Assembly: GCF_902806475.1 (NCBI RefSeq)
Contig: NZ_CADCWS010000014.1
Span: 1 to 39,675, forward strand
Direction of reading: 5' to 3'
Origin: Candidatus Frankia nodulisporulans
GTDB taxonomy: Bacteria; Actinomycetota; Actinomycetes; Frankiales; Frankiaceae
DNA length: 39,675 nucleotides
This document shows, piece by piece, positions 1 through 39,675 of this stretch. The notes beneath the pieces were generated by a model. It had not been told where the DNA came from. It ran no database searches and saw only the letters and a program-made list of their open reading frames with translations. A program made the position numbers and the translations under genes. How positions within the stretch are numbered: position 1 is the stretch's first letter; each line of letters begins with the position of its first letter.

Positions 1-62
1 CAGCCAGATCACGCCCCACGCCCCATACGGCTACGGTCACCGTCCGTAAACCGTGTCAGTAG

Positions 63-644
63 ATGGCACGGTTGACCCCGCAGGATGGCGAGGTGACGAC
101 ATCCTGGCAGGACTTCGCCGATGCCCAGCCCGCCCTCGAAGCGACCGCCCGCGGCCGGTTCGAGGCGTTCCGCCACCATGTACTGGCCACCTTGCGACTG
201 GACGGTTCCCCGCGTACCAGCGGCATCGAGACGACGTTCAAGCTCGGTGAGCTGTGGTTGGGCAGCATGCCCGGCGCCCGCAAGGCCGTCGACCTGCGCC
301 GCGACCCCCGCTTCGCCCTGAGCGCGAATCCCGGCCCCGGCACCGACATGGTCGGCGGCGACGTCCGCGTCGCCGGCCTCGCCCGCTGGGTGGACGACCC
401 GGCGACGCTGGCCCGCTTCGCCGACGCGGCCAACCCACCCGAACCGTTCGATCTTTTCCGCGTCGAGCTCACCGAGGTCGTCCGCACCAGCGTGGACGAG
501 TCCGCGCAGGAGATCATCCTGGAGAGCTGGCGGCCCGGCTACACCGCCATCCGCGTCCAGCGTCGCGGCAACGGAGCTGATCAGCCCGCCGAATCCTGGT
601 CCGCCGTTCCCCGCGCGACGGCCGGGCAGGGTGACGAAACGTAA
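63..644 (+). CDS. Pyridoxamine 5'-phosphate oxidase-like FMN-binding protein
   Basis: The 193-aa product has the split-barrel layout of the PNPOx-like family. An N-terminal helix is followed by the strands around residues 33-57 (RLDGSPRTSGIETTF, then ELWLGSM), an Arg-rich helix (KAVDLRRDPRFAL) and a closing strand pair ending near residue 155. Such proteins bind FMN, F420 or heme and reduce or oxidise small cofactors; the substrate cannot be told from sequence. The last 35 residues are a probably disordered Ala/Gly/Arg tail. The ATG at 63 is used because the next starts would cut the first helix. Only 62 bases of upstream sequence are in the window and no clear Shine-Dalgarno is seen. The next gene, an exporter, starts about 70 bases downstream on the same strand, so the two may be cotranscribed. 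Family call fairly sure, function unknown. Confidence 0.8.
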   Translation: MARLTPQDGEVTTSWQDFADAQPALEATARGRFEAFRHHVLATLRLDGSPRTSGIETTFKLGELWLGSMPGARKAVDLRRDPRFALSANPGPGTDMVGGDVRVAGLARWVDDPATLARFADAANPPEPFDLFRVELTEVVRTSVDESAQEIILESWRPGYTAIRVQRRGNGADQPAESWSAVPRATAGQGDET

Positions 645-716
645 GCCACCCGGCAACAGGTGCTCACCGCCCACGGGCCGGGAACACCACTCTCGAGGGA
701 CGCCACGGCAACCGAC

Positions 717-2513
717 ATGAAGATCGGTAGGAAGTTCGCAGCCGTCAACGAGATTGGTAGTTTCGTGAGTTTGTCGCCGCGCAATCCCAAAGTGGCCGTC
801 AGCGTCGTGTTCGTGGCCGCCATGTTCATGTCGATCATGGATGTCACGATCGTCAACGTCGCGCTGCCCACGCTCGGGCGCGAGTTCGACATCGGGCCGT
901 CCGGGCTCAGCGCCATCTCGGTCGGCTACCTGGCCAGTCTCGCGGTGGTGATCCCGGCGTCCGGCTGGGTCGGCGACCGGTTCGGCGGACGGCGCACCCT
1001 GCTCGTCGCGGTGGCGCTGTTCACCGTGGCCTCGGTGCTGTGCGGGCTCGCGAACAGCTTCGCCGAACTGGTAGCCTTCCGCATCCTGCAGGGCATCGGC
1101 GGCGGACTGCTCACCCCGACCGGGATGGCCATGCTGTTCCGGGCCTTCCCGCCACAGGAGCGGGTGCGCGCCTCGGGCATCCTCACCGTCCCGATGGCGT
1201 TCGCACCCGCACTGGGCCCCGTCCTTGGCGGTCTGCTGGTTACGGACCTGTCCTGGCGCTGGGTGTTCTTCGTGAACCTGCCGATCGGCCTGTTCGCGTT
1301 CCTGTTCGGGCTGCTCTACCTGCCCGAACACGTCGAGCCCGACGCCGGACGGTTCGACCTGCGCGGTTTCCTGCTCTCCGGCTTCGGCTTCGCCCTGATC
1401 ATGGTGGGCATCAGCGAGGGCCCGGAACGCGGCTGGACCTCCCCGGTGATCGTCACCAGCCTGATGGTCGGTGTCGCGCTGCTCGTCGCCCTGGTCGTCG
1501 ACCAGCTACGTTCCCGTGCTCCCCTGCTGCATCTGCGCCTGTTCGCCGACCGGCTGTTCCGCTCCACCAACGCGGTGATGTTCCTGGCCACCGCCTCCTT
1601 CCTCGGCAGTCTGTACATCGTCGCCCTGTTCTTCCAGGATGGCCTGGGGCTGTCCGCGCTGAACTCCGGCCTATCCACCTTCCCCGAGGCCTTGGGCGTC
1701 ATGGTCGGTTCCCAGATCGCCAGCCGTGTCCTGTACCCCGCGTACGGTCCCCGCCGGATCATGGTCGGTGGTCTGCTCGGTGTCGGCACGATGGCCGGGC
1801 TGATGTCCCTGGTCGGCTTCGACACGAACCTGTGGTGGATGCGCCTGGCCATGTTCGGCCTGGGCTACTCGATGTCCCACGTCTTCGTCCCGACCCAGGC
1901 CGCGGCGTTCGCCCGGGTCAGTCCCGCCGAGACCGGACGGGCCTCCACCCTGTTCAACGCCCAGCGCCAGCTCGGCGGCGCCATCGGTGTGTCGATCCTG
2001 TCCACGGCGCTCGCCGCCGTCGGCACCTCCCATCTGGTCGGCGGCCAGCCGGCGCCCAACCTGACCAGCTACCACGTGGCCTTCCTGGTGGCCGCCGGAC
2101 TCGCCTTCCTCGGCACGCTGGCCGCCCTGACCATCCACGACGCCGACGCCGACCACACCCGCCTCTTCCACCCCGTCAGACCAGAACGGCTCCCCCGTCT
2201 CCCAGGACCGATCCCCGCAGACGTCTCGGCTGCCCTAGACGGCTACGTGCTCGTGGATCCGGACGGTGGATGGGGCGGCCACGGGAGGGCGTCAACACCG
2301 TTGATTATCATGGTGGCGACGGGGGTCGGGACGACGGTGAACGCGGAGGCGCGGCGACGGCATGAACGAGCGGACACCCAGCCAGTCGGACGACACCCCA
2401 CCACCCGACAGCACCCCCACCTCGGACGACACCTCACCGCCCGAAGGCACCCCGCCACCGGACGACGCCGCGCGGGAGGCGGAGTCCGCGGGAGGCGGGC
2501 GGCGCACCCGTAG
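717..2513 (+). CDS. MFS multidrug exporter, DHA2 (EmrB/QacA) family
   Basis: A proton-driven drug efflux permease of the inner membrane. Motif evidence is clear: MDVTIVNVALPTL in TM1, GDRFGGRRTLL in the loop after TM2, FRILQGIGGGLLTPTGMA in TM4, and about 14 hydrophobic segments up to residue ~480, as in the DHA2 branch. The start is uncertain: ATG 717 is chosen, but GTG 765 would place TM1 at a more usual distance and an in-frame start at 660 also exists. After about 2165 the product is hydrophilic, and from 2362 to 2513 the frame runs 152 bases inside the TetR gene, where its translation is Arg/His-rich and does not look natural. The true C-terminus may be shorter than this frame implies. 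The adjacent TetR protein is the likely local repressor. Confidence 0.85.
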   Translation: MKIGRKFAAVNEIGSFVSLSPRNPKVAVSVVFVAAMFMSIMDVTIVNVALPTLGREFDIGPSGLSAISVGYLASLAVVIPASGWVGDRFGGRRTLLVAVALFTVASVLCGLANSFAELVAFRILQGIGGGLLTPTGMAMLFRAFPPQERVRASGILTVPMAFAPALGPVLGGLLVTDLSWRWVFFVNLPIGLFAFLFGLLYLPEHVEPDAGRFDLRGFLLSGFGFALIMVGISEGPERGWTSPVIVTSLMVGVALLVALVVDQLRSRAPLLHLRLFADRLFRSTNAVMFLATASFLGSLYIVALFFQDGLGLSALNSGLSTFPEALGVMVGSQIASRVLYPAYGPRRIMVGGLLGVGTMAGLMSLVGFDTNLWWMRLAMFGLGYSMSHVFVPTQAAAFARVSPAETGRASTLFNAQRQLGGAIGVSILSTALAAVGTSHLVGGQPAPNLTSYHVAFLVAAGLAFLGTLAALTIHDADADHTRLFHPVRPERLPRLPGPIPADVSAALDGYVLVDPDGGWGGHGRASTPLIIMVATGVGTTVNAEARRRHERADTQPVGRHPTTRQHPHLGRHLTARRHPATGRRRAGGGVRGRRAAHP

Positions 2514-3156
2514 GCCGCGGCGGACGCCCCGGGGGACGTTGTCGCGGGAGGTGCTGATGGCGGCGGCCATCCAGGTGGTGGACACCCAGGGCGCGGGGGC
2601 GTTCAGCATGCGGGCGCTCGGTGCGTTCCTCGAGTGTGATCCGACCGCGATGTACCGGCATTTTCGGACGAAGAACGCGCTGCTGGACGCGTTGCTCGAC
2701 AGTGTTGTGCGGGAGGGTTCCGCGGAACTGCCGCAGTCCGACGACCCGCGCGCCGATATCCGGGCGAACTTCCGCCAGCTGCGCCGGTCCCTGCTCGCGC
2801 ATCCGACGTTGGCACCGCTGGTGCTGCGCCGCCCGCCGGGGGTCGGCGCCTACTGGGAACGATCCGATCATGCCGTCGCCCAGCTTCACCGGGCCGGCAT
2901 GAATCCGGTGGACGCCGCGAACGTCTACCAGACGCTGCTGTTCTACACGCTCGGTCACGCCCTGTCCGAAGCCCGCCAACTCGCCCGAGCCCTCGAGCGC
3001 GAGGGAGCAGGTGCCGACGGCGGACCGGTCGCGTCCGTCGACGCGCCGCCGGAGCGCCATCCGGATCTCTCCGACGTGGCGCCGCACCTGCGGGACGACA
3101 ACGAGGCCCAGTTCCTCGCCGGTCTCGACCTGATCCTGCGCGACCTGCCCCGCTGA
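2362..3156 (+). CDS. TetR family transcriptional regulator with TetR_C-type ligand domain
   Basis: A 264-aa DNA-binding repressor. An N-terminal Pro/Thr/Asp-rich tail of about 55 residues precedes the helix-turn-helix ([16 protein letters not shown], then [21 protein letters not shown], residues ~58-100). The rest matches the alpha-helical tetracycline-repressor-type C-terminal domain, with [18 protein letters not shown] near residue 195. The ATG at 2362 overlaps a TGA in a third frame (ATGA) and lies inside the exporter frame; a later start would remove only the tail, so the tail may not be translated. It probably senses a compound pumped by the upstream MFS protein, as in many exporter/TetR pairs; this is inferred from position only. 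Confidence 0.85.
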
Positions 3157-3416
3157 CCGGCCACCGACCAGGCCACGGAAGGCGGCCATGGCCACGGATG
3201 CCGTCACGGATCTGGACCCGGCTCTGGACGGGGATGCGGCGGTGGCCCACGGTGGGTACCCCGCTGCGGGTACCGGACGGCGCTGCCTTGCTACGGTACG
3301 ACAGGGCCCAGGCCGCAGAACAGTACCAAATTCTTTCACGATGGCACACCTGTCATGGTGGTGGCGCCTGTCACTCGGCGCCACGAGGTCGCACACATCC
3401 AAGATCGGATCGCCGC

Positions 3417-4247
3417 ATGAGGTTGCTCGACGGGCGGTCGATGGCCGCCGAGATCGGCCGGTACGTCATCGATGAGGCCGACCGGCTGATGAGCGCGGGC
3501 AAGACACCGACGCTCGCGGTGGTCCTTCCGACCGCGGATCCCGCTGCCAGTTCCTACACGCACATCCTCGAGCGCACGGCGGGCAAGGTCGGTGTGCGCT
3601 GCGAGCCGCACGTCCCGATCGGCGGTCCGACGGCGCTGCTGGACGCCATCGACGCCCTGGCCGTGGACCCGCTGGTCGACGGCATCATCGTGCAGACGCC
3701 GCTGCCCGCCGGGATGAGCTCACGGGAGGTGGGCGAGCGCATCCCGGTCGAGAAGGACGTGGACGGGATGAACCCGGCCAGCCTTGGCCGGCTCGCCCTG
3801 GGCCTGCCGGGGTTCGCCCCGGCGACGGCCTCCGCCGTGGTGGAGATCCTCATCCGGGCACGTATCCCGATGGCGGGGGCCCGGGCATGTGTGATCGGCC
3901 GCGGGCCGGTGGTGGGCAAGCCGGTCTCCCTGCTGCTGCTCGCCGAGGACGCCACCGTCACCATCTGCCATTCGCGGACGAACGATCTGATCTCGATCGC
4001 GCACGAGGCGGACATCATCGTGTCCGCCACCGGGCGGCCTCGCCTGGTCGGGGCCGGGTTCGTCCGGGCCGGCGCGACCGTCATCGACGTCGGGACCTCC
4101 GTCACCACCGGTGGCCAGGTCGGGGACGTGGACGCGGCCGCGATCGCGCCGGTGGCCGCGGCGCTGACACCGGTACCGGGTGGCGTCGGACCGGTCACCA
4201 CGATGCTGCTGCTGCGCAACACGATCCGCGCCGCACACCAGCTCTAG
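3417..4247 (+). CDS. folD: FolD-like methylenetetrahydrofolate dehydrogenase/cyclohydrolase paralog lacking the catalytic lysine
   Basis: The 276-aa product aligns end to end with FolD, which converts 5,10-methylene-THF to 10-formyl-THF in the cytosol. Kept features are the VQTPLP motif (Gln of the active site), EKDVDG (Asp), the Rossmann segment [23 protein letters not shown], and the C-terminal [11 protein letters not shown]. The YVxxK motif that carries the catalytic lysine (Lys54 in E. coli) reads SYTHILERT here, so the tyrosine is kept at residue 47 but the lysine position is Leu51. The usual PCTP loop reads APATASA. It is therefore probably not a normal bifunctional FolD, and a separate folD is expected elsewhere in the genome. 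The start is the ATG at 3417, giving FolD's normal N-terminus; about 260 bases without a gene lie upstream. No folate operon partner is adjacent. Confidence 0.85.
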
Positions 4248-4257
4248 CCTCGACCGG

Positions 4258-4281
4258 CCCCGGTTCTGGCCCCGGTTCTGG
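4258..4281. repeat. Two 12-bp tandem copies after folD
   Basis: CCCCGGTTCTGG occurs twice in direct tandem just after the folD-like stop and before the convergent diguanylate cyclase stop. No hairpin with a T-run is seen here, so its role as a terminator is unclear. Confidence 0.6.
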
Positions 4282-4311
4282 CCGGCGCCAGCGGCCTGGA
4301 CCGGAAGCCGG

Positions 4312-6132
4312 TCAGTGGGCGGCGCACAGGGGTTCGGCCAGGTGCACACGGTTGCGGCCGGCGGCCTTGGCTTCGTAGAGGGCGGCGTCGGCACAGGAGA
4401 GCAGGGTCGCGAGGTCACCGCGGGGGCCGTCCGTGGTGGCGACGCCGACGGACACGGTCACGGACAGGGGCGGTCGGCCGTCGAGCAGGCAACGGGTGGC
4501 GGCGATCTGCAGGCGGATGCGCTCGGCCACGACCAGGGGGCTGTCCCGCTCCTGCTCGGCCAGCAGGACGACGAACTCCTCACCCCCGAAGCGTCCGACG
4601 AGATCGTGCGGTCTGGTCGCGGCACGCAACGCGTCGGCGACGGCGAGCAGGATCAGGTCGCCGACGAGATGACCGAAGCGGTCGTTGACCCGCTTGAAGT
4701 GATCGATGTCGACGAGCAGGACCGACAGCGGCCGTCCGGTCCGTCGGGCTCGGCCGAGTTCACGCTGGGCGACCTGATGCCAGTAGGCGGGATTGGCCAG
4801 GCGGGTCTTCGCGTCGCAGCGGGCGGCGTGCAGCAGCTCGGTGTGCAGCAGGCTGCGTTGCAGCAACAGCATCGGTGGGGTGACGGCCAGCATCAGGTAG
4901 GGACTCACCGACCACAGCACCGCCACGATGATCGCCGCGCAGGTCTCCGCGGCCCAGGTCGGCACCGCCTCACCCCGTTCGACGCCTGGATGGCCGACCC
5001 GTCCCACCTGCCCCGCCCATCCCACCCGGATCGCCTGGATGGACCGGAGGGGATGGGTGGGCTGGCGGGGGTGAGCGGGGAGCCCCGTGATGGTGGTGAT
5101 GTGCGGAGCGGTCTCGCCGAGCCAGGCACCGAGGCCGTCGGCCCGGCCGTGACGGTGCAGGCCCAGCCCGGGCAGAGCGGCCAGCAGCGGGTGCACCGCG
5201 ACCGCCACGAGGAAGGCGGTGGTGGCCGCGCTCGAGCCGATCAGATCCTCGACCGTGAACGGTCCGTCGGTCGGGCTGAGCAGCAGATGCACCGTGGACG
5301 CGCCGAACCCGGCGATCCCCAGTGTCGCGGCCTGGAACATCCGCAGGTGTGGCGGACGGGCCGGCTCGGCACGTCCGGCCAGCCAGCACAACGGCAGACC
5401 GATCACCGTCGAGTACAGCGGTGGCAGCAGGACCGCCACGGCCAACGCCCAGCTGGCCAGCAGATCGTGGCGTGACATCCGGGTGGCGGCGAGGTCCGCG
5501 CCAAGCCGCGCGGACATCAGGACGGCCACCGACCCCAGCACGAGGAACACCGCGAACGTCCCCACGTCGGCCCATCGCGGACGGGCCCCCGCCGCGGCGA
5601 AACCGACCAGCACCAGCCAGCACGCGGTCACCGTCACGATGCGCCGCAGCACCGTCTGCGGCGCCCGCCACAGCATCCAGCCACGTCCGACGAACGGCCC
5701 GACCGCGCCGACCGGCCCGGCCCCCGCGAACCCATCCCGCCCACCGACCGCGAGTACACCCCCATCCCGAGCCGCCACGCCCCGAGTCGCCGCGTCCCGC
5801 GTGGTGTGGTCGTCGCGCATCGCACCGTCTCGCGCGGCTCCCTCTCGGGTGGCCGCGCTCGGGCCCCCGGGTGGACGGCTGATCGTCGTCACCGCGGCGC
5901 CCAGACCCGCCATCCGCAGCGTCGGCGAGCACGTGCGGGTCGTCTCCGGGATCGTCGCGGCAGCAGGCGACCGGCGTCGAAACAGGCCCCGGGCCCGGCG
6001 CAGAACCCGGCTCAGGGGGCGTGCTGGACGAATACGAAACGGCATTGGCGGAGCGCCTTCCTCGTTCTGGTCCACGGCCGCCGTGCTCGGCCGGGACCTC
6101 CCGGCGATTCCAACCTCGTCGTTGCTACTCAC
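4312..6132 (-). CDS. Membrane-bound diguanylate cyclase (GGDEF)
   Basis: This 606-aa protein makes the second messenger c-di-GMP from two GTP. The C-terminal 160 residues are a GGDEF domain with LVDIDHFKRVND (metal-binding Asp) and an intact GGEEF active site near residue 514. An RPHD motif lies five residues before it, which is the inhibitory I-site (RxxD), so product feedback inhibition is likely. The middle (about residues 155-440) has seven or eight hydrophobic segments and no recognised sensor domain. The first ~150 residues are hydrophilic, Arg/Ala-rich and probably disordered; an internal start such as the Met at residue 30 is possible. No EAL domain is present. It is a single gene, convergent with the folD-like gene and separated from bioA by a 354-base gap. 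The input signal is unknown. Confidence 0.92.
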   Translation of the reverse strand: MSSNDEVGIAGRSRPSTAAVDQNEEGAPPMPFRIRPARPLSRVLRRARGLFRRRSPAAATIPETTRTCSPTLRMAGLGAAVTTISRPPGGPSAATREGAARDGAMRDDHTTRDAATRGVAARDGGVLAVGGRDGFAGAGPVGAVGPFVGRGWMLWRAPQTVLRRIVTVTACWLVLVGFAAAGARPRWADVGTFAVFLVLGSVAVLMSARLGADLAATRMSRHDLLASWALAVAVLLPPLYSTVIGLPLCWLAGRAEPARPPHLRMFQAATLGIAGFGASTVHLLLSPTDGPFTVEDLIGSSAATTAFLVAVAVHPLLAALPGLGLHRHGRADGLGAWLGETAPHITTITGLPAHPRQPTHPLRSIQAIRVGWAGQVGRVGHPGVERGEAVPTWAAETCAAIIVAVLWSVSPYLMLAVTPPMLLLQRSLLHTELLHAARCDAKTRLANPAYWHQVAQRELGRARRTGRPLSVLLVDIDHFKRVNDRFGHLVGDLILLAVADALRAATRPHDLVGRFGGEEFVVLLAEQERDSPLVVAERIRLQIAATRCLLDGRPPLSVTVSVGVATTDGPRGDLATLLSCADAALYEAKAAGRNRVHLAEPLCAAH

Positions 6133-6486
6133 AGTAAATCGTTGAGAACGAAGAGTACGAAGTGATGCGCGAGATTCGCAACTCCCGTAATGGCGCGACT
6201 AACCGCCACACCTCGTTCGCCGGACGCCTTTGAACCCGCGGACGTGCCGCCAGTCCGTTCCAGAAATGCCAGCTGACCTGCGGTGATGAATACCGCAGCC
6301 GAAAACCCGGCGGCGTCCGGGGAAGCCCGGGCGCCCCGCCGCGACCCTGACGAGAGACCACACCCGACACGCCCGGGAAACCGACTTGCTCACCGTCGGG
6401 GGCAGCACAGGGACCAGTCACAGACCAGCCCCGGACCAGCCCCGGCCGGGAGTCATCCCGGACGGAACCAGCCCGACCGGCCGGAC
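6133..6486. other. Gene-free stretch upstream of the diguanylate cyclase
   Basis: It holds the promoter region of the cyclase gene (lower GC at about 6130-6230) and the 3' side of bioA. A small hairpin TGCGGT/ACCGCA lies near 6275-6295, and an 11-bp tandem GACCAGCCCCG x2 lies near 6423-6450. I see no coding signal, and no match to the c-di-GMP riboswitch cores known to me. Confidence 0.5.
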
Positions 6487-7905
6487 TCAGGTGGTACGCG
6501 CGACGGCCTCGACCATGGCGGTGGTCAGGGTCGCCAGGTCGTCCGATGTCGTGATGTAGGGCGGCATGGTGTAGACGAGTCGACCGAACGGGCGCACCCA
6601 CACGCCGAGTTCCACCAGCAGGGGCTGGATCACGGCCATGTCCACCGGCTCGCGGGTCTCGATGACACCGATGGCGCCGAGCACCCGCACGTCGGCGACC
6701 CCCGGCAACGCCCGGGCCGGGGCGAGCCCCGTGCGCAGACCCCGCTCGAGGGCGCCGACCCGCTCCCGCCACGGCGAGGCCAGCAGCAGTTCGACGTTGG
6801 CCAGCGCGATCGCGCAGGCCAACGGATTGGCCATGAACGTGGGACCGTGCATGAACGCCCCGACCGGCGACGCCGCCACCCCGTCCGCGACCTCGTCGGT
6901 GCACAGTGTCGCGGCCAGCGACAGGTACCCGCCGGTCAGCGCCTTCCCGACGCACATGATGTCGGGGCTGATCCCGGCATGGTCACAGCCGAACAGTGCG
7001 CCGGAGCGGCCGAAGCCGACGGCGATCTCGTCCGCGATCAGCAGCACCTCGTGCTCGTCGCACAGCGCCCGCACCCGGGCGAGCCACTCGGGCGCGTAGA
7101 ACCGCATCGCCCCCGTTCCCTGGACCACCGGCTCGAGGATGACCGCCGCGACCTCGTGGGCGTGCGCGGCCAGCAGCGCGGCGAACTCGGCCAGGTGGAC
7201 GTCCTCGCACGCCTCGTCGAAGCCGCACGTCGGCGGCGGGGCGAAGATGTGCTGGGGCAGCAGGTGGCTGAACAGATGGTGCATACCCGCGTCCGGATCG
7301 CAGACGGCCATCGCACCGGAGGTGTCCCCGTGATAGCCCCGCCGGATCGTCAGCAGCCGCGTACGTCGTGGACGCCCACGCCCCGTCCAGTACTGCAGGG
7401 CCATCTTGATGGCCACCTCGACGGCGACCGATCCCGAATCGCTGAAGAACACGCGGCGTAGCGGTCGCGGCGTCATCTCGACGAGTGTCTCGGCGAGGCG
7501 CACCGCCGGCTCGTGGGTCAGGCCGCCGAACATGACATGGGACATGTCCGCCAGCTGCCGGTGGGCCGCCGCGTCCAGGACCGGGTGCCGATACCCGTGG
7601 ATCGCCGCCCACCAGGACGACATCCCGTCGATCAGCTCACGCCCGTCGGTCAGCCGCAACCGCACGCCACTGGCCTGCGCGACCGCGAACAGCGGTGCCG
7701 CGGCCGGCGGTGCGTACGGATGCCAGACGACCCGCTGATCCCGCGCCACCAGATCACCGGCCACCTCACGAGCACCGGCACCGTCGGGAGCACCGAGGTC
7801 ACCGAGGTCACCGTCGGGACGAGCCGGCCGATCGGGGTGCGGATTCGCCGCACGGGCCGGTTCCGGCACCGCTTCGGGTACCACCTCGGGCGCCGACCCG
7901 GACAT
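6487..7905 (-). CDS. bioA: Adenosylmethionine-8-amino-7-oxononanoate aminotransferase (biotin synthesis)
   Basis: BioA converts 7-keto-8-aminopelargonate to 7,8-diaminopelargonate using SAM as amino donor and PLP as cofactor. Diagnostic motifs are VVWHPYAPP at the N-terminal core, DGMSSWWAAIHGY (substrate-binding Trp pair), FFSDSGSVAVEVAIKMALQY, RRGYHGDTSGAM, the Asp of LLIADEIAVGFGR, and the PLP lysine in CVGKALTGGY near residue 320. The GPTFMANPLACAIA motif near the end is also typical. ATG 7905 is preferred, with GGAGG 13 bases upstream; a longer form from 7956 would add 17 residues. The first ~55 residues before the conserved core are Pro/Asp-rich and probably disordered. No bioB, bioD or bioF is adjacent. 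Divergent from the rhomboid gene. Confidence 0.93.
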   Translation of the reverse strand: MSGSAPEVVPEAVPEPARAANPHPDRPARPDGDLGDLGAPDGAGAREVAGDLVARDQRVVWHPYAPPAAAPLFAVAQASGVRLRLTDGRELIDGMSSWWAAIHGYRHPVLDAAAHRQLADMSHVMFGGLTHEPAVRLAETLVEMTPRPLRRVFFSDSGSVAVEVAIKMALQYWTGRGRPRRTRLLTIRRGYHGDTSGAMAVCDPDAGMHHLFSHLLPQHIFAPPPTCGFDEACEDVHLAEFAALLAAHAHEVAAVILEPVVQGTGAMRFYAPEWLARVRALCDEHEVLLIADEIAVGFGRSGALFGCDHAGISPDIMCVGKALTGGYLSLAATLCTDEVADGVAASPVGAFMHGPTFMANPLACAIALANVELLLASPWRERVGALERGLRTGLAPARALPGVADVRVLGAIGVIETREPVDMAVIQPLLVELGVWVRPFGRLVYTMPPYITTSDDLATLTTAMVEAVARTT

Positions 7906-8047
7906 CTGTGCAGTCACGCCTCCACTTTGGCGCATCCCGCCCGCGGACGCGGACACCCGGCCGCCGGATCAGCCGGCCCCAGCCCGGCCGGCCCGGCCGA
8001 CGCCCCCACCTCGAGTCGGCGCTCGGCCCACCCGGCAGGATGTTCCC

Positions 8048-8935
8048 GTGGTCATCCCGATTCACGACATCAATCCGCTCAGTCGACGACCCGTGGTCAC
8101 CTGGCTGCTGATCGCTGCCAACGTCGTGATCTTCGTGTTCCTCGAGCCCGTGGTCAGCTCGGTCGCCGGGATCGCCACCTCGCCGCCACAGAACGTCTGC
8201 GAGCAGCAGCGGTTCTTCCAGGAATGGGGCGCGATACCGCGCGAGCTCGTCCACAACGTGCCACTGGGCACCGTGAACTCCGGGCATATCGGCGTGGACG
8301 CCGCCGGGAACGCCGGCTGCATCATCCAGAATCCACCAAGCTTCGAGAAGATTCCCGTGCTCTCGGTGCTGACCGCCATGTTCCTGCATGGAAGCTGGCT
8401 TCATCTCATCGGCAACATGCTCTTTCTCGGCATGTTCGGGAACAACCTCGAAGACCGCATGGGCAGGCTCTTCTACCTGCTCTTCTACCTCGTCTGCGGG
8501 TATACGGCGACCTATGGGTACGCCCTGTTCGAAAGCGGCTCTTCGGGTACGATGATCGGCGCTTCCGGCGCGGTGGCCGGAGTCCTCGGCGCCTACCTTG
8601 TGCTGTTTCCGCGGGCCCGTGTCATCGGGCTCGTCTCGGTGCTCTTCTTCATCCCCTTCTGGCTGCCGGCGTGGATCGTGCTGGGATTCTGGTTCGCCCT
8701 GCAGTACGTGTACTTCACCGGCTTCGGTGTGGCCGATGGCGGTGGCGTCGCCTATGGTGCGCATGTTGTCGGATTCCTGGTGGGCGCGCTGCTGGTCGCA
8801 CCATTCATCCGGCGGCTGCGCGCGGCCGGACCGGGAGTCGCCCCACCTGTTCCGCAACATCGCTGGATTCGCGGCACCGGACGCGCCTCGAACGCCCGCC
8901 CGTCGCCGAACGCTCGGCATCGACGCGGCTCCTGA
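8048..8935 (+). CDS. Rhomboid family intramembrane serine protease
   Basis: A 295-aa polytopic protease that cleaves within membrane segments. It shows an N-terminal TM (VVTWLLIAANVVIFVFL), then MFLHGSWLHLIGNMLFL with the conserved His/Asn, the catalytic serine in GASGAVAGVLGAYL, and the partner histidine in GVAYGAHVVGFLVGA. This is the normal six-TM core of bacterial rhomboids. The external loop between TM1 and TM2 (about residues 38-100, two Cys) is longer than in GlpG. The C-terminal ~30 residues are basic and disordered. The start is the GTG at 8048. The substrate is unknown; it is not obviously in an operon with the MFS gene that begins 134 bases downstream. Confidence 0.93.
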   Translation: MVIPIHDINPLSRRPVVTWLLIAANVVIFVFLEPVVSSVAGIATSPPQNVCEQQRFFQEWGAIPRELVHNVPLGTVNSGHIGVDAAGNAGCIIQNPPSFEKIPVLSVLTAMFLHGSWLHLIGNMLFLGMFGNNLEDRMGRLFYLLFYLVCGYTATYGYALFESGSSGTMIGASGAVAGVLGAYLVLFPRARVIGLVSVLFFIPFWLPAWIVLGFWFALQYVYFTGFGVADGGGVAYGAHVVGFLVGALLVAPFIRRLRAAGPGVAPPVPQHRWIRGTGRASNARPSPNARHRRGS

Positions 8936-9069
8936 CAGCCTCACCTGGGGTGACTGTCACCCTTCGCGGGCGAACCGCCACGGCGGGCCTTGGCCACGTG
9001 CCAGACAGGGGGTGACCTGCGCTTATTTCACTGGCATCCCCCGAATGGGTCAGGCAGGCTGAGCCGGTC

Positions 9070-10372
9070 ATGAGCTGTCCGCCCGGGTCACCTTCCACGC
9101 CTGGCCACGCCGTCACCGGCCCACCGGCCGGCGGCCCGGACGGGGACCGTGGTGATGCCGGTGGTCGCACGCCCTCGCGGTACCGGCGCACGCTGGCGAC
9201 CCCGGGCGCGCGCAGGTTCCTGCCCGCCGCCTTCGTCGGACGGCTGCCCCTGGCGATGCACACGATGGGAACGGTGCTGTTCGTCCAGAACCGCACCGGG
9301 TCGTACGCGGTCGGGGGTGGGGTGGCGGCCTGCGGGGCGATCGCCGAGGCGATGTGCGCCCCCGTGATCGGTCGGGCCCTGGACCGGTACGGGCAGGCCC
9401 GCATCCTCGTGCTCGGTGTCTGCGGGCATCTGCTGGGCGTCGCGGCACTGCTGACGGCGGTGTGGTCGGATGCGCCACGCCCGACCTGGTTCGCGGCGGC
9501 GGTGCTGGCGGGAGCCTGCCTGCCGCCGGTGGGCAGCTGCGCCCGAGCCCGGTGGAGCCGATTACTGGCCGGCTCGACGTTGCTACCGACGGCGTTCGCG
9601 CTGGAGGCGGCACTCGACGAACTGGTGTTCATTCTGGGTCCGACCCTGGCGACCGCCCTGGTGGTCATGGTCGCTCCGGCCAGCGCGCTGGTGGTCTCGG
9701 CGTCCCTGCTGGTGGTCGGTGCGCTGAGCCTGGCCATACAGCGCGGCACCGATCCGGGCCCCCACGGGGCGGACACGGCGCGGCAGCGGCGGATCGTGCG
9801 GCTCCCGGCGGTTCGGGCGCTGATGGCGATCACGTTCGCGATCGGCGTCGGCTTCGGCGGGTTCGACGTGTCGATCGTCGCGTTCGCCCGGGAGCAGGAC
9901 CTGGCCGCCTTCGGCGGGCTGCTGCTCGGGCTGTTCGCCGCCGGTTCCGCGGTCTCGGGCCTGGTCAGTGGGGCCCGCGCCCAGGCCCGGCCACCCCGGG
10001 ACCGGTTGCTACGGGCGGTGCGGTTTACTGACGGTCGGTTTCACCCTGCCGCTGGCCGGCGTGACGGTGGCCGCGATGGTGCCCCTGGCGATACTCGCCG
10101 GCGCCACCGCCGCGCCCACCCTGATCAGCGCGAACGCGTTCATGGAACGGCTGGTCGAGGCCCGGTCGCGCACCGAGGGGTTCTCCTGGCTGGTCATGGC
10201 GCTCGCCGGGGGCGTGGCCGTCGGCTCGCCGGTGGCCGGCCAGCTCATCGACAGCGGCGGAGCCCGACTCGGCTTTGTCGTACCCGCGGCCGCCGGCCTG
10301 CTCGCCGGCCTCGCGGCCCTGCTTGGACGACGCAGCCTGCCCACCGTCCAGGCCGCGGCGGCGTCCTCGTAG
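9070..10372 (+). pseudogene. MFS transporter interrupted by a +1 frameshift
   Basis: The first frame (9070 to about 10015) encodes an MFS permease with eight or nine hydrophobic segments, including FLPAAFVGRLPLAMHTMGTV, GRALDRYGQARILVLG and MAITFAIGVGFGGFDVSIVA. The last third continues in the next frame from about 10020, starting GLLTVGFTLPLAG and ending at 10372, with the remaining TM helices. Joining them needs a one-base skip near 10010-10030. The whole product would be about 430 aa, a normal MFS length (sugar or drug efflux type). Without the shift, translation runs on with Arg-rich nonsense into the opposite-strand gene. Either the gene is inactivated or the sequence has one extra base. 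The substrate cannot be told. Confidence 0.8.
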
Positions 10373-10472
10373 GGCCCACGGGGGCCCGCCCTGGAGCCCT
10401 GGGACAAGCCCGTCCGAACGACCGCACACGACGCTGGGCGCGGTCGTCAGAACAGGTCGGGCATCGATCGGT

Positions 10473-11580
10473 TCAGGCCGGGTCGCCCGGCGTGCCGGCA
10501 TCCCCGGCGGGGGTCTCGTCGCTGGAGCCGTCCGCGCCGTTCGCCGCGGCCGGGGCCGTCGCCGCGACCTCGGCCGGCCTGCGCCGACCGAGCAGGCCGC
10601 GCCGCGTCCGGGGCCGGCTCAGGTCGCCATCGCCCCGGCGCTTGCGGCTCTTGCGCCCCGCCGCGCCGGCCGCCGCGTCCACCGCACCGTCGATGTCGGT
10701 GTCGGCCTTGGCCTCGCGGTCAGCGTCGGCCTCGCGGTCAGCTTTGGTGTCAGTGTCGGCTTTGGTGTCAGTGTCGGTGTCGGCAGGGTCGGCCAACACA
10801 CCCTCCGCCGCGGTCGGCGCCGGGGTGTCCGTCTGCGCGTCCGGCTCGGGGACGCTGCCGTCGATGTCGCCGTCGACGGTCTGTGTCACCGTGACGTTCC
10901 CGGGCACGGCGGCCGTGGTGTCCACCGCCGCGGCCTCGGCAGCGTCAGCCTCGGCAGCGTCAGCCTCGGCAGCATCAGCCTCGACGGCGGGAGCCTCGAC
11001 GACCGGGGACTCGACGGATTCGGCCGTGGCCGAGTCGTCGGCCACGGCGGCGGTGTCGGCGGCGGCGGCCGGGGCCTCGACGGACTCCTCAGGTGCCGGC
11101 TCCGGCGCGGTCCGCGGTCTGGCCCTCGGCCGCGTCCGCGGAGGCGGAGACACCGTTGGACTCCGTGTGCACGGTGGCCGCGTCCTGCTCGGTCCGCACG
11201 TCGAGGGCGATTGTCCGCCAGCCCTCCAGGACGTCCGTCACGACGAAACCGGCGGAGGCCAGGCTCTCCCGGTAGCGGACCAGCAGGTCGTAGGACAGCG
11301 CCAGGTCGGGCTCGACGGCACCGGTGTCGGTGACCGCGACGGAGACCCGGTAGGTGGTCACCGCCCCGGGGGTCGCGGGAGTCGCGAGGGTCTCGGTGAG
11401 TGTCCACGCCTGGCCCGCGGTTCCGGCGGCCGGCGTGGTCTGTTCGGTGCCTGCGGCGGCCGTGGTCTGCCGGGCGCCTTCGGCCAGCAGCGTGGCGATC
11501 CTCGCCGCTGTCGGCACGGGCGCGGGGGTGTCTGTCTCGGTCGCTTTGGGCGTCTGGCTGTCGCTCTTACCCCATCGCAC
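10473..11580 (-). pseudogene. Low-complexity Ala/Asp/Thr-rich protein split by a +1 frameshift (unrecognised)
   Basis: I do not recognise this gene. The first frame starts at GTG 11580, with AAAGGA nine bases upstream, and gives 163 aa. Its folded-looking core is about residues 45-145 (VTTYRVSVAVTDTGAVEPDL, then LVRYRESLASAGFVVTDVLEGW), and it stops at 11089. An overlapping minus frame to 10473 (usable from about 11120) continues with a long Ala/Glu/Asp/Thr-rich tail, 15-bp tandem repeats giving AEADAAEADA, a DTDTKADTD stretch and a basic cluster KSRKRR. Natural composition in both parts and a single +1 join near 11095-11120 suggest one protein of about 365 aa. No signal peptide or TM is seen. 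Two separate overlapping genes is the alternative. Confidence 0.55.
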
Positions 11581-12171
11581 GGGCGCACGTCCTTTCGTCA
11601 CACGATCACTGCGCCACCCGCACGACACCCGCCAGTCCGACCCGTCCGCCCCGGGGCGCTGGCACCGGGGCGACCCCGACGCCGGACGCCCCCGGCTGCG
11701 CGCTGGCACCTTCGTGCCGCGCGCGGGACGCGCGCCCGTGACCAGGCAAACCGGACAGTGCCGACACCTGGACAACCCGACCGGCGGCGGCGGGCGACGA
11801 CCAGCATTGTGACGGACGGACCTGACGCGCTCCGCATCGGGGTGTGTTTGGACACAGTAGCGACATAAGCGCGCAAAGTGGACGCGCTCGCCGAAATGAT
11901 GGAGGTGCGCCGACGCGCGGGCTGGTCGCCGCCCCGGCGACCAGTGCCGGCGGCACGGCGACACGCCCCATGACGGGACTCATGGCGTGGCACGTCCGCT
12001 ACTACAGGTCAGGTACTACACAGCACTGTCGCATGAAGATCCAGCTGCCTCGAACGGCGACGCCGCCCCGAGCCCGCCCCAACGCGGGCCAATGCGGGTA
12101 ATATCCTGCTTGCCGAACGTGACCTACAGCGATGTTCTTCCTTACGACGGCAAGGTCGGGCGGAGTCAACG
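11581..12171. other. Gene-free region between the divergent 11580 gene and the response regulator
   Basis: About 590 bases with no convincing gene. TAATAT at 12099-12104 is a good -10 candidate for the response regulator, though no TTGACA is at the right distance. The short palindrome GTGTTTGGACAC near 11848 does not fit the DevR box. Confidence 0.45.
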
Positions 12172-12912
12172 GTGTCAGACGAACTGGCGGGCGGTTCCGC
12201 CGTCGGCGGCGCGGCGACCCCCGCGTCATCCCACAGCGCCAACCAAGCGAGCAGCGCCGACCAACCGAACAGAGCCGACCGGCCCATCCGGGTGTTCCTC
12301 CTGGATGATCACGAGGTGGTCCGACGTGGTCTGCGCGACCTGCTCACCGAGGAGGACGATCTCGAGGTCGTCGGTGAGGCTGGTCAGACCGACCAGGCCG
12401 CCGAGCGGATCCTCGCGTTGGAGCCGCACGTGGCGGTCCTCGACGCACGGCTGGAGGACGGCAGCGGCATCGAGGTCTGCCGGCAGGTTCGTTCGGCGAA
12501 TCCGGGCGTGGCCTGTCTGATCCTGACCTCCTTCGACGACGAGGAGGCCCTGTTCACCGCCATCATGGCGGGCGCGGCCGGGTACATCCTGAAGCAGATC
12601 CGTGGCAATGCCCTGGTCGAAGCGGTGCGCCAGGTCGCGGCCGGCAAGTCGCTGCTCGACCCCGCCGTCACCCCGCGGGTACTGGTGCGGCTGCGGGAGG
12701 GTCCGGCGCAGGACGAACGCCTCGCCGGTCTCACCGATCAGGAGCGGCGCATCCTGCGGCTGATCGCCGAGGGTCTCACCAACCGGCAGATCGCCAGCCG
12801 GATGTACCTGGCCGAGAAGACGGTCAAGAACTACGTCTCCAGCATGCTGGCCAAGCTCGGCCTGGAAAGTCGCACCCAGGCCGCGGTCTTCGCCACCCGG
12901 CTCAACAACTAG
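12172..12912 (+). CDS. NarL/DevR-type response regulator
   Basis: A 246-aa DNA-binding response regulator. A disordered N-terminal tail of ~38 residues is followed by a receiver domain (RVFLLDDHEVVRRGLRDLL) with the phospho-acceptor Asp in VAVLDARL near residue 90, the Thr/Ser position in LILTSFDDE and the Lys in YILKQIRG. The C-terminal LuxR-type HTH (LTDQERRILRLIAEGLTNRQ to TVKNYVSSMLAKLG) binds DNA. Overall it resembles mycobacterial DevR/DosR. Start is GTG 12172 with GGCGGAG upstream at good spacing. The partner is very probably the convergent histidine kinase at 12956-14659, which shares the terminator between them. In mycobacteria this pair responds to low oxygen, NO or CO; that role here is an inference. 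Confidence 0.92.
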   Translation: MSDELAGGSAVGGAATPASSHSANQASSADQPNRADRPIRVFLLDDHEVVRRGLRDLLTEEDDLEVVGEAGQTDQAAERILALEPHVAVLDARLEDGSGIEVCRQVRSANPGVACLILTSFDDEEALFTAIMAGAAGYILKQIRGNALVEAVRQVAAGKSLLDPAVTPRVLVRLREGPAQDERLAGLTDQERRILRLIAEGLTNRQIASRMYLAEKTVKNYVSSMLAKLGLESRTQAAVFATRLNN

Positions 12913-12918
12913 CCCTGC

Positions 12919-12944
12919 TCCGGCGGGTGGCGTTGCCCGCCGGA
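12919..12944. terminator. Hairpin between convergent response regulator and kinase genes
   Basis: TCCGGCGGG (12919-12927) and CCCGCCGGA (12936-12944) form a perfect 9-bp stem with an 8-base loop in the 43-base gap between the two stop codons. It can serve both strands. There is no T-run, as is common in actinobacteria. Confidence 0.65.
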
Positions 12945-12955
12945 CGATCCGCCCG

Positions 12956-14659
12956 CTACCGCAGGGGAAGGCCGTCCGGCGGGGTGAACACCCACAGCGC
13001 CTCGGGCGGCGTGATCAACGGGACCTGCCAGCTCACGGTCGTGCCGATGCCGTTCTCCCCCGGTCCGAACGCCATCCGTCCGCCCAGGTCCACCGCGCGC
13101 CGGCGCAGGTTCGTCAGCCCGCTGCTGCGCGACGCCCCGCCCGGGCCACAGCCGTCGTCGCGCACCTCCACCAGGACGTCCACCCCGGTGACCCGGAGCA
13201 GGACGTCGATGCGGGTGGCGCGGGCATGGCGGGCGATGTTGGACAGCGCCTCCCGCAGCGCGGCGAGCATGTGCGGACGGATCGTCGGGGGGACCCGTCG
13301 GTCGATCGGGCCGTCCACCCGGATCTGCGGGATGATCCCCAGGGCGTGTTCGGTCTGGGCGAGGATCGCGCGGATCTCCGCGGCCAGGTCCGCGCCGTCG
13401 GAGTCCGCCGAGGTCAGCGAGAAGATCGTCTGGCGGATGTCGGCGATCGTGTGGTCAAGTTCGTCGGCGGCGCTGTGCAGCCGGGTGGCGATCGGGCCGC
13501 CGGCCATCCGGGCCATGCCCTGTAGTTGCAGGCCGGTGGCGAACAGCCGTTGGATCACGACGTCGTGCAGGTCGCGGGCGATCCGGTCGCGTTCCTCGAA
13601 CACGGCGAGCCGCTCCCGGTCGCGGTGGATACGTCCGAACTCCAGGGACAGCGCCGCCTGCCCGGCGAACGCCACGGCCATCTCCAGGTCCAGCCCGCTG
13701 AACGGCACCGACACCCCCTCGGTGCCCAGCACCAGCACACCCAGCGCCCGGCCACCCGCCATCAGCGGCACCACCATGCCCAGCTCCGCCGGCGGATCGG
13801 GCAGCTCAGCCCCGAACAGCGGGGACGCCCCCGGCCCGACCAGCGCCGCCCGTCCGGTGCGCATCGCGTCGAGCAGGCGGTCGTTGCGGTGCAGGGCCCG
13901 CCGGCGCAGCCGATCCTCCCCCGCGCCGTCCGCCACCTCGACGATCAGCGTCCCCTCCTCGTTGCCGGGGACGAGGATCGCGGCCAGCCCGGCGGCCGTC
14001 ACCTGCCGGGCGCGCCGAGCCACCAGGGCCAGCGCCTCCAGCGGATCGGCGACCGACAGCAGCGCCGTGGTGATCTCGGCGCTGGCGTGCAGCCAGGCCT
14101 GCCTGCGCCGGGCCGTCTCGTACAGCCGGGCGTTCTCGATGGCGAAGCCGACCGCCGCGGCCAGCGCGCAGGCCAGGCTCTCGTCCTCGCGGGTGAACTC
14201 GCCCCCGTCGCGCTTCGCGCCGAGGAACAGGGTGCCGAAGGCCTCCCCCCGCACCATGATCGGGACGTTCAGGAAGGTGTCGAACCGGGGATGGCCGGGC
14301 GGGAATCCCACGGCGGCCGGATGGCGCGCGACGTTGGCCACCCGCAGCGGACGCGGATCGCGCAGGCTCTCGCCGATCAGGCCCCGCCCGAGCGGCAGCC
14401 GACCGATCCGCTCGAGCACCGCGTCACCGAACCCGACATGGAACAGCTCGGTGATCTCCCCCGCCTCACCGATGACCCCCAGCGCACCGTAGGCCGCGTC
14501 GACCAGATCCGCCGCGGCCTCGGCGATCCGGCGCAGGGTGACCGGCAGGCTCAGTTCCTGGGCCACCCCGACGACGGCGTCCAACAGGCCCTGCATCCGC
14601 GACTGCACGGCCACGACATCGTCGATCTGCGCGGACAACCGGTCGTGCGGGTCGTCCAT
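12956..14659 (-). CDS. GAF-GAF sensor histidine kinase, DevS/DosT-like
   Basis: A 567-aa soluble kinase. GAF 1 (about residues 30-175, ending FGTLFLGAKRDGGEF) and GAF 2 (about 205-345) sense the signal. A HisKA_3 dimerisation domain carries the phospho-acceptor His near residue 364 in ERDRIARDLHDVVIQRLF, and the HATPase domain shows EALSNIARHA (N box), VRDDGCGPGG (G1) and GLTNLRRRAVDLGG. The first GAF resembles the heme-binding GAF-A of DevS around PPGHPRFDTFLNVPIMV, where a histidine is present; whether it binds heme cannot be settled by eye. Start ATG 14659. No TM segments. Probably phosphorylates the convergent response regulator. Confidence 0.92.
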   Translation of the reverse strand: MDDPHDRLSAQIDDVVAVQSRMQGLLDAVVGVAQELSLPVTLRRIAEAAADLVDAAYGALGVIGEAGEITELFHVGFGDAVLERIGRLPLGRGLIGESLRDPRPLRVANVARHPAAVGFPPGHPRFDTFLNVPIMVRGEAFGTLFLGAKRDGGEFTREDESLACALAAAVGFAIENARLYETARRRQAWLHASAEITTALLSVADPLEALALVARRARQVTAAGLAAILVPGNEEGTLIVEVADGAGEDRLRRRALHRNDRLLDAMRTGRAALVGPGASPLFGAELPDPPAELGMVVPLMAGGRALGVLVLGTEGVSVPFSGLDLEMAVAFAGQAALSLEFGRIHRDRERLAVFEERDRIARDLHDVVIQRLFATGLQLQGMARMAGGPIATRLHSAADELDHTIADIRQTIFSLTSADSDGADLAAEIRAILAQTEHALGIIPQIRVDGPIDRRVPPTIRPHMLAALREALSNIARHARATRIDVLLRVTGVDVLVEVRDDGCGPGGASRSSGLTNLRRRAVDLGGRMAFGPGENGIGTTVSWQVPLITPPEALWVFTPPDGLPLR

Positions 14660-14880
14660 CCTGGCCGTTTCCTCTCGCCCGCCCGCCGAAGCGGCGCACC
14701 ACCGCGGCCCGAGGGACGGCGGCCGCCGAGGCGGATCATTCTGTCTCGGAGGATATCGACCGGGATCACCCAGGGGAACACCCTCGTGTCACCCCGCATT
14801 GTCCAGCCGACCCAGGCCGTGGGGGTCGGCACACCCCGCGCCGAGGCCGCGCGAAGGTACCGTCCGCTGCCGCGTCGTCG

Positions 14881-14886
14881 TACACT
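14881..14886 (+). promoter_or_regulatory. -10 element of a leaderless promoter for the sulfur leader peptide
   Basis: TACACT (TAnnnT type) ends six bases before the ATG at 14893, so transcription probably starts at or next to the start codon. No TTGACA-like -35 is visible. Confidence 0.5.
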
Positions 14887-14892
14887 GTGCGC

Positions 14893-14979
14893 ATGGCAGC
14901 GACGCGCCTCTTTCTGCACCGCGATCGCGTGACTGACCTTGGCCGGGCCGTCAGCGCGGCCTGTACCGGGCGGGGTTGA
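14893..14979 (+). CDS. Putative leader peptide, 28 aa, of the cysteine dioxygenase operon
   Basis: The short frame encodes MAATRLFLHRDRV, then TDLGRAVSAACTGRG. It fits the pattern of the many short actinobacterial leader peptides found before sulfur-metabolism genes, with an Arg/His-rich centre, a V-x-D-L-x-R core and a closing S-A-x-C (here SAAC). The cysteine codon is TGT at 14962-14964, rare in such GC-rich DNA. There is no Shine-Dalgarno, and a -10 box lies directly upstream, so it is read as leaderless. It precedes by 350 bases an operon for cysteine dioxygenase and rhodanese. Translation stalling at the Cys codon could report cysteine supply; that mechanism is inferred. Confidence 0.65.
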   Translation: MAATRLFLHRDRVTDLGRAVSAACTGRG

Positions 14980-15329
14980 GCCACCGCCCTGCACCCTCTG
15001 TCGGTGCCGGCCGCACGGTGATCGTGCCGGCCGAACCGCCACGTAGGTCCAGCCCAGGCGGGCCCCCCGTTTCTCGGTTCCCTCAGCCCTGACCCAGGCT
15101 GGCCATGGCCTCGCGTGGTAGAGCGTCCCCGGCCGTGATCCCCCCGCCTCCGCGCAGGGCATCCGTCCGGGCCCGCGCCGCCCTCAGCGGTGGTCGCCTG
15201 ACCTCACCCGGACGACCGGCACCCCGGCGCGCCCTGCCTTTCACGGCCGCCGCGCGGTCAACCCGCGGACACCTGACCGCCTCATGATCGACGGCCTGGG
15301 CATACCGCTGTCCGCCCTCTGGAGATTCC
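14980..15329. other. Untranslated leader between the leader peptide and cysteine dioxygenase
   Basis: A 350-base stretch with no convincing gene on either strand. It is very GC-rich and can form several local hairpins, but I see no single decisive attenuator stem. The bases before the GTG at 15330 include TGGAG, a usable Shine-Dalgarno. Confidence 0.45.
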
Positions 15330-16028
15330 GTGCCTCTGCTGCATCCGGCTCTGTTGACCCACCCCGCCCATCCCGGCCATCCGGCTCCGCCTGTCCCGTC
15401 GGTGGTGTCCGGCGAGCTGGCCGGGTTGGCGCCGTTCGCCCCGTCGGCGGCGTTCGCCCGGCAGGCACCGCTGGTGCCCTGGCAGTGCCTCAGTGACGAG
15501 CCCGGCCGGGTCGACCTGGCGACGTTGCGGGAGCTGACCGTCGCGTTGGCCGGCGCCCCGCAGGTGTGGCGGCCGATCGTGCGCCACCATCCCGAGCGGC
15601 GCTGGTACACCCGACTGTTGCTGTCCGCGACCGTGGAGGTGTGGCTGATCGGCTGGTACCCGGGGCAGCAGACCGAGATCCACGATCACGGCGGGGCGCT
15701 CGGCGCGCTGACGGTGACCGAGGGTGTGCTGGAGGAGGACCGCTTCGACAGCTCCTGGTCGCTCACCGACCGCCGGACGCACGCACCCGGCGACAGCCCC
15801 GCCTTCGACATCTCGCATGTGCATCGCGTCGCGAACCGCGGCACCGCGCTCGCCACGACGATCCACGCCTACTCACCACCCGAAGTTCCCCTGCGTTACA
15901 GCCCCGCAGACAGCGCCACCGACAGCACCGCTGCCACCACGGCGCGGGTCCCGGTCGACACCGCAGCCGGGATCCCCCGACCGCTGGCGCCCGCCGGCGA
16001 CCTGCTGGCCGCAACGCCGCGACGATGA
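15330..16028 (+). CDS. Cysteine dioxygenase family protein
   Basis: A cupin iron enzyme that oxidises cysteine thiol to cysteine sulfinate. The 232-aa product shows the cupin motif 1 HxH pair at residues 118 and 120 (TEIHDHGGALGALTVTEG) and the second-motif His in ISHVHRVANRG near residue 163-165, followed by IHAYSPP. These supply the three-His iron site of type I CDO. The first ~45 residues are Pro/His-rich and outside the usual fold, and the last ~40 are disordered. Start GTG 15330 with TGGAG upstream. The stop overlaps the next start (ATGA at 16025-16028), so the rhodanese is translationally coupled. A relative acting on mercaptopropionate cannot be excluded. Confidence 0.9.
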   Translation: MPLLHPALLTHPAHPGHPAPPVPSVVSGELAGLAPFAPSAAFARQAPLVPWQCLSDEPGRVDLATLRELTVALAGAPQVWRPIVRHHPERRWYTRLLLSATVEVWLIGWYPGQQTEIHDHGGALGALTVTEGVLEEDRFDSSWSLTDRRTHAPGDSPAFDISHVHRVANRGTALATTIHAYSPPEVPLRYSPADSATDSTAATTARVPVDTAAGIPRPLAPAGDLLAATPRR

Positions 16029-16462
16029 GCGACCCGGCCAGCGCCGATCGGACGCCCACGGGCGGCAGCCGCATCGACGCGATGCTCGCCGCGGCCCGGG
16101 CCCGGCTACGCCGACTGGAACCGTCGGCGGCCGCCGACGCGCTGGCCACCGACGATCTCAGTGTGCTGGTGGACATCCGGCCGGCCGCGCAACGGGCCGC
16201 CGAGGGCGAGATCCCGGACGCGCTCGTCGTGGAACGCAACGTGCTCGAGTGGCGGTTCGACCCGACCAGCGACGCCCGGTTGCCGATCGCGACCAGTGAC
16301 GATCTTCAGGTGATCGTGATCTGCTCGGAGGGTTACACCTCGAGTCTCGCCGCCGACGCGCTGCGTCAGCTCGGCCTGCGCCGCGCCACCGATGTGGTGG
16401 GCGGCTACCAGGCGTGGGCGGCCGCTGGCCTGCCCGTGCGCCCCGGCACCGCCGCGCGCTGA
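16025..16462 (+). CDS. Rhodanese-like sulfurtransferase, coupled to cysteine dioxygenase
   Basis: The 145-aa product is a single rhodanese domain. It contains LVDIRPAAQRAAEGEIPDAL (CH2A-like start), the active-site loop VICSEGYTSSLAADALRQLG with the nucleophilic Cys near residue 102, and VVGGYQAWAAAGLPV at the end. It carries a persulfide and moves sulfane sulfur to an acceptor. The ATG at 16025 overlaps the dioxygenase stop by four bases. Together the pair point to oxidative disposal of cysteine and sulfide. The gene ends in the first copy of a 21-bp tandem repeat. Confidence 0.92.
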   Translation: MSDPASADRTPTGGSRIDAMLAAARARLRRLEPSAAADALATDDLSVLVDIRPAAQRAAEGEIPDALVVERNVLEWRFDPTSDARLPIATSDDLQVIVICSEGYTSSLAADALRQLGLRRATDVVGGYQAWAAAGLPVRPGTAAR

Positions 16463-16499
16463 TCGGGCCGCCCGAACCGCTGATCGGGCTGCCCGAACC
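16458..16499. repeat. 21-bp tandem duplication spanning the rhodanese stop
   Basis: Two adjacent 21-bp copies starting GCTGATCGGG differ at one base. The first contains the TGA of the rhodanese gene. Each copy holds a CGGG/CCCG mini-hairpin, so the pair could weakly terminate transcription. Confidence 0.8.
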
Positions 16500-17096
16500 C
16501 AGGTAGGCCCAGGGCTCCCGCCTGCCCCGACGCAGATGATCATGAGCCCGGGCGGCTGGCTCACGCCCGCCCGGCGACACCTCCCGGACGCGGTGCGTGG
16601 CGGCTCCTGCGCGGCCGGCCCTCGATCCGGCGCCTGCGCGCTACCCCGAACGGGGCTTCCCGCGCTTGCTCCAGCAAAGGCATTAAATGTAATGCTCAAC
16701 ACATTTTTGGGGCGATAGCCGCCCCAGTGGGCCCCGTTGACCGAACTTCGCGGACTCGACATCTGTTCGTCATCGGGCCGTACGCCAGCTGGAACCACGA
16801 TCGTAGACCCCCGGACGGGGGTCCACCCGCCCACTGTCCGCCACCCGACAGCGATCTTGAAGTGGCTCGTTCTCGCTGCCCAACAGCAGTTCCGCCCGCC
16901 AGCGAGACCGCCATGATGATCTCACGCCAGGCCCGCCGGCGTGCATCTTCATGATCATTATGCTCGCCTCGGACGGCGCGACAATCGCTCGCGCGATCAT
17001 CCAACGGCTCTCTCGAACGACCGTCGACCGTCCCGGACGTTCGCGTTCCGGAACCCTTGCTATCCGGTCGAGAGGCGTCTACGTTCCTCGGTTAAC
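16500..17096. other. Gene-free region upstream of the whiB leader element
   Basis: No protein-coding frame is convincing. An AT-rich patch at about 16679-16708 is unusual for this genome and looks like promoter DNA; it includes CATTAAATGTAATG, a small palindrome. A 7-bp stem TGGGGCG/CGCCCCA sits at 16708-16726, and an imperfect palindrome around ACGCC/GGCGT lies near 16923-16943. whiB transcription probably begins somewhere here. Confidence 0.45.
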
Positions 17097-17199
17097 GAGG
17101 CGAGACGGAATCGTTTCCAGGCGGAGCCACACCCCCGGTTCACCGGTACGGGCGGCCCCACTGGAACCGAACCTGTGGCTCCGCGGTGCATCTCGCCTC
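17097..17199 (+). promoter_or_regulatory. Large nested hairpin element upstream of whiB (candidate structured RNA leader)
   Basis: Outer stem: GAGGCGAGA (17097-17105) with TCTCGCCTC (17191-17199), nine perfect pairs. Inside it are a small hairpin GGAA-TCGT-TTCC (17107-17118) and a long one: GCGGAGCCACA (17121-17131) with TGTGGCTCCGC (17174-17184), eleven perfect pairs, then GGTTC (17137-17141) with GAACC (17164-17168). Together this makes a three-way-junction shape of 103 nt, ending about 97 nt before the uORF and 189 nt before whiB. I match it to no riboswitch class. It could instead be an inserted palindromic repeat. Confidence 0.6.
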
Positions 17200-17295
17200 A
17201 CCAAGGTTGACCTGCCTGTCTGGAGTGTCGCGCAACGCCGGATGTGGTGGTCTGCAAAGCATGTGTCCGCCTTTGCAACGTCAGCAGGAGTCGGT

Positions 17296-17391
17296 ATGCC
17301 CAGTCAGCTCAGCGTGCTTCCCGCACGCATCGTCACCGCACTTAGCATCCACTCGACCGCGTGTCTTCTGCGCTGTGGTGGCGCGCGATGA
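17296..17391 (+). CDS. 31-aa upstream ORF overlapping the whiB start
   Basis: The ATG at 17296 follows AGGAG (17286-17290) with five bases of spacing, the clearest ribosome binding site in this region. The frame encodes MPSQLSVLPARIVTALSIHS and ends with a short Cys-containing tail. Its TGA at 17389-17391 overlaps the whiB ATG at 17388 (ATGA), while whiB has only a weak site of its own. Translation of whiB is thus probably coupled to this ORF. The peptide sequence itself matches nothing I know. Confidence 0.6.
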   Translation: MPSQLSVLPARIVTALSIHSTACLLRCGGAR

Positions 17392-17756
17392 GCGCCGGCG
17401 TACCGGTCCTGCCCGGTCGCGACCTGCCGCCGCAGCCCTTCGGTGCGGGCTGGCCCGCCTACTGGCGCCAGGACGCGGCCTGCCGCGACGGCGATCCCGA
17501 CGCGTTCTTCCCGCCGGACGGCCGTAACACCAAGGCCCGGGCCGCCGCCGAATCCCGCGCCCGCAAGATCTGCTCGGACTGCCCCGTCCAGCGCCCCTGC
17601 CTCGCCACCGCGATCTTCCGCCAGGAGGAGCACGGCGTGTGGGGTGGCCTCACCTCCGACGAGCGCGCCACCGTCGTCCCCCGCGGTCGGCTCTCCGCCG
17701 ACGACGCGCTGGCCTTCGCCGACCGGCTCCTTCTGTCCACCTCCGTCGCGAGCTGA
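17388..17756 (+). CDS. WhiB-family iron-sulfur transcription factor
   Basis: The 122-aa product has the four conserved cysteines with C-x29-C-x2-C-x5-C spacing (AACRDGDPDAFF, then KICSDCPVQRPC), which bind a [4Fe-4S] cluster. The GVWGGLTSDER turn that contacts sigma factor follows. WhiB proteins act with the primary sigma factor as redox- or NO-sensitive regulators of development, stress or antibiotic response. The C-terminal tail (VVPRGRLSADDALAFADRL) lacks the AT-hook of WhiB7. Start ATG 17388 is preferred because it overlaps the uORF stop; GTG 17361 is an in-frame alternative. Which WhiB subclass this is cannot be told. Confidence 0.93.
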   Translation: MSAGVPVLPGRDLPPQPFGAGWPAYWRQDAACRDGDPDAFFPPDGRNTKARAAAESRARKICSDCPVQRPCLATAIFRQEEHGVWGGLTSDERATVVPRGRLSADDALAFADRLLLSTSVAS

Positions 17757-18085
17757 TCGCGACCGCGGATACTTCGGACGGTCCGGCCTCCAGGCGCTGC
17801 TCGCGCCCGCTGGCCGGGCCGTTCGCCGTCCCGGCTCCGCCAGCTTCGCCGGGTAGGCGCGCCGTCCAGCCCGCACCGGCACTGGCCGGTGACCGTCGCG
17901 GACCCGGTGGTGCGGACACCATTGACGGGTGGGGCAGGCGTTCGGCAGGCTGCCAGTGAGCGGCCCACGACCACAGCCGTGAGGTGTCCGGGCGACCGGG
18001 CGCGGCCAGAACATCCGGAGACGGCGGTGGACACAGCGGTGAACCGGGCATGTGCGGCCCACCTGACCCCGGTCAGGGTTCGTTG
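17757..18085. other. Gene-free gap between whiB and the SixA-like gene
   Basis: About 330 bases. I see no gene and no clear promoter. GGTCAGGG lies 8 bases before the SixA-like ATG and may be a weak ribosome binding site. Confidence 0.4.
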
Positions 18086-18613
18086 ATGGCGACGCACCGG
18101 CTTCTGCTGCTGCGCCACGCCAAGTCCGACTGGGCCGAGGGCGACACTCCCGACGCCCAGCGGCCACTGGCCGACTCGGGCCTGCGCGCGTGCGCGCTGG
18201 TCGCCCGGCATCTGCGGGACCGCGACCTCGCCCCGGACCTCATCCTGTGCTCGGCCGCGCTGCGCACCCGGCAGACCGTCGAGGGCATCGCCGCCGCACT
18301 ACCGGCCGGTGTGCCCGTCGTCACGGAGGACCGGCTCTATCTCGCCGAGGCCGAGACCCTGCTCGACCGGCTCCGCGACGTGGACGACGGGGTACCCACC
18401 GTGCTGCTCGTCGGGCACAACCCCGGCATCCACACTCTCGCGGTGGCGCTGCTCGCCGCCACGGACCGCCCGCGGATTCCCACCTACCCGACGGCGGCGC
18501 TCGCCGTCGAGGATCTCCTGGTGCCGCGTTGGGCCGAACTCGGCCAGTCCACCACGCGACTGGCCTCGTTCGTCACCCCCCGAGAACTGCGCGAGTCCGC
18601 TGGGTCGAGCTAG
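18086..18613 (+). CDS. sixA: SixA-like histidine phosphatase
   Basis: The 175-aa protein belongs to the histidine phosphatase (phosphoglycerate mutase-like) superfamily. The catalytic His is in LLLLRHAKSDW near residue 10, and the second His is in VLLVGHNPGIHTLA near residue 112. The short length and the Lys-Ser after the RHA motif are typical of SixA, which removes phosphate from phosphohistidine proteins. ATG 18086 gives the normal compact N-terminus. Its stop shares bases with the convergent small membrane protein stop (CTAG). Substrate not shown by sequence. Confidence 0.88.
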   Translation: MATHRLLLLRHAKSDWAEGDTPDAQRPLADSGLRACALVARHLRDRDLAPDLILCSAALRTRQTVEGIAAALPAGVPVVTEDRLYLAEAETLLDRLRDVDDGVPTVLLVGHNPGIHTLAVALLAATDRPRIPTYPTAALAVEDLLVPRWAELGQSTTRLASFVTPRELRESAGSS

Positions 18614-18801
18614 TAGGCCTGCTCCATGATCCGGGCCGCCAGGGCGATGGCGAACCCACCGACCAGCAGCACGGCGGTCACGATCCACAGCGGGGTCGAG
18701 GCCAGCGGAAGCGCGACCGCCCCGACCACGAAGCCCGCGATGATCAGAAACACCGCAAGCCACGAACCCGTGTTCGCCTTGTGGTGACCGGTCTCGCTCA
18801 C
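18610..18801 (-). CDS. Small two-TM membrane protein, HGxxPAAW-like family
   Basis: The 63-aa product begins MSETGHHKANTGSWLAV and has two hydrophobic segments (LAVFLIIAGFVVGAVAL and LWIVTAVLLVGGFAIAL), ending ARIMEQAY. It resembles the small actinobacterial membrane proteins with a His-Gly/Ala-Trp N-terminal motif; their function is unknown. Its stop codon overlaps that of the SixA-like gene on the other strand by three bases in CTAG. It is the first gene after a gap from otsA, read alone. Confidence 0.75.
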   Translation of the reverse strand: MSETGHHKANTGSWLAVFLIIAGFVVGAVALPLASTPLWIVTAVLLVGGFAIALAARIMEQAY

Positions 18802-19017
18802 GTACGACTCCCGTCCTTGCGCCGCGGCCGCCGACCGACCGCCGATCGGCGGGACGCCCCGGCGCGCCTCGTTCCCGATGCGACCCTACCCGCGAACCCG
18901 TCCCACGAGCCCGGGATGCCCACCACTGTCGGCTGGTCCATCCGGCCCCCGCTGCCATGACCTCCGGCCCCGGGACGACCCCCCGAGACGACCCCCGGGA
19001 CGGTCTGGCGGGACGGT

Positions 19018-20538
19018 CTAGATGAAGCCGGCGATGCGGCGCAGGTCGACGATCTGGTCGTCGAGCCAGCGGCGCACGTCGTGGGTGCGGACCTGGTCCG
19101 CGGCGGCGGCCAGCCGGCGATGACGCTCCCCGATCGGCATGGTCAGCGCGGTGTAGAAGGCGTCGGCCATCTGCTGGACGTCGAAGGGCTGCAACGTGAC
19201 GGCGAACTCGCCGAGTTCCTCGTGGGCGCCGGCCATCTCCGACAGGGCGAGCACCCCGCCGCGGCGGTTGACGACGGCCACCTCCTTGGCGACGAGGTTC
19301 ATGCCGTCGGCGATGGCGTTGACGATCAGGACGTCGCAGATGGAGTAGGCGGCGACCGCGAGCGGGAAGTCCTCGACCATGCGCAGGTCGATCGGCTGAC
19401 GGCCCTCCTTGGTGTGCCGGGCGTTGATCTCGGCGACGACCCCGCCGATCAGCGCGATGTAGTCGGCGTACTCGGGGACGTCGGTGCGGCTGGGCTGGAG
19501 CAGAGCGAGGAAGCTCACCCGTCCGACCAGTTCGGGATGCTGGTCGAGCAGGGTGCCGAAGGCGAGGAAGCCGCGCACGACGTTCTTGCTCGGGTCGGTG
19601 CGGTCCACGCGCAGCAGGAGCTGACGGTCGTCGTCGAGGAAGAGGTAGCGCAGCATGGCGACGTGCGCGGCGACCTCCTCGGAGGCCTGGGTGGCGTCCA
19701 GGGCGGCCGGGTCGACCGAGATCGGATAGTAGCGGGCGCGCACCACCCGGTCGCCGACCGTGACGGTGAGCTTGTCGAGGTCGGCCGGTAGGCCGAGCAG
19801 TTCGGCGGCGCACAGCACGAAGTTGCGGGCGTAGCGACGGGTGTGGAAGCCGACGACATCGCTGCCGAGCAGGCCGCGCAGCAGCCGTTCGCGGATGTCC
19901 CCGGGCAGGATGCGCCATTCGTCCGGCCCGGGCCAGGGGATGTGTACGAAGTGGGTGAGCACGACGTCGGGGCACTGCTCCCGCACCCAGTCGGCCACCA
20001 GGTAGAAGTGATAGTCCTGCAACAGGACCAGGGCCTTGCCGCCGCGGGAGCGGACCTCGCTGACCACCGCGTCGGCATAGGCCCGGTTGACCGCCGCGTA
20101 GCCGTTCTCGAACGCGTCGTGCTCGGCGCGGGTGAGCACCGGGGACAGCGAACGGCCGTAGAGACCGTGCTGGATGAACCAGAGGATCGGGTTGGACCAG
20201 ACGCTGTAGAAGTCGGCGTAGGCCGCCGGGTCGGTGACGACGAGACGCACCCGGATCGCCGGGCCCTCGGGTTCGCCGTCCACCAGATGGGGCTGGGGAT
20301 GGGTCTGGACGAGGATGGAGCTGCCGGCGTTCTCCCCGGCGACGACGGTGTCCTCCTCGCTGGCCGCGCCGCATACCCACACGGCGTCATCGAGGTGTTC
20401 GGCGAGCCCGGACAGAGCTGAGACGAGGCCGCCGGCGCCCCGGCCGACGGTGCGACCGGTGGCATCCCGGTCGAAGCTGACGGGGCCGCGGTTGGACAGG
20501 AGCACAAGTGGCAGGTCGAGGGCGATGAAGTCCGACAC
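19018..20538 (-). CDS. otsA: Alpha,alpha-trehalose-phosphate synthase (GT20)
   Basis: OtsA joins UDP- or GDP-glucose to glucose-6-phosphate to give trehalose-6-phosphate, an osmolyte and stress metabolite precursor. The 506-aa length is usual. Motifs: LLSNRGPVSFDRD at the N-terminus, GGLVSALSGL, LLQDYHFYLVADWVRE (the usual HDYHL motif, here with Gln), FVHIPWPGPDEWRILPG, PISVDP, LLRVDRTDPSKNVVRGFLAF with the donor-phosphate Arg and Lys, and DGMNLVAKEVAVVN. Start GTG 20538 follows AGGAGG at 11 bases. No otsB phosphatase is next to it. Specific use as a related GT20 such as glucosylglycerol-phosphate synthase is possible but less likely. Confidence 0.92.
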   Translation of the reverse strand: MSDFIALDLPLVLLSNRGPVSFDRDATGRTVGRGAGGLVSALSGLAEHLDDAVWVCGAASEEDTVVAGENAGSSILVQTHPQPHLVDGEPEGPAIRVRLVVTDPAAYADFYSVWSNPILWFIQHGLYGRSLSPVLTRAEHDAFENGYAAVNRAYADAVVSEVRSRGGKALVLLQDYHFYLVADWVREQCPDVVLTHFVHIPWPGPDEWRILPGDIRERLLRGLLGSDVVGFHTRRYARNFVLCAAELLGLPADLDKLTVTVGDRVVRARYYPISVDPAALDATQASEEVAAHVAMLRYLFLDDDRQLLLRVDRTDPSKNVVRGFLAFGTLLDQHPELVGRVSFLALLQPSRTDVPEYADYIALIGGVVAEINARHTKEGRQPIDLRMVEDFPLAVAAYSICDVLIVNAIADGMNLVAKEVAVVNRRGGVLALSEMAGAHEELGEFAVTLQPFDVQQMADAFYTALTMPIGERHRRLAAAADQVRTHDVRRWLDDQIVDLRRIAGFI

Positions 20539-20813
20539 GACGGATGTAGCCTCCTGATCACGGGCAGTACTCGGACGTCCCGGAGTCCCGGCCGCCGCCA
20601 GCGCAGGGGCGCACGGGGGACAATCCGGACTGTAGTGAGCCCCGGACCCGGATGCACCGCGTTGCGGGGTGCCCAGACCGTTGTTACCCAGACCTTCACC
20701 GGATTACTGTCGACCGACAAACATGCATCTCAGCGCGACGAAGGTCGCCCCGCTGGCCGAGCGGATCCACCCGACACACGCCGGGCCTGCACCGATGGTG
20801 AGCGGACTGTCGC

Positions 20814-21077
20814 CTACAGGCCGTCTCGGTAGTCCCGGACCTCCTGGACGGCGGAGCCCAGCGACGCGAGCGACATCTGGAGTGTGTCGCGTGTCTCCAC
20901 CAAAGCACTGGTCAACTGCTCGACGGAGCGGTGCTCACTGCCGTCGGTCGCGGCGATCACCATCGCCTGCGCTTCCTCGAGCATGCCGAGTGCGCCCTCG
21001 AGCTGGCCGGCGACCTCCTCGGTCCGCCGGAACGCCTCGTCGAGCTGGGCCTTGACCTCGGCGATCGTGCCTGACAC
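20814..21077 (-). CDS. 87-aa helical protein, last gene of the FtsK-like operon
   Basis: The product (MSGTIAEVKAQLDEAFRRTE, continuing to VRDYRDGL) is almost all alpha-helical with heptad-like spacing. Two helices of about 35-40 residues meet near TDGSEHRSVEQ. The size and helix-turn-helix shape are those of WXG100/Esx secreted proteins, but there is no WxG in the turn and no YxxxD/E tail. GTG 21077 begins six bases after the stop of the four-TM gene, and the ribosome site overlaps that stop. I do not recognise the family. It could be a secretion substrate, a chaperone or a structural partner of the ATPase; the first is the reading suggested by the operon. Confidence 0.65.
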   Translation of the reverse strand: MSGTIAEVKAQLDEAFRRTEEVAGQLEGALGMLEEAQAMVIAATDGSEHRSVEQLTSALVETRDTLQMSLASLGSAVQEVRDYRDGL

Positions 21078-21083
21078 CCGTCC

Positions 21084-22484
21084 TCATCCCTTCCTGGAAG
21101 CGCCGGCGCGAGAGCCGGCCTGTGCCTGCGGCTGCGTCGGCGCGCCGACGCCGAGGCCGAGGCCGAACCGGGCGGCGGCGGCGAGCGCGACGAGCGATCC
21201 GGCGATGGCCACCGGGTCGGTGGGGGCCAACCGGAACGTGGCGAGCACCGCCACCGCGGCGCAGCCCGCTCCCAGCATGCCGGCCCGGGCGATCGCCTTC
21301 ACCCCGACCTCCATCCCGGCGGCCGCGGTGACCAGACCCGAGGCGACCAGCGCCGCCCCGACGACGCACGGCATCCCCGGTGCGTGCGCGAACACCCGCA
21401 GCAGTCCGACGACGGCGAGGCTGAGCAGGCTGGCGAGCGCGGTCATCAGACCCGCGGACGCCGACGCGGCGCCCTTGCTCACCGCCCGCAGTTCCGCGGC
21501 CTTGCTCATCGCGTCCAGACACAGCTCGTAGGCCTGGCGCGGCGCCGTGCGCGGGTCGACCGGCCCGGCCGGTCCGGCCGCCGCGCCGCCCGTGCGAGCG
21601 GATCCCCGCCGTCGGCGGTCGGTTCGATCCGTGGGTGTCGGGCCGACCTGTCCGCCTCGGGTGCGCTCCGCGCCGACCGCCGGGCCATGGCCGGTCCGGG
21701 CCAGCGGTCGACCGGCCCGCCGCCGGCCGCCGCCGCCGCCCGGTGTGGACGCGCCCCCCTTGGTGAGTCGGACCTGGCCGGCCGGTTCCACGGCGGCGGC
21801 GGCGCCGGGGTCGGCGGGACGCAGCTGGTCGAGGTCGGTCAGGCCGTACTGGGCCAGCGGCTCGGCGACCTGCCCCCACACACCGTCGACCCGTGCCCGG
21901 ATGTCCCTGGCGGCCGCGCGGTGACGCTGCGCCTGGGCCCGGCTACCCTGGCGACGATGGTGCGCGTCGCGCCCCGCCCGGGCCCGGGCCACATCCGAGG
22001 TGCCGAGCAGATCCCGGTAACGCGTCGCCGCGCGCCACGGATCCTCCGCCTCCGCCTCCGGCCCCGGGGCAGGTGTGTCCGCCGGCATCGGTGTGCCCGC
22101 CGGCATCGGCACTCCCACGGCCGTCGACGCGGTGGACGCGGCCGCGATGGGCCCTGCCATGGCCGGCGGACCGGTGGGAACCCCGGGTGGGGTGGGGTCG
22201 GGCGGAAGAGCGAACGTGGGGCCGGCGTCCGGCCAGGAACCCGCGATCGACCACAGCCGCGCCGGATCGCGCGGGTCGGCTCCGCTCACGATCTCCCGCG
22301 CCTCCTCGCTCGCCGCCGCCGGGGAGACGGCCCGCGCCGGGGGAACAGTCACGTCCGGACGCCATCCACCGGCCTGCCCGGGCGGTGTGGACCGCCGTGC
22401 CCACCCGGCGCCGGGCTCGGCGGGTTCGGCGCCGTCGCCGTCGGGGGCGCCGCCGCGGTACGGATCATCCTGACCGATCATCAT
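21084..22484 (-). CDS. Pro-rich protein with four C-terminal TM segments, middle gene of the FtsK-like operon
   Basis: I do not recognise this 466-aa protein. Residues 1 to ~145 are Pro/Ala/Gly-rich and disordered. A charged helical stretch (DPWRAATRYRDLLGTSDVAR to DIRARVDGVWGQVAEPLAQY) follows at ~145-210. Next is an Arg/Gly-rich linker, and then about 150 residues with four hydrophobic helices (MTALASLLSLAVVGLLRVF, CVVGAALVASGLVTAAAGM, GMLGAGCAAVAVLATF, IAGSLVALAAAARFGLG). ATG 22484 is used, eight bases after the ATPase stop; ATG 22481 is next. The Arg/Gly linker has weak coding character and two compensating frameshifts there cannot be excluded. It likely anchors the ATPase complex in the membrane. 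Confidence 0.65.
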   Translation of the reverse strand: MMIGQDDPYRGGAPDGDGAEPAEPGAGWARRSTPPGQAGGWRPDVTVPPARAVSPAAASEEAREIVSGADPRDPARLWSIAGSWPDAGPTFALPPDPTPPGVPTGPPAMAGPIAAASTASTAVGVPMPAGTPMPADTPAPGPEAEAEDPWRAATRYRDLLGTSDVARARAGRDAHHRRQGSRAQAQRHRAAARDIRARVDGVWGQVAEPLAQYGLTDLDQLRPADPGAAAAVEPAGQVRLTKGGASTPGGGGGRRRAGRPLARTGHGPAVGAERTRGGQVGPTPTDRTDRRRRGSARTGGAAAGPAGPVDPRTAPRQAYELCLDAMSKAAELRAVSKGAASASAGLMTALASLLSLAVVGLLRVFAHAPGMPCVVGAALVASGLVTAAAGMEVGVKAIARAGMLGAGCAAVAVLATFRLAPTDPVAIAGSLVALAAAARFGLGLGVGAPTQPQAQAGSRAGASRKG

Positions 22485-22491
22485 GGTCTGC

Positions 22492-25400
22492 CTACCCTCG
22501 GACCAGCGGGGCGAACGGGACCACCGTGCGTGGTTCGGACTGGGCATGCCGGTCGAACAGGACGGCCCGGTTGGGCATCGTCCCGCCGGCGACCGGGCGG
22601 TGCCCGGCGAGGGCGAACAGTTCGCTGCCCGGCACGCCCACGGCCGCCCAGGCCGCGATGTCGTCCCGGTTGACCGGGCCGAGATCCTCCGACATCCGCG
22701 ACACGCCCCGCCACCAGCCGATCAGGTGAACGTGCTGGGCCGGGCCACGCCGGGTCAGCGTGCGAAGATCCTCCAGGCCGGTGCGCCGGGTCTGCTCGTC
22801 GCGGGCCTCCAGAGCGGCCCGGCCGGCGTCCATCGCGAACACGACGACGAGCCGCAGCGGTGGCGCCGCGGTGACCGTGCCGGCCAGGGCCGCCTCCTCC
22901 CGCGCGCGGGTCTCGCCGGCGGCGGCGGCGAGCACGGCCCGCAGCCCGGTGACGTCGGTGACCCGGGCCGGATGACCGGCCCGCCGGATTCGCTCGGCCA
23001 GCACCTCGGCCGCGCCCCACGCCATCGGTTCGGCCGCGACGATCTCGACGACCAGCCGGCCGGGTCCGGCCTGCGCGGCGACGCTGGCCGCGGCCGCGGT
23101 CACGATGCCCGTCGCCTCCCGGCGCAGCGGTCCGAGCACCGCGAGGTGACGACCGGGTGAGGCGGCCAGGCGCACCCCGACCGCCGCGGGCGCCAGGTCC
23201 ACCGGGACGCCGACGAGGGCCAGCGGATCCTCCCCCACCGTGGGCACCGGCCGTCCACCGGACGGCGTGCCGACGCCGGGCCCCGCACCGACCATCAGGT
23301 CACCACCCGGTGACACCTGAAGCCCGGTAGCGGCACCGTGATCGGTGACAGCGGCCACCGCGGCGCCGGCGGTGGCGTCGAGGCCGGTGGCGACGTCCAG
23401 GCTCGCGGCGGCGGCGCTGTCGTCACCCGCGCCCACACCGATGCGGTCGACGGCGGCCGGGGCGGGCCGTCCGTCCAGCGCCAGGTAGACGGCGTTGTCG
23501 TCGAGCAGCGCGGGAGCGTGCCCGACGAACACCCGCGGCGGGCGGGCACCGGGCAGGCTGCGGGCGGTGGCGGTGGACAGCCGGTCGCGCAGGCCCGCGA
23601 TCGTGGCCGCGTCGGGATAGGCGACCCGGACGAGTTCGTTGCCCGCCGGATGCCCGTTACGCCGGTTGACGATGGCCTCGCCGACACCGCCGAGGGCGCC
23701 CGCGGCCTCGTTCGCGGTCGAGAGCAGCACCCGCGACTCCGAGATCGACGTGCGCAGGGCCACCCGCAGCGCGAACTGCCCGAAGATCGAACCGCGCTTG
23801 CCCGCGGTGGAGTCGAGCGCGTCGATGCCGGACAGCGTCTGGCTGGCCAGCAGCAGGTGCACGCCGTACGCCCGCCCCTGTCGGGCGAGGACCTCCAGGT
23901 GGGCGACGGCCTCACGGGCGATCTCGTCCAACGGGGTGAGCATGACCTGGAACTCGTCGACGACGACGAGGATCCGCGGCCAGGCCGAGGAGCGGTCGGC
24001 GGCCCGCAGGCCACGCAGGTCCCGGGCGCCGACGGCACGCATCGCCACGGCCCGGCGGCGCATCTGCTCACGCACCGCGCGCAGGACGGCGACCCCGAAC
24101 TCCCGGTCGCTCTCGATTCCGACGGTGTCGGCGTGCGGAAGGTAGAACGGGTCCGCGGGACCGCCGGCGAACTGGGCGAACTCGAGGCCTTCCTTGAAGT
24201 CCAGCAGATGGAAGCGCACCTGCTCGGGCGAGTAGCGCGCGGCGATGCCGTAGACGACGTCGAGCAGCAGCGTCGACTTGCCCGCGCCCGCCTGCCCGCC
24301 GATGAGGGCGTGCACGGTGTCGTCGTCGAAGGTCAGCGCGACCGGCCCGTCGATGCCACGGGCGACCGTCACGGTCACCCCGGAGGAGCTGTCGGACTCC
24401 CACAGGACGTTCGGCAGCAACTCGGTGATGCCCGGGGGGCGCGCCGCGTGCTGGCGGGCGATCTCGGCGATGTGGTTGCTCACCAGGGTGACGATCGGGG
24501 TCGGCGGCGGCCCGTCGAGCACGACCGGCAGCTGGCCGGTCAGCGAGGTCCGCCACAGCCCGGGCTGGATGTCCTGCCAGCCGGCGCGGTGGGTGAGCAG
24601 ATCGACGGAGGTGAACACGACCGAGTTCGGCAGCACCGCGGCCACCGGATCGGTCTCGTCGTCGAAGCCGAGGTCACTGTCGGGGTCGGGCGGCGCCACC
24701 TCGTCCTGATCGCCGCCGCCCTCGCCCGGGTGCCGCGGCTGCGCCTGGACGACGGAGATCACGCTGACGCCGCAGGACGGCCCCTGCGCGGCGATCGCGG
24801 CCAGTGACCGACCGCCCTCCTCGTAGAGCTGCGGCTCGCCCAGCAGGACCAGCACCTGCCACGGCTCGGGCCGGCCACGCCCGGCGTCCTCCCGGTCGCG
24901 CAGCGAGTCGAACTGCCCGCCGAGGCGCTCCACGGTGATCCGTCCGACCTCGTCGGACAGCCGCGACAGCCGTTCCTCGAGTCGGGCCCGGGTGGTGATC
25001 GTCGCCTCGACGACACCGGCGGCTCGCAGCGGTGCGAGGCCGGCGAGCCCCGCACCGAGCTCGTGCGGGTCGTAGACGATCACCCGGACCCGGCCGGCCG
25101 GCACCGCGGCCAGAATTCGGGTGAGCAGACCGCGGACCAGGTCCACCGCGGCACCCCGCTGCGCCCGGGATGTCTCGATCCGCAGGTTGCGGGCATCGAG
25201 CAGTGGCACGGCCAGCGGCACCCGGGTCGCCCCCGGGCCGGCCCCGAGCAGCACGTTGCCGGCCCGCCACAGGCCCGGCCGGTATCGCTGGGAACGCCCC
25301 GGACCGCCAGCACCGCCGCCCTGGGCCGCCAGCCCACCGTCGGCGGTCAGCCCACCGTCGGCCAGTCCACCGTCGGCCAGTCCACCGTCGGCGGTCAGCC

Positions 25401-25668
25401 CCAGCAGGCCGCGTTGCCACTCGGACGAGGACCAGGCAAGGCCCGCGAATCCGCGGGTCCGGGTGCGGGCGATCGCCGCGGCCTCGATGATTTCGGGGCC
25501 GGGGGCGAGCGGGTCGACCGGGTCTCCCGCCGGGTCCCGCCCGCCGGGCCCGCCGCCCCGTTCGAGTTCGTCGGCCTGTGCCTCCAGCCGGTCGGCGAGC
25601 GCGAGCGCCGCGCCCAGCGAGGACTGGATCCCGGCCACGAGCGTGCGCGCTCGCCGGGTTCCCGACAT
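22492..25668 (-). CDS. Large FtsK/SpoIIIE-type ATPase, first gene of the operon
   Basis: The 1058-aa protein carries a full FtsK/SpoIIIE-type motor. Walker A GGQAGAGKST is near residue 460 and Walker B RILVVVDEFQVML near 570, followed by HLLLASQTLSGIDALDSTAG (sensor) and the FALRVALRTSISESRVLL segment typical of EccC and FtsK motors. An N-terminal helix pair (about residues 10-40) precedes a Gly-rich repeat (GGLTADGGLADGG, ~90-112). A second Rossmann-like region (~835-1050, PGRHLAVLGPLRREATG) has the layout of a degenerate ATPase with no intact P-loop. There is no N-terminal TM and no FtsK gamma domain. This organisation is nearer to EccC of type VII secretion than to chromosome-segregating FtsK. 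The family assignment is firm; the role is inferred. Confidence 0.85.
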   Translation of the reverse strand: MSGTRRARTLVAGIQSSLGAALALADRLEAQADELERGGGPGGRDPAGDPVDPLAPGPEIIEAAAIARTRTRGFAGLAWSSSEWQRGLLGLTADGGLADGGLADGGLTADGGLAAQGGGAGGPGRSQRYRPGLWRAGNVLLGAGPGATRVPLAVPLLDARNLRIETSRAQRGAAVDLVRGLLTRILAAVPAGRVRVIVYDPHELGAGLAGLAPLRAAGVVEATITTRARLEERLSRLSDEVGRITVERLGGQFDSLRDREDAGRGRPEPWQVLVLLGEPQLYEEGGRSLAAIAAQGPSCGVSVISVVQAQPRHPGEGGGDQDEVAPPDPDSDLGFDDETDPVAAVLPNSVVFTSVDLLTHRAGWQDIQPGLWRTSLTGQLPVVLDGPPPTPIVTLVSNHIAEIARQHAARPPGITELLPNVLWESDSSSGVTVTVARGIDGPVALTFDDDTVHALIGGQAGAGKSTLLLDVVYGIAARYSPEQVRFHLLDFKEGLEFAQFAGGPADPFYLPHADTVGIESDREFGVAVLRAVREQMRRRAVAMRAVGARDLRGLRAADRSSAWPRILVVVDEFQVMLTPLDEIAREAVAHLEVLARQGRAYGVHLLLASQTLSGIDALDSTAGKRGSIFGQFALRVALRTSISESRVLLSTANEAAGALGGVGEAIVNRRNGHPAGNELVRVAYPDAATIAGLRDRLSTATARSLPGARPPRVFVGHAPALLDDNAVYLALDGRPAPAAVDRIGVGAGDDSAAAASLDVATGLDATAGAAVAAVTDHGAATGLQVSPGGDLMVGAGPGVGTPSGGRPVPTVGEDPLALVGVPVDLAPAAVGVRLAASPGRHLAVLGPLRREATGIVTAAAASVAAQAGPGRLVVEIVAAEPMAWGAAEVLAERIRRAGHPARVTDVTGLRAVLAAAAGETRAREEAALAGTVTAAPPLRLVVVFAMDAGRAALEARDEQTRRTGLEDLRTLTRRGPAQHVHLIGWWRGVSRMSEDLGPVNRDDIAAWAAVGVPGSELFALAGHRPVAGGTMPNRAVLFDRHAQSEPRTVVPFAPLVRG
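25334..25399. repeat. Short tandem repeat coding for GGLxADGG in the ATPase gene
   Basis: Four units of 18, 15, 15 and 18 bp beginning CCACCGTCGG lie head to tail. All lengths are multiples of three, so changes in copy number keep the frame and only lengthen a flexible linker. Confidence 0.85.
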
Positions 25669-26313
25669 CGACCCATCCTCCCCTCACCCGCCACGACCGG
25701 CGCCACCGCGCGCAGCACCGACCTCGCCTTCGATCATGACGCTGACGGCAGCTCTGACGACCATGACACGTCCAGAAGTGCAAACATCCCAGAACGCGCC
25801 GGACCGGCTGAACCGCCATGCCCGATCGTGGCCCCGATCGGGCCGATGACGGTCACATGGCCCGGACGGCCCCACCCCGATCGGGCCAGGGCCCCGGTGT
25901 GCCCGCCGCCGGCCACGCCGGCCGGCCGGCCGATCGGCCGACCTCGATCCTTCGCCGCCGACCCTGGACACGCTAGCCACCGCCCGGCCCCGCGGTGCCA
26001 TCTCCAACCCGGATCACAGGGGTCAGACCAGTCGTGGACGACGCACGGACCACGCGAAAGACCGTCGTCGCGGCCCTGTTCGGACGCCCGAGCCGCCCGG
26101 ACCCGTCCGATGGCGGCCCGTGTGGGGTAGCTGACACCCGGACCAGGTATCACCTCCCGGCGCCCGGCGCAGGACGATGTCATGGTCATGTCCATCAGCC
26201 ATCCGCGCGTCGACCTTCGCCAGCACGGCCACGCAGCGTCACACCGTGGAGCGGGTGTCTCGTCCCGCGTCGAAAGGTGCGATGGTCAGGGCGGCATGAG
26301 GGAGGGGAGCCTG
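25669..26313. other. Divergent intergenic region with CCCGATCGGG palindromes
   Basis: No convincing gene lies between the ATPase operon and the HAD gene. It holds two identical 10-bp palindromes CCCGATCGGG at 25833-25842 and 25876-25885 (43 bp apart) and a 14-bp palindrome CGGCCGATCGGCCG at 25927-25940. Both divergent promoters must be here, so these are operator candidates. A region of lower GC at 25728-25800 is nearest the operon start. Confidence 0.5.
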
Positions 26314-26853
26314 GTGACGGACGCGGCCGACGGCGCAGACAGCCTCGACGGGGTGGGTGGGGCTGTGCCCGCACAGCAGCGGCCACTCGCGATCGTGGAC
26401 GTGGACGGGGTGGTCGCCGATGTGCGCCACCGTCTGCGGTTCCTGCGGGCGAGCCCGGGCGACTGGGACTCGTTCTTCGCCGCGGCCCCGGCGGACCCGC
26501 CGCTGACCGAAGGCGTCGAACTGGTCCATCAGCTGGCACGCGACCACGAGGTCGTCTGGTTGACCGGACGCCCGGAGAGCTCCCGCGAGGACACCGCCCG
26601 CTGGCTGCGGGAACAGGGGCTGCCGCTGGGCGAGCTGCGGATGCGTCCGGACGACGACCGGCGCCCCGCACGGGTGTTCAAACGCACCGAACTGCGCAGC
26701 CTCGGCGCGTGGCGTCACATCGCCGTGGTGGTGGACGACGACCCCGCCGTCGTGGATCTGCTGCGCGCCGACGGGTGGCCGGTGCTGCGCGCCGAATGGC
26801 TCGCCTACGAGGCCACTCTCGGCAACGCCCAGGAGGCCGAGGGCCGCACCTGA
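26314..26853 (+). CDS. HAD-superfamily phosphatase, polynucleotide-kinase 3'-phosphatase-like
   Basis: The 179-aa product has the four HAD motifs: AIVDVDGVVADVRHRL (I, nucleophile Asp), VVWLTGRPESS (II), the Lys of VFKRTEL (III) and VVVDDDPAVVDLL (IV). The DxDGVxAD start and the HRL after it are shared with the phosphatase domain of T4 Pnk and with small actinobacterial relatives. GTG 26314 is preferred because GGAGGGG lies six bases upstream; ATG 26296 is the alternative. The true substrate may be a nucleotide or nucleic-acid end phosphate. It is divergent from the FtsK-like operon and convergent with a MerR gene. Confidence 0.75.
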   Translation: MTDAADGADSLDGVGGAVPAQQRPLAIVDVDGVVADVRHRLRFLRASPGDWDSFFAAAPADPPLTEGVELVHQLARDHEVVWLTGRPESSREDTARWLREQGLPLGELRMRPDDDRRPARVFKRTELRSLGAWRHIAVVVDDDPAVVDLLRADGWPVLRAEWLAYEATLGNAQEAEGRT

Positions 26854-26884
26854 GCGACGTCGCCGCACGAGTGGACCGTTCAGG

Positions 26885-27028
26885 GGTCCAGCCGGTCCAG
26901 GCGGTCCAGGCGGTCCAGGCGGTCCAGGCGGTCCAGGCGGTCCAGCCGGTCCAGGCGGTCCAGCCGGTCCAGGCGGTCCAGCCGGTCCAGGCGGTCCAGC
27001 CGGTCCAGGCGGTTCAGCCGGTCCAGGC
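26885..27028. repeat. Sixteen-unit 9-bp tandem repeat (GGTCCAGGC / GGTCCAGCC)
   Basis: Exactly 144 bases made of 16 nine-base units with only two common versions, ending GGC or GCC. The units alternate from the seventh onward. One unit (27011-27019) has GGTTCAGCC, and on the minus strand that T makes the TGA stop of the MerR gene. It fills the gap between that gene and the convergent HAD gene. No cap, spacer or palindrome pattern of CRISPR type is seen. Confidence 0.95.
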
Positions 27029-27553
27029 GCTGCTGCGGCGGGTGGCCAGCTCGTCGCCGGGATGGCTGGCGGGCGGATCCCCGGGACGCTCGCAGGGCAG
27101 CTCGGCCAGCTGGCCGCGCATGTCGCGCAGGGCCCGGCCGACGGCGATCGCGAACACGCCCTGCCCCCCGCGGACAAGATCGATCACCTGGTCGTCCGAG
27201 GTGCACTCGTAGACGGTCGACCCGTCGCTGATCAGCGTCAGCTGGGCCAGATCGTCCACCCCGCGGGTCCGTAGGTGTTCGACGGCGACCCGGATGTTCT
27301 GCAGCGACACCCCCGCTTCCAGCAGCTTGCGCACCACGCGCAGGACGAGGACGTCCCGGAACGAGTAGAGCCGCTGACTGCCCGAGCCCGACGCGTCGCG
27401 GACGCTGGGCACGACCAGCCCGGTGCGGGCCCAGTAGTCGAGCTGGCGGTAGGTGATCCCCGCCGCCGAGCAGGCCGTCGGCCCGCGGTACCCGACGTCG
27501 TCCCCGGGTGGTTCGGGTATCTCACCCGGGAACAGCTGGCCCTGTTCGATCAT
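27014..27553 (-). CDS. MerR-family regulator, Rv1830-like
   Basis: The 179-aa protein has an N-terminal winged HTH (GYRGPTACSAAGITYRQLDY, ARTGLVVPSV, GSGSQRLYSFRDVLVLRVV) and a conserved second part (VSLQNIRVAVEHLRTRGVDD, DGSTVYECTSDDQVIDL, GGQGVFAIAV). Both parts match what I know of Rv1830, a regulator at the end of the same gene block in mycobacteria. It lacks the usual metal-binding C-terminus, so its effector is unknown. ATG 27553 is used; GTG four codons earlier is possible. The last residues and the stop fall inside the 9-bp repeat array. Confidence 0.88.
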   Translation of the reverse strand: MIEQGQLFPGEIPEPPGDDVGYRGPTACSAAGITYRQLDYWARTGLVVPSVRDASGSGSQRLYSFRDVLVLRVVRKLLEAGVSLQNIRVAVEHLRTRGVDDLAQLTLISDGSTVYECTSDDQVIDLVRGGQGVFAIAVGRALRDMRGQLAELPCERPGDPPASHPGDELATRRSSAWTG

Positions 27554-28088
27554 CGCTGTACGCACTTCGCCGCCATAGCCAGCCCATCCTCCGGATCGAT
27601 CCGCGCCATCCCGGCAGCCGGCACCCAGGGGCCGCCGTCCGGACATCCGGTCCGGTCGAGTCACCTTTCTCACCGCCACCCGCCCGCCGACCGGACCGTC
27701 CCGGAACCGGTACCCACCACGGGCACAATCCGGGTCCGAACGGCGGACGACCGTGGCGCCCAGGCGCCAGAGTCAGCGGAGACACCCACGGCTGCCGGGC
27801 GCCGAGCCCGGCGGACCGTCCTCGCCGCGACCGTCACAGTCGCGCCTGGCCGCGTGTGGCCGCGCTCGGCCGTCAGGGCTGGGCGCTGTGTCCGGCGAGG
27901 TCAGAGCCGAAGCAGAGCACCATGGTTACGCGCCTGGGCCCAGACGGCCAACGCTGACTGTGGGGGCACGACTGCCCTGGCCGTAGGAGGGACGCGCGAT
28001 TCCTTCAATGATCTAAGCCGACGCGCCCGTAGTCCAGCGGACACGGCGGGGCAGGGTCGACGAAAAGGAATTGCCGCCTGCGCTGCGC
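27554..28088. other. Gene-free region between the MerR gene and the nuclease-family gene
   Basis: About 535 bases with no gene I can support. It contains the promoter side of the minus-strand MerR gene. A tRNA was considered near 28025-28080 but there is no T-arm. AGGAGGG near 27986 is not followed by a usable frame. Confidence 0.4.
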
Positions 28089-28132
28089 AGCGGGCCCGCG
28101 CCGCGTCGCGGTGGACGTGGTGCGGGCCCGCT
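28089..28132 (-). terminator. Hairpin terminator after the nuclease-family gene
   Basis: AGCGGGCCCGC (28089-28099) and GCGGGCCCGCT (28122-28132) pair perfectly over 11 bases with a 22-base loop, 35 bases beyond the minus-strand stop at 28167. Each arm is also nearly self-complementary. No T-run follows. Confidence 0.6.
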
Positions 28133-28166
28133 GCCGTGACGTGTGCGATGGTCGTGACGCGTGCGG

Positions 28167-28652
28167 TCAGGACCCGGGGGTGTTGAAGTCCTCGGGAGAG
28201 ATCGTGTCCAGGAACTCGCGGAACTTCTCCAGTTCGCTCTCCTGCTCCTGTTCCTGCTCCTCGGGCACGGTGATCCCGGCCTCGGCCAGGACCGCCTCGA
28301 CGCCGTAGACCGGCGCGCCCATGCGCATCGCGAGCGCGATCGCGTCGGAGGGCCGAGCGGAGACCTCCACGCCGTTTCCGAACACGAGCGTGGCGAAGAA
28401 GACGCCGTCCTGAAGGTCGGTGATGGTCACCCGGGTCAGGTCCGTCTGCAGGGCGCGCAGCACGTCCCGCATCAGGTCATGCGTCATCGGACGTGCCGTG
28501 GTGATGCCTTCCTGAGCGAACGCGATCGCGGTCGCCTCGACGGCGCCGATCCAAATGGGCAGGTACCGCTCACCGCCCACCTCCTTGAGCAGGACGATCG
28601 GCTGCTTCGACGGAAGCTCGACTCGCACGCCGACGATGTCCAGCCGATGCAC
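28167..28652 (-). CDS. Bifunctional nuclease family protein (DUF151), Rv1829-like
   Basis: The 161-aa product is a BFN domain. It begins MHRLDIVGVRVELPSKQPIV, has LKEVGGERYLPIWIGAVEA and DGVFFATLVF, and then SARPSDAIALAMRMGAPVY, the most conserved part. The tail (EEQEQEQESELEKFREFL) is an acidic helix. Plant and bacterial members cut RNA and DNA in vitro; its cell role is not known. It belongs to the conserved block with FtsR and GarA and is followed by a hairpin terminator. Confidence 0.93.
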   Translation of the reverse strand: MHRLDIVGVRVELPSKQPIVLLKEVGGERYLPIWIGAVEATAIAFAQEGITTARPMTHDLMRDVLRALQTDLTRVTITDLQDGVFFATLVFGNGVEVSARPSDAIALAMRMGAPVYGVEAVLAEAGITVPEEQEQEQESELEKFREFLDTISPEDFNTPGS

Positions 28653-28832
28653 CGATCTACCTCCTCGCGCAGGTGGGGCAGGGCGGGATGTTGGGACCGG
28701 AGCCAGAAAACCCCACAGGGGAGACAGTATCCCCGCTTGGGTCCCGCGTCAGCGCGCCGAGGGGTTCCGCTGCCTGCCGGAGCGGGCCCGACCGCCCGGG
28801 CGGGGCCGCCGAGCCGGGCCCACACCGGCCGT

Positions 28833-29615
28833 TCAGCCAGGACGACCGGCCCGCAGCCGGGACCGTAGTAGTGCCGCATGCAGCCGTACCAGCAAGGCGG
28901 CGAGCTCGTCCGCGGTCTGCGCATGCCGGCCCGCGCTGTCCGGGCCGCGCTGTCCGCGCAGGGGGGCGGCGGCGGCCTCGATGAGACCAGCCTCACGATC
29001 GGCCACCGTCCTGGCGGCCCGCAGATGCCGGGCCTGTACGCCGTGCCCGGCCAGCAGCGCGACCGTGCGGGCGACCAGGACCGCGTCGGAGTCGTAGTAG
29101 CTGCCCCCGGCGATCGGCGCCACCAGACCGTGCTGCTCCAGATCGGTGAGGGTCTCGTCGTCAAGCCCCACGGTCGTCAGGAGCTCGCGGCGCGACATCC
29201 GCACCCGCTCGGCCCCGAGGATCGCGTCCAGGCCGGCAGGGGCCGGATGCGGGGGCAGCGCGCGGGGACCCGGCCGGTGCACCAGGGTCTCGTCGCGGTC
29301 CAGTGAGGCGAGCTCTTCCTTGATCACCCGCAACGGCAGAAAACGGTCGCGCTGTGCGTGCAGCACGTAACGCAGGCGCGTGACATCGTCGGCCGAGTAC
29401 TTGCGGTAGTTGGACGACGTCCGGGCCGGCTCGACCAGACCCTCCGCCTCCAGATAGCGGATCTTCGACAACGTGATGTCGGCGAAGTCCGCCCGCAGCT
29501 GCTCCAGGACCTGGCCGATGGTGAGCACCTTCGCGGCCGGGCCCTTCGCCCCGTTAGGACCCCGAGCCGACAGCTGCTGGTGTGACGCGGACGCCGCCGC
29601 GGCGAACCCGCTCAC
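28833..29615 (-). CDS. ftsR: MerR-type regulator FtsR-like (Rv1828)
   Basis: A 260-aa protein with a MerR-type winged HTH (LTIGQVLEQLRADFADITLS, KIRYLEAEGLV, SSNYRKYSADDVTRLRYVL, then LPLRVIKEELASLD) and a second helical domain around ERVRMSRRELLTTVGLDDET to GHGVQARHLRAARTVADREAG. In Corynebacterium, FtsR activates ftsZ; the same duty is likely here. Start GTG 29615 lies 16 bases after the garA stop, with AGGTCAGG upstream, so the two genes form an operon. Residues ~1-25 are an Ala/Gly-rich tail. Confidence 0.9.
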   Translation of the reverse strand: MSGFAAAASASHQQLSARGPNGAKGPAAKVLTIGQVLEQLRADFADITLSKIRYLEAEGLVEPARTSSNYRKYSADDVTRLRYVLHAQRDRFLPLRVIKEELASLDRDETLVHRPGPRALPPHPAPAGLDAILGAERVRMSRRELLTTVGLDDETLTDLEQHGLVAPIAGGSYYDSDAVLVARTVALLAGHGVQARHLRAARTVADREAGLIEAAAAPLRGQRGPDSAGRHAQTADELAALLVRLHAALLRSRLRAGRPG

Positions 29616-29631
29616 CGCCTGACCTGCCCGA

Positions 29632-30177
29632 TCACCGCGCCGCCGACCCCCCGTAGCTCGTGCCGGTGAGGAACACCAGCCGGAACTTGCCGATCTGCAC
29701 CTCGTCGCCGCTGGTGAGGTCGGCCGAGTCGATGCGCTCACGGTTGAGGTACGTGCCGTTGAGGCTGCCGACATCACGCACGGAGAAGCCCTTGGTGTAC
29801 GGCGAGCGATGGAACTCCGCGTGCCGCCGCGAGACCGTCACGTCGTCCAGGAAGATGTCGCTCTCGGGATGCCGACCGACACTGGTCATGTCCGCGTCGA
29901 GCAGGAACCGACTGCCCGCGTTCGGCCCCCGCTTGACGACCAGCAGGGCCGAGCCCGGTGGCAGCGCGTCGACCGCGGCGACCGCGTCGCGCTCGGTGGA
30001 CTCGTCGACATGGTCACCCTCGATACCCGACAGCGCGGCGGCCAGATTGAGCGTCGACGTCTGTTCGGCGGGCCGCTCCGGCGCCACGGGCTCGCCCGGG
30101 CGCACGAGAGGGGAACCGCACCGCGCGCAGTACAGCGCGTCGGACGGGTTCTGCTGTCCGCACCTCGTGCAGAACAC
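29632..30177 (-). CDS. garA: Zinc-ribbon plus FHA protein, GarA/OdhI-like
   Basis: In mycobacteria and corynebacteria, GarA/OdhI binds 2-oxoglutarate dehydrogenase and glutamate enzymes and is switched by protein kinase G/B phosphorylation. This 181-aa form has an N-terminal zinc ribbon (CTRCGQQNPSDALYCARCG) not found in GarA itself. A phosphorylatable motif AEQTSTLNLAAAL follows, in place of the ETTSVFR site. The FHA domain spans about residues 80-172, with SVGRHPESDIFLDDVTVSRR, HAEFHRS and VRDVGSLNGTYLNRERI, the phosphothreonine-binding residues. GTG 30177 (MFCTRCG) is preferred with GGAAG upstream; TTG 30213 is an alternative. Confidence 0.9.
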   Translation of the reverse strand: MFCTRCGQQNPSDALYCARCGSPLVRPGEPVAPERPAEQTSTLNLAAALSGIEGDHVDESTERDAVAAVDALPPGSALLVVKRGPNAGSRFLLDADMTSVGRHPESDIFLDDVTVSRRHAEFHRSPYTKGFSVRDVGSLNGTYLNRERIDSADLTSGDEVQIGKFRLVFLTGTSYGGSAAR

Positions 30178-30468
30178 AGTCGCGTCCGCTTCCTGCCGTC
30201 GAGCCCCGCGCAAGCGGGTTCGTCAGCCGCCTCGGCCGCCGCCAGGCGGCGGCGGGAATGTCGTTACCAGCATTGCGATGGTGGGGCCGGGCGTACCCGG
30301 CACATCCCCACCACCGTCGATGATCACACGCCTACGGTCGGAGCGTCCATGACCGTACCCCCGGCGCACTCCGAGGCTAGTGCATCGGGGGCACGGTCGC
30401 GAAAAGGGTGCGACCCGTGTTGTTCGGCGTGGCGCCACCCAGCCCCCGCCACCCGACCACACCAGCTA

Positions 30469-30849
30469 CTATGAGTGCTCCTTGACGTACTCCTCGTACT
30501 CTGTGGCGGTGAGCAGACCGTCGATACCGCCGCCCGCGAGCGCGATCTCGACCAGCCACCCATCACCGTAGGGATCGGAGTTGATCAGTTCGGGCGAACT
30601 CACCAGCGCCTCGTTGCTCGCGATCACCCGGCCCGCCGCCGGAGCGTAGATCTCCGAGACGCTCTTGGTCGACTCGACCTCGCCGAAGGGCTCGCCGGCC
30701 GGCAGTTCGCTACCCGCCGCGGGCAGCGAGACGAAGACGATGTCGCCCAGCGCCTCCTGCGCGTACGCGGTGATGCCGACCACGGCCGTGTCCCCACCGA
30801 GCCGGACCCACTCGTGCTCACGGGTGTACTTCAGGTCGTCCGGATACAC
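30469..30849 (-). CDS. gcvH: Glycine cleavage system H protein
   Basis: The 126-aa lipoyl carrier of the glycine cleavage complex. Diagnostic features are YTREHEWVRLGGDTAVVGIT, ALGDIVFVSLPAAG, and ESTKSVSEIYAPAAGRVI, whose Lys carries lipoate. DPYGDGWLVEIAL closes the fold. Length is normal. ATG 30849 lies 29 bases beyond the stop of the upstream DUF881 gene (30879). Other gcv genes are not in the window. A GC-rich hairpin near 30236-30252 lies in the 255-base gap before garA and may be a weak terminator. Confidence 0.96.
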   Translation of the reverse strand: MYPDDLKYTREHEWVRLGGDTAVVGITAYAQEALGDIVFVSLPAAGSELPAGEPFGEVESTKSVSEIYAPAAGRVIASNEALVSSPELINSDPYGDGWLVEIALAGGGIDGLLTATEYEEYVKEHS

Positions 30850-30878
30850 CGGAAGATCGCCTCCCTTGATCGACGTGC

Positions 30879-31568
30879 TCAGCCTGCCGGGCGAGCGTAG
30901 CGGGCACTGGGCGTCGGCCGCACCGTTCGGATCTCCATCCGGACAAACGTCCGTACACCGGTCTGCGCGCCCTCGCGCGCCGCTACCGTATCGAGCACTC
31001 CGCCGGGAATCCGCAGCGCCCGGTCCAGGGTGTGCGCATCACCGATCACCCGCAGCACATAGGGCGCTGTGATCGACCGTCCGTCCACGACCAGGCCGAG
31101 CCCCGGATGATCGGCGACATACGTCGACACCCCCACCCGCACCCCCGCGATCTCGATCGCCTCGGCTCCCGCGTCCCGCAGTTCCTGCAGCGCGTCCAGC
31201 AGCACCGACGCGTCGACGGACCCCTTCGGATCACGAATGGTCAGTTCCAGCCCCGGCCCGGCCGGCTCCCCGGGCTCACCGGGCTCACCGGGCTCACCGG
31301 ATGGCTCTGGTGGTCCTGACGGCTGACCCGCACCACGGTCAGTCCGAGCCGCGTCCTCGACCACGCTGGCGGCCGCGGCCACGCTCTCCGGCCGGTTTGC
31401 CGCCACACGTCCGGCCCGGTCCTCGGTCACCGTCTCCGGCCGGGTCCGCGGCACCTCCTGGGCCACGTCCTCGGTCTGGCCCTCGGGCTGGTTCCCGGCC
31501 TCGGCGTCCGGTGTGTGCGCGGGCGTGGATCTCGCCGGCCTTTTCATGAGCGCCCCCGGGTCGGCCAC
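30879..31568 (-). CDS. DUF881 protein lacking the N-terminal membrane anchor (Rv1825-like)
   Basis: Residues ~105-215 form a DUF881 domain: GPGLELTIRDPKGSVDA, LLDALQELRDAGAEAIEIAG, VGVSTYVADHPGLG, DGRSITAPYVLRVIGD. Normal relatives in this block start with a TM helix and a coiled coil. Here the first ~105 residues are hydrophilic, Glu/Arg/Pro-rich and end in a GEPGEPGEP repeat from a 9-bp tandem, with no hydrophobic run. The domain may thus be cytosolic, or the true N-terminus was lost. GTG 31568 or the inner ATG at 31547 could start it. It lies between the small basic protein gene and gcvH. Confidence 0.8.
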   Translation of the reverse strand: MADPGALMKRPARSTPAHTPDAEAGNQPEGQTEDVAQEVPRTRPETVTEDRAGRVAANRPESVAAAASVVEDAARTDRGAGQPSGPPEPSGEPGEPGEPGEPAGPGLELTIRDPKGSVDASVLLDALQELRDAGAEAIEIAGVRVGVSTYVADHPGLGLVVDGRSITAPYVLRVIGDAHTLDRALRIPGGVLDTVAAREGAQTGVRTFVRMEIRTVRPTPSARYARPAG

Positions 31569-31640
31569 GACCCGCCAGAGCGCACCGCGCCGGCAGGGCC
31601 AAGGCCGCCGTCGATGATGACCGGGGTCGGGGTGGGCATG

Positions 31641-32024
31641 TCAGCGGCCGACCAGAGCGCGGCGCAGGGCGGTCGCGGAGGTGAAGATCCGGATGCCGAG
31701 GACGACGATGACCGCGGTCGAGAGGGCATCGGCGAAACCGACGAGTTCACCGAGCAGCACCAGTAGCACCGCGACGACGACATCGCCGACGAAGGACACG
31801 ACGAAGACCCGATCGTCGAAGGTCCGCTCGACGAACGCCCGCGCGCCGCCGAGGACGGCGTCGACGGCGGCGGCGACCACCGCGACCGCCAGGTAGGGGG
31901 CGAGCCAGTGCGGTGCCGTCGGCCCCAGCAACAGGCCGGCCGCTACTCCGATGAGCAGAGCGAGCAGGGCGGGTGTCATCGACCTCGGAGCCGTTCTGGC
32001 GATCATCCGCGCTATCCGCGTCAT
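31641..32024 (-). CDS. Small basic family protein (DUF1290, Rv1824-like)
   Basis: A 127-aa three-TM protein of unknown function found next to DUF881 genes in Gram-positive bacteria. TM segments are PALLALLIGVAAGLLLG, LAPYLAVAVVAAAVDAVLGG and VVVAVLLVLLGELVG. The conserved FVERTFDDRVFVVSFVGDVV and ALSTAVIVVLGIRIFTSATA strings are present. ATG 32024 follows GGAAGG. Start is 13 bases after the upstream DUF881 stop. Confidence 0.93.
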   Translation of the reverse strand: MTRIARMIARTAPRSMTPALLALLIGVAAGLLLGPTAPHWLAPYLAVAVVAAAVDAVLGGARAFVERTFDDRVFVVSFVGDVVVAVLLVLLGELVGFADALSTAVIVVLGIRIFTSATALRRALVGR

Positions 32025-32037
32025 CGGTGTCCTTCCC

Positions 32038-32779
32038 TCATCCGGTCCGGCGGACGTTGCGCAGCACCGGCAACGGTGCCGCGGGCAGGGTCATGGTCGC
32101 GGGCCTGGTCACCGTCAGGGCGGTCGCCGGCGAGTCCGGCTGGTTGCGCAGCCGGTCGACGACGGCCGAGCGTTCCAGCCGGGTACCGAGTTCACCGGCG
32201 TCACCGAGGGCCTCGATCACGTAGGGCGCGGTGACGGGCAGCAGGCCGACGAGGATGACGTTCGCCGCGGCCCGGATGGCGCTCAGCGCCGTCAGCCGTA
32301 CCTGGTTCACGCTGATCGCCTCCGCGCCCGCGATCCACAGCACGTTGACCAGGTCGGCGACGTCATGATCGGTGATACCGACGCCGACGCCGTCGGGAAG
32401 GCGCCCGGAGAGGGTGATCCGGACCCCTGGGCCGCGCACCGCGGCCCAGGGGTCCGGGCGGGCCGAGGGCCGCGACGTCGGCCGCGGAGCGGGCCTGCCG
32501 CTCGGCGGCGCGGCGTTGCCGTGAACGTCCGGCCGCCACCTGACGGTCCAGCGCGCCGACCCGTTCCCGGGTGAGTGTGAGCTCGGCGGAACGGGCCTGT
32601 ACCTGGGCGCGCAGGGCCTGCTCGAGTCGCTGCCGGGCCGGTGCCTCGGCGACCCCCCGGCGCACCCCGAGCGTGACCACGCCGGCGAGCAGCAGCAACG
32701 TCACCATCAGCACCATCGACCGTCCAGGTCGCCCGGTCCGATCCCACACAAGGGGCATTTTGACGGACGGCGGCCGCAT
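32038..32779 (-). pseudogene. DUF881 membrane protein with +1 frameshift at a strong hairpin (Rv1823-like)
   Basis: The N-terminal half (32779 to about 32470) has a TM helix (MVLMVTLLLLAGVVTLGV) and a coiled coil (RQRLEQALRAQVQARSAELT and on), as in DUF881. The rest, in the +1 frame to 32038, is the DUF881 domain (VRGPGVRITLSG, VADLVNVLWIAGAEAISV, VTAPYVIEALGDAGEL). The join is at or just 5' of a 17-bp perfect hairpin at 32419-32457. Total product about 245 aa, normal length. It may be a sequencing error at the hairpin, a real frameshift mutation or a programmed shift. No clear Shine-Dalgarno is seen for ATG 32779 or 32758. Confidence 0.8.
32419..32457. other. 17-bp perfect hairpin at the DUF881 frameshift
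   Basis: CCGGACCCCTGGGCCGC (32419-32435) pairs with GCGGCCCAGGGGTCCGG (32441-32457) around a five-base loop GCACC. It is among the strongest perfect hairpins noticed inside a gene here and sits where the frame changes. Hairpins of this strength cause compressions and indels in sequencing reads. Confidence 0.9.
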
Positions 32780-32819
32780 TACTGCCGAACGTGGTGCCGC
32801 GCGCCGCGGTGGGGGGCGC

Positions 32820-35321
32820 TCAGCGGGACTCGACGACGTCGGCCCAGTGGCGCAGCAGGGTGTGGGCCTCGGTGAGGTCGGCGCCCTCGGCCCACAGATG
32901 CGTGACGGCCTCGCTGGGGTCGGGCAGGACGAGAATCCACGAACCGTCGGCGCCCACCACGCGCACGCCGTCGGTGGTGTCCAGCGTGAAACCGGCGTCC
33001 ACGTCGACGGATTCGACGACGCGGCGCATCACGGTGCCCTTGACCGCCCAGGGGGTGGGCACCGAAAGGCGCAGGATGGCGACCGAGGGTATCCGGGCGT
33101 CGATCACGGACAGGGTCAGTCGGGTCCGCGAGACCAGGGCCAGCAGCTTGACGAAGGCGGCGAGGCCGTCGATGGCCGGGCCGAACTCGGGAACGACGAA
33201 GCCGCCACGTCCGTCCGCGGCGAAGACGACCCCGGCCTGCCGGGCGACCTGGGACAGCGCCGGCGCGGACGTGGGGGTGCGCCGCACGCTCAGGCCGTGG
33301 AACCGGGTGACCTGGTCGGCGACCCGGGTGGTGGTGACAGGCAGGGCGACGGCGGCGCCGCGGCTCTCGGCGGCGACCAGGTCGAGGAAGACCAGCAGCG
33401 CGCGGTCGTCGTCGATGAGGTCGCCGCGCTCGTCGACGATCGCGAGACGTTCACCGGTGTGGTCGAAGCGCACCCCGAAGGCGGCGCCGGAGCTCGCGAC
33501 CAGCGCGCCGAGACGGTCGGTGGCGCGCAGGTCGTCGGTGGCGTCGTAGGCGGGTATGGTCTCGTCGACCCGGCCGTTGACGGTGAGGACATCCACGCCG
33601 AGCCGGCCGAGCAGGGTCGGCAGCACCAGCGAGGCCGCTCCCCCGGACGGGTCCAGCACGATCTTGAGTGCGGCGTCCGTGACGCCCGTGGTGTCCACCC
33701 GGTCGAGCAGGTCCTGGATGTAGAGGTCGAGGGTGCGCGCGGGAAAGCGCAGGTCGCCGATCTCGCCGGGGAAGGCCCGGCGGAACTCCTGGCGGGAGAA
33801 CACCCGGTCGAGCTTGCGCTGGGCGGCCGGGGAGAGATCGTCCCCCTCCGCGTCCAGGAAGAGGATGTCGATGCGTTCCGGATCTCCGGGGGTGGTGCGC
33901 ACCATGATGCCGCCGGCCGCGTTCGACGAGCGGACGTCGAAGCGGGCCACCGGCATCGGCGCGACCTCGAGGTCACGGATGTTGATCGCCCCGGTGGTCA
34001 GCGCGCTGATCACTGCGCGTTTGAGGGCGCGGGCGGCGCGGGAGCCGTCCCGGGCGGTGGTGACCGTGGCGCCCTTCTTCAGGGTGGTGGCGTAGGCCGC
34101 CGAGAGCCGGACCACCAGCTCCGGGGTGATCTCGGCGTTGATCAGGCCGGAGACGCCGCGCGGGCCGAACAGGGTGCGCTGCCCGCGCGACTCCCAGATC
34201 ACCGAGGTGTTGACGACCGCGCCGGCCTCGATCGTCTTGAACGGGTAGACCTTGACGTCGTGGGAGACGAAGGCCTCCTCCCGCACGACGCACTCGTCGC
34301 CGATGACCGCGCCCTCCTCGATCCGCGCCGCGCGCAGCACGTCGGTGCTGCGCCCGATCACGCAGCCCCGCAGGTTGGTCTGCGGGCCGATGAGGGCGTT
34401 GTCCTGGACGATCGCGCGGTGCAGGAAGGCGCCGGACTTCACCAGCACGTTGCTGCCGAGCACGGAGTACTCGCGCAGTTCCGCTCCGGCCTCGACCTTG
34501 CTGTAGTCGCCGACGACGAGGGGGCCCTTGAGGACGGCGTCCGGATGCACCTCGGCGTCCTCACCGATCCACACCCCGGGTGACACCTCGAAGCCGCCGA
34601 TGTCGACCTCCACCTTGCGGCCCAGCACGTCGGCCTGGGCCCGCAGGAAGCTCGCGATGGTGCCGACATCCTCCCAGTAGCCCTTGGCCACATAGCCGTA
34701 GACGGGTGCGCCGGCCTTGACCAGGCGGGGGAACACATCCCCGGACCAGTCCACCGCCTCCCCGGGTGGCACGTGCGCCAGCACCTCCGGCTCCATCACG
34801 TAGATGCCGGTGTTGACGGTGTCGGAGAAGACCTGGCCCCAGGTCGGCTTCTCCAGGAAGCGCAGGATGCGGCCGTCCTCGCCGGTGATGACGATGCCGA
34901 ACTCCAACGGGTCGGGCGCCGATGTGAGCGCCACCGTGACCAGTGCGCCGACCCTGCGGTGGTAGGCGACGAGCTCGGTCAGGTCGATGTCGGTCAGCGC
35001 GTCGCCGCTGATGACCAGGAACGCCTCGTCGCGCAGCGCGTCCTCGGCGTTCTTCACACTGCCGGCGGTGCCCAGCGGAGTCGTCTCGGTGGCGTACGAC
35101 AGGTGCATGCCCAGCTCGTCACCGGCACCGAAGTAGGTGCGGATCATCGAGGCGAGGAACTGCACCGTCACGACCGTCTCGTCGAAACCGTGCCGCTTGA
35201 GCAACCGCAGCACATGCTCCATGATCGGCCGGTTGACCACGGGCAGCAGTGGTTTGGGCAGGTTGGCGGTCAACGGTCGCAGCCGGGTGCCCTCGCCGCC
35301 CGCCATGACGACCGCTCTCAC
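32820..35321 (-). CDS. Mannose-1-phosphate guanylyltransferase / phosphomannomutase-like fusion
   Basis: An 833-aa protein in three parts. Residues 1-~235 are a nucleotidyltransferase (VMAGGEGTRLRPLTANLPKP, LVISGDALTDIDL, FLEKPTWGQVFSDTVNTGIY). Residues ~250-370 are a left-handed beta-helix (VVGDYSKVEAGAELREYSVL). The rest is a phosphohexomutase-like region. In that part the phosphoserine motif (TASHNP-like) is not present where expected (ARFDVRSSNAAGG, then TTPGDPERID), and the metal motif DGDADR reads FDHTGERLA, so mutase activity is doubtful. GDP-mannose or a related sugar nucleotide for cell-wall glycans or PIMs is the likely product. GTG 35321 overlaps the pgsA-like stop (GTGA), with GGGAGG upstream. 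Confidence 0.88.
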   Translation of the reverse strand: MRAVVMAGGEGTRLRPLTANLPKPLLPVVNRPIMEHVLRLLKRHGFDETVVTVQFLASMIRTYFGAGDELGMHLSYATETTPLGTAGSVKNAEDALRDEAFLVISGDALTDIDLTELVAYHRRVGALVTVALTSAPDPLEFGIVITGEDGRILRFLEKPTWGQVFSDTVNTGIYVMEPEVLAHVPPGEAVDWSGDVFPRLVKAGAPVYGYVAKGYWEDVGTIASFLRAQADVLGRKVEVDIGGFEVSPGVWIGEDAEVHPDAVLKGPLVVGDYSKVEAGAELREYSVLGSNVLVKSGAFLHRAIVQDNALIGPQTNLRGCVIGRSTDVLRAARIEEGAVIGDECVVREEAFVSHDVKVYPFKTIEAGAVVNTSVIWESRGQRTLFGPRGVSGLINAEITPELVVRLSAAYATTLKKGATVTTARDGSRAARALKRAVISALTTGAINIRDLEVAPMPVARFDVRSSNAAGGIMVRTTPGDPERIDILFLDAEGDDLSPAAQRKLDRVFSRQEFRRAFPGEIGDLRFPARTLDLYIQDLLDRVDTTGVTDAALKIVLDPSGGAASLVLPTLLGRLGVDVLTVNGRVDETIPAYDATDDLRATDRLGALVASSGAAFGVRFDHTGERLAIVDERGDLIDDDRALLVFLDLVAAESRGAAVALPVTTTRVADQVTRFHGLSVRRTPTSAPALSQVARQAGVVFAADGRGGFVVPEFGPAIDGLAAFVKLLALVSRTRLTLSVIDARIPSVAILRLSVPTPWAVKGTVMRRVVESVDVDAGFTLDTTDGVRVVGADGSWILVLPDPSEAVTHLWAEGADLTEAHTLLRHWADVVESR

Positions 35322-35977
35322 CGATGACCTCCCGCTCCGACCGTCCCCGCCGTCGCGGAGCTGCCCGCTGATCCGCCGCCGCGGCCACGATGTGCTCGGA
35401 CCAGCTGCGCCGCCTGAAGGAAATAGAGCGCGCCGGACCACCAGTACAGAGCGATACCCCAGATCGCGAACGCCCATCCGACCGGACGGGCCGCCGTCGC
35501 GAGCCAGGAGTCCCCGGCCGAGAGCAGCAGCAGCGGGAAGGCGTAGAGCAGGTTGAACGTCGCCGCCTTGCCCAGGTAGTGCACGGGCAGGGCCACCCCC
35601 ACCCCGATCCGGCGCAGCAGCGGCGGCAGGGCGAGCAGGGCGACGTCCCGGGCCAGCAGCGCGACGGCGAACCAGAGCGGGACGATGTCGCGCACGGTCA
35701 GCGCGACGATGGTGGACAGGATGTACAGCCGGTCGGCCAGCGGGTCGAGCAGGGCGCCGAGCCGGCTGGCCTGGTCGAGCACACGGGCGAGCTTGCCGTC
35801 GAGGTAGTCGCTGACACCGGCGAAGGCCAGCACGCCGAAGGCAGCGCCGTCCGCCTCCGGGCCGAGGACCAGCCACAGGAACAGTGGCACGCCCAGCAGG
35901 CGCAACGCCGACAGCGCGTTCGGGATCGTCCAGATCCGGTCCGGCGACGGCGCCCCGGTTGGCACGGCGTCCTGCAT
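35318..35977 (-). CDS. CDP-alcohol phosphatidyltransferase (PgsA-like, Rv1822-like)
   Basis: A 219-aa membrane enzyme that joins CDP-diacylglycerol to a polyol. The signature D-G-x2-A-R-x8-G-x3-D-x3-D is complete in LDGKLARVLDQASRLGALLD followed by PLADR. Four or five TM helices follow, including IVPLWFAVALLARDVALLAL. Product could be phosphatidylglycerophosphate or a cardiolipin/inositol lipid; mycobacterial Rv1822 is called PgsA2. ATG 35977 has GGAGGAGG upstream. Its last four bases overlap the next gene's GTG. Confidence 0.92.
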   Translation of the reverse strand: MQDAVPTGAPSPDRIWTIPNALSALRLLGVPLFLWLVLGPEADGAAFGVLAFAGVSDYLDGKLARVLDQASRLGALLDPLADRLYILSTIVALTVRDIVPLWFAVALLARDVALLALPPLLRRIGVGVALPVHYLGKAATFNLLYAFPLLLLSAGDSWLATAARPVGWAFAIWGIALYWWSGALYFLQAAQLVRAHRGRGGGSAGSSATAGTVGAGGHR

Positions 35978-35997
35978 GCGACGTCCTCCTCCACCGG

Positions 35998-36029
35998 GCG
36001 CCCCAGCGGTCTGATCGACCGCTGGGCGC
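35998..36029 (-). terminator. Hairpin terminator after the NlpC/P60 gene
   Basis: GCGCCCCAGCGGTC (35998-36011) and GACCGCTGGGCGC (36017-36029) pair with one bulged C and a five-base loop, about 53 bases past the minus-strand stop at 36082 and just before the pgsA-like gene. No T-run. Confidence 0.65.
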
Positions 36030-36081
36030 TGTCCCTACGACCCGGCGGGCCGGACAGTGCTGACGCTAGCGGATACAGCCG

Positions 36082-37158
36082 TCAGTGGATGCGGCCGACC
36101 TTGTAGGTCGAGCTGTAGATCGGACGCAACGACACCACACCGCCGGTCTGCGGAGCGGCCCACATGTACCCGTTACCGGCGTAGATGCCCACATGGTAGA
36201 TGTTGCCGGGCGTCCCGTAGAAGATGAGGTCACCGGGCTGCTTACCCGACTGCGGCACCTTGGTGGAGACGTTGTACTGCCCCTGGGCGGTGCGCGGCAG
36301 GGAACGGCCGAGCTGCTTGAACACGTACTGGACGAGCCCGGAGCAGTCGAACGAGTACGGGCCCTCCGCGCCCCACACGTACGGCTTGCCCTTGTTCAGC
36401 GAGGCCAGGTAGACGGCTTTCTCCCCGATGGAGCTGCCCGGGATCACCGTCGGGATGGCCTGCGAGATGACCGAGCCGTCGACCCCGACACCGACCCGGC
36501 CGACCCCCGTGCCGGTTCGGGTGGGGCTGGCGATCGTCACGGTGGCGGCGCCGGCCAGGGAGGGCCGCAGCGCGCTCGAACCATCGAAGACCGCGGTGAT
36601 CGTGGTGGTGGACAGCAGCCGCGCGGTGATCTGCGCGTTGCCGCTGGCATCGGTGTGCAACCGGGTGGACGTCTGCCACTGCGGCCCGTTGACCACGACG
36701 ATGCGGATGTCCTGGCCGGCCAGCGGCGCACCGGTGTCGGCCTCGGTGGCGCGCACGGTCAGCACCACCGGGGTGTTCGGGGCGACGGTCGTCCTGTCCG
36801 CGGTGATCGAGACGTTGGTGAAGACCGGGTCGTGATCGGCGATCGCGGTGGCCAGCGGTGCGAGGGAACGGGCGGCCGTCAGGTCACCGGAGGCGCTCTG
36901 GGTGGACGTCATGGACGCCTCGCGCAGCAGCGAGTTCGCCTCCAGGGAGGAGGAGCCGTCCGTGCCGGCGGGGACGGTCGCCGCGAAGGCCGCCGTCGAC
37001 GCGGCGATCGTGCCGGTGGTGAAGGCCGCGATGGTCACCGCCCGGCGCGACGTGCCGGAGCCGGTCGCGGCGGAAGCACGGGGGACCGCGGGGCGCTGGC
37101 GACCGCGAACGAGCTGCTCCCAGTCGTCCGGCAGCCAGGCCATAGCACGACGTGGCAA
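36082..37158 (-). CDS. Secreted NlpC/P60 peptidoglycan hydrolase with Ig-like domain
   Basis: The 358-aa product begins with a basic segment, then a hydrophobic stretch near residues 37-60 (AVTIAAFTTGTIAASTAAFA) that can act as a signal or anchor, then an Ig-like domain (VFTNVSITADRTTVAPNTPV to LAGAATVTIA). It ends in an NlpC/P60 catalytic domain with KPYVWGAEGPYSFDCSGLVQ (nucleophile Cys near residue 271), GDLIFYGTPGNIYHVGIYAG (His near 321) and the third polar residue after it. It cuts peptide cross-bridges of the wall, probably for growth or separation. TTG 37158 is favoured, with GGAAGG seven bases upstream; ATG 37143 is the alternative. A structured leader of about 300 bases precedes it. 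Confidence 0.88.
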   Translation of the reverse strand: MPRRAMAWLPDDWEQLVRGRQRPAVPRASAATGSGTSRRAVTIAAFTTGTIAASTAAFAATVPAGTDGSSSLEANSLLREASMTSTQSASGDLTAARSLAPLATAIADHDPVFTNVSITADRTTVAPNTPVVLTVRATEADTGAPLAGQDIRIVVVNGPQWQTSTRLHTDASGNAQITARLLSTTTITAVFDGSSALRPSLAGAATVTIASPTRTGTGVGRVGVGVDGSVISQAIPTVIPGSSIGEKAVYLASLNKGKPYVWGAEGPYSFDCSGLVQYVFKQLGRSLPRTAQGQYNVSTKVPQSGKQPGDLIFYGTPGNIYHVGIYAGNGYMWAAPQTGGVVSLRPIYSSTYKVGRIH

Positions 37159-37957
37159 AACGCGTCCTTCCCGTGCGCTGGCGAGGTGAGACGCCGGAAG
37201 CGGGCCGGGGTGCCCGATCACCGACGGACCCGGTCAGTACCGAGGCAGACCACGCGCTGACGAGCGACGGTGGTGCTCCCCCGGGACCGTGGGTCCCCAC
37301 GCCTGCCCCGGCAAACTCGGAGGGGTCGCCGAACCGGGGGCAGGACTAGGCGCATCGGTTCGACGGGTATCGCGGTTGGCTTGCGGGTGCCCACACTTCG
37401 CCTGCGGCGCATCACTTCTGAAGACCCAAACGGAAGTGCTGCTGACGACGATAGTGGACATACCGCTATTGCCGGCAACCACCCCGAGCCCAACGCTTGG
37501 ACGCCCGCGACCGATACCCCCGCTCGCCAGCAAGCCGCGCACTCTCGATCACCATCCGTCAGTACCAGCGAGCGCCCGCCGTGTCGTGGGAAACATCCGC
37601 GATCCCTGCGCACCCGCTCCCTGACGTGGCGTCGCGGGCTACCCGTTCGATCATGACCGTCCGCGTGCGTCCGGCTGTGCGAGCCCACCCCGACCACATC
37701 CGGCACCCCCAGCCGGACGCACCCACCCCGACTGGCCGCTACTCGCATCCGATCCCGGGACCCGCCCGGCCCCGCGGGGAGCCGTCCGACCCGTCGCCGT
37801 CCTCGATGGTGGTGGCGTTTCGGGGGGGTGGACATTGGTGTCGTCGCCGTAGCCAGGCGAGCATCGATCGAGGTCGCGGGCATCCGCGGCCACCGCCGAC
37901 CGCCAGCGTGACCGTGCGGCGACCATCCGCGTTCGCGGCGTCACGCAGGATGGACCG
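37159..37957. other. Long leader/intergenic region upstream of the NlpC/P60 gene
   Basis: About 800 bases without a supported gene. On the minus strand, 150-310 bases before the hydrolase gene, are ATAGCGG/CCACTAT (37451-37469, one G-T pair), CACTTC/GAAGTG (37413-37438) and CCTGCCCC/GGGGCAGG (37302-37343). A relatively AT-rich patch at 37405-37475 may hold a promoter. The other end carries the start region of the small HTH gene. Confidence 0.5.
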
Positions 37958-38215
37958 ATGAGGTCCGACCCCCTGATGACCGTGACCGAGGTGGCCAATC
38001 ACCTGCGTCTGACCGCGTCGTCATGGCGCGAGCAGGTAGCCGCGGGTACCGCCCCGCCCCCTGACGACCCGGACACGGCCACCGACAAGCCCGAGTTCCG
38101 ACGCCGCCCCCGCTGGCACCGATCCACGCTGGACACCTGGAACGAACAACGCCGCGCCGAGCGCCGCGCCGCCCGCGAGACCCAGGCCACTCAGACCACT
38201 CAGACCGGCGGATAG
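37958..38215 (+). CDS. Small helix-turn-helix protein (excisionase/AlpA-like)
   Basis: The 85-aa product has TVTEVANHLRLTASSWREQV, a short winged HTH resembling excisionase and AlpA-like proteins, then RRRPRWHRSTLDTWNEQ, the usual second helix. A charged tail AERRAARETQATQTTQTGG follows. Such proteins are often phage- or plasmid-linked regulators, but no other mobile gene is nearby. ATG 37958 used. A host gene of the same fold is equally possible. Confidence 0.75.
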   Translation: MRSDPLMTVTEVANHLRLTASSWREQVAAGTAPPPDDPDTATDKPEFRRRPRWHRSTLDTWNEQRRAERRAARETQATQTTQTGG

Positions 38216-38347
38216 CCCAGACCCGCCGAATCCCGGGCGGGGCCCGGCGATGCCCATGGCTGCCGTGATCCACACGGGTGCCGACGGAGCATCCAGCAAA
38301 TGCGAACGCCCCCTCCGCCACGTTCGGCCGAGAGGGCATTTCCCCTG

Positions 38348-38421
38348 TCGGGACGACAGGATTTGAACCTGCGACCCCCAGACCCCCAGTCTGGTGCGCT
38401 ACCAAGCTGCGCCACGTCCCG
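38348..38421 (-). tRNA. tRNA-Pro (anticodon GGG)
   Basis: The minus strand reads CGGGACG at 5', a D-arm GCGCAGCTTGGTAGCGC, an anticodon stem CCAGA-CTGGGGG-TCTGG with GGG anticodon, a T-arm GCAGGTTCGAATCCTGT, and CGTCCCG-A at 3'. All four arms fit and the length is 74. No CCA is encoded. CGAACG/CGTTCG at about 38303-38326 may end its transcript. Confidence 0.97.
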
Positions 38422-38462
38422 TACGCGAGCAACACTACCGTATCCGCGCGCCGAACAGTGAC

Positions 38463-38495
38463 CGGGGGTCGCGTCGAGCACCGACGCGACCCCCG
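38463..38495 (-). terminator. 14-bp hairpin between the surface protein gene and tRNA-Pro
   Basis: CGGGGGTCGCGTCG (38463-38476) and CGACGCGACCCCCG (38482-38495) pair perfectly around AGCAC. It lies 155 bases past the minus-strand stop at 38650 and is the probable terminator of that gene. Confidence 0.7.
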
Positions 38496-38649
38496 ACCCT
38501 CGTGCGCGGCCCCGCGTGGGACCAGGCCGAGGCCGTCACCCACGAGGAAGTCCGTGCGGTGCGTCAGCCGCCGGTGAAGCACGGCGCAGGGCCGTTCGGG
38601 AGGTGCGGCCGACGACCGCGGACTTTGACTACCGCAGGGAGAGCGAACC

Positions 38650-39183
38650 TCAGCTGGCGCCCTGGGTACGACGACGTGCCACCCCGGCACCGATCAGCAG
38701 GGCACCGATGGTGGCCCCGGCGACCGGAAGCAGCGGTGAGGACGCGCCACGGTCGGCCATGCCACCGCCACCGGCGGGCACACCGCCGCCGGCGACGCCA
38801 CCAACACCGACACCGACGCCGACGACGCCAACGCCGACACCGGCCGGGCAGTCCTTGTCCTTGTCCTTGTCCTTGTCGTCCCAGTTGAACCAGTCGCCGT
38901 CCTTGACCTTGTCCTCGTCAAGGCCCTTGCCCTCGTCGCCCTTGTTGAGCTCGTCGGCCTCGGCCTTCTTGTCCGGGGCGTCCTTGCCTCCGTCCTTGTC
39001 GCCGTCCTTGTCCTTGTCGCCAAAGATGTCCCAGTCGTCCTTCTGGTCCTTGTCGTTACCGCAGACGGGCTTCTTGTCGTCGAATGCGTGGGCCGCGGAC
39101 GTGCCGACTGCCACGGTGAAGGTTGCGGTGGCGATGCCGGAGATCGCGAGCGCGGCGGCGCGGCGACCCATACCCTTCGTCAT
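38650..39183 (-). CDS. Secreted Asp/Lys-rich surface protein with LPxxG-like sorting tail
   Basis: A 177-aa secreted protein. Residues 1-33 are a Sec signal peptide (MGRRAAALAISGIATATFTV, ending AAHA). Residues ~34-112 are rich in Asp and Lys, with DKDKDGDKDGGKD, which fits the D-x-D-x-D-G-x-x-D pattern of calcium-binding loops, and two Cys near the edges. A Gly/Val-rich stretch (VGVGVVGVGVGVGG) follows. The end is LPVAG, then a hydrophobic helix (ATIGALLIGAGVA) and RRRTQ, the layout of a sortase sorting signal with Ala instead of Thr. Function unknown; probably wall- or membrane-attached. 6-bp repeats CCTTGT encode the KDKDKD run. Confidence 0.8.
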   Translation of the reverse strand: MTKGMGRRAAALAISGIATATFTVAVGTSAAHAFDDKKPVCGNDKDQKDDWDIFGDKDKDGDKDGGKDAPDKKAEADELNKGDEGKGLDEDKVKDGDWFNWDDKDKDKDKDCPAGVGVGVVGVGVGVGGVAGGGVPAGGGGMADRGASSPLLPVAGATIGALLIGAGVARRRTQGAS

Positions 39184-39492
39184 CTGGTCCCCTCTCTCAC
39201 TGACGGTGATCTATGCATCACTGCGAGTGACACCATAGCGACCGGCTGTGAGCATCCGCGCCAAGCGCGCAGGGCGTGGTGCGGTCCGCCGCGACAGTCG
39301 ACGTGGGATCGAGCGTGCGTTCGCGTCAGCGAAAGCCGGATTCGGCCCGGTTCGCCCCCGGCCAGGTCTGCCCACCGGGCACATCCGCGTCATGGTCACC
39401 CATTGTTGCCTCCCCGCTCGCTAGAGTGACGCTCAGTCAGGGGCGATACACGGCGCGATTCCTGCCGTCCCGACGAGGACAGGGGGTGCGAG

Positions 39493-39675
39493 ATGACCGA
39501 GCGAGCCAGGTGGCGACAGCTGCCGCCATGGCGCAGGCTGTCGGCGTGGCACGGAGTGCTACTGGTCGGCGTCATATTGACCCTGGTCAGCGGATTTCGG
39601 CTGGCGGAACCGGCATTCGACGCCGTCCGCGGCGGTTCCGGGGCGGACGCGGCGAACGAGCTGCCGCCGATCCCC
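39493..39675 (+). CDS. N-terminus of a single-TM membrane protein, cut by the window end
   Basis: ATG 39493 follows AGGGGG. The visible 61 residues have a basic start (MTERARWRQLPPWRRL), one TM helix (VLLVGVILTLVSGF) and then an exported linker ending ELPPIP. This layout is seen in class F sortases, among others, and the neighbouring surface protein has a sorting-like tail, but the catalytic part lies outside the window. TAGAGT at 39422-39427 is a -10 candidate; no good -35 is spaced to it. Confidence 0.65.
   Translation, partial: MTERARWRQLPPWRRLSAWHGVLLVGVILTLVSGFRLAEPAFDAVRGGSGADAANELPPIP

Follow-up and report, generated by a model that had tools for sequence, protein, structure and literature searches.

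A Frankiaceae-specific whiB-family gene overlapped by a uORF, with its predicted promoter and structured 5' leader

Translationally coupled leader ORFs are short, are led by an SD sequence, and end in a stop codon that overlaps the next start, as in ATGA. In ompA-type leaders, a stem at the 5' terminus protects the mRNA. Among whiB-family regulators, the whiB7/wblC genes of Mycobacterium and Streptomyces follow a long leader containing a short SD-led uORF, and the part of PMC11550727 considered here describes transcription attenuation that depends on the uORF and occurs at a Rho-independent terminator; uORF-dependent control of these genes is also described in the part considered of PMC13236596. 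The literature matches listed on WhiB, Frankia, riboswitches, and uORF leaders include no description of the leader analysed below and no uORF control of WhiB regulators outside whiB7/wblC.

The window analysed here is the whole stretch of 39,675 nucleotides from Candidatus Frankia nodulisporulans; it belongs to Frankiaceae, and its source genome comprises 4.87 Mb in 609 contigs at 86% completeness. A whiB-family gene of 122 amino acids is located at 17388..17756 on the + strand (Pfam Whib, PF02467, 84.1 bits), and its product carries the Whib domain, the four cysteines, and the G(V/I)WGG motif of the WhiB family. We found this paralogue in 33 of 97 genomes searched (cut-off E up to 1e-25), namely in 33 of the 35 from Frankiaceae and in none of the 62 others, and a pattern search of 84,980 species genomes placed all 25 paralogue loci (25/25) in Frankia, Parafrankia, Protofrankia, or Pseudofrankia records. 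Two family members, G015 (63% complete) and G018 (94% complete), have neither the paralogue nor the conserved promoter block described below. The region ahead of the gene is probably the promoter and 5' leader of this Frankiaceae-specific gene, with a structured leader and with whiB translation coupled to a uORF. The earlier note had placed a large folded element in the whiB leader, ahead of an SD-led uORF and whiB, and both do follow it.

The source leader shares with whiB7/wblC a whiB-family gene placed after a long leader with a short SD-led uORF, but differs from it in several respects. No terminator-like site was found on the + strand over 16700-17900, and the 4-nt overlap between the uORF and whiB leaves a terminator no room. 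The protein is not WhiB7 either: it has no AT-hook, and among the eight Whib-domain genes of the source genome, six of which were read by pattern, a separate paralogue (L112) carries an RGRP motif, which we take to be of the WhiB7 type (AT-hook). The best solved-structure matches of the leader's WhiB protein are WhiB1 and WhiB3, with similar scores. On these grounds, both whiB7 identity of the gene at 17388..17756 and a whiB7/wblC attenuator were rejected.

The conservation profile and a genome search delimit a near-invariant block of ~80 bp at 17042..17118 on the + strand, spanning the predicted promoter and transcript start. In the 33-genome alignment A3, which spans promoter to whiB start, the mean column conservation per 10 bases was 0.94-0.98 over 17047-17116, compared with 0.42-0.56 over 17127-17176; it drops sharply past ~17118, climbs again at the uORF start, and is back to 0.95 at 17287-17306. 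Among 393 class genomes, the block was present in 33 of 35 Frankiaceae genomes, one copy each, and in 0 of 358 other class members, a near-invariance that extends over a family whose members are mostly nitrogen-fixing symbionts of plants. The element of the earlier note straddles the border, with its 5' fifth in the near-invariant block and most of the remainder among the least conserved leader sequence.

Within the block, the alignment points to a predicted promoter at 17057..17085 on the + strand, with the -35 element TTGCTA at 17057-17062, a 17-bp spacer, and the -10 element TACGTT at 17080-17085. The -35/-10 spacing is constant in 33/33 genomes and TTG..A is kept, TTGTCA replacing TTGCTA in G017, G024, and G034. 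A consensus promoter scan, which needs 9 of 12 matches, did not report this promoter, and an ECF-type promoter was discarded after its spacing was judged by eye to be unsuitable. Just upstream of the -35 element, the palindrome GTTCCGGAAC (17045..17054, no strand assigned) is near-invariant in the 33-genome alignment and is a possible regulator site. We infer a transcript start near 17091-17094; a sigma-A-type promoter with conserved flanks would start a leader of ~200 nt ahead of the uORF. Among the papers matched on Frankia transcripts and start sites, none maps Frankia starts, judging by title and opening abstract. The part of the CcI3 transcriptome paper considered here lists the whiB genes Francci3_3759 and Francci3_3790, neither of which could be tied to the source locus (PMC3188489).

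The second conserved block, at 17264..17307 on the + strand, consists of TGTCCGCC, the SD AGGAG (17286-17290), and the uORF start ATGCCCAGTCAG. The uORF itself occupies 17296..17391 on the + strand and encodes a peptide of 31 amino acids, MPSQLSVLPARIVTALSIHSTACLLRCGGAR, with a stop that overlaps the whiB start. Comparison establishes the frame and the overlap throughout the family: an SD-led ATG and a frame of 26-34 codons ending in the TGA of the ATGA at the whiB start are found in 33/33 genomes, and the uORF length varies in codon steps while the 4-nt overlap is retained. Such retention of frame, codon-step length, and overlap is what coupling predicts. For the peptide, comparisons within genera gave a mean pN of 0.21, a mean pS of 0.31, and a pN/pS of 0.69 (76 equal-length pairs, first four codons excluded), with values near 1 in two of the four genera; the peptide thus appears weakly constrained, and the overlap and frame, rather than the peptide, may be what is kept.

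The source uORF resembles the known coupled leader ORFs in being SD-led with a stop overlapping the whiB start, its own coupling being a prediction; compared with them, its overlap is constant in 33/33 family members and its peptide is weakly constrained. In the proposed mechanism, ribosomes would load at the SD of the uORF, whiB would be reached through termination-reinitiation at the overlapping ATGA, and WhiB output would be set by uORF translation as well as by the promoter. The uORF SD had a mean unpaired probability of 0.27 in the partition function, a figure that we do not count as evidence. If confirmed, the arrangement would be a second, coupling-based uORF route for WhiB regulators beside whiB7/wblC, and an entry point to what the Frankiaceae-only WhiB senses.

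Part of the block can also be read as RNA structure. At 17097..17117 on the + strand, the 33 genomes share an imperfect inverted repeat, GAGRCGA - N7 - TCGTTTC, which could form a local hairpin that excludes pairing of the same 5' strand further downstream. Its pairs are kept in 99.1% of 231 cells, nearly invariant and with no covariation; because the arms are invariant, they could just as well be read as an inverted repeat acting in the DNA. Not far short of an even chance is given to a reading in which the conserved block acts in DNA-level control only, operators of some regulator (the palindrome at 17045-17054 and the inverted repeat at 17097-17117 being the candidates) flank the promoter, and the leader RNA fold is incidental. 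Near-invariance does not stop at the transcript start but covers the parts on either side of it, the palindrome and the inverted repeat are each conserved, and the block is single-copy in the genome, all as this reading would have it. However, a second complementary site lies ~90 nt downstream, and in six Frankia genomes an A-to-G change preserves the local RNA pairing (G-U) while lowering the DNA symmetry.

The downstream pairing joins a 5' strand at 17090..17105 (P0 17090-17096, P1 17097-17105) to 3' strands at 17191..17212 (P1 17191-17199, P0 17206-17212), all on the + strand; P1 is the 9-bp outer stem of the element in the earlier note, and P0 prolongs it by 7 bp beyond the range considered there. 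With the structure taken from the source sequence and scored in the 31 genomes other than G000 (the source genome) and G001 (the closest relative, 93% identical), pairing of the outer helix is kept in 0.80 of cells, against a mean of 0.38 and a best of 0.57 for slid controls. Over all downstream windows in 33 genomes, P1 ranks 1 of 133 and P0 1 of 137, and without G000, G001, G005, and G008 they still rank 1 of 123 and 1 of 131. Both rank first in Frankia and in Parafrankia taken separately. The ranks within Pseudofrankia are 1 of 132 for P1 and 6 of 136 for P0, and in Protofrankia they fall to 4 of 122 and 42 of 128, the helix being absent at the aligned place. The joint nested helix P0+P1 is first of 69,036 placements (0.79, next 0.75) and first of 64,680 without the same four genomes.

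These scores are compatible with an RNA clamp or switch that functions at the 5' terminus: the first ~15 nt would pair in one of two ways, locally through the near-invariant hairpin arms or ~90 nt downstream, and this choice would control how stable the whiB message is or how it is expressed. Such a device could be an added layer on the coupled leader; we rate it as tentative, with a probability well under one half. In the same search, 3 of 41 untranscribed promoter windows scored at least 0.81, the value of P1, with a maximum of 0.83; since conserved promoter DNA finds nearly equal chance partners, the conservation of the outer helix is only suggestive. The margin of the joint helix over the next placement is likewise small, P0 is weak in Pseudofrankia, and the 5' strand, when its duplex energy was tested with shuffled downstream sequence as the control, reached p 0.05 or less in just 8 of 33 genomes. 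The 5' strand is nearly invariant and the covariation check found no compensatory pairs of weight in the outer helix; at the centre of P1, those Frankia, Parafrankia, and Pseudofrankia genomes that have a 5' A show a mismatch, and the six that have G show a G-C pair. In the partition function of whole leaders, the local hairpin had a mean probability of 0.14 and the long-range 5'-strand pairing one of 0.54, the latter ranging from 0 to 0.99 among genomes.

In Frankia and Parafrankia the outer helix appears to stay paired, in Pseudofrankia it appears to do so in part, and a 5' clamp is possible. In part of the family, the first ~15 nt of the GC-rich, structured leader could be clamped in this long-range helix. 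An ompA-type stem would be comparable in that the possible helix lies within a few nt of the predicted 5' end; unlike that stem, it is long-range and not family-wide, and the start site it is measured from is itself predicted. The fuller proposal of a Frankiaceae-specific riboregulatory leader, whose invariant first ~15 nt alternate between the local hairpin and a long-range clamp enclosing a freely evolving domain, and from which whiB is expressed via the coupled uORF only, seems doubtful to us.

Two further stretches were observed near these strands. A conserved GGGGGCT(T/A)CTCG immediately precedes the P1 3' strand or falls on it (~17180-17190 equivalents) in most Frankia, Parafrankia, and Pseudofrankia loci (L042-L058, L064-L071) and is lost in the source genome's own lineage. 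At 17219-17242, ahead of the uORF, a hairpin-capable stretch TCYGG...CCGGA forms a near-perfect 8-bp stem in Parafrankia, and unrelated hairpins occur near the equivalent position in some other genera.

The fold at 17097-17199 is real in the source sequence. The MFE fold has -55.9 kcal/mol, compared with a mean of -39.5 (sd 3.6) for shuffles (z -4.53, 0 of 200 as stable), and the stems of the earlier note are all present on the + strand: the outer stem of 9 bp pairs 17097-17105 with 17191-17199, the 4-bp hairpin occupies 17107-17118, the 11-bp stem pairs 17121-17131 with 17174-17184, and the inner stem has 5 bp. Rfam searches, at gathering level and relaxed to E 5, gave no relevant match for the leader fold (the sole hits were a tRNA at another place and two weak matches to eukaryotic families, taken as chance), in line with the statement that it matches no known riboswitch. 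The observation is confirmed in this respect, and its interpretation is partly supported: the three-way junction exists in the source genome but is not a conserved architecture.

In the 31-genome test, the 11-bp stem paired in 0.46 of cells (best slid control 0.50), the stem after it in 0.45 (best slid control 0.51), and the last stem in 0.43 (best slid control 0.72); the 4-bp hairpin, within the invariant block, reached 0.85, mostly through invariance. Across A3, 62.2% of cells were paired, and 71 double-change cells compared with 47 (sd 5) in shuffles and 33-44 in slid versions, an excess favoured by shared ancestry and by the derivation of the structure from the source sequence itself. The alignment of 13 leaders of the source genus (A2) gave 11 double changes against 8.6 (sd 1.8), which is not exceptional; the last P1 pair spans an alignment gap in the projection used for A2, a shift that the A3 counts do not have. 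The homologous segment clearly beats shuffles in G000, G001, G005, G008, G004, G007, G013, and G028 (z -2.6 to -7.4), and in the remaining 25 genomes z lies between -2.4 and +0.5. In G001 the MFE fold is mainly a single long arm, unlike the source junction. With the inner stems at control level and G001 folding as one arm, the three-way junction is peculiar to the source genome, and the inner arms (17121..17184, + strand) are lineage-specific folding without a conserved role.

The earlier suggestion of a riboswitch-like sensor junction for the WhiB regulator is highly improbable: stable though it is against shuffles in the source genome, and with z < -2.5 in 8 of 33 genomes, its inner helices are not conserved, the same segment takes other folds in relatives, Rfam has no match, and in the 33-genome profile the variable part, 17119-17186, lacks a conserved core for a junction; comparison has already largely refuted it. 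A new sensor RNA is thus probably not present, and ligand sensing is unlikely. RNAalifold on the promoter-to-whiB alignment gave folds that differed among Frankia, Parafrankia, and all 33 genomes, and these were set aside; no single leader fold is common to the whole family, which also set aside an Ms1/6S-like RNA, considered since the Ms1 paper mentions Frankia (PMC9130861, whose part considered here states that Ms1 was not found in Frankiales).

An inserted palindromic or repeat element, the other suggestion, was rejected because a homologous segment of about equal length is present in the 12 other genomes of the genus and the source genome holds no second copy, the sole significant match within G000 being the site itself; no similar DNA was found in plasmids or phages. 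The strain-specific fold is hereby set apart from the conserved parts, the promoter block and the uORF that always overlaps whiB. The inner arms are ordinary; of moderate interest are the conserved promoter block, the clamp that may form at the 5' end, and the overlap of uORF and whiB in all 33 genomes.

The locus around the gene is conserved. In the window, a cysteine dioxygenase-type gene (Pfam CDO_I) and a rhodanese-domain gene lie at 15330-16462, the stop of the former overlapping the start of the latter (ATG at 16025); upstream of whiB in the related loci, a cysteine dioxygenase-like gene is found at 19/25 and a rhodanese at 21/25, with several loci truncated by contig ends. Downstream of whiB, a gene for a branch 1 histidine phosphatase lies in 18086-20538 together with an opposite-strand glycosyltransferase family 20 (OtsA-like) gene, which adjoins whiB in most related loci.

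What the first reader, a model, noticed from the sequence alone, without database searches (positions are those of the whole stretch)
20814..25668. Three-gene FtsK-like ATPase operon resembling a reduced type VII secretion system
Seen: a 1058-aa FtsK/SpoIIIE ATPase with one intact and one degenerate motor region and no TM, then a four-TM Pro-rich protein after 8 bases, then an 87-aa two-helix protein after 6 bases. Known: type VII systems pair an EccC ATPase with small helical WXG100 proteins and membrane parts. Inference: this is a compact, WxG-less relative in which the small protein is substrate or adaptor and the four-TM protein is the membrane platform. No eccB, eccD, eccE or mycosin gene is in the window.
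Basis: partly seen in the sequence, partly recalled or inferred. Interest (0 to 1): 0.75.

Follow-up and report, generated by a model that had tools for sequence, protein, structure and literature searches.

The report
Type VII-like motor operon without WXG
Frankia and many other soil actinobacteria carry a conserved three-gene unit (an EccC/EssC-like motor without membrane anchor, a coiled-coil membrane protein and an 86-87-residue two-helix protein) that looks like a stripped-down cousin of type VII secretion whose small partner has lost the usual WXG signature; nobody has yet shown what it moves.

Summary
The operon is real. [quoted passage not shown] A 466-aa coiled-coil plus four-TM protein and an 87-aa helical hairpin (AlphaFold pLDDT 93.9) follow. 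The set, next to otsA, is syntenic across Frankiaceae. Divergent versions (hairpin plus ATPase, mostly plus a multi-TM protein) occur in Micromonosporaceae, Pseudonocardiaceae and others: a hairpin-sized neighbour in 13/13 and 50/52 complete loci, against 5/114 for control genes. An ATPase tree splits this clade from EccC (100/100) and from chromosomal FtsK. Other branches pair the ATPase with W-x-D hairpins, most of which match Pfam WXG100, one annotated so. This architecture is published as a minimal or mobile 'solo WXG' system (Zhang 2012; Bell 2024). The window belongs to a vertically inherited branch whose hairpin has no tryptophan, has a GSxH turn and keeps a C-terminal aromatic residue. 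Verdict: new variant of a known kind; most likely a membrane-tethered motor whose hairpin is adaptor or cargo.

The parts
22492..25668 (-). 1058-aa TM-less FtsK/EccC-superfamily ATPase with three tandem motor-type domains
   Evidence: Pfam FtsK_SpoIIIE 3.2e-19; NCBIfam EccCa 6.5e-25, 88 bits, below the 509-bit cut-off; AF2 model pLDDT 81.8; EccC 4nh0 aligned over 748 residues, Z 26.3, rmsd 12.8
24514..25272 (-). D1 (about residues 133-385), degenerate domain: no P-loop at the equivalent position
   Evidence: weak FtsK-profile hits in this region of orthologs (5-23 bits); no conserved GxxGxGKS in 47 sequences
23524..24432 (-). D2 (about residues 413-715), the only intact motor domain
   Evidence: G457 G458 G461 G463 K464 and D571 E572 invariant in 47 of 47 sequences; FtsK motor 6t8b Z 29.7, rmsd 2.6 over 275 residues
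24271..24300 (-). Walker A GGQAGAGKST (residues 457-466)
23953..23973 (-). Walker B ILVVVDE (residues 566-572)
22513..23223 (-). D3 (about residues 816-1052), degenerate domain, structural counterpart of EssC D3
   Evidence: EssC D3 6tv1 Z 17.1, 222 residues, rmsd 3.5; P-loop position reads GPLRRE
21084..22484 (-). 466-aa membrane partner: Pro-rich N-terminus, coiled-coil segment (about 150-215), four C-terminal hydrophobic segments
   Evidence: no Pfam or NCBIfam match; conserved in 14 Frankiaceae at 38-82% identity; hydropathy scan counts 3-4 TM in most orthologs
20814..21077 (-). 87-aa helical hairpin, no Trp, TDGSEH turn, C-terminal YRDGL
   Evidence: AF2 pLDDT 93.9; 75-98% identity in Frankiaceae, 24-31% to the 86-aa relatives; unbiased HMM search
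20931..20948 (-). TDGSEH turn, at the hairpin position held by W-x-D/W-x-G in relatives
20817..20831 (-). conserved C-terminal YRDGL
   Evidence: Y83 and L87 at least 90% conserved in 45 sequences; an aromatic near the C-terminus in 17 of 18 families
19018..20538 (-). otsA (trehalose-6-phosphate synthase), constant downstream neighbour in Frankiaceae; probably not part of the machine
   Evidence: Glyco_transf_20 1e-100; synteny; spacing 3-1862 bp between species

Best explanation
The operon encodes a minimal, membrane-tethered, type VII-like motor. Shown by sequence or model: a soluble EccC/EssC-superfamily ATPase with D1 and D3 degenerate and D2 intact, a conserved coiled-coil plus four-TM partner, and a conserved 86-87-aa hairpin near the ATPase in nearly all loci. 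Inferred: the ATPase assembles as a hexamer; the coiled-coil TM protein replaces the N-terminal TM segments of EccC and holds the motor at the membrane; the hairpin, probably as a dimer, docks its C-terminal Tyr/Leu end on a motor domain (D3 by analogy with EsxB on EccC ATPase 3) and switches on or feeds the D2 motor, acting as adaptor or exported cargo. The clade shares ancestry with TM-less ATPases that have WXG100-type partners; in the branch leading to Frankiaceae, Micromonosporaceae and Pseudonocardiaceae the hairpin has no W-x-D/W-x-G turn and the locus sits at a fixed chromosomal place.
For: Three-domain, middle-active architecture, as described for TM-less EssC homologs with WXG100 partners. 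Structural match to EccC and EssC over most of the chain. ATPase tree: clade against EccC 100/100; partner hairpin type maps with 2 changes, the least possible, against 14.1 shuffled. W-x-D partners of other branches: W and D invariant, Pfam WXG100 in 7 of 9, best 3.6e-7; one is annotated WXG100 on a Caballeronia plasmid. Co-occurrence: 13/13 and 50/52 (49 by the script plus L198, whose 107-aa neighbour belongs to the hairpin cluster) against 5/114 control genes; all 22 genomes with the hairpin HMM also carry the ATPase. C-terminal aromatic in 17 of 18 partner families against 3.9 in shuffles.
Against: hhalign between the GSxH hairpins and the W-x-D hairpins is not significant (E 0.092), and for the Frankiaceae protein itself WXG100 is not among the Pfam hits. 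A helical hairpin is a common fold (generic PDB matches). Pseudonocardiaceae loci lack the multi-TM partner, having a 105-145-aa protein without TM instead. No effector-like cargo gene is linked in Frankiaceae. The TM partners of different families are only weakly similar (hhalign probability 7%). The YxxxD/E export signal is absent. Nothing shows export.
Confidence: 0.5

Rival explanations
1. A DNA motor: the ATPase is a membrane-anchored FtsK-like DNA translocase used in mycelial septation or sporulation, and the hairpin is a regulatory or clamp subunit.
For: The active domain aligns best with the FtsK motor (Z 29.7, 26% identity); related DNA-directed ATPases SspH and mad8 match at 2e-19 and 4e-19; many named carriers (Frankia, Micromonospora, Saccharopolyspora, Actinopolyspora) are mycelial, spore-forming genera (own knowledge).
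Against: Sequence matches are better to EccC (88 and 92.8 bits) than to FtsK (27.6 and 38.7 bits); chromosomal FtsK falls outside the clade in the tree (98/96, though on a long branch); no gamma domain or DNA-binding domain was recognised; the constant partner is a hairpin of WXG100 size.
Confidence: 0.25
2. A stress or defence assembly in which the motor acts inside the cell (protein remodelling or anti-phage action) rather than as an exporter.
For: Relatives sit with TerD (and one is fused to TerD), with vWA/PP2C/kinase, or with Hsp70/GrpE on plasmids; the same ATPase type is part of extended CoCoNuT loci; in Frankiaceae it adjoins trehalose synthesis.
Against: In Frankiaceae and Micromonosporaceae it is chromosomal, syntenic and without defence-gene neighbours noticed; within Frankiaceae it was missed only in G012 (contig break), G015 (63% complete) and the 3.0-Mb genome G018, unlike patchy defence genes.
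Confidence: 0.15
3. A true reduced ESX (T7SSa) that lost eccB, eccD, eccE and mycP.
For: EccC is the best-scoring named family.
Against: The clade is separated from EccC at 100/100 and the same genome keeps separate EccC-type genes; only one motor domain is active; no WXG motif.
Confidence: 0.04

Closest known systems
TM-less EssC-like ATPase plus solo WXG100 ('mobile' or 'minimal' T7SS; Zhang 2012 PMC3482391, Bell 2024 PMC11090510; Anantharaman 2012 as cited there)
   Same: Three FtsK/HerA domains with only the middle active, no TM in the ATPase, adjacent small helical protein
   Different: Here chromosomal and syntenic, hairpin without WXG, a dedicated coiled-coil four-TM partner, no long N-terminal coiled coil on the ATPase, no vWA/kinase/nuclease neighbours
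ESX/T7SSa EccC and T7SSb EssC
   Same: Superfamily, tandem motor domains, small helical hairpin partner
   Different: EccC/EssC are membrane-bound with 2 TM, have further phylum-specific components and WXG100 proteins; here a separate TM protein and a single intact motor
T7SSc-T7SSj (Garrett 2024 PMC11217815)
   Same: Idea of variant component sets around an EccC-like ATPase and a small hairpin
   Different: Abstract and the first three of seven text parts were read: all are built on membrane-bound EssC orthologs; no TM-less, WXG-less actinobacterial type appears there
DUF6244 (PF19757)
   Same: A DUF6244 protein (2.1e-27) takes the hairpin's place beside a relative of the ATPase (L098)
   Different: The window's protein matches DUF6244 only at E 0.15
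SspH / mad8 ATPases of phage-defence systems
   Same: Related FtsK/HerA motor domain
   Different: Lower score than EccC; no Ssp or MADS partner genes recognised next to the operon

Membership tests
Type VII secretion system (T7SSa-j) | Multi-domain FtsK/EccC-type ATPase | tested here: met
Type VII secretion system (T7SSa-j) | ATPase carries N-terminal transmembrane segments | tested here: not met
   no hydrophobic N-terminal segment in the sequence; helices 3-36, 57-70 and 83-95 are charged, then soluble alpha/beta domains from residue 133
Type VII secretion system (T7SSa-j) | WXG100 protein with Trp-x-Gly turn | tested here: not met
   87-aa hairpin has no Trp; Pfam WXG100 not among its hits
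Type VII secretion system (T7SSa-j) | C-terminal YxxxD/E export motif (T7SSa substrates) | tested here: not met
   C-terminus YRDGL; Y83 is only 4 residues from the end and the residue at +4 is Leu
Type VII secretion system (T7SSa-j) | EccB/EccD or other known envelope components | tested here: inconclusive
   none recognised next to the operon; genome search for EccB and EccD rang in no genome, controls included
Type VII secretion system (T7SSa-j) | Exports its small partner | not testable with these tools
   needs a secretion assay
TM-less EssC-like ATPase / solo WXG100 system | Three FtsK/HerA domains, only the middle one active | tested here: met
TM-less EssC-like ATPase / solo WXG100 system | ATPase without TM | tested here: met
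   and sequence
TM-less EssC-like ATPase / solo WXG100 system | ATPase clades with WXG-type-partnered relatives, apart from EccC | tested here: met
   100/100
TM-less EssC-like ATPase / solo WXG100 system | WXG100 partner | tested here: not met
   hairpin lacks the motif; profile comparison to the W-x-D partners not significant
TM-less EssC-like ATPase / solo WXG100 system | Long N-terminal coiled coil on the ATPase | tested here: inconclusive
   only short helices at the N-terminus; a coiled coil lies in the TM partner instead
Chromosomal FtsK/SpoIIIE | Groups with the genome's own FtsK | tested here: not met
   own FtsK is a separate gene and falls outside the clade, on a long branch
Conjugative translocase (TcpA/TraB/VirD4) | Sequence-level match to coupling proteins | tested here: inconclusive
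   no significant family hit (TrwB E 0.18); TcpA is structurally similar (Z 27), as this whole superfamily is; not placed in the tree

The most novel reading that the evidence does not exclude
A distinct class of type VII-like machine, present across many mycelial actinobacteria as a vertically inherited chromosomal trait, that works with a separate membrane anchor and a hairpin partner which has dispensed with the WXG signature, showing that the C-terminal aromatic end rather than the WXG turn is the essential recognition feature.
Probability: 0.3. Interest if true: 0.75.

Novelty: new variant of a known kind. Interest (0 to 1): 0.55.

Why it matters
It would show the smallest known parts list of a type VII-like motor and separate what is essential (motor, hairpin, aromatic C-terminus) from what is lineage-specific (TM segments in the ATPase, WXG turn, EccB/D/E or EssA/B). 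The Frankiaceae and Micromonosporaceae versions sit at fixed chromosomal places, so the open question of what TM-less EssC-like ATPases do becomes testable by clean deletion in culturable strains.

Tried and rejected
One search failed (machine) and was repeated. Fold search with the hairpin gave only generic helical hairpins and cannot decide between WXG100 and other hairpins. hhalign of the hairpin families and of the TM partners was not significant. The weak GrpE, Mis12 and CENP-H Pfam hits of the 87-aa protein (E 0.003-0.04, below cut-off) were rejected as coiled-coil noise. Genome searches for EccB and EccD rang nowhere, controls included, so say nothing. The L108 and L121 ATPases first clustered with this family but fall among EccC-like proteins in the tree and were dropped. 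Anantharaman 2012 is not held; it is cited here only through other papers. A complex of hairpin and ATPase could not be predicted with the tools (single chains only).
Full report
Observation. The operon is on the minus strand: ATPase 25668-22492 (1058 aa), four-TM protein 22484-21084 (466 aa from the first ATG after the ATPase stop; gap 7 bases, not 8), hairpin 21077-20814 (87 aa, gap 6). A trehalose-phosphate synthase gene follows.

The ATPase. Pfam finds FtsK_SpoIIIE at residues 425-613, E 3.2e-19. The best named families are type VII EccC (NCBIfam EccCa 88 bits against a cut-off of 509; PDB EccC 4nh0 92.8 bits, FtsK 38.7 bits). AlphaFold2 with 47 homologs gives pLDDT 81.8 and three alpha/beta blocks: about 133-385, 413-715 and 816-1052. 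In 47 of 47 sequences G457, G458, G461, G463, K464, D571 and E572 are invariant, whereas the equivalent places of the first and third blocks carry no P-loop. A profile of the middle domain hits both flanks weakly in orthologs (about 5-23 bits). The model aligns with EccC 4nh0 over 748 residues (Z 26.3, rmsd 12.8, so domain arrangement differs), with EssC domains 2-3 over 496 residues (Z 27.4) and with EssC D3 alone (Z 17.1); the middle domain aligns with the FtsK motor at Z 29.7. Whether the first block corresponds to EccC ATPase 1 or to its N-terminal DUF domain is not settled (both alignments occur). No TM segment precedes it.

The partners. The 87-aa protein is predicted as a hairpin, helices 2-43 and 50-86. 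It has no tryptophan. It is the most conserved of the three parts: 75-98% identity within Frankiaceae, against 59-88% for the ATPase and 38-82% for the TM protein. The TM protein has a Pro-rich N-terminus, a coiled-coil segment and four hydrophobic segments, and no family match.

Do the genes stay together? In the Frankiaceae neighbourhoods the order is ATPase, TM protein, 87-aa, otsA (L090 shows no called TM gene in a gap). Named relatives of the ATPase occur in Frankia, Parafrankia, Pseudofrankia, Protofrankia, Micromonospora, Salinispora, Catellatospora, Longispora, Saccharopolyspora, Actinopolyspora, Pseudonocardia and Stackebrandtia; 576 candidate stretches encode a relative at tblastn E 1e-3, a loose count that will include EccC-like proteins. 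Counting loci with complete flanks, a hairpin-sized non-TM gene lies on the same strand within 2.6 kb in 13 of 13 Frankiaceae and 50 of 52 others (49 by script; L198 has the hairpin-cluster member in a 107-aa call), against 5 of 114 control genes; a multi-TM neighbour in 13 of 13 and 39 of 52. Many of the 52 are close Micromonospora species, so they are not independent. The order varies: in Micromonospora the 86-aa gene comes first and a ~220-aa three-TM gene last; Saccharopolyspora and relatives have an 86-aa and an 83-aa hairpin before the ATPase and no multi-TM gene, but a 105-145-aa protein without TM. Independently, an HMM of the hairpin finds 22 of 247 class genomes, one copy each; all 22 carry the ATPase, and the two lie together except where assemblies are fragmented. 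G012, which seemed to lack the ATPase, has the hairpin at a contig end; the 3.0-Mb genome G018 (94% complete) lacks both.

Where does the ATPase belong? In a tree of the active domain the family separates from EccC and, on a long branch, from the genome's own FtsK (98/96); without the long rows, EccC against the rest is 100/100. Other branches of the same clade have 87-93-aa hairpins with an invariant W-x-D turn and Y-L at the end of helix 2; seven of nine match Pfam WXG100, best 3.6e-7, and the Caballeronia one is annotated WXG100 in the record, beside vWA, PP2C and kinase genes. Labelled by partner, the tree needs 2 changes, the least possible, shuffled mean 14.1; one origin of the no-Trp state is not ruled out (63% of bootstrap trees). 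Some rows labelled no-Trp have no confirmed hairpin (cut flanks, or L091-type loci with a 201-aa helical protein), so this is a pattern, not proof.

Is the hairpin a WXG100 relative? Not shown directly. hhalign of the GSxH set against the W-x-D set gives E 0.092. WXG100 is the Pfam family hit by most members of the A4 set (16 of 45, best 0.0011) but not by the window protein. What both sets share is length, hairpin, position next to the ATPase and an aromatic residue near the C-terminus: 17 of 18 families against 3.9 expected from shuffles (0 of 20,000 reach 17) and 18% of control small proteins. That test was made after the pattern had been noticed, and the families are not all independent.

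Prior art. [quoted passage not shown] Bell 2024 describes TM-less EssC homologs in CoCoNuT loci, central domain active, with two WXG100 proteins, one lacking the motif, and infers secretion by a different mechanism. A Helicobacter study calls WxG plus FtsK a minimal T7SS, after Anantharaman 2012. Garrett 2024 lists T7SSa-j from membrane-bound ATPases (abstract and the first three of seven parts read). None of the text read describes the Frankiaceae or Micromonosporaceae system.

Mechanism. From the anatomy I infer a hexameric motor tethered by the coiled-coil TM protein, with the hairpin as adaptor or cargo docking by its C-terminal end, possibly on D3, the counterpart of the EccC domain that binds the EsxB tail (the last point from general knowledge of EccC). 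Shown: domains, conservation, co-occurrence, phylogeny. Inferred: hexamer, tether, docking, transport. A DNA-motor role and an intracellular stress or defence role remain open: relatives sit with TerD (one fused to it), Hsp70 and GrpE, and SspH and mad8 defence ATPases match at about 1e-19.

Verdict. Real, conserved, functionally unknown; a chromosomally fixed, WXG-less variant of the TM-less EssC-like class. It works, probably, like a type VII motor; it is not filed as a T7SS because the TM segments of the ATPase and the WXG motif were tested and are absent, and it is not filed as a plain member of the solo-WXG100 class because its hairpin lacks that motif.

Noticed in passing
L208:5699-9667 (Rhodococcus sp. 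AH-ZY2 plasmid, NZ_CP126457.1): Relative of the ATPase with a TerD domain fused at its N-terminus (Pfam 4.4e-19, residues 1-156) and TerD genes next door, linking the clade to Ter stress systems.
   Followed up: partly
L100:5377-7926 and L102:5365-8175 (G216, G124): Paralogs of the ATPase whose middle-domain Walker A is also broken (SGRSQAGRS, SGRSDADRS), so apparently pseudo-motors; no hairpin gene was called beside them.
   Followed up: no
L115:3653-4431 (G543, 1.8-Mb genome, same phylum): Three tandem 81-83-aa hairpin-like genes follow the ATPase, each with a Tyr near the C-terminus.
   Followed up: no
L103:10456-11286 and L105:3858-4433: Otherwise different proteins near the hairpin share a C-terminal stretch (VNDPVTA / VDNPVSA ... 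WE ... RRR), perhaps a recognition tail for the motor.
   Followed up: no
L209:2880-15434 (Caballeronia sp. SBC2 plasmid pSBC2-5): ATPase relative, WXG100, two vWA proteins, PP2C, Ser/Thr kinase and a CARF protein in one run of genes: a TerY-P-like cluster on a plasmid.
   Followed up: partly
window 26881-27029: Tandem array of an 18-base unit, 8.3 copies at 96% match, between the HAD-type gene and the MerR-type gene upstream of the operon.
   Followed up: no
window 25328-25392: In-frame 15-base repeat inside the ATPase gene (LADGG units in the N-terminal linker), in a low-confidence part of the model.
   Followed up: no
L109, L110, L239, L240, L241 (Frankiaceae): Some Frankiaceae carry a second ATPase paralog (about 33% identity) with its own W-x-D hairpin, so both partner types can coexist in one genome.
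   Followed up: partly
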